Of a stretch of DNA of 31,428 nt, positions 1-31,428 are shown in pieces. The stretch spans positions 2,068,020 through 2,099,447 of the forward strand of contig FN649739.1 in assembly GCA_000310025.1 (NCBI GenBank), in the 5' to 3' direction. Position numbers and translations under genes: made by a program. The stretch comes from Ectocarpus siliculosus (lineage: Eukaryota; Sar; Phaeophyceae; Ectocarpales; Ectocarpaceae). The notes below the pieces were generated by a model that ran no database searches, was not told where the DNA came from, and was given only the letters and a program-made list of their open reading frames with translations. Numbering within the stretch: the first letter of the stretch is position 1; the number at the start of each line of letters is the position of its first letter.

Positions 1-40
1 TCAAGGGTCAAAAGATTTCGGCATGCCGGCTTTTGGGTCC

Positions 41-140
41 CCCCCCCCCCCCCCCCCCCCCGCCCACCGGTCTTGTGGGGACAACGCTCCGTCCTCTCCA
101 AGACGCGTGGTCAAAAGTGTGACAGCTAAGGCATGGCGTA
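41..140 (+). repeat. Poly-C tract followed by a LINE-tail-related repeat
   Basis: A run of about 20 C ends near position 61. From about 69 the sequence matches the 3' tail of the LINE copies at 27138-27205 and 28694-28760: it has the same order of blocks (GCTCCGTCCTCT, then GACGCGTGGTCAA, then GCTAAGGCATG) with scattered differences. No reverse-transcriptase coding sequence precedes it here, so it is either an extremely 5'-truncated LINE copy or a SINE that borrowed the LINE tail. A short hairpin block at 243-270 (ACCGAT paired with ATCGGT, followed by TGCTC) recurs at 26773-26803, also close to a LINE copy. Confidence 0.6.
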
Positions 141-906
141 TCGCTCCGCCCCGGCATTGTAGGGATGCGATGCGAGGACAATGGCCTAACGACTACGGTA
201 TGCGTTTACATGACTACACCGCCACCACCCTCTCCACCCCCCGACCGATTTTCGTAGATCGGTTGCTCCACGATGAGGATGGTGCCGACATAAAACCGAG
301 CGAAGTTTCCGAGAAAAATTCCCGACGAAAGACCTTCGTAAAACGTCCTGACAGTCCCGTCCGAGGCTCGACACCAGCAACACTACTGCTACATAGGTCA
401 CACGAAAAAACAAAACACGCCAAGCGCAGCGTGGGTTTCGAATCCACACAACGACCAACTTGTTATGCAAGCCGAAACCAAACCGCTGTTCAGACAAAAC
501 CGTCAGCGTTGACTAATCTAATGGTTTGATTTCGGCTTTCTATAGCCCGCACACAGAGGGAAGAGAGTGCTGAACTCTTCTCGCATTAAAAATCGAAGGC
601 AACGTACCGCAGGAGGGGAGAGGGTAGAGAGGGGCCCTTCTGTGTGACCACGGGTTGGAGTAAAACGGCACTAGTTCTGTGAGCGCTGATTTGAAGTGAA
701 GACAAGAAAAAAAAAAACATAGCCTGCCCCACCTCTTCCAGTTCTCGGCCCATGATTGTTGCTAAATACCTGCACCGAGAAACACAAAAATATTGGTACG
801 GAGCTGGTGTGCCCCGTCCCCCAAAGGACGCGAATGTCTCAAGGAAGCCAGGATCCACACTCTTATCTGTCACTCGCGAACGGCAGCTACAAAATTGTCC
901 ACTCAC
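141..906. other. No gene recognised (probable VPS4 intron 2 or flank)
   Basis: Open frames occur on both strands but none resembles a known protein. I looked specifically for the VPS4 AAA domain (Walker A and B) that should follow the exon ending at 907 on the minus strand and did not find it. This stretch is therefore probably intron of that gene, invaded by repeats. Confidence 0.4.
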
Positions 907-2070
907 CCTCCCCCGCCCCCGCCCTTGCCCATGCCGTTCTTAGCGGCGGCCTGTTCGTCCACGATCTCCTTGAGGATCTCGGCCCGCTTCATGTAGCCCT
1001 CTACTCGCTTCATGATGGTTGCCTTGGCCATCTGCACCAACACCACACACACACACACACACAAAAGGCGTTAGCCGACAACAGCAGCGATTGCAAGGTG
1101 TCGTACATGTCGCGGTGGAAGGAAGAGAAGGCGGAAGAGAATTCCCGAGGCACGGAGAGAGAGAGAGGAGAGACGGCAAAGTCTAGCAGTGCAACGGCGA
1201 AAGAGTGTTTTTCTGCATTGTGTGTGTCGGCGCGCTGGTGCCCCTCTGGCCCACGAATTGAGTCCGCAGCAACCGCATGGCGCCCCAAGCTCTCTGATTT
1301 ACGCGGAACAAATCCTAACCCCAACCAGCCCAACCGCAAACCCAACTTACCCGATTGTATACTTTATCCAGTATGTGGCTTACTTAAAAAAACCCGTGTG
1401 TAGACTGCTGCGGGGAACACTCCTCGCTCTCAATGGTTGAAGGCGGAGCAATCATCCGATGCACAAAAAATTCATCAAATTCGACACTTTCAGGCGCCGT
1501 CGAACGGAATCTCACTGAGGCCTTGTGCCGCTGCGGTGGGCAGAGACGCCGATGACAAACATAAAAAAAATCACACAAGCTTGCCCTCTCTTCAACACTA
1601 CCACTGCTGCACGCAGACGTTCACGGACAGTTGCGCAACACTGGTGTTGTGACGACAGGCCATCATACCGAAGGTACTGCTGTGTGAAAATATGAAAAAG
1701 TTCTCCACTAACTGTGAGTCATCTGCTGGGCGTGTGCGACACAAGAACTTGTGCTCAGCTGTATCAACCGCAGCAGTTGACAACAAGCATGGTGAGTTGC
1801 ATGCACTCTCATTTCGACGAGCGGCTAACTCGTCATGTCGTGCCTCCGCAGCAGCGTTGGACCAAAAAAAAAAAAACTTGACGGAAACTTGAACAGGCGA
1901 AAAACAAAAAAACAGGAACTCACGGGGTTCGGCTCGTACTTCAGGCCGGTCATGAAGTATTCCAGCGATTTCTTGTACAGTCCAAGGGCTGTCTCGTAGT
2001 CCTGGTTGTTGTCGGCGGCGATGGCGTCCTTGACCATGTCAATGGCCTTCGGGATGAACTGCGAGTCCAT
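907..2070 (-). CDS. VPS4: VPS4-like AAA ATPase, N-terminal MIT-domain exons (partial)
   Basis: VPS4 is the AAA ATPase that disassembles ESCRT-III in endosomal sorting and membrane scission; its N-terminal MIT domain binds ESCRT-III tails. Exon 1 is 2070-1924 (49 codons, ATG at 2070, donor CCC|GTGAGT). Exon 2 is 1031-907 (acceptor GTGCAG|ATG, donor GAGG|GTGAGT), and the two join in phase 0. Exon 1 has the family pattern KAIDMVKDAIAADN, DYETALGLYKKSLEYF and LKYEPN. Exon 2 has the third MIT helix, RVEGYMKRAEILKEIV, then a Gly-rich linker. The (AC)n run at about 1044-1063 lies in the intron just before the exon 2 acceptor. The AAA domain should lie to the left but is not in the remaining 906 bases, so the gene either has a long intron running off the window or is truncated. 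I judge the family call strong and the completeness of the gene unknown. Confidence 0.85.
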
Positions 2071-3796
2071 GACTGATGATGAACCGCTTCACTGCTGAAG
2101 CGGAGTCGAATTTGGAATTTTCCAGCCTTCGTCACAAAAGACAGAATGAACTACTTGTTGTTCTAGCAACTCTCCTCTCCCCTTTCTCTCTCTGCACTGC
2201 AAATTAGAGCAATGCCCAAGGAGATCAAAGCGATAGCACCAGGGCTACACGCTTGCCACCTTCCTCCTGCTGGCTGCTAATGTGTGTCCTCTGCATCACA
2301 AACCCAGCTGCAGCTGGTCAAGGTGGGGGCTCCACGAGCAAGATTTTACAAGGAGGGAGGGTAGTTGTGCCCCTTCGCATGAAACTGCCGTCTTATTTGA
2401 TCATGGTTCTATCGTCGACGAGGACACGAGGACATGTGGTTTAGATTGAAGCTTTAGTCCCCGGGTTAAAACTGGGTTGTGGAAAATAGTCAACCGATCA
2501 CGAAAGAGGGTGTGGTCGCCTAGTACAGAAGGTCCCACTAGCTTCGTTTCCTCAGGTTCAAGATGCTCTCATGATTTGACGAAACGCGCGAAGCAAGACG
2601 TCGGCGCTATGACACGGAGTTTCATACAATCAGGACGTACGCTGTAGAACTCCCGGGGGCTGTACATACCACTAATGAACGTTTCGGTCCTATCTGCAGA
2701 GCTCCCTACAGCACTCAGCTCGGTTCTCATCTTCTCTGGCCACGTGTTCCGCGCCCTCGCGCAGGCCTGCTTTCCAACAGTCGGGGGGCGGGATAGTCTA
2801 TATTGGCATGGAAACAACCGAGCTGAATGGGACCCAAGGCAAGCATCATGTGTCTGTTGAGACGGACGGCGAAAAGAAACATGTGTCACAGCCTTAGACT
2901 AGATAGAACCTTCCCTGACTCGACCTAACTTGGTAGCAGGCTGCTGCTGCTGCAGCGAGCAGATTTGTTCATGAGTACAGCCCAGAATTAACATGTGAAG
3001 AAAATAAACATCATGTAGCATAGATAGATGATACCAATCTATCGACAGAGTCGTGTGGAATTTTGCGGTGAATCGATACACGCCGTGTGCATTTCGTCGT
3101 ATGGTTGGGGATGGTCAATCTATTCTATTCCCGGTGTACATCCTGAACGTGGGAAGTCCTCCCTCATCCGAGCTACATAGCGACATCACATTCCGCTGGT
3201 TATACTTTTCCATGCACAAGAGGATACAGTTGTGTAGTCTCGAGCTACCGGTTTGTTTTGTTTCGGCGAAGAAAAAATAATCAATGGCGCTGCCTTTACG
3301 TAGTACGGTGTTAGTGGAGATCGCTTGTGCGTAAGTTAACCCAAGGAAACGACGAACCATGCTTTCTCGCACAAAAACAATGTACGAAGTACGAAGTAGC
3401 GAAGGCCGCACCATAGAGAATTCTCTCTGTATGACCCCGCATCGGAGCTCTGGCAAGGCCGCAAGGTAGGTAGAAGCTGGGAGCACATGAATGAATACAA
3501 TGCATAAGCAACCGGTGCATGTGGCACGTTACACCGCCAAACAGGCACGTATATACAAGAGTCAAGGTTTACACTATTTTAGTTCCACGCCAAGGGCAGT
3601 AGTACAATTGATGGCCACACAACTCAACCAAACCTGGCAAACCTGTTGGTTTTCCACGTCCCTTTGTACGTGAAAAACAGCCGCAAGATGGGTATGGGAC
3701 TCTTTGTGGTCCACCCGACGTCACGCCCGGATAAACATAATCGATGTCGCCCTACTACAAGACGGAACAGCAGCAGCATCCCCAACGCCCACAGGC
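2071..3796. promoter_or_regulatory. Intergenic region between divergent VPS4 and B-box genes
   Basis: About 1.7 kb separates the VPS4 start (minus) from the first in-frame ATG of the large plus-strand gene. It should hold both promoters and 5' UTRs. Short open frames here on both strands lack recognisable motifs. I cannot point to a convincing TATA box or initiator, so only the position supports the regulatory label. Confidence 0.35.
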
Positions 3797-6700
3797 ATGC
3801 GATGGCTCTTCACAGCGAAAGACGGCCGCGTCATGAAGAGGTCGAGTCACAATTCCAACCTAGGAGCGCTCAAACAGGCCTTTCTGAGCAGGGTTCTGCT
3901 CCGTCGCGGATCTTTATCCGCAGCAGACGCTGCGAGAGCTACTGACAACGGTGGAGATTCGCGGAGTAGAGGAGACGGTAGCAGCAGTGATTCAGCGACC
4001 GGGGGCGTATTCGCAACCGCGTTGCTTGGCTCCGGTGAGAGCGTACCGCTTGATGAAGCCGGGTGGGCAGCCTTGGTCGTCCAAGAAAGTGGTCGAGGTA
4101 AGGGTGCCGTCGCAGTGACCGCGTTGGCTCCCCCCGGGGGCGATCCCGCCACCACGACTTCCCGCCGTGGTGGACCTACTCAGCAACGATACTTGTGCGA
4201 GTACAAAGCAAAACCGTATAGCAGCAGCAGCAGCAGCAGCAGTAGCAAAAGTGGCACCAACGTTGTCACAGGCGACCTTTCCCGAGCGTCAACGAAGCCG
4301 ATACAGGCGGCTCTGACTACCTATGTGCTTGTTTCTCGTGGCGTTCTACGGGACTCGCCTGAAGTGATCGAGGACGAGTCTCGACAACATCACGAAGGGG
4401 ACATGAACAAGTTAGATGCATCAAGGGCGGCCACAGCTCTTTCAGACGAGCGCTTGGTATCAAGGGTGAAGGTCATCAACCGAGAGATCGAGGCGAAGCT
4501 TCGTCGCGTCGTGCAGTGGGTGCAGGAGGTTCGGAGGGTGCACGTGCTCAGCATCGCTGCCACGTTCATCGTGGTGCCGTCGTCGGACAGAGGTGCCGGC
4601 ACGTCCGGAGCCTGGCTGGAACAGGCTCTTCACGCCAGGATAGTGTCGAAGAATGGAGAGGCATCGATAGGTCTGGGAGCGACGGAGCCTGCGCCTTACG
4701 CAGATTCTCGCGGGATGATACCTCCGTCGACACAATTGCCGCCCGGAAGGGGAAGAGCGGCTTTAATTTTGACCTCGGAAAACTCGCAACCGGGTCCGAC
4801 TCCTCTTGTTGCGACCCATCAGAACCAGGGCAGAGGTTCGGTGGCAAGAGAATCGCCCTTGACCGAAGCGGCAAGCAATCCACGGGAGGAAACCTTGTCG
4901 GCGGCAGACACGACCGTCCCTGCTGCCTCTGAGAGCCGTTCGCCGGCATCACCAGCGCCCTCACTCTCTACAACGACGCCTTCCTCAGCCGGACCGCTCG
5001 GAGCAATGGTGCAGCAATCTACAGCGGAGATGTTATCCGCGGCGGCCGACGCTGTGCTACTGTCAGCGGATCCACCCTCGGCGACGGCCGCGTCACCCTT
5101 CGAAGTTGCGTCACAGCACAGGCATCTCGGCGACGGCGGACGGGGAGGCGTGAAGCGCTCCATAGCCTCGACGGCCGCTCCCGGCCGGTATCGCGACGGA
5201 CGACGGTCCTTGCTGATCGGTGCCGAATCCGAGGAAGCGGTGGCTGCTACTGCCGCCTCCGCATCCAGCTATGCCCGTCCGTTGCGCGAGAGATGTTCGG
5301 GAGACTTCTGTGCATACCGCAACTGCAATGGCGGAGTCAGGCCCGGACCGTCCGAGCGCCCACCACCCGAGGCAAGCGCTCCAGAATCCAGCGAACGTGG
5401 TCGGGTTGGTGGTGCAGAAAGCCCGGCGGCAGACGTGAACTGGACGAGTATCGGCGTGTCCGACGACCGGAGGAGTGGGGCTGCGCTGCTGGAGTTTACG
5501 GACAAGCAGCAGCAGCAGCAGCAGCAGTTGACCTCGTCGCCTAGAGCTAGTAGCGACCGTGACCCCAGAACCGGAAAGGAAATGCTGTTTCCTCTGACGT
5601 TCAAGTCCGTCGGGCTAGCCCGCGCGGAGGCGAAACAGGGGCTGGACGTCTACTGGGGAGAAGCACTCCGAAGGTGCTGGCGAGAAGGAAACGGTCGGGG
5701 GGCGCGCAGCCTGGAAGAATTAAGCCCTGCGTTGGTATACCGAGAGGTGAGACCGATAAATGGCTCCCCGCACAGCCAGAAGGAGCGCCAATTTCATGCC
5801 TGATCGGTTCCAGGCGGTAATTTCTCGCGTTTTTTGTCACCCGGGGTGATGTCTATCTCTTTTTGTTCCACCGGACCTACCCCTCACTTTTGAGTTGACT
5901 CTGGATTGTTTCATCCCAAGTCGAATTTACGCTGTTCGGTGTATCGTGCTCTAGCTGGGGTGAGTTATGGGCAGCGAAAGCTGTGTACGCCTGCCAAGGT
6001 CACTTCCCCTGTGACAGCGAGTGGTCTCTGTGGACAAAATAGAAGTTTCTGTAGCGTTGCACCTCTTTCGTTTTCAACAGATTGCCAACGGTTTCACCGC
6101 GATTCTGCACTGTTCCTTCCGGCCGTCGCCCCTTTCCGAGTATAGGCTACAAAGCGCCCCCTGCGCTCTTAAGTCCGGTCGTCCGCTGACATACATACAA
6201 ACGTACACCGCCAAACGTATCCACGTCGTGAGGGCACCTCTCGCCTTCTTTCGGCTGGCCAAGCGCTTTGAAATAGCTTAACACCATCGGCCTCGTAGGA
6301 AGAAGGTGCGGTCTGACAGTGCAATAACTACGAGCTCGTACAAAGCATCCAATCTTGCGGCTCTCCCGCCGCGGAACCAAGTCCGACGACACTTGAAACC
6401 AAACGGTATAACATAACACAAGACTGTTTCCCCCATGGTGCCGCCTGTTCGCGTTGGCCACCCCCCCCCAGGTTGCCGTTTGCCGGGCCTGCTACGACGT
6501 CTACCGTCGGCTGGACAAACTCCGGGAGAGAGGCGGCGGCCGCACGGCGGACGCTGCGGGCGATCGGGGCTCTTGTTCTTCGTCGTCGTCGTCGTCGTCG
6601 TCGTTGCCGTTGCCATCGTCCAAGGGGAGGAGAGACTCCCTGGCGGGCATCGACGCTACGGCTTCCAGTGGCAGGCGTGCGGCAGCGGCGGAGGCCGGCG

Positions 6701-9700
6701 CGGTGACCCTGCGGGAAGAGGTCGGAGAGATGCTGAAGGACGTGGACGCCAGGGCGGGAAAGCCGGGGGTCGAGGCGGGGATTCCGTGGCGGAGGCGGTT
6801 AAGGTGTGGACAAACCATGCGTATTTTATTCAGGCCTGCTTTGTGTGTGAACTTGCGTGTTTTATTCAGACCTGCTTTGTGTGAAAACGGGGATCCGTGT
6901 GATGGCGTAGAGCTGTCTTTGCTGAGGAGACCAAGGCATGGTCAGCTTGGCGTTTCCTTCAGGCCTTCTCGTATGGCGTAGAGTTGTCTTTGTTGCTGCT
7001 GATGCTTGGTTGGTGTTGCTGCTGATATTCCATGTTGTTCTTGGACAAACGTGGCACGAAAGAAGTGACACGACCTTTCCTACTACCGTGCGTTCTTTCC
7101 TTCCTTCCAGCAAGAGCAAGAGCACCGCCGGCGAACGGGTGGACCAGTCGCGCCTCGTGGACAAGCTGTCTCGGCCAAAGAAACAACAGCTCCATCATCC
7201 CGCGGAAGAAGAGCGCCACACCCTCCCGCGCGAGGACCACACCGCGCGTCGTCCGACCCTCAAGAGGCAGGTCAAGAGCCAGGGCGACATTCCGGACTCC
7301 GCCGGCGATGCCGGCGATCGCCGCCACCACCCCCAACGACGCACGAGCGCCCCCGTGCCCGGAGGAGGCTTTCCGTCGCTGACGAGAGCACGGCGGCGCC
7401 GTCTGGAGCCGGCGGCGCCGGTGCGAGGAGCGCCGTGGCAGCGGACGGCCCTGCCGCGTGGAAAAAAGAGCGCTTGGCCGCCGCTCGACGACGAAGGCGG
7501 CGAAGGAACCGTTGCGAGCGATCACCATGCCAGCAACCCGTTTGGAAGGTATTTGGAAGGTAGTGGTGGTGGTGGTGGTGGTAGCGGTAGGTCTAGGGAA
7601 ACCATCTGCGCGATAGAAGCGATGCTGGAAGAGGGGGGCGGCGACAGCTACCTCCCGGCTCGCGCTCGCGACCTGCCCGAAGCGTTGGCCGTACTCGGCC
7701 CTCCCAAGCCGGAGTCCTCCTCGAAGGACAAAGCCAGAGGGAGTACCGCACGCAAGAAACTGCGACACCGCGGCGCGGGGAAGAAGAGCGGTGAAGACCC
7801 GGAGCGCGAAAACAACGGACATGGTACAGGAGGAGAGGAAAGCCACCGGACCACACGTGATGCGCTCGAAGCTTCTGCTGAGAACGGCTCGACGGGGAGA
7901 AGCGGGAACGATCCGGGGCCGAACACCGGCGGCGAGGGACACACACGAAAAACATCGCCGGGCTGGCCATCAGCGAAACCGGAAAGAGCGGAGGAAAGGT
8001 TTTTGCACCCATGGCAGCGAGCCCTCGAGGCTGACAAGAGGGCGGTCAACGCCAGGACGGGGGGACAGCACGAAGCTGCCCTGCTGGAGGAGCAGCGGTG
8101 CCGGAGGGAGGCCAGGAGGGCGGCCGCGGAATCGAAGGACTGTCGGAGGGCGGGCCGGAGGGTCGCCGCCCGCTTGGGCCGACAGCACGGCCGCCGCGGC
8201 CGCCGCCACCGCTCCGGCAAGAGCCGGGTCCACGGCAAGGGAGACAGGAAAATGGCGCCAGACCGCCCGGAAGGGAGCGAGAGCCGCGCGAAATTGAACG
8301 GCCAGGGGTACGAGGTCAGCTCGAGAGATAGAGAGGTTGTTCTTCACAGGTGTGGCGGCGACGAAGATGACGATGACTCCCTCCGCCAGTTGCGCGATGC
8401 CCTCGGCTGGGCACGGAAGACGCTCGAGGCTCTCATGAAACGGCTGAAAGATCGGGGGATCGCCATAGAAAGCGCTAGGGCTGCGGCTGCACGCGGAGGT
8501 GGTGGCCTTGGCGGGGCGGCCAAGGACTGGGAGATCGTGCGGGTGCTGAATAAACTCCGCAGACGCGTGGCGGCCTTCGAAGACGAAGGCATCTCCCTTG
8601 GTGTCAACAAGGCGACGACAGCAGAGGAGGGAGTCGCAGGAGCAGCGGAGGCCCGATCAAAGTGCGAAGCCGCCTGCGAGTCATTCGAGGCGGACTTTTG
8701 CCATCTGATCGACGAGCTCACCGCTACGGCAAAGGGGCTTCCGAGCCACCCGGATCTGCAGCTGCGCTCGACCTCGATCACCCACTGGGCATCGGAATCT
8801 AGTGGTAGCGTTCCTCCTGGCCCCGGAGGCGCCGCTGCCTCAGACCCGGCAAGCAGGACGACGTTTCGTTCGTTGAGCTTTGGCCTGTGTTCATCGTGCT
8901 CGGTCCTTCCCGTCGCAAGACGTTGCTTGGATTGTGACGGCGACGATAGGGACAGGTGCTCGAGCTGCTTCGTCAGGGAGCACCGCGACGCGGATCGGCA
9001 GAGACACCGCTTCCTGCGCATCAGTGGCTGCGGCAGGGAGGGCGGCGGAACCGTCGCGGGCCCCCGACGAGGAGCTGCAAGCGCCGAGAAAGGAGCGGTG
9101 CAGGAGGACAGCTCCGGAGGCGGCGCGCGGTGCTCCAGGTGCGGCGACCTCGCCGCCGCCCGGCGGTGCCGAGACTGCAGCGTGGACATGTGCGCCGCGT
9201 GCCACTTCCTCGCCCACCGTTCCCCGAGCAAGCGGTCTCACGTGACGGAGTTCGTCGGCGAGACGGCCGTGTCCATGCAGGAGGCCCTGCAATCTCGAAA
9301 CTGGGGCGCCGCAGCAGGATCAGCTGCCGCGCGGGAAATCTCGAACGACGGCGGGGAGGTCGCGGCCAAGGAGAGCGGGGCGTCTTCCTCTTCCTCTCCC
9401 TTCTCCTCCCCGTCCACGCCGCAAGCGTCCAGAAACGTCGGAAACAGCGGGAGCGACCGAGTTGATGCTGTCAGTCGTGAGGCACGAGAAGGGTGGGGGA
9501 GGGAATCGCCCGTGCCCGGGGAAGGGTCGTTCGGCAAGGGTGCGGCCCAGTCGCTCGCTCAAGTGCGAAGAACGATAGACGCCCCGGCAGTTCCTCCTCC
9601 CGGGCCCTCGCAGTCGTTGGGGGGAATTGGTTCTGGGCTTAGTGGAGCAACTGAGCATTTTGATGGTGTTGGTGGTGAGAGTGAGGACGTAAGCCGTGAT

Positions 9701-10225
9701 GATGCTCGACCGATTGATGTAGACCCATCGGCCGAGGTAGGTGTTGGTGGTTCAACATCGCTCACGGATGGAGACCACGGAGTACACCCACGCTTCGAAC
9801 CGCCGGGGGACGATTTTGTAGAGGAAGAGGCCGCCATTCCCAACGGCGACGGTTCTCCTGACGAGGTCATACACAGGGACGGTGCAGGACACTACGGGGG
9901 CGGTGGATGGAATGGCTGGGAGGAGGGGCAAGGAAGGGACGAACGTGGGAACGTGGATGTCGAAATACCCGAAGAAATCACCGGAGGAGATGGCGAACAT
10001 GGCCCTAGCGACTCAGCAACTCACAGTATTAATATCAAGGATGATGGCCGCAGCAGGGATACCCTTCGAGCTGGAGCAGGAGGGCGAGGGGAGGGCGCAG
10101 ACATGGCTGAAGATATGTTTGGAGGCCTGGAGGGCATTAAGGAGGAAGAGGGGCTAGAAGGGGAAGAAACGGACACTAGTTCAGAGGAGGATTCCGATAA
10201 TGACGATGACGATGACGAAGGAATG
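3797..10225 (+). CDS. Large low-complexity protein with CxxC motifs and tandem B-box-like zinc fingers
   Basis: Three exons join with matching phases: 3797-5746 (donor GAG|GTGAGA, phase 0), 6472-6803 (acceptor after a ten-C tract, CAG|GTT; donor AAG|GTGTGG, phase 2) and 7111-10225 (acceptor CTTCCTTCCAG; donor ATG|GTGAGA, phase 0). The joined frame is 1799 codons. Residue positions are approximate: a conserved-looking helical segment REIEAKLRRVVQWVQEVRRV (230-250), poly-Ser and poly-Gln runs, CSGDFC (500-505), FPLTFKSVGLARAEAKQG (598-615), and VAVCRACYDVYRRLDKLRE across the first splice (651-669). After these comes a long Arg/Gly-rich disordered stretch, then two Cys/His clusters with B-box spacing (from 1354 and 1435; C-x2-C-x7-8-C-x2-C ... 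C-x2-C then H), and an acidic tail ending in SEEDSDNDDDDDEG. B-boxes mediate protein-protein contacts. I do not recognise the whole protein. The start is the first in-frame ATG; an upstream exon is possible. Confidence 0.65.
6819..6996 (+). repeat. Two overlapping direct-repeat pairs in intron 2 of the B-box gene
   Basis: Within the 307-base intron 6804-7110, a 30-base unit at 6819-6848 recurs at 6855-6884 with two differences (period 36). A second unit of about 23 bases starting ATGGCGTAGAG at 6902 recurs at 6973 (period 71). These look like local slippage duplications and help explain why a spurious open frame runs through the intron. Confidence 0.6.
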
Positions 10226-10867
10226 GTGAGACCGTTTACCGTGCGTCGCTTGCTACTACGCTGCTCCTTTTGCCCATTCCACGTTGTTTTGCGGAGTCTA
10301 CCCCGTGCACTCTGTTGCTCCAGCCTATTTTCACTCAGCCTCTATCTCGCGGTAGTATCTGATGGCCGAGGTCGAACGGTTGGTGTGCGAGAGGCAAGTA
10401 CTTTCGGCGTGAGCGTGTCACGTATCACGATTCAATGGTTTACCCCGAACGACCATCGGGCGCGATAGCAGTTCGAGAGTACTTCGCACTCCCCCCCCCA
10501 ACACGCTAGTTGGTGGCTTGAAAGAAAGCTTGACGTACTTGGGCATTAACTTTTGTTGAAAAGCATGATAACCACTAGACCACTAGCCCGTGCTGACTAG
10601 TATCGCTAGCCCGCGCTGACTAGTGGTCTAGTGGTCATCGTGCTTTCAGCACTAGCTAATGTTGATTTTGGATACTATGGCAGTACCCAATACCTCTTGC
10701 TAATTCCGCACACCTTTGGCGCCCTCTAACAGCAAAGCTGCTAATACCTTTCTTTGTGCGCGTACACGGGCCCCTCAACCTTCTCGCCCTCCCCGCAAGT
10801 TAATCCGCCGATGCCTGTCTTCATTTTTCGACCCCCCCCCGCGTCAAATTTAACGACCTCGTCGAAG
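10226..10867 (+). other. Probable last intron of the B-box gene
   Basis: The stretch starts with a good donor (GTGAGACCG, the same nine bases as the donor at 5747) and contains stops in all plus frames and a large hairpin. Whether it ends at 10867 is uncertain: AAG acceptors at 10867 and 10894 keep the phase, while the better CAG sites at 10913 and 10919 do not. Confidence 0.4.
10563..10643. repeat. Long inverted repeat (hairpin) with internal direct repeat
   Basis: The arms 10563-10586 and 10620-10643 are reverse complements over 24 bases with two mismatches. Imperfect pairing extends further out (GTTGAAAAGC against GCTTTCAGC). The loop contains two near-identical CTAGCCC-GTGCTGACTAGT units. 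The structure is rich in CTAG and resembles a very small foldback or MITE-like element, or a structured RNA segment in the intron. Confidence 0.75.
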
Positions 10868-11509
10868 ATGTGGAGTCCCGTGAACATCGCGAAGGTGGTC
10901 GTCCCCGACACAGCCTCAGACGATGAAGAAGCAGAGATATACTCGCCACCGTTTACGTCGCGGGCGGCAAGGACGCCAGACGAACTTGATGATATCCCGG
11001 CCACTTCGATGGAGGAGGGAGAAGACCGCGGAAATTCACAGGCCGCCCAGACACGGGAAGCGACCACACCAAAGATTGCCAAAACGCCGGGACCCGACGA
11101 AGTTACCGTCAACGGCGCCGTTGGGAGGAGAGAACTGGATACAAGCTCACCGCCACCTCCGCCGGCGGCCACGCCAAAAGGCGAAGCCGCCACCATCGAC
11201 CTCGACTTCGCCCTCGGCAGTAGGAAACGAAACGAAGAGCGAGAAGGGCATGGTGGTGGTGGTGATGCCTCCCCCAAGTGGACGCTGCTGCTGCAAACGG
11301 GCGCACCCAAAGATGAGGTCGCAGAGAGAAAACCAGACGGAAAGTCAACACCACCACCGCCGGCAGCGGAAATCATGCAAAGGGCAGACGGACCGGAGAG
11401 AACAGATCACCAAGAAACCGTCGAGAGCGGGTGCCCTTCCCCACAGGAAGCAGTCTCCCAGAATACCGACACCTCTGCAGTCGAAGCAGATGAAAGCAAT
11501 TGCCGGTAG
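10868..11509 (+). CDS. Candidate terminal exon of the B-box gene (acidic, Pro-rich)
   Basis: An open frame ending in TAG encodes a disordered acidic protein tail: SDDEEAEIYSPPF, DELDDIPATSMEEGED, poly-Pro runs and ATIDLDFALGSRKRNEE. Its composition matches the acidic end of the previous exon, and the frame at 10868 agrees with phase 0 of the donor at 10225. Joining them would give about 2012 residues. The acceptor is weak (GAAG), so the true boundary may differ or a small exon may be missing. It could also be an independent gene, since the open frame extends upstream to 10754. Confidence 0.4.
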   Translation: MWSPVNIAKVVVPDTASDDEEAEIYSPPFTSRAARTPDELDDIPATSMEEGEDRGNSQAAQTREATTPKIAKTPGPDEVTVNGAVGRRELDTSSPPPPPAATPKGEAATIDLDFALGSRKRNEEREGHGGGGDASPKWTLLLQTGAPKDEVAERKPDGKSTPPPPAAEIMQRADGPERTDHQETVESGCPSPQEAVSQNTDTSAVEADESNCR

Positions 11510-14500
11510 ACTGCTTGTAGGAGAGGTGGATTCCAATACCTTCAGCTCCTCAAGTGTCTGGGCCGAGAGAATCGGACTCCCGTAACTCGAATGAAGGCAA
11601 GATTCCATCACACAAAACCTGGGTGTAGTTCGTTCAAGCTCGATATTCCCACACGCAGCAGGAATACACTGACTGTTGGTATCGAAACGGGGCGGTGGCG
11701 TTGGAAAGTGTTTCATGTGGACTACCCCGCGATATTGACAAGAACAAGACATGTCCTTGTCCAAGGACCGCGCGCTGTACGGTTGACCGAGGGATTGTCG
11801 CGTCTTGTCGTGTCGTGTGCGACCCATTCAGGACAAGTAAAATGACTTCGAGGGAGAGACGGGCTTGGGAATAGACACCCGAGAAAATGACCTCTGTTCG
11901 TTGTAGTATGTAGTGTATCCTCCTCGCGCCGGAGAAATTGCTAAATGCAACCGACCAAAACTGTCGAGGAAGAAATCTATGTTGGTGGCAACAGCAAGCA
12001 TTTTATTGCTGCAGCCGTCCTTTGCGGCGTTCCCCCTTCGTGTGTACCCCCCCCCCCCGCCCCCCGTGTACATGTACCAAAAAGTGCAGGCTGACGCCCA
12101 GAATAGATGGGAAGACGACACCCCGCGCGGCTTCGAATGGTGTTGGGTTCAACGTGGGTGTATTGGGGGCGTGTTTATAGCCTCTGCGGGCAACTTGAGG
12201 TAAAGAGGAGGGGAGAGGAGGTGGTAGTAAAGGACGCGGAATCAGGAACGCCTCTCCGAAGACACAAGTTGAAGACAGAATGTTCGAGGTTCCCTCTCCC
12301 GTGTATCACGCAAACAAGTGGTGCTTAAAATGCAGATCTCGGATGGTGGGGTTCCTCGATGAGAACCAGTAGATGCGTAGACAGTGGAGGAAAAGCACGT
12401 ACTGCCTCTTTTACGTTCCCACATACCTGCGCATGTACCCAACGAAGACGCCATGTTGCGGGCAAGAATGTGTACTGTAGCGCGGACATATTTTTGTACG
12501 AGACTGGGGCGGAGGATTACGCTTTCAGTTGGGGGCGGGGCACCAAAAACGACGAGTTGTTTCTCGAGGTTCGTGTCGCTTTCGGAGAAATAGCAGTGGC
12601 GCTCGACAGCAGCGCCCTGTCCCCCAACAGAGAGTAATTGGAGTACATGCACACGCTCCCACGGCGACGACGCCCTTGCAACCAAACAGGTGCCCCATTT
12701 CTCCGCCAGATGAAGGATGCCACCCTCATTATTTTACCGGTACGCTGTCTTCCATTTGTACTAGTACCACTTCCCGCACCGACGTCCGCACGTCCAGCGC
12801 AGAAACTTCCGACCTATCAACACCCTCCCGAGCAACAACGGCCTGATGTACGCGTGGTCGGGCGCGGTCGTCTGCCGCCACCACGCTCAACAAGCGGCAA
12901 GCAGACACCGAAACTGTCACCGGCTGCCAAGATGGACTCCCTCTACGAAAAAGAGCGTCCCATATCGCCTTCCACGCACACACATCGTTGTAGCTATCAA
13001 CCAGTCCATCCTACGCGCACACCTGACCTATAATCTAACTCACCCTTCTCTTTCCCTCTTTCTCTCTCTCCTAGCTATTTCGCCCTGACCTCACCACTAT
13101 TTGCACACTGACATAAAAAATCTTTGGTTTGAAATACGTTTTGTGCTTGAATTTTTCCCCGCCCGTTGTTTTGACCAATCACACCTACAACCTTGAAATG
13201 ACTATATATGAACCCCTGAACCCCTCACGTGGGAGCTCAAAACGCGAAAAACAAGAAAACCTTGCGCAAGGACAAGAAGGGCAACGCTTACCTCGGTTGC
13301 GCCAATCAACCGAAAAGAATAACAACATACAGCACCCCCCAACCTTGCCATCACGCCAGCAGACGCCCCCCCCCCCTCCCCCCCCACAAAGCCTATCTTT
13401 TATTTTACGATGATAACTTTCGATGTGCCTCAACGTCCTTCCAACACAAAAGGACGAAACCCGACACCATGCAAGAACCACACCCTAGGGAGGGAAGGCA
13501 GCGGCCTAGGCATTGCTGCACCCCTTGGAAATGATGCCCCCCATTCTTCTATGAATCTATTCCGACTATCTTACCCGGCACCACAGACATGTACGTACGT
13601 CCTGGGAACATGTACTGTCGTGAACCGTTTGTGCGAGGAGTGGTAAACGTCCAAAACCCCCCCGTCTGCTATCGAACTATGTAGAGTATATGCCCTTCGA
13701 AAAATAACTGAAAGATTCGACACACACGTGTTGATCTGTCTCTGGCTCCTCGTGCAACATCGAAAACAACACCGACACGGAGAAAGAACGAGAGAGGCGA
13801 GGAACACACGTCAACGATCTCGTCGCTCGTGCTCTTGGCGCATGCACGCCCTTTGTTTCTGAAAGTTTGCTCCCCGCCCACCGTACTAAAGCAAATACGC
13901 TCTGCTAGCCCTACCCCCACCCCCCCCGACCCGTACCTCTCGACAAAGATTGCGAGCAGTCCTTCACGCATACCACAACAAACACACGACTCCGAGAAAA
14001 ACCACAGGATCTCGTCGTCCACAAACGTCAGGCACCTAGAAAAAAACTTGGCACGCGAACCTTCTCTCTCTCTCGAAGTGTTGCTGATGGAGGTTTTATG
14101 CGTGCGACGACCACACGAGAAAAAAAAAAGCGGAACGCATGGGTGCGCCGTTAAAAGCAGCCTGAAGTCATTCAAAACACTAAAAAGGGACGGGAAACAC
14201 ATGGACGCAGAGGCACACCGCGGCATACGTCATATTTTAAAGTATGCACAGCACACGTAACGGCAGGTAGACTTCACACACAGAGGTGTTCGCCGGGCAG
14301 CCGGAGAAACACATGACAACCACAAGCTCTCCTTGCAGCCGAAACGGGGGGTAGGTACCCCCGCCCCCGCAAAACGCCTCCCTTCCGCGCCCGGCGGTAC
14401 AACCCGCCGGGCGTTTCAAGGGACAGGGAAGCTCTGGCCAACCAAAACCGCACCTTCGACGACGTTCGTCACGCATGGCCAGCACATCGCTACGCCACAC

Positions 14501-15173
14501 CCGCCTCTCGTTACCCTGTTGGACGAGTATGTATCGCTGAACGGAAGACACGCTACGTACGTATTTCCTCATGTTCACATGGTATGTGCTACGACCACCA
14601 CGTTCCAAAACAGACATGAAAAAAACCCCGCGGCACTGAGAACGAACGACAAAAAAAGACACGATCCCATCCCAGCGCCAGCAAAAATTCCACGCCAACA
14701 GTAACAACCAATTAACCGTAACCACAGCAGCAGTGGGCACAGTCCAAAAATGGTTGTATTACACCCACCAAAATTAAAGCTCACCGCACACGATGACGCC
14801 AGTACACCCGACGCCTCGACACATGCGTTTGTAGTCGCACACGGAAATAAAAAGAAAGTAAACGCTTCAACAAGCACCAGGCCCCGCGCGAAGGGCTCCC
14901 ACTCGTTTACTAAATCCGCGAGAGAATCTCGCGCGCGCAAGGAAAACAATGAAAAATTTCCAAAAGGTGGCACCTAGTCATGCACTGACACACCTAACGA
15001 CATGACAGCCGCCCGCTCAGCCCCCCCCCCCCCCTTTTCCCCTCGTACTGCGCGCAGAGCCGAAGTTGGACGAACGAGCCCAAAATCTAGCCGGGTATTC
15101 AGCATCATCTACCAACGGCCGGGGCCACGCACCTCGCCCCCTCTGTCGGGCGGCCCGCTTACCCGCGTAATGA
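11510..15173. other. Gene-poor region between convergent genes
   Basis: This should include the 3' UTRs of the plus-strand B-box gene and the minus-strand RVxF/NLS gene. Several open frames of 60-190 codons occur on both strands, but none has a recognisable motif, consistent codon pattern or splice context I would defend. Poly-C tracts occur near 12047-12064, 13368-13386 and 15020-15034, and a (TC)-rich block at about 13045-13075. No tRNA or other RNA gene was recognised. Confidence 0.4.
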
Positions 15174-15452
15174 GGCTTCACCAGTAACAGCAGAGCACGG
15201 CCTGTACCTCACTCGCTGAGTAGAAATACAGACTTCTGTAGGGCAGCAGGAGATAGATGATGTCCTAGACTTCACCAGTAATAGCAGAGCACGGCCTGTA
15301 CCCACTCGCCAAGTAGAAATACAGACTTCTGTATGGCAGCAGGAGATAGATGATGTCCTAGACTTCACCAGTAACAGCAGAGCACGGTCTGTACCTCACT
15401 CGCTAAGTAGAAACACAAACTTCCGTGTGGCAGCAGGAGACGATGATGTCCT
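15174..15452. repeat. Three-copy tandem repeat, unit about 94 bp
   Basis: Units start at 15174, 15268 and 15361, each beginning G[AG]CTTCACCAGTAA[CT]AGCAGAGCACGG and ending GATGATGTCCT. The second differs from the first at only a few positions; the third is more diverged near its end. The array lies just beyond the stop codon of the minus-strand gene, so it may sit in its 3' UTR. Confidence 0.9.
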
Positions 15453-15684
15453 CCGCCCCTCCCGCAGTAAAAACTAAAAAAGACGCCTTTTGCGTGCGCA
15501 CACCCAGACAGACGAACCTCAACCTCTCCCACCCATTGTAGGGTGATACACTCAGCACCGCTACTAAACACGCGCTCAGGTGCACTTTCTACCCCAGAGC
15601 GGTCATGCACCAAGATAGCACTAGGACAACGCAGACATGAACGCCCTCGGATGCACCCCCACCGCTCAGGACGGCCCTCCTAGC

Positions 15685-18600
15685 TCAGATAGACCTCCTC
15701 CCCACCGGGAAGTTGCCCTTGGTGTGGCAGCCCCCAAGCCTCCTCCAGCCCCCGGCCTCCTCGTAGCCCTCCACCCCTTCCGGCCAGCACGGGACGAGGA
15801 ACCGGCATATCGGGGTCCTCACCTCCCCCCCGGGCTTCATCGCGGCGTCCATGTCCACGTCCTCCGTGCACGACAAGTCCATCGGGGTTGCAGCAGGCGG
15901 AGGTACGCTCACCGAGTTCGCCGCTGTTGTTGCGCAGGGGACCAAGCGGGCCGACGACGCCCCGTTCGCCCGCAACGCCGCCGTCGCCGCCGCCTCTACG
16001 GTCAGCTCTGAGGTGGTGGTGGTGGTAGAGGTTACCCTCCCATTTTTCCCCGCCGCCACCGCCATCGCGACGGCCACCTTCCCTGTCGAAGGCGACGGTC
16101 GCGTTGGCCGGCGGTGTGAGTCGCCGCCGCCGCCGCCGGTCCCGCTGGTCCCGCTGGTCCGCACGTTTACGCGATGACTCGACGGTGATGACCATGTCGA
16201 CACCTTGCGCTTTTTCTTCGGGGAAGCCGGCGTCGGTATCGACGGGAAGGGCGACGTCGTCGTCGTCGTCGTCTTGTGCGCCACCGCTGTGCTGCTGGTG
16301 TTAGCGCTGGTGCTCTTGAACGGCGCCGGCGCCAAGGCGCGGTTCTTGGACGCCGCCCTGGTGGCGCTGCCGCTGCTACTTCTGCTGCTGTCTTCGACAG
16401 GGCATCATTGGGGGGGGGGGGAGGGGGGGGGCAGGCACCCACCGTTAGAGCAGAGGCCAGACCACAACTAAAGCCCAACTCCCGAGTAGTGTATACCGCA
16501 ATCAAATAGTGACCAGTTGAGTAAGCGGAGGAGGACTGGCTATGCAGTCGCTCCCTTTAAGGCTCCGCCGTGCGAATGAACGGTTGTACACAACTGCTGT
16601 ATTTCCAACTAACAAGCGCAGCCGTATGCACTCCAAGTCGGCAGCGATAGGCAGCGGAGGAGGACTGGCTATGCAGTCGCTCCCTTTAAGGCTCCGCCGT
16701 GCGAATGAACGGTTGTACACAACTGCTGTATTTCCAACTAACAAGCGCAGCCGTATGCACTCCAAGTCGGCAGCGATAGGCAGAGAATGTATGTGCGACA
16801 TGGTACCCAGCGAGGTTTGGTTGTTGGTCGTATCATATGCATGTGCTCCACGAGATTTTGCCATGCCATTTTCTTGCTGTGTCATTTCGTGGTCTGCCAA
16901 ACAGGACAGGTGACAAGACGAAGAACTAAAGTCACGTGTTCTTGTTCTGTCAAAAAAACTGCAGCAACATTTCATCATGGCACGTGGGACAAGTTGAAAT
17001 CTTCACAGGTGGGAGGGACTTCTCTCCAAGCCCGAACCATCGGAAGCAACCTAAGCCTTGAGACAGGCCGACACATGGGACGCCATGTGTTTCGATTTTT
17101 CTCTGCCAAGTGATTCCGCGTGCGACCAAGACATGAACGGATGGAAGTTCAACACTCGAAGCTTCGTTCGGGGCAAGTGTGATCGCACAAGGCGCAACAC
17201 GCCAGCTTGTGTTCTCTACTGTAACCAGCTGCTCGCGCGGCTTTAGAATCTTGAATTTTGAACACAACGAAAGTACATGTTGTTGTTGTTGTTGTTGTAT
17301 TCACGCTAAAAATCGTTCCGTTCTCTCTGCTCAGTACCTTCTTCTGTCCGTACTATTTAAGTCTAGCACGTAAAAAAAAAAGACGGCTGCACTGACCTTA
17401 GAACAACTATTCCTGTTAATTTTTGTATTTTCTTAATACTTTGTAACACAACGAATCCATCTCTATCTGAGAAAAGAGTCAAGATAGATAAGCAATGAGA
17501 CCATAGCGTCAGAGGAAGGCTACCTGTATTCCTGTTAGTGTATTTTGCCTAAAAACTATTCCTGCTACGATCCGTTAAGGAAAAGTGCATGTAGACATGG
17601 AACGTAACCGCCATCGTATGCATATGATCAAGTGTGGAAGGATATGTCTGTGTTGTAAGACTCCACCACATCCCGTTGAACTGAGGGTATATCTCGAATG
17701 GGTAGTCTTTCTGTGTGTGTGTACAAGGTATTTATTATTCCTTAATTTTCGTGACTTTCTTCTCATGTTTCGTGTCACCCGTGTACGGAAAAAGTTGTTT
17801 CTTCCCACGCACTGCAAAGACTTCAACACAACACCACCGCTGCTGTGGCATTACAATATCTCGAACGGGTATGCTATGCTACGTACGTACGTAGTCTCTC
17901 TTTGATTTTATATTCTCAAAAATCACTCTACCTACACGTGCTGGCGGGTCGACGCTTCGTTCCCCCTGTGTGGCCCCGCGGCTTCTTCGCCCAGAAAAAA
18001 TGAAAAAATAGCAACCAAATAAATGTGGCCGCACGCGACACACAAATGTTGGTACGTCCTAACTTCAGTATACTTGCCGTTCTCAATCAAGCCAACAACG
18101 GCCACCGGAAGCCTCGAGGAACAAAAACAAATAATTTTGGAACAAGACAAAGAGCGAAAAACTACTGCCAAGCAAGGAGCGCACCTCGAACGAAGAGGGA
18201 GAGAAATAGCTTGCTCGAACTGCACTACACCGGACAACGGACACCGCACCAGTAGTGTTTACACATTGATAGTACTATCAAAGTGTAACCAAGCCTCCAC
18301 CGCACACACCGCCCATCCTACGTATACAAAACATTCAAGAACACGAGCGCTCTGGCAGAGCACGCGTAGGGGATCAATGCTGCTACTACTGGATATAAAC
18401 TCTCGTCGCAGCGATACTGCTTCGTTGGGGGAACGACGCGGGCCGGCGAAACAACAGCAGTCAGCTGCTGCACTCACACAAATGGTTGCTGTGCATGTAC
18501 CTCACAGCAGCATGCATGCAATACAAAAAGGCTGACTTGACTCTCAGGCTGTCTTGGTGGCTATGGTTGTTTGTTGTCTTCACATAAAAGTACCGTTCTG

Positions 18601-20284
18601 ATCTCTCTACTCTACCCCGTACCTTCATCTGTCCGTTGTATTTTGTTTTTTTCTACGGTGACACTTGATGCAGAGTAGTTGTTTCTTGCAACGAGAACGA
18701 TGTGACGTTGGAAAAATAATTACATCAACAACAGCAGACAGATGCAACCGCTACAATATATTGCTACGCATCCCCCATGTGAGAACAACAACGTCTCTCA
18801 CCCGAAGCGTTCGACCGCTGCACGCCACAAAGCCCAACAATGTTACAGAATGCCATATGGATAGAGTGATGGATTGAAGGATCCCTTGTGTCATGGGTTC
18901 TTCTGTGAAAAAAAACAGAAACAAAAATTTCGGTGACCGCAAATCCCTCGTCCTTGTCATGAGCGCGCCATCGCCCAAGTTTTTGAATTTCAAAAGTTGA
19001 CCGTTAACAAAGCGTGACAAATTAAATGCGCCAACAACACCGACACTCGCAGCCAACACAAAGTCTAGTACAGCATCAGTAACGCAACAGAGAAGAGGCA
19101 ACCGCAGGCAGCCGCAGGGAAGGGGGATGGTCGGCGCGCTTGGCAAAGCCGACAACATTTTTGCAAAAAAGAGATCTAAAAAAAATATATGACTGCTCGG
19201 CTGCTGTCGCATGGTTTTGCGAACCTGTGATTGGTGATCAACCAGGACTCACGATTTTTGCTTTCGCTGCCACCGCCGCCGCTGCTGCGCCAAAGGCGCT
19301 GCGCTTTCCGCCGGGCGCAGCATTCCCAGACTCCGGAGAGCGTTCTCCTGGATGACGGCGCGCTGCTCCTTTCCCCAGCAACTCGGTGCTGCCGCCTTCG
19401 CTGACTCCCTCCCGCCCAGGGTGAACCGCACCTTCCTGAGCGGTCTGGGTGCCTCGAGCTGCTTCTGTTGTTGTTGTGGCCGGTGGTGCCCCTCGTGGCT
19501 GCTGCCCATATCGGCGGTGCACTCGGGCCATCTACTGCTGTTGTTGCTGTTGTTGCTGTTGCTGCTGTGTCAGACACGCGCACAAACGGGAGAAAATATT
19601 GCTGTTGGTTGGACCAAGGCGCCCAAAAAAATTCAAAACGGAGGAAGAGGGAACATCATGCCCGCCCCTTCCCATGACGTGTGCTCTTGACTCAGCAAGA
19701 ACAAATCGATGACAGCCTCGGAGAAAGAGACCGCCCGCATCACAAGGGCACCTCTCTACAATGACCCTCGTACGTGAAACACAAGGCAGTTTCAAACACA
19801 AACCAACGCCAACAGCACCCCTCATCATGTGTCGGTGTGTTGAGCACGAGAACCATGTCCCGCGCTCTTGGGGTCGTCAAAAACGAAACGGAAACGGACG
19901 GCACGCCGCGGGCACCAACAACAATGAACATTAGAGAGAGTGCTGGTCTCTGTTCCAAACAAAAAAAAACACCGACAAACGGTCGATTGGATGCCTCTCT
20001 CGGCCCGCCTGCTGCCCCTGCCACGCGAGCTACAACTCACCACATGGCCTCCATCAGCATCCCACTGTTGCTGCCGCAGGTGGCCGCCGCCTCCTCTTCG
20101 TATTCGCTCCCGAAGGACGAGTCGTTGTCGCTGTCGGTGAACGCCTCCGGAGTCGTCGCCACCGGCGAGTCGCCGCCGTCCGAGAGCTCGCTGCCGCTGC
20201 TGCTGCTGGTGTCCGGCACCCGAATCCTCATCGGGGAGAGGGGGGCGTCTTGGCTCGCCGTCGACAGCACGGCGCAGCACAGGG

Positions 20285-20317
<33 letters not shown>

Positions 20318-20330
20318 GAAGGCTGCTCAT
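15685..20330 (-). CDS. Ser-rich putative nuclear protein with RVxF motif and NLS
   Basis: Three minus-strand exons join with matching phases: 20330-20041 (ATG at 20330; donor TG|GTGAGT, phase 2), 19564-19253 (acceptor ACACAG; donor TC|GTGAGT, phase 2) and 16387-15685 (acceptor CAG in a CAGCAGCAG run; TGA at 15685). The total is 1305 bases, 434 residues. Visible features are an N-terminal poly-Ser and acidic region (SGSELSDGGDS, SDNDSSFGSEYEEE), a Gln/Asn run, then RPLRKVRFTLGGRES, where KVRF fits the protein phosphatase 1 docking motif. Next are basic helices (CWGKEQRAVIQENALRSLG, QQRRRWQRKQK) and ASPKKKRKVSTW, a classical nuclear localisation signal. A GTGAGG donor-like site at 15822 inside the last exon might allow alternative splicing. 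I do not recognise the family. Exons 1-2 are the safer part; the 2.9-kb second intron rests on phase and composition only. A PP1-regulatory role is inference from one short motif. Confidence 0.55.
16525..16782. repeat. Perfect 129-bp tandem duplication
   Basis: The unit 16525-16653 is followed directly by an identical unit 16654-16782, with no difference seen by eye. Because 129 is divisible by three and the unit lacks stops in some frames, open frames run through it on both strands, but neither resembles a protein. In the model above it lies in intron 2 of the RVxF/NLS gene. Perfect identity suggests a recent duplication or an assembly artefact. Confidence 0.95.
17661..17745 (+). repeat. Dispersed repeat, copy A
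   Basis: A segment centred on GGGTATATCTCGAATGGGTA followed by GTCTTTCTGTGTGTGTG and TATTTATTATTCCTTAAT matches, in reverse complement, 25321-25395. Copy A has a few extra bases (ACAAGG) before TATTTATTATT. It encodes nothing recognisable and is probably a fragment of a transposable element. Confidence 0.8.
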
Positions 20331-20914
20331 GATTTAAGGGTAACTGACTTCAGGCTGCTGCTGTTCGTGCCAGTGGAGACAACGGCGGAGGATGGAGAGA
20401 GAGTTGGAGAGAGAGTGCGCACGACACAGCACAGCAGTCGTACGTTGCTGTTCAACTGCCGCCGCCTGAGTTTTAGAAGGTTGACGCTGCGGCTGGGTGC
20501 GGATGTGGAGAAAGGCGGGGGCAGCAGATGATCTTGGCGCACAGAGAGAGAGCCGGAAGAGGCGGGGGGGCAAGCGCGCACACCCAGGAAAAACGAAAAA
20601 CAACTTGTAAAACACGTACAACAGACAGGAGTATTTTTTTCTCGCCTTGTCCGCAGGTGTGGTGTGGATACCAGATGTACCCGGAGATGGTGGTTGGCTC
20701 TTCCTAGGCTTGTCGGGATAATATACTCCTGGTCATTGGTCGGACTTTTTAATGCTGTTGTGGTTGCGCCGCATGTTGTCTGCTGAGGGTATACCCTTTT
20801 CGGACAAAGCACACGAAAAAGGTGTAGATGTGTAGATACTTTGGACCGACTCCTCCTCATTATTTTTGATAAAGTCGGAGACGGGAGGCGCACAACAACC
20901 TTCTTGCCTACGCC
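20331..20914. promoter_or_regulatory. Putative bidirectional promoter
   Basis: The 584 bases between the divergent start codons of the RVxF/NLS gene (minus) and the SAP30-SGF29 gene (plus) must contain both promoters unless unseen non-coding exons lie elsewhere. The region has GA/CT-rich stretches (GAGAGAGAGTTGGAGAGAGAG near 20396) and T-runs near 20633. I see no decisive core-promoter element. Open frames crossing it on the minus strand do not resemble proteins. Confidence 0.4.
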
Positions 20915-21005
20915 ATGGCTTCCTCTGGAAAGTACCCGAGGAAGGTGACGGTCAGGTTCAAGAAGCTCGAGGTGAGGAAGAGTCCACGGAGACCGAGAGT
21001 AGAGA

Positions 21006-21038
<33 letters not shown>

Positions 21039-24000
21039 GAGTCACCCCAGGGCAGTTGGATGAGTCGACAGACTTGCGTTATTTCGGAGAACGTAGATAG
21101 CGGTCTGGTTGCGTGTGTGTTGTCCTGGGGCCCATGACCTCATCTCCCTGCACCCCGTGCTCGGCACCTCTTCGGTGTCCTCGCGTGTTGACAACTTCTC
21201 CCGGAGGCTAACGCTGTAGTGTGAGGGAGCTCGGATGGTGTTGTTGTAGTCTACACCAGCTACACCAGTACGACCTCGCATCCTCTGCTGGTTGGTAACA
21301 CCCACCAGCTGTAGGATGTACGTAAGACACACCAAACAGCAGTGGGCGCTGGTGGCAATACGTCCGGCAGGCAGAAGAGACCACAGGGTTGTCCGGGTTA
21401 TAGATGTGGTATAAAGCCAGCATCCGCACCCGAGCTCTTTGTGTTCGAACGTACGGCAAGTCGTCCAGCACCTCAACAGCTCAACTGCACACCAGCCTGG
21501 CGGGGTAGACGCGAACCGCATCCTTTTGCCGTGCTATTGTAGCGCCAGGCCAAACGTTTGGGTGACAACTGCAGCAGTATCGCCGCATCCATGTGTAAGC
21601 AGTGGTAAAAATTGTCTTCTTGGTAGAGCCCGTTGGTCTACCGTGTCTTGTGTATGGGTCGTGGCGGTGCTGATGTGTTTCAACAAAAGCAGCGGGGCCG
21701 GGGGGTTTCAATTTCTGATTTTTTTCCAGCTATGCACAACTGCCACACCAAAGTCGGAACCAGCTTTCATCTGACCCTCCGCAGACACACCTTACTTGCA
21801 CAACTACCGGCCTCGGTGTTCATGAGAGAGCGTCTTACACTTTTATCTTCACAATGAAGGGCTTTTACCTCCGCGGCACCTTGTTTACTCCTTTTGGCAC
21901 AGTACAGCGGGAGAGTGGGCCCTGCCATAACCTTCCACCCAGCTGCTGTGACGTCAAGCAGAGGTCCTCTGTGTGTACGTGTGTATTTGTACCCATTCAA
22001 CCGATCCATCGTGTGTGGGGTAAAATATGTTTCCCCGCATAGGGTCTACGGTCTACGGATAGCCAGCCCGAAGGCTTGCCTCAGGCATGCGCAGCAAGGC
22101 TCGTCGCAGGAGAATAATGATGGTGGGGCAGGCACAAGAAGGAGGCGTTTGTCTGGCACCAGACCGCATGCCTGAGATGCCTGATATATGTACATCGTAG
22201 ACATATGTATGTACATCGTGGACATGTGTGCGTGCATCATACATGTGTAAGGACGTTTGCCCGAGATTCAAACTGCTGTATGCATAGAAGCTGCGAAGTA
22301 CTTACAGCTGTGTACCATATATTTCATATTTCCGAGTATGGCGACGGGTCATGTATCCGGCTTATCGTCGTGGCTCTCTTGATCGTGCTGCCTGGACCTG
22401 CCTCGAATAGTGTAAGAGCATTCAGGCCCCACAAAACACTGTCTCACGCATATGTCTGATAGAATCAAGTCAGGCATATTCCTGCTGAGAAGCTCGAAAC
22501 AAGAAAAAAGGGCTCTTTCGAAACTCACGCATGTCTGATCGGGCTGAGCTTGAAATTTGAAAAAATTGTCTGTCCCCGCGGGTTGTGAGTATCACTGGTA
22601 TCACTTACGGGATTCAAAACCGAGCGTCGCTAGCGAAACATGCTGGCGTCTTTACGCACGTTAGCGATGGCTGCCGCTCGTCGTGTGTGTGCTTCGTTAA
22701 TTTAGCATCGGGATGATTATTAAGCGAACGAGAGTGTACGTCTTCGGCCGCGGTGCATGTACAACGCTGCTGGCATCACTCATCGGTCACTACTGCACGA
22801 AGGGCGCGAAAAATCTAGACTCGATGACCAGTTTCCAGCAACTCATTTCTTATTTCCACACCACTTTTGTAAAATACTGCAAATCAAACAACTCCGATTT
22901 TTTTATTTTTGTACGTATTTTTTCATTCTGTCCATTGGCAAAAGTATCCAATTACAACGAGCGAAAACCCAACCTAACCGCCGACGTCGAAACCGTTTGT
23001 GTTGCGCCGTACAGGAGAAGTCGCTTTGGAACTACGTCTCCCTCCACAGCATCGACCTCGAAGGTCAGATACGCCCAAGCAAAGAAGAGCTGGAGATCAT
23101 CTGCGCAGAGTGAGTCTAGGGTGTGCGCGCACGCGGGCGCGCGCGAGGAGAGGGCTAATGTTAAAACAGCTAAAAAGACGCTCATACAAAACGCTCATAC
23201 ATTGTACATCTCTCACCTTCGTAGCTGAGTACGGTATGTGCGTGAACCTTCGTAGCTGAGTACAGTTCGTGCGTGGACCGTTTCCTCGGGGCTGGGAATC
23301 GGTGTGATGTAGGGGGGTTGCGCTTACCTGTCGCTGTTGTCTCTCCTGGATGGTATTCATTCCTTGTACTGTATCGAGCAATTAGTGTCGCAGCTTGCTG
23401 ACGACTTTCGTGCGAATGATGACCGTGAACACGTGCATCTCATAGCATACGATATCAACCCATCATCACATGTTAGCATGACTTAGTGAGGCATGTGATA
23501 GACATATTAACGGGTGATAACGTTCACTTTAACAGGCTTTATTATCTTCCGTACACATGGGGGGTGTTAAGTAAACACCGGGTGGGTTGCAACGTTCGCG
23601 AAAACGTGCCACGGAGAAACATGTTGAAGTTGTCTCTTCTTCGTAGATGCGGCATAACCGCCGCCTCTTCGAAACCTCTAGAGGGCAAGCAGGGAAGTGT
23701 CCGATACTTCGATTCCTATTTATGCCGCCCATACCCCTAGCGCCGCAACCACCGGACAGTGACGTCCCATCATAGTGTTTGTGAAGATTCTACGCGCAGC
23801 CGCCAAAACACTAACTCCTTTTTGTATTTTGTATGTGTAGCTGACCGTTGAGTTGTTTGACCAATCACCGTCCACCCTCGTCCCTTTCAAGACGGAACAC
23901 CACTCCGCTCGTCCATAGTCCTCATGGATTCTTACAACAGTTTTTTTCTGTGTGTTTTCCGCCTTCCGAGACTTGCACAAGTAGGTGTGTGCTCGCAGGC

Positions 24001-27000
24001 CGGGGGGGGGGGGGCGCAAGTCACGAAGCAACGCGTTGAGCTGCTACGTGGTATTTGTACAGATGTTGTGCGGTTTCCCCCCTACTACTAACCAACACGC
24101 CCCGTACACAGGGGACAAAAAAAGTAATAGATTTAAAGAAACGAAATTAATCCATCTAAAAGAGAATAACTTTATAGAAGCTGAAAAAGAAGAAAGGAGT
24201 TATAGACACAAACTTTTTAAGTTGCGAACTAATAGAGAGATTTTACGATATAAATTTTTTAAAAATAGCATCTTTAAATTATTATTAAATTTATGTATAG
24301 CGTCAGTAGGATTTGAACCTACGACCTTCAGGGCATGAGCCTGATGAGCTAAAGGATGTGTTCCTCCGCAGCCGGGTGGCGTTTGCTCGGCTAGCTCTAA
24401 GCTCAGCCGCAACGTTGCAGGCTGCCGTTGTGCGGCGTTGTCCGCAGCAACAAGGACAACAAGAGAGATTGAGTGGAGTGTTTTCGACCGGATACGAGGG
24501 CATCACGGAGTACGATGTCATGAGTAATTTCCTATTTAGCTACAGAGCACTGCCGGTTTCAGTTTTAGCTCACCGAGTGCCCCTGTAGACTCATTTATTT
24601 CCACCAGCGTGCGTGTAACGAGTTACTGTTAACCTTCGTCGGTGGAGGACCTATCGCACCGCCTGGGGGGACATCCGTCGCGTGCTGCGTGTAGCTGAGT
24701 GCTCTGCTGCCTGTACCTTTTTCTGTCCGAAAACTGCGCCTTTTTCGCGCCGTCCTACGTGCACGTACATCGCGAGTAGCACATGTGCAAGCTAGCGCCT
24801 TGATGGCACCTTTCTGACGTGCTTCGGGGTCGTGCGTGTTTGTGTTTGTCTTTTCGGCTCCGAGACGTGCCGCAAAATGGCAAAACAAAACAAAAAAAGG
24901 TCAAAATCTTCCCTCCACGACCTAACGCCAGCAATGCGCATGTGTTCACTGGACCACCCGCCTTCGTTCTCCATTGAGTAGTTTGTTGAAGCGATCGGAG
25001 GTCGAGTCGAGTTGGGGCTGTCTATGTGAACCATCACCCTCATCCTACGCTCTGTGTTTTTGGGATTATTCCTGCGCTTGTGTTGCGTCAGGCACTTCGC
25101 TCAGTGGGAGGTGGACGAGGAGAAGGTGGTGGAGTCATGGATCGCTCACATGGACACTGACCGGGACGTCCGAGAACTGGGCGCCGTCAAAAAGTGAGGG
25201 AAAAAAAAAAAAAAAACGCCTCCTTTTTGCACGCTCTCCGTGATTGCGTGCTCGAACTTGACGCATTCAAGTTGGTTTGAAGTAGCGGTGCGGGAGACCT
25301 GCTAGTCCACTCTCGGTCACGGAATTAAGGAATAATAAATACACACACAGAAAGACTACCCATTCGAGATATACCCACAGTCGAACGGAATACTACAGCA
25401 GTTGGGTGGTGGCGAGTGCATGTTCGAGTGCGAGACGCTTGTATGGCATCAGGGAGATACACCAGCCCCAGCTTATTTATGTTCCTGAGGGATTCTGGAT
25501 TCGTGTGGAATTTTTCAATTGCATGGGCTTTCGCACTATCTCAGCCTATGCTCCTGAGGGATTCTGTTTTGTTTGTAATTCATTTATTGCACCACCCCAA
25601 GCTCTTTAGCGCTGTCCCCGTTTGCTGATCCGTACCATAAGTGTCCGTAGCGGTACCGAGCTCTGTCGTATCGTCCCGTCCCTCGCCGACCATGCAGGCG
25701 CAACAACTCGGAGTTTTCTCCGTACGGTCCATATGGGCACGGAGAAGCTCCCGCGTTCGGGGGCGGTAGGGGGGGAGGGTTTGGGGGAAGCGGTTGCCCC
25801 TTGGACATGGAAGGCGGCGTCCGCGGAGTCGTGCCTTCGGGGGAGCAGGTGAGATTCATTAGTTGAATCCGTACATCGTGGTACGGTATACCGTTGTGGG
25901 CGACGGCTACTGGCTTATCCTTCAGCTCGGGGCGGTTCTTGATCAACACGCTGACGAGAAAGCAGTCCATGCCCACGTGAAGGATCACTCGGACCTCCCC
26001 GCGACCTAGCCTCCCACCGTATTACCGCCACGGGGTGATGGTATATCGGCAACACTACAAGCAGTGATATGTGCGTAGGCCACGAGCGGCGTTGATGCTA
26101 GCAACGGAGCCGCGCGGGCTGGCGGTTTTTCGCCGCCGTCGACAACCGTGTGTCCCATGTTCCATGGTATTCTTGGAGGTGTATTTCACGAACATTGGTT
26201 GTGGACAGAGAGGGGATGGGCAACTAGCATAGCGTTAGGCGATGCTGCTTTTTGACAGGCCAGGGTAACCTGTGGCAGAGCGAGTGATAGTTCGGACGAT
26301 ATTGCATGATGGACGGTGGTTGTAAACGGATTTTTTTTTTATACAATATATTTTTATTAGTGCTTCACGCCTCTTTTCGTGCGATGTCCTGCTTGGCTTT
26401 TCATCAACAGCCTCCCCGATTTCGGCACAATCTTGTTTCCCGGTTATTTCCTCCTCCCGCTCCTCCTGCGCATGCGTGTGCCCCCCCCCCCCCCCCCCAC
26501 CTTGTCAATTCTCTAACCACTTCCGCATGGGTTTACATGAGGGACACCCCCCCCCCTCTTGCTCTCCTTTCTTTTTGTGTCTGGTGGTGTATTTCCATCA
26601 TCAAACGGCGTGCGGCGGGGGGGTATCGTATCGATTGATGGCGGCAGGTAGCGGCGAAGGTTACCAACACGAACGAAAACGGATCTTGGATTCTGGCGGA
26701 GATAATCCGGTAAGCGGGGGTTTATGTTCAGACCGTGGGTTACATGCGGTACGTTAGATAACACACCCCCTGGACCGATTTTTTTTGTAAAGATCGGTTG
26801 CTCTGCAGAGAACAACAAGCAGCCTCGGCGCCGTCTCGTGGAGAGTTTTTTCCGAACACGTATCACTTGACTTACGGGCCTTCTTGGTCTGTGGCAAGTG
26901 CTCGTCCGGTGGTTCTTTGAGTTCTCATCTGCTTCAAGTACATGTGTATTTAACCCCCCCCCCCAGTCGAGATGTTTGAGGCATGGAATAGAGAGGAGAG

Positions 27001-28902
27001 GACGGTAGCGGTACTGGGGAGTAGAAAGTGGTTTGAAAAGGCGGGAAGGGACATCGGTAGGATAGACAGACTAGGGAAGACATTTTTGAGCCATCTTTGG
27101 CAAAGTAGGAAGGAACGATTGGCCATCGGTGATCGGTCCTGTGGGAACAATGCTCCGTCCTCTCGAGGACGCGTGGTCAATGGTCTAACCGCTAAGGCAT
27201 GCAAAACATAAGAGTACGCCCCCCCCCAGTCGCCGAATCCCCCCGGTGTTCGCCACCGGGGTTGGGTTTTCGTCGCTTGGCAACGAGGTTGTAAAACAAG
27301 CCAATTCACTTCGTGAACTCGGCAACCAGGTTACCGTTTTTTTTTTTACCTCTGTTTTTTTTTTGCGGTAACCATAATGGTGGTCGAGTAGATCATGTTG
27401 TGCGGGGTTGAGAACCCTCACTCCGCGCAAGGGGGATGATCGCACCACGTTGTGTTAAAAATGGTCAAGCATCCTCGAGGCAGTTACTCAGCAGTGCTTA
27501 TCACTTTCTCTGGAAGTGAAAGCACCAGAAAATAAATTAAGTCATACGCAGCTGTCATCCGTACGCAAGGACGTAAGCACAGGATGCCGAACACCCTTAG
27601 CAGGATGCAGCTCACCCTTCATGCGACCCGCCGAATACCTCACGACGCTTCGCGCTTGGTGATGTAAGAGCCTCGTCCGGTGAGAACCCAAGGTAGCGGA
27701 AAAGGGCAAAACACGAGCAGGGAAGCTGCACCCAATACTCGCAAACCGGCACCTCGATACACGCATCAAATTGGCGATTTTGAAGAGCGTAATCGTACCG
27801 CCGCTAGAGTACGCCGGAGAAGTATGGGAAAGAAATAAGAAGGTAGTGAAAGAACTCGAGGCGGCGCAGATGAAAGCAGCGAAAATCATCCTAGGATGCT
27901 CCAAGCGCACAAGTAATGCAGCCATCAGGGCAGAATTGGGGATCCAATCCCTACGGTCGGGAAGAGACGTAAGGAAGCTGACATGGCAGTATCGCATGTG
28001 CGGGATGGGAGAGGAGAGGTTGCCGAGAATAGTATGGGAGGCGAAGAGGGCAAACAAAAAGAGGGGTAGACAACCCACGGAATGGGTCAAGGTTGTAGAG
28101 GACGTATGGAAGGGGTTGGACATCGACGAAGATGGAAACGCTGTAAACGGAGGGTCTACAGGGGTTCAAGGAGAAGGTATCTGTTGCTTGTGCCGGGAGA
28201 GAAAAACAGAATCTAAGGAAAGAAACTGAGGATAAGGAGGGTCTAGAAGTGTACGGAATGTTGAAAGAAGGAGGGTTCAAGGATTACCTACATGGAACAA
28301 TGGATGCAGGGACAAAGCTTAAGGTCAAATTCAGGACCGGGGACATAGGCCTTCGAGAACGTCGACGAAGACATAGGACGGTAGACGACGAAGACGACAG
28401 GTTCAAATGTGATTGCGGCTTCGAATGCGAAGACCGTGTTCATGTAGTCGAGGAATGTCCGTGGCACGAAGAGGAGAGGGAAGTGTACATGACTGAGCTG
28501 GGAAACATAGAAGGGAGGTACCGGGAGATGTTTGAGGCATGGAATATAGAGGAGAGGACGGTAGCTGTACGTGGGAGTAGGAAGTGGTTTGAAAAGGCGG
28601 GAAGGGATATCGTTAGGATAGACAGACTAGGGAAGACATTTTTGAGCCACCTTTGGCAAAGTAGGAATGAACGATTGGCCATCGGTGATCGGTCCTGTGG
28701 GAACAATGCTCCGTCCTCTCGAGGACGCGTGGTCAATGGTCTAACCACTAAGGCATGCAAAACATAAGAGTACCCCCCCCTCCCCCCCCCCCTCTCTCTC
28801 TTTGTCTCGATCTCTCGATCTCTCGATCTCTCTCTTTCCGTTGTTCGCTCGTGCGTTTGTTGGCTCGGTTGCTGGCGCCATGGGCGACGACGACGACGAC
28901 GA

Positions 28903-28933
<31 letters not shown>

Positions 28934-30453
28934 GTGGAACTGCAACAGCTACCTCGCGGGTCGTGCTTGCTACGAGGTGAAGGACGCAGATGACCCCCTG
29001 AAGCAGATAGAGGTGCCCGACAACAACGTCATCCGCCTCAGGGAAGGCGGCCAAGGCTTCGCCAAGGGGGACGACGTGAGTTGTCCTCTTACGCGCTTGT
29101 TCAAAACTATGCCATCTCCTTGTTGTGATGCTTCTCTTCTCCTTGCCCGTAAGACGCTCTCCGTCAGAGGTACGGCTATGCCTTGTTGCCAAGGCGGGAA
29201 CGATGTGAGACGTTCTACGCGCTTTTATGTTGTTTCGAGCGAAACATCTTTACCATCATCACCACCACCAACAACAACAACAGGGTAATGGTTGGCCACA
29301 CGTACCGCGCGGGTCTTATCCGCCGGACCCGACGCTGATGAAACAGAACAAAGCGTGTGGTACAACACATTTAGCGCCCGCGTTTAAGAAACCCCAATTT
29401 GGGTTCGAGCCTCAATTTCTCCCTTCTTCACCACGTGCTCGAGCATAGGCCACATAGGCGACAATATAGAGTTATTCGTAGGATCCGATTTATTTATGTT
29501 TCTTAACCCTATTTTTCTTTCTTTTTCGTGAAGAGTTTCGAGTCAATTTTCTTAACGTTTTGTTTCTTTATCGCCGGCGCTAACTGCACACTTTTGTGGC
29601 CGACGCGGCATGGACAGGTACTGGCGGTGTTCCCGGACACAACGAGCTTCTACCGGGGCACCATCAGCAAGCAACCCGTTCGGAAGGCGGGGCTGGTCGC
29701 CGAGGTGAACCTTTGCGACTAGGAAGTACATTCACACACAGCCCAAGACGAGGTATCCAAGAAAAAATGGTTTACCCCCCTCTCTCTCTTTCCCGCGGAT
29801 TCTAAAATGGCCTGCTGTTTTGGAGCTTGGGAAAGGAGATACTGGCGTCGCTCTCATGGCCTGTTGTAGCAAGAGCATATGAACACAGGGTGGGTGGTCA
29901 TTTGATGTTGATGCCACGGCTGCACCCCAGGTCAGGTCGTGGATGTTTGGCGCCGTTGCCTGTTTTGAATTCCTACCCCCCCTTGCGACTCGCCGAATAC
30001 CTCACGGCGCTTCGCGCTTGGTGATGTGAGAGCCTGGTCCGGTGAGAACAGGCGTGCTCCGTCCCGACTTTTTATAGGGACACGGTCAATGGTCTAACGA
30101 CAATGACATGCACGATTATGAGTACACCCACCCACCGCCGTCGCAATAGCCGCAGGGCAAAGCCCGGGGAAATATTCAGTGATCAGTCATACGCTACGTT
30201 ATATTCACCCACGATCTGTCCGTCTTCTTTTTTTCCTTCGCCCTTGTTGTTAACCGTTTGCGTTGTCGCTCACACTGCCGCCCGTGCTGTTCCCGGGACT
30301 TGCGCTCATAAACAACTGTCTTACGAACCGAACCGAACCGAACCGAAACAGCTTGTGGTTCAGTTCGAAGACGACGCGGATCAAGACACGGGGAAGACCC
30401 CCCATCGCAGGATCAACTCCAAGCTCGTCCTCGCGCAGCCTGGCGGGCACTAG
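20915..30453 (+). CDS. SGF29: SAP30-like / SGF29 tandem-Tudor fusion protein
   Basis: Eight exons join in one 261-codon frame: 20915-20971, 23015-23109, 25092-25193, 25698-25848, 26648-26709, 28949-29075, 29618-29704 and 30352-30453 (TAG). Every junction is GT-AG with matching phase. Exons 1-3 (residues 1-85) fit SAP30, the SIN3-HDAC subunit: VTVRFKKLE, SLWNYVSLHSIDLEGQIRPS, KEELEIICAEHF. Exon 4 is a Gly-rich linker ending VVPSGEQ. Exons 5-8 (136-260) fit the SGF29 tandem Tudor that reads H3K4me2/3 in SAGA: VAAKVTNTNENGSWILAEII, YEVKDADDP, DDVLAVFPDTTSFYRGTI, LVVQFEDDAD. Expected pocket residues are present (D168, D170, Y210, F232; human Y238 corresponds to F203, numbering from memory). The usual SGF29 N-terminal coiled coil is absent. 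The ATG has a good context (CGCCATGG). The exon 3 donor overlaps an in-frame TGA at 25195, so an 85-residue SAP30-only protein is the alternative. Family calls are strong for SGF29 and good for SAP30; the fusion is inferred from phase and lack of another start. Confidence 0.75.
22080..22245. repeat. Inverted repeat plus short tandem repeat in intron 1
   Basis: CTCAGGCATGCG at 22080-22091 and its exact reverse complement at 22165-22176 flank about 70 bases. Immediately downstream, 22187-22245 holds about three degenerate copies of a unit of roughly 20 bases containing TGTACATCGT and GGACATRTGT. It may be a small foldback element followed by slippage repeats. It lies in intron 1 of the SAP30-SGF29 gene. 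Confidence 0.6.
24116..24351. other. Organellar DNA insertion (probable NUMT)
   Basis: A sharply AT-rich block sits in intron 2 of the SAP30-SGF29 gene and begins abruptly near AAAAAAAGTAATAGATTT. It ends in a tRNA-Met fragment on the minus strand. Base composition and the bacterial-type tRNA sequence are unlike everything around it. An open Lys/Asn/Leu-rich frame crosses the block on the plus strand and may be part of an organellar gene that I cannot name. Mitochondrial origin is more likely than plastid because the tRNA differs from the plastid initiator tRNA I know, but this is not certain. Confidence 0.75.
24298..24351 (-). tRNA. trnM: Truncated organellar tRNA-Met(CAU) pseudogene
   Basis: On the minus strand the fragment reads from the D-loop/D-stem 3' side (TTTAGCTCA) through an anticodon arm (stem TCAGG/CCTGA, loop CTCATGC, anticodon CAT) and a T-arm (GTAGG, TTCAAAT, CCTAC) to the 3' acceptor strand TGACGCTA. 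The 5' acceptor strand and D-stem 5' half are missing, because unrelated nuclear sequence starts just beyond 24351. It cannot fold into a full cloverleaf. Confidence 0.85.
24352..25091 (+). other. Remainder of intron 2; unassigned open frame
   Basis: A plus-strand frame from the tRNA fragment to 24588 is rich in Arg, Ala and Ser (SRVAFARLALSSAATLQAAV, then STGYEGITEYDV), and an acceptor-like TTCCTCCGCAG precedes it at 24371. It could be spliced to the exon ending at 23109 in the right phase, but it breaks the SAP30 domain, whereas the exon at 25092 continues it exactly. I leave it unassigned, perhaps a cryptic exon. Confidence 0.3.
25321..25395 (-). repeat. Dispersed repeat, copy B (inverted relative to copy A)
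   Basis: This is the reverse complement of the block at 17661-17745 over about 70 bases, with small indels. It lies in intron 3 of the SAP30-SGF29 gene. A second local feature follows: TATG[TC]TCCTGAGGGATTCTG occurs twice, near 25478 and 25548, about 70 bases apart. Confidence 0.75.
25892..26005 (-). pseudogene. REV1: REV1 (Y-family DNA polymerase) exon fragment, antisense in intron 4
   Basis: On the minus strand the frame reads RVILHVGMDCFLVSVLIKNR, then PELKDKPVAVAHN. This matches the first palm segment of REV1 (pattern HVDMDCFFVSV..RNRP.L...PVAV), the translesion dCMP transferase. An acceptor-like CTAG at 26006 and a donor-like G|GTATAC at 25891 frame it as a single exon. The first Asp of the DMD motif, a metal-binding catalytic residue in Y-family polymerases, is Gly (GGC instead of GAC). 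No other REV1 exon (BRCT, remaining palm, fingers, little finger) is visible on either side, and the piece lies antisense within an intron of another gene. I therefore call it a gene fragment rather than a working gene. A real REV1 gene with very long introns is less likely. Confidence 0.75.
26969..27217 (+). mobile_element. 5'-truncated LINE copy 1 (3' end only)
   Basis: About 250 bases match 28525-28773 with roughly ten differences (about 96% identical by eye). The segment covers the last codons of the LINE ORF (EMFEAWNREERTVAV, SRKWFEKAGRDIGRIDRLGK, SHLWQSRKERL) and the 3' tail ending CATAAGAGTAC, followed by a C run. It starts abruptly after a C-rich stretch (26953-26964). It lies in intron 5 of the SAP30-SGF29 gene, in the same orientation as the gene. 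Confidence 0.9.
27230..27375. repeat. Short hairpins between the LINE copies
   Basis: CCCCGGTG (27241-27248) pairs with CACCGGGG (27254-27261) around a TTCGC loop. Further on, GGTTACCG (about 27329-27336) is the exact reverse complement of CGGTAACC (about 27366-27373), enclosing two T runs. No gene is evident. These are probably parts of repeats or chance palindromes. Confidence 0.5.
27622..27687 (+). repeat. Dispersed 66-bp repeat, copy 1
   Basis: From TGCGAC to GGTGAGAAC this matches 29984-30049 with only a few substitutions, including CTCGCCGAATACCTCACGGC and GCTTCGCGCTTGGTGATGT. It abuts the 5' end of LINE copy 2, as the other copy abuts a LINE-like tail, so it may be part of the LINE itself or the head of a composite SINE. 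Confidence 0.8.
27688..28773 (+). mobile_element. 5'-truncated, frameshifted LINE (non-LTR retrotransposon) copy 2
   Basis: The segment encodes the end of a LINE reverse transcriptase ORF: HLDTRIKLAILKSVIVPPLE followed by YAGEVW, then an RT-thumb-like LEAAQMKAAKIILGCSKRTS and ELGIQSLR. Near the C-terminus is a Cys/His cluster CDCGFECEDRVHVVEECPWH like those of many LINE ORF2 proteins. The reading frame changes once, around 28145-28165, so no intact protein is made; upstream catalytic RT motifs and any endonuclease are absent. The tail ends CATAAGAGTAC followed by about 20 mostly C residues. The insertion sits in intron 5 of the SAP30-SGF29 gene in sense orientation, with a second partial copy just upstream. 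Non-LTR class is well supported; the clade cannot be named from this fragment. Confidence 0.88.
28774..28850. repeat. Poly-C and (CT)n/(GATCTCTC)n microsatellite
   Basis: A C-rich run follows the LINE tail directly. It is succeeded by CT repeats and three to four units of TCTCGATC. It precedes exon 6 of the SAP30-SGF29 gene and could serve as an extended pyrimidine tract, although the acceptor at 28948 is closer to a CAA/GAC repeat. Confidence 0.8.
29984..30125 (+). repeat. Composite repeat: 66-bp repeat plus diverged LINE tail
   Basis: 29984-30049 matches 27622-27687. It is followed directly by 30055-30125, which aligns with the LINE tail (TGCTCCGTCC, ACGGTCAATGGTCTAAC, ATGAGTAC) without any RT coding sequence. 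A head joined to a LINE-derived tail is the usual build of a SINE, so this may be a SINE mobilised by the LINE at 27688-28773. It lies in intron 7 of the SAP30-SGF29 gene. Confidence 0.6.
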
Positions 30454-31241
30454 TGAGTTTTTCGGGTCGAATGCGGAAATGTATGTGTGTGTGTGTCGTT
30501 GTTATTGGCATTGACCGTGCTAACCCGCCGGCCAATGAAAATACGTAGTCTTTGTAGCGGGACAACAAGCTTGAGCACGCTTTCTAATCAAAGGGTGTGT
30601 GTGTGTTTTTTTTTTTTCTAGTCTGTTGATCGTAACCTCAGCATTGAAGCACGCCCCTCTGAACGTGTGGGTAACGAGCGGTTTCGGGTAGGAGTGTGGG
30701 GTAGAACGCCATGGGCTCGCTGTCGTCGGCTTTGTTTGTTCACGGCGGGAACCAGCGCAACCGAAGAGCCGGCGGGACCTGGCCGACAGGGACAGCGACA
30801 GGGACAGGCTGCCGGCCCGCACTTCTCCGTCTGCTTGCTGTTGCTGCTGTCGCTGCTGTTCCTCACCGTCCACGATGCATGTCTATTCGCGGTGTTTGTG
30901 TGCAGCGTGGTCTTGGCCAAAAGAAGGACGCCAACGTAACACTATCCATCAGAAGGAGCTACAGCAGTATCTCGTCTTGCGTTGCGGAAGTGTATACCAC
31001 CGGTATTTTCATCTGGTTTGTGTTTGTTTTTTTGCCGGTACAGTAGCGCTAATAGCTCGCCCCACCCCCTCATGGCCCGGACGCCCCGTGTGTAGGAGCG
31101 ACTGCTGTTGAGATCATACCGGCGCGAAGTGTCGGGATGCAGCAGTCGGTATATACTCGGTAGCAGATATTTCAACCCGGCACCAAGATACGTGACGAAC
31201 CCCCCCCCCCCCCTCGCCGCCGCCGCTGTCACCAAAACCAG
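30454..31241. other. 3' flank of SAP30-SGF29 gene; ambiguous small open frames
   Basis: Two overlapping candidates lie here. A plus frame starts with ATG at 30711 in a good context (GCCATGG) and reads MGSLSSALFVHGGNQRNRRA. A minus frame starts at 30873 (MDGEEQQRQQQQQADGEV). A third plus frame shows a hydrophobic segment FSVCLLLLLSLLFLTV near 30820-30870. None matches a family I know, and I cannot choose among them. Confidence 0.25.
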
Positions 31242-31428
31242 TAACGAAAACGACTACCACCACCAGCAGCAGCGCAACAGCAGCCACAACCAGCACCACA
31301 GCGGCCGCGGCAACGGCAACAACAACGCTCCTATCTACGGCGACGACCACTCACACCACATGCCCGCGTCCCCGGGGGGCCGCCGCCGCCGCCGCCGCCG
31401 CCGCGGGTGGGGTGATGACCGCCAACAC
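31242..31428 (+). CDS. Possible exon running off the right edge
   Basis: After a 14-C tract and CGCCGCCGCCGCTGTC comes an acceptor-like ACCAG at 31237-31241. Downstream, plus frames stay open to the window end: one is His/Asn/Gln-rich (NDYHHQQQRNSSHNQHHSGR) and ends in poly-Arg, another is Thr/Ala-rich. The frame cannot be decided without the next exon, and a minus-strand reading is also open. Only the acceptor context and open frames support this. Confidence 0.25.

What the first reader, a model, noticed from the sequence alone, without database searches (positions are those of the whole stretch)
20915..30453. SAP30-like SIN3-binding domain fused to an SGF29 histone-methyl reader
Eight GT-AG exons with matching phases link a SAP30-type domain (SIN3-HDAC complexes) to the SGF29 tandem Tudor (SAGA, H3K4me reader) in a 260-residue protein. 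The SGF29 part has no start codon or N-terminal coiled coil of its own between 25198 and 25697, while the SAP30 exon donor fits its phase. Seen: the motifs, splice sites and phases. Known: each module's usual complex. Inferred: that they form one protein, which would tether a methyl-lysine reader to a deacetylase scaffold.
Basis: partly seen in the sequence, partly recalled or inferred. Interest (0 to 1): 0.88.

Follow-up and report, generated by a model that had tools for sequence, protein, structure and literature searches.

The report
SAP30–SGF29 fusion genes, three copies
An unnamed eukaryote genome carries three related genes that each appear to join a histone-deacetylase anchor domain to a reader of methylated histone H3, so that one protein could connect an "active gene" mark to a machine that turns genes down.

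Summary
Confirmed and strengthened. The eight exons join at GT-AG borders with matching phases into 260 residues that pass Pfam's cut-offs for SAP30_Sin3_bdg (28.6 bits; cut-off 22.2) and SGF29_Tudor (88.9; cut-off 23.8). Two diverged paralogs in the same genome (contigs C23, C25) have the same order and strand and pass both cut-offs. In C25 the SAP30 C-terminal half and the whole linker lie in one 442-base exon that splices in phase into the tudor, which removes the stop/start ambiguity of the window there. A separate SGF29 gene without detectable SAP30 sits on C457. No SAP30 match was found outside the fusions, but these searches also missed the window's own. All three tudors keep the H3 Ala1 and H3K4me residues, with Phe at 238, tolerated in human SGF29. 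SIN3 is present. Best reading: a SIN3-HDAC subunit with a built-in H3K4me2/3 reader, working like the Pho23/ING PHD. Function is inferred; no transcript, and no relative outside this genome, was seen.

The parts
20915..20971 (+). exon 1, start ATG, N-terminus MASSGKYPRKVTVRFKKLE (start of the SAP30-like domain)
   Evidence: aligns with exon 1 of C23 and C25
23015..23109 (+). exon 2, SAP30_Sin3_bdg, first part; phase-2 donor
25092..25193 (+). exon 3, SAP30_Sin3_bdg, C-terminal half; donor gtgagg, phase 2 (read through it gives an apparent TGA at 25195)
25698..25848 (+). exon 4, Gly-rich linker and first residues of the tudor (PSGEQ); in-frame Met at 25807
26648..26709 (+). exon 5, SGF29 tudor 1 (VAAKV..WILAEII)
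28949..29075 (+). exon 6, SGF29 tudor 1 end with the D194/D196 equivalents (KDADD)
29618..29704 (+). exon 7, SGF29 tudor 2, equivalents of cage residues 238 (Phe) and 245 (Tyr) (VFPDTTSFY)
30352..30453 (+). exon 8, SGF29 tudor 2 end, F264/D266 equivalents (QFED), stop TAG

Best explanation
The locus is one gene encoding a SAP30-type SIN3-binding domain, a Gly-rich linker and the SGF29 tandem tudor, and it belongs to a family of three such genes in this genome. Shown: exon structure, domains, paralogs, conserved reader residues, presence of SIN3. Inferred: the SAP30 domain docks on the PAH3 domain of SIN3, the flexible linker lets the tudor reach out, and the tudor binds the H3 N-terminus methylated at K4, so that SIN3-HDAC is held on or steered to nucleosomes with H3K4me2/3. 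From the SAP30 position it would do what the PHD fingers of Pho23/Cti6 do in yeast Rpd3L.
For: Spliced models with matching phases at three loci. Both Pfam domains above cut-off in 3 of 3 joined proteins: SAP30 28.6/58.2/56.5 bits, SGF29 88.9/84.8/56.9 bits. C25 exon 3 (L008:3479-3920) runs from the SAP30 C-half to ..DTAEQ and joins VAAYV in phase 0, as window GEQ|VAAKV does. Its linker scores +0.40 per codon in frame with 0 stops in 122 codons, against +0.07 with 1 stop and -0.03 with 4 stops in the other forward frames. A profile of the three SAP30 parts has SAP30 (2ld7, E 6.5e-5) as its best PDB match; the tudor profile finds SGF29 (3lx7 and others, E 1.9e-16), and so does the window tudor alone (E 4e-8). 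D194, D196, Y245, F264 and D266 equivalents are present in 3 of 3 fusions and residue 238 is Phe; human Y238F binds H3K4me3 about as well as wild type, 3.5 against 3.1 uM (PMC4589357, passages). SIN3: three PAH matches and a Sin3_corepress match on C15. In yeast, Sap30 engages PAH3 of Sin3-I and Rpd3L is thought to read H3K4me3 through the Pho23/Cti6 PHDs (PMC10224958, passages).
Against: No RNA evidence. Taken alone, the window and C23 do not exclude two genes: in-frame Met at window 25807; C23 exon 4 begins with ATG. The window's SAP30 domain is the weakest of the three and lacks the GPYFPFxRxETYP start of the other two; searched by itself in the PDB it did not find SAP30 at E<=10 (1 hit, an unrelated chain at E 0.97). 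One antisense frame of C25 exon 3 scores nearly as well as the sense frame (+0.35, 1 stop), and over all exons the in-frame score is the best of the three forward frames in only 16 of 22. No relative was found outside this genome, though those collections hold viral and prokaryote DNA. ING gave no match at E<=0.001 and Sds3 none at E<=1, so a complete Rpd3L-type complex is not shown.
Confidence: 0.65

Rival explanations
1. Two neighbouring genes, SAP30 then a tudor-only SGF29, duplicated together as a block and never fused.
For: Apparent TGA at 25195 and an in-frame Met at 25807 followed by a good donor (GTGAGA) in the window. In C23, exon 4 starts with ATG and exon 3 can run on to a stop at 3417.
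Against: In C25 one exon carries the SAP30 C-half and the linker and joins the tudor in phase. The 846-base C25 gap has 41 ATG-to-GT candidates in the right phase; only 3 of them, sharing one donor (GTAGGA), are of the GTRRG type, and by eye none resembles SGF29. The window TGA is a by-product of a phase-2 GTGA donor, as at exon 2. No stretch resembling an SGF29 N-terminal region was seen before these tudors, unlike C457 (by eye).
Confidence: 0.1
2. The fusion is real, but the protein acts in SAGA/ADA as an SGF29 variant, the SAP30-like part being a relic or a new docking surface.
For: In the window copy the tudor scores far better than the SAP30 part (88.9 against 28.6 bits).
Against: The fusions lack an SGF29 N-terminal region (recalled as the part that binds Ada3), while C457 offers a separate SGF29 with what look like its own N-terminal exons (by eye). 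The SAP30 domains of C23 and C25 score 58.2 and 56.5 bits.
Confidence: 0.15
3. The window copy is a decaying member of the family (weak SAP30, shortened N-terminus, introns grown by insertions), so that only C23 and C25 make working fusions.
For: Lowest SAP30 score, missing GPYFPF motif, three of seven introns of about 2 kb, one of them with reverse-transcriptase-like fragments (by eye).
Against: The joined frame is open, all introns are GT-AG and the tudor residues are intact.
Confidence: 0.1

Closest known systems
SAP30 / Sap30 (SIN3-HDAC, Rpd3L)
   Same: SAP30_Sin3_bdg domain; the profile of the three copies matches 2ld7 in the PDB
   Different: No zf-SAP30 hit was listed for any of the 3 proteins; carries a tandem tudor at the C-terminus
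SGF29 (SAGA/ATAC)
   Same: SGF29 tandem tudor with conserved H3A1 and Kme residues
   Different: A SAP30 domain and linker stand where SGF29 has its own N-terminal region; Phe at position 238 and Asp at 240 in all three fusions
Pho23/Cti6 and ING1/2 (PHD-type H3K4me3 readers of SIN3-HDAC)
   Same: Expected role: an H3K4me reader on the SIN3 scaffold through a flexible tether (PMC10224958, passages; ING part partly recalled)
   Different: Unrelated reader fold (tandem tudor, not PHD) and a different attachment point (SAP30)

Membership tests
SAP30 | SAP30_Sin3_bdg domain above the curated cut-off | tested here: met
   28.6, 58.2 and 56.5 bits against 22.2 in 3 of 3 proteins
SAP30 | N-terminal zf-SAP30 of animal proteins (recalled; not universal) | tested here: not met
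   no such family listed at E<=1 for 3 of 3 proteins
SAP30 | binding to SIN3 PAH3 | not testable with these tools
   SIN3 gene present on C15; binding untested
SGF29 | SGF29 tandem tudor | tested here: met
   88.9, 84.8 and 56.9 bits against 23.8; PDB SGF29 E 1.9e-16
SGF29 | H3K4me cage and H3A1 pocket residues (D194, D196, 238, Y245, F264, D266) | tested here: met
   kept in 3 of 3 fusions, with Phe at 238; residues from passages of PMC4589357 and PMC10630320
SGF29 | own N-terminal coiled-coil region (recalled) | tested here: not met
   SAP30 domain and linker stand there in 3 of 3 models; no coiled-coil program was run
SGF29 | membership of SAGA/ATAC | not testable with these tools
   no complex data

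The most novel reading that the evidence does not exclude
In this lineage SAP30 exists only fused to the SGF29 reader, so every SIN3-HDAC complex that uses SAP30 carries an H3K4me2/3 tudor, in three versions, while SAGA keeps a separate SGF29: by gene fusion the same reader module serves both an activating and a repressing complex.
Probability: 0.35. Interest if true: 0.75.

Novelty: new variant of a known kind. Interest (0 to 1): 0.6.

Why it matters
It would put a reader known from the activating SAGA complex on the repressive SIN3-HDAC scaffold. It offers a concrete test of how H3K4 methylation can lead to deacetylation, and of how chromatin complexes swap reader modules in evolution. Three diverged copies suggest that the arrangement has been kept.

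Tried and rejected
Reading the TGA at 25195 as the end of a SAP30 gene: rejected as a by-product of a phase-2 GTGA donor. Treating the open frame of C25 exon 3 as sufficient proof: not done, because the region is GC-rich and other frames also stay open for long stretches; splice phases and codon scores were used as well. Candidate first exons for a separate SGF29: with a restricted donor list none in the C25 gap, one in the window (25807-25848) and many in the C23 gap; with any GT, 41 in C25 and 52 in the window. A tree of the tudors (7 rows) is unresolved: 0 of 4 inner branches starred, fused-group support 39/21, so a single origin of the fusion is not shown by it.

The fourth tudor locus, C33, keeps the cage residues, but beyond about 4.6 kb upstream of its first tudor exon found here the sequence reads N. 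In the readable part the best SAP30 match is E 0.040 with a stop inside, in a repetitive stretch, which I take as chance; whether C33 has a SAP30 domain is undecided. Relatives outside the genome: one viral-contig scan and one genome-contig scan gave none. Human-type ING PHD search: two partial PHD matches, on C11 and C17, so absence of ING is not claimed.

Literature: SAP30 with Ectocarpus gave 0 papers. The other listings seen (10 of 10, 20 of 21, 10 of 303, 10 of 1,866, 10 of 4,894) show no paper that by title concerns such a fusion. The papers listed hold no SGF29 and those no SAP30, so those two searches say little. Structure prediction was not run because the spliced protein cannot be read from contiguous DNA.

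Full report
What is there. The eight proposed exons exist at the stated places, all introns are GT-AG with consistent phases (0,0,2,2,0,2,0,0 at the exon starts), and they join to 260 residues. Pfam reports SAP30_Sin3_bdg at residues 19-68 (28.6 bits, cut-off 22.2) and SGF29_Tudor at 133-256 (88.9 bits, cut-off 23.8), and no other family at E<=1. In the PDB the window tudor alone finds SGF29 (E 4e-8); the window SAP30 part alone finds no SAP30 at E<=10, while a profile of the three copies finds it (2ld7, E 6.5e-5).

Paralogs. A search of the window's own genome with SAP30_Sin3_bdg gave 2 matches at E<=0.001, on C23 and C25, and 3 at E<=10, the third being the next exon of the C25 gene. SGF29_Tudor gave 5 matches at E<=0.001: C457, C23, C25, C33 and the window. 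On C23 and C25 the tudor match lies about 4 kb downstream of the SAP30 match on the same strand. I fetched 10 kb at each of the four other loci and modelled C23 and C25 by eye from open frames, homology and splice sites. C23 gives seven exons and 568 residues, C25 seven exons and 366 residues, all introns GT-AG and all phases consistent. Both joined proteins pass both Pfam cut-offs. The SAP30 parts of C23 and C25 are 39% and 35% identical to the window's, the tudors 46% and 43%. Intron 1 has the same place and phase in all three; intron 2 (phase 2, before HF) and the phase-0 junction EQ|VAA are shared by the window and C25. Other introns differ in place.

One protein or two genes. The TGA is what any phase-2 donor beginning GTGA produces; the exon 2 donor does the same in the middle of the SAP30 domain. 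C25 settles the matter as far as sequence can: L008:3479-3920 is one exon that starts with the SAP30 residues HFAAWRINEESIMRSF, runs through about 120 linker codons and ends DTAEQ at a donor in phase with the tudor exon. Against codon usage trained on two long open frames elsewhere in the window (1,889 codons, themselves only presumed genes), with the introns of the three genes as background, the linker scores +0.40 per codon in frame, against +0.07 and -0.03 in the other forward frames, which hold 1 and 4 stops; one antisense frame of the whole exon scores +0.35 with 1 stop. The score is a weak tool for short exons: over the 22 exons of the three models the in-frame score is the best of the forward frames in 16. 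The 846-base gap of C25 contains 41 ATG-to-GT candidates for a separate first exon in the right phase; 3 of them, sharing one donor (GTAGGA), are of the GTRRG type, and by eye none looks like SGF29. The same count in the window is 52, including the one from 25807 with donor GTGAGA. C23 alone would not decide, since its exon 4 begins with ATG.

The rest of the family. C457 has SGF29 tudor exons with the human-like YPQTT sequence and, upstream, open frames that look like an SGF29 N-terminal region and linker (by eye). tblastn of the three SAP30 parts against 13 kb there gave nothing better than E 0.56. C33 has tudor exons, but from about 4.6 kb upstream the sequence reads N, so it is undecided. 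A search with the C23 SAP30 part found C23 and C25 exons and two insignificant matches (E 0.64 and 0.78). These searches work exon by exon, score only the best candidates, and missed the window's own SAP30 exons, so absence of a free-standing SAP30 is suggested, not shown.

How it most likely works. SIN3 is encoded on C15: three of the four PAH matches and the only Sin3_corepress match (E 4.5e-34) lie there on one strand. In yeast Rpd3L, Sap30 engages PAH3 of one Sin3 copy, and H3K4me3 is read by the PHD fingers of Pho23 and Cti6, which are flexibly tethered (PMC10224958, passages read). Human SGF29 binds H3K4me2/3 with a cage of Y238, Y245, F264 and D266; Y238F leaves affinity for H3K4me3 nearly unchanged (3.5 against 3.1 uM), and Y245F weakens binding 4- to 4.5-fold (PMC4589357, passages). 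D194A, D196A, Y245A and F264A are described as interaction-defective (PMC10630320, passages). In the alignment the three fusions keep D194, D196, Y245, F264 and D266 and have Phe at 238 (I placed the residue numbers by counting along the human sequence). The simplest mechanism is a SIN3-bound arm that reads H3K4me2/3. Binding, complex membership and direction of effect are inferred.

Known or new. Both domains are well known; the combination is the new part. In the searches made I saw no paper on it by title, but four of the listings were partial, and the papers listed do not name the protein searched for. Automatic domain databases of eukaryote proteomes could not be consulted and may already list the architecture. 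I rate it a new variant of a known kind.

Noticed in passing
window 24115-24359: AT-rich island (GC 0.28 against 0.55 for the window) in intron 2, ending in a stretch that looks like the end of a tRNA gene (GGATTTGAACC); possibly organelle DNA inserted in the nucleus. ARAGORN and Rfam (gathering threshold) report no RNA there.
   Followed up: partly
window 26954-28767: Intron 5 carries reverse-transcriptase-like open frames and two near copies of one stretch (MFEAWN..EERTVAV..KWFEKAGRD), as from LINE-type insertions (type by eye and recalled).
   Followed up: no
window 1825-2088, - strand: Open frame that resembles the N-terminal MIT domain of VPS4 (by eye).
   Followed up: no
window 6926-10468, + strand: 1,180-codon open frame with two Cys-rich clusters that look like B-box-type zinc fingers (by eye).
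   Followed up: no
L010:5828-7366 (C33): A further SGF29-type tudor gene with AVYVDTTSFY; from about 4.6 kb upstream the sequence reads N, so a fourth fusion cannot be excluded.
   Followed up: partly
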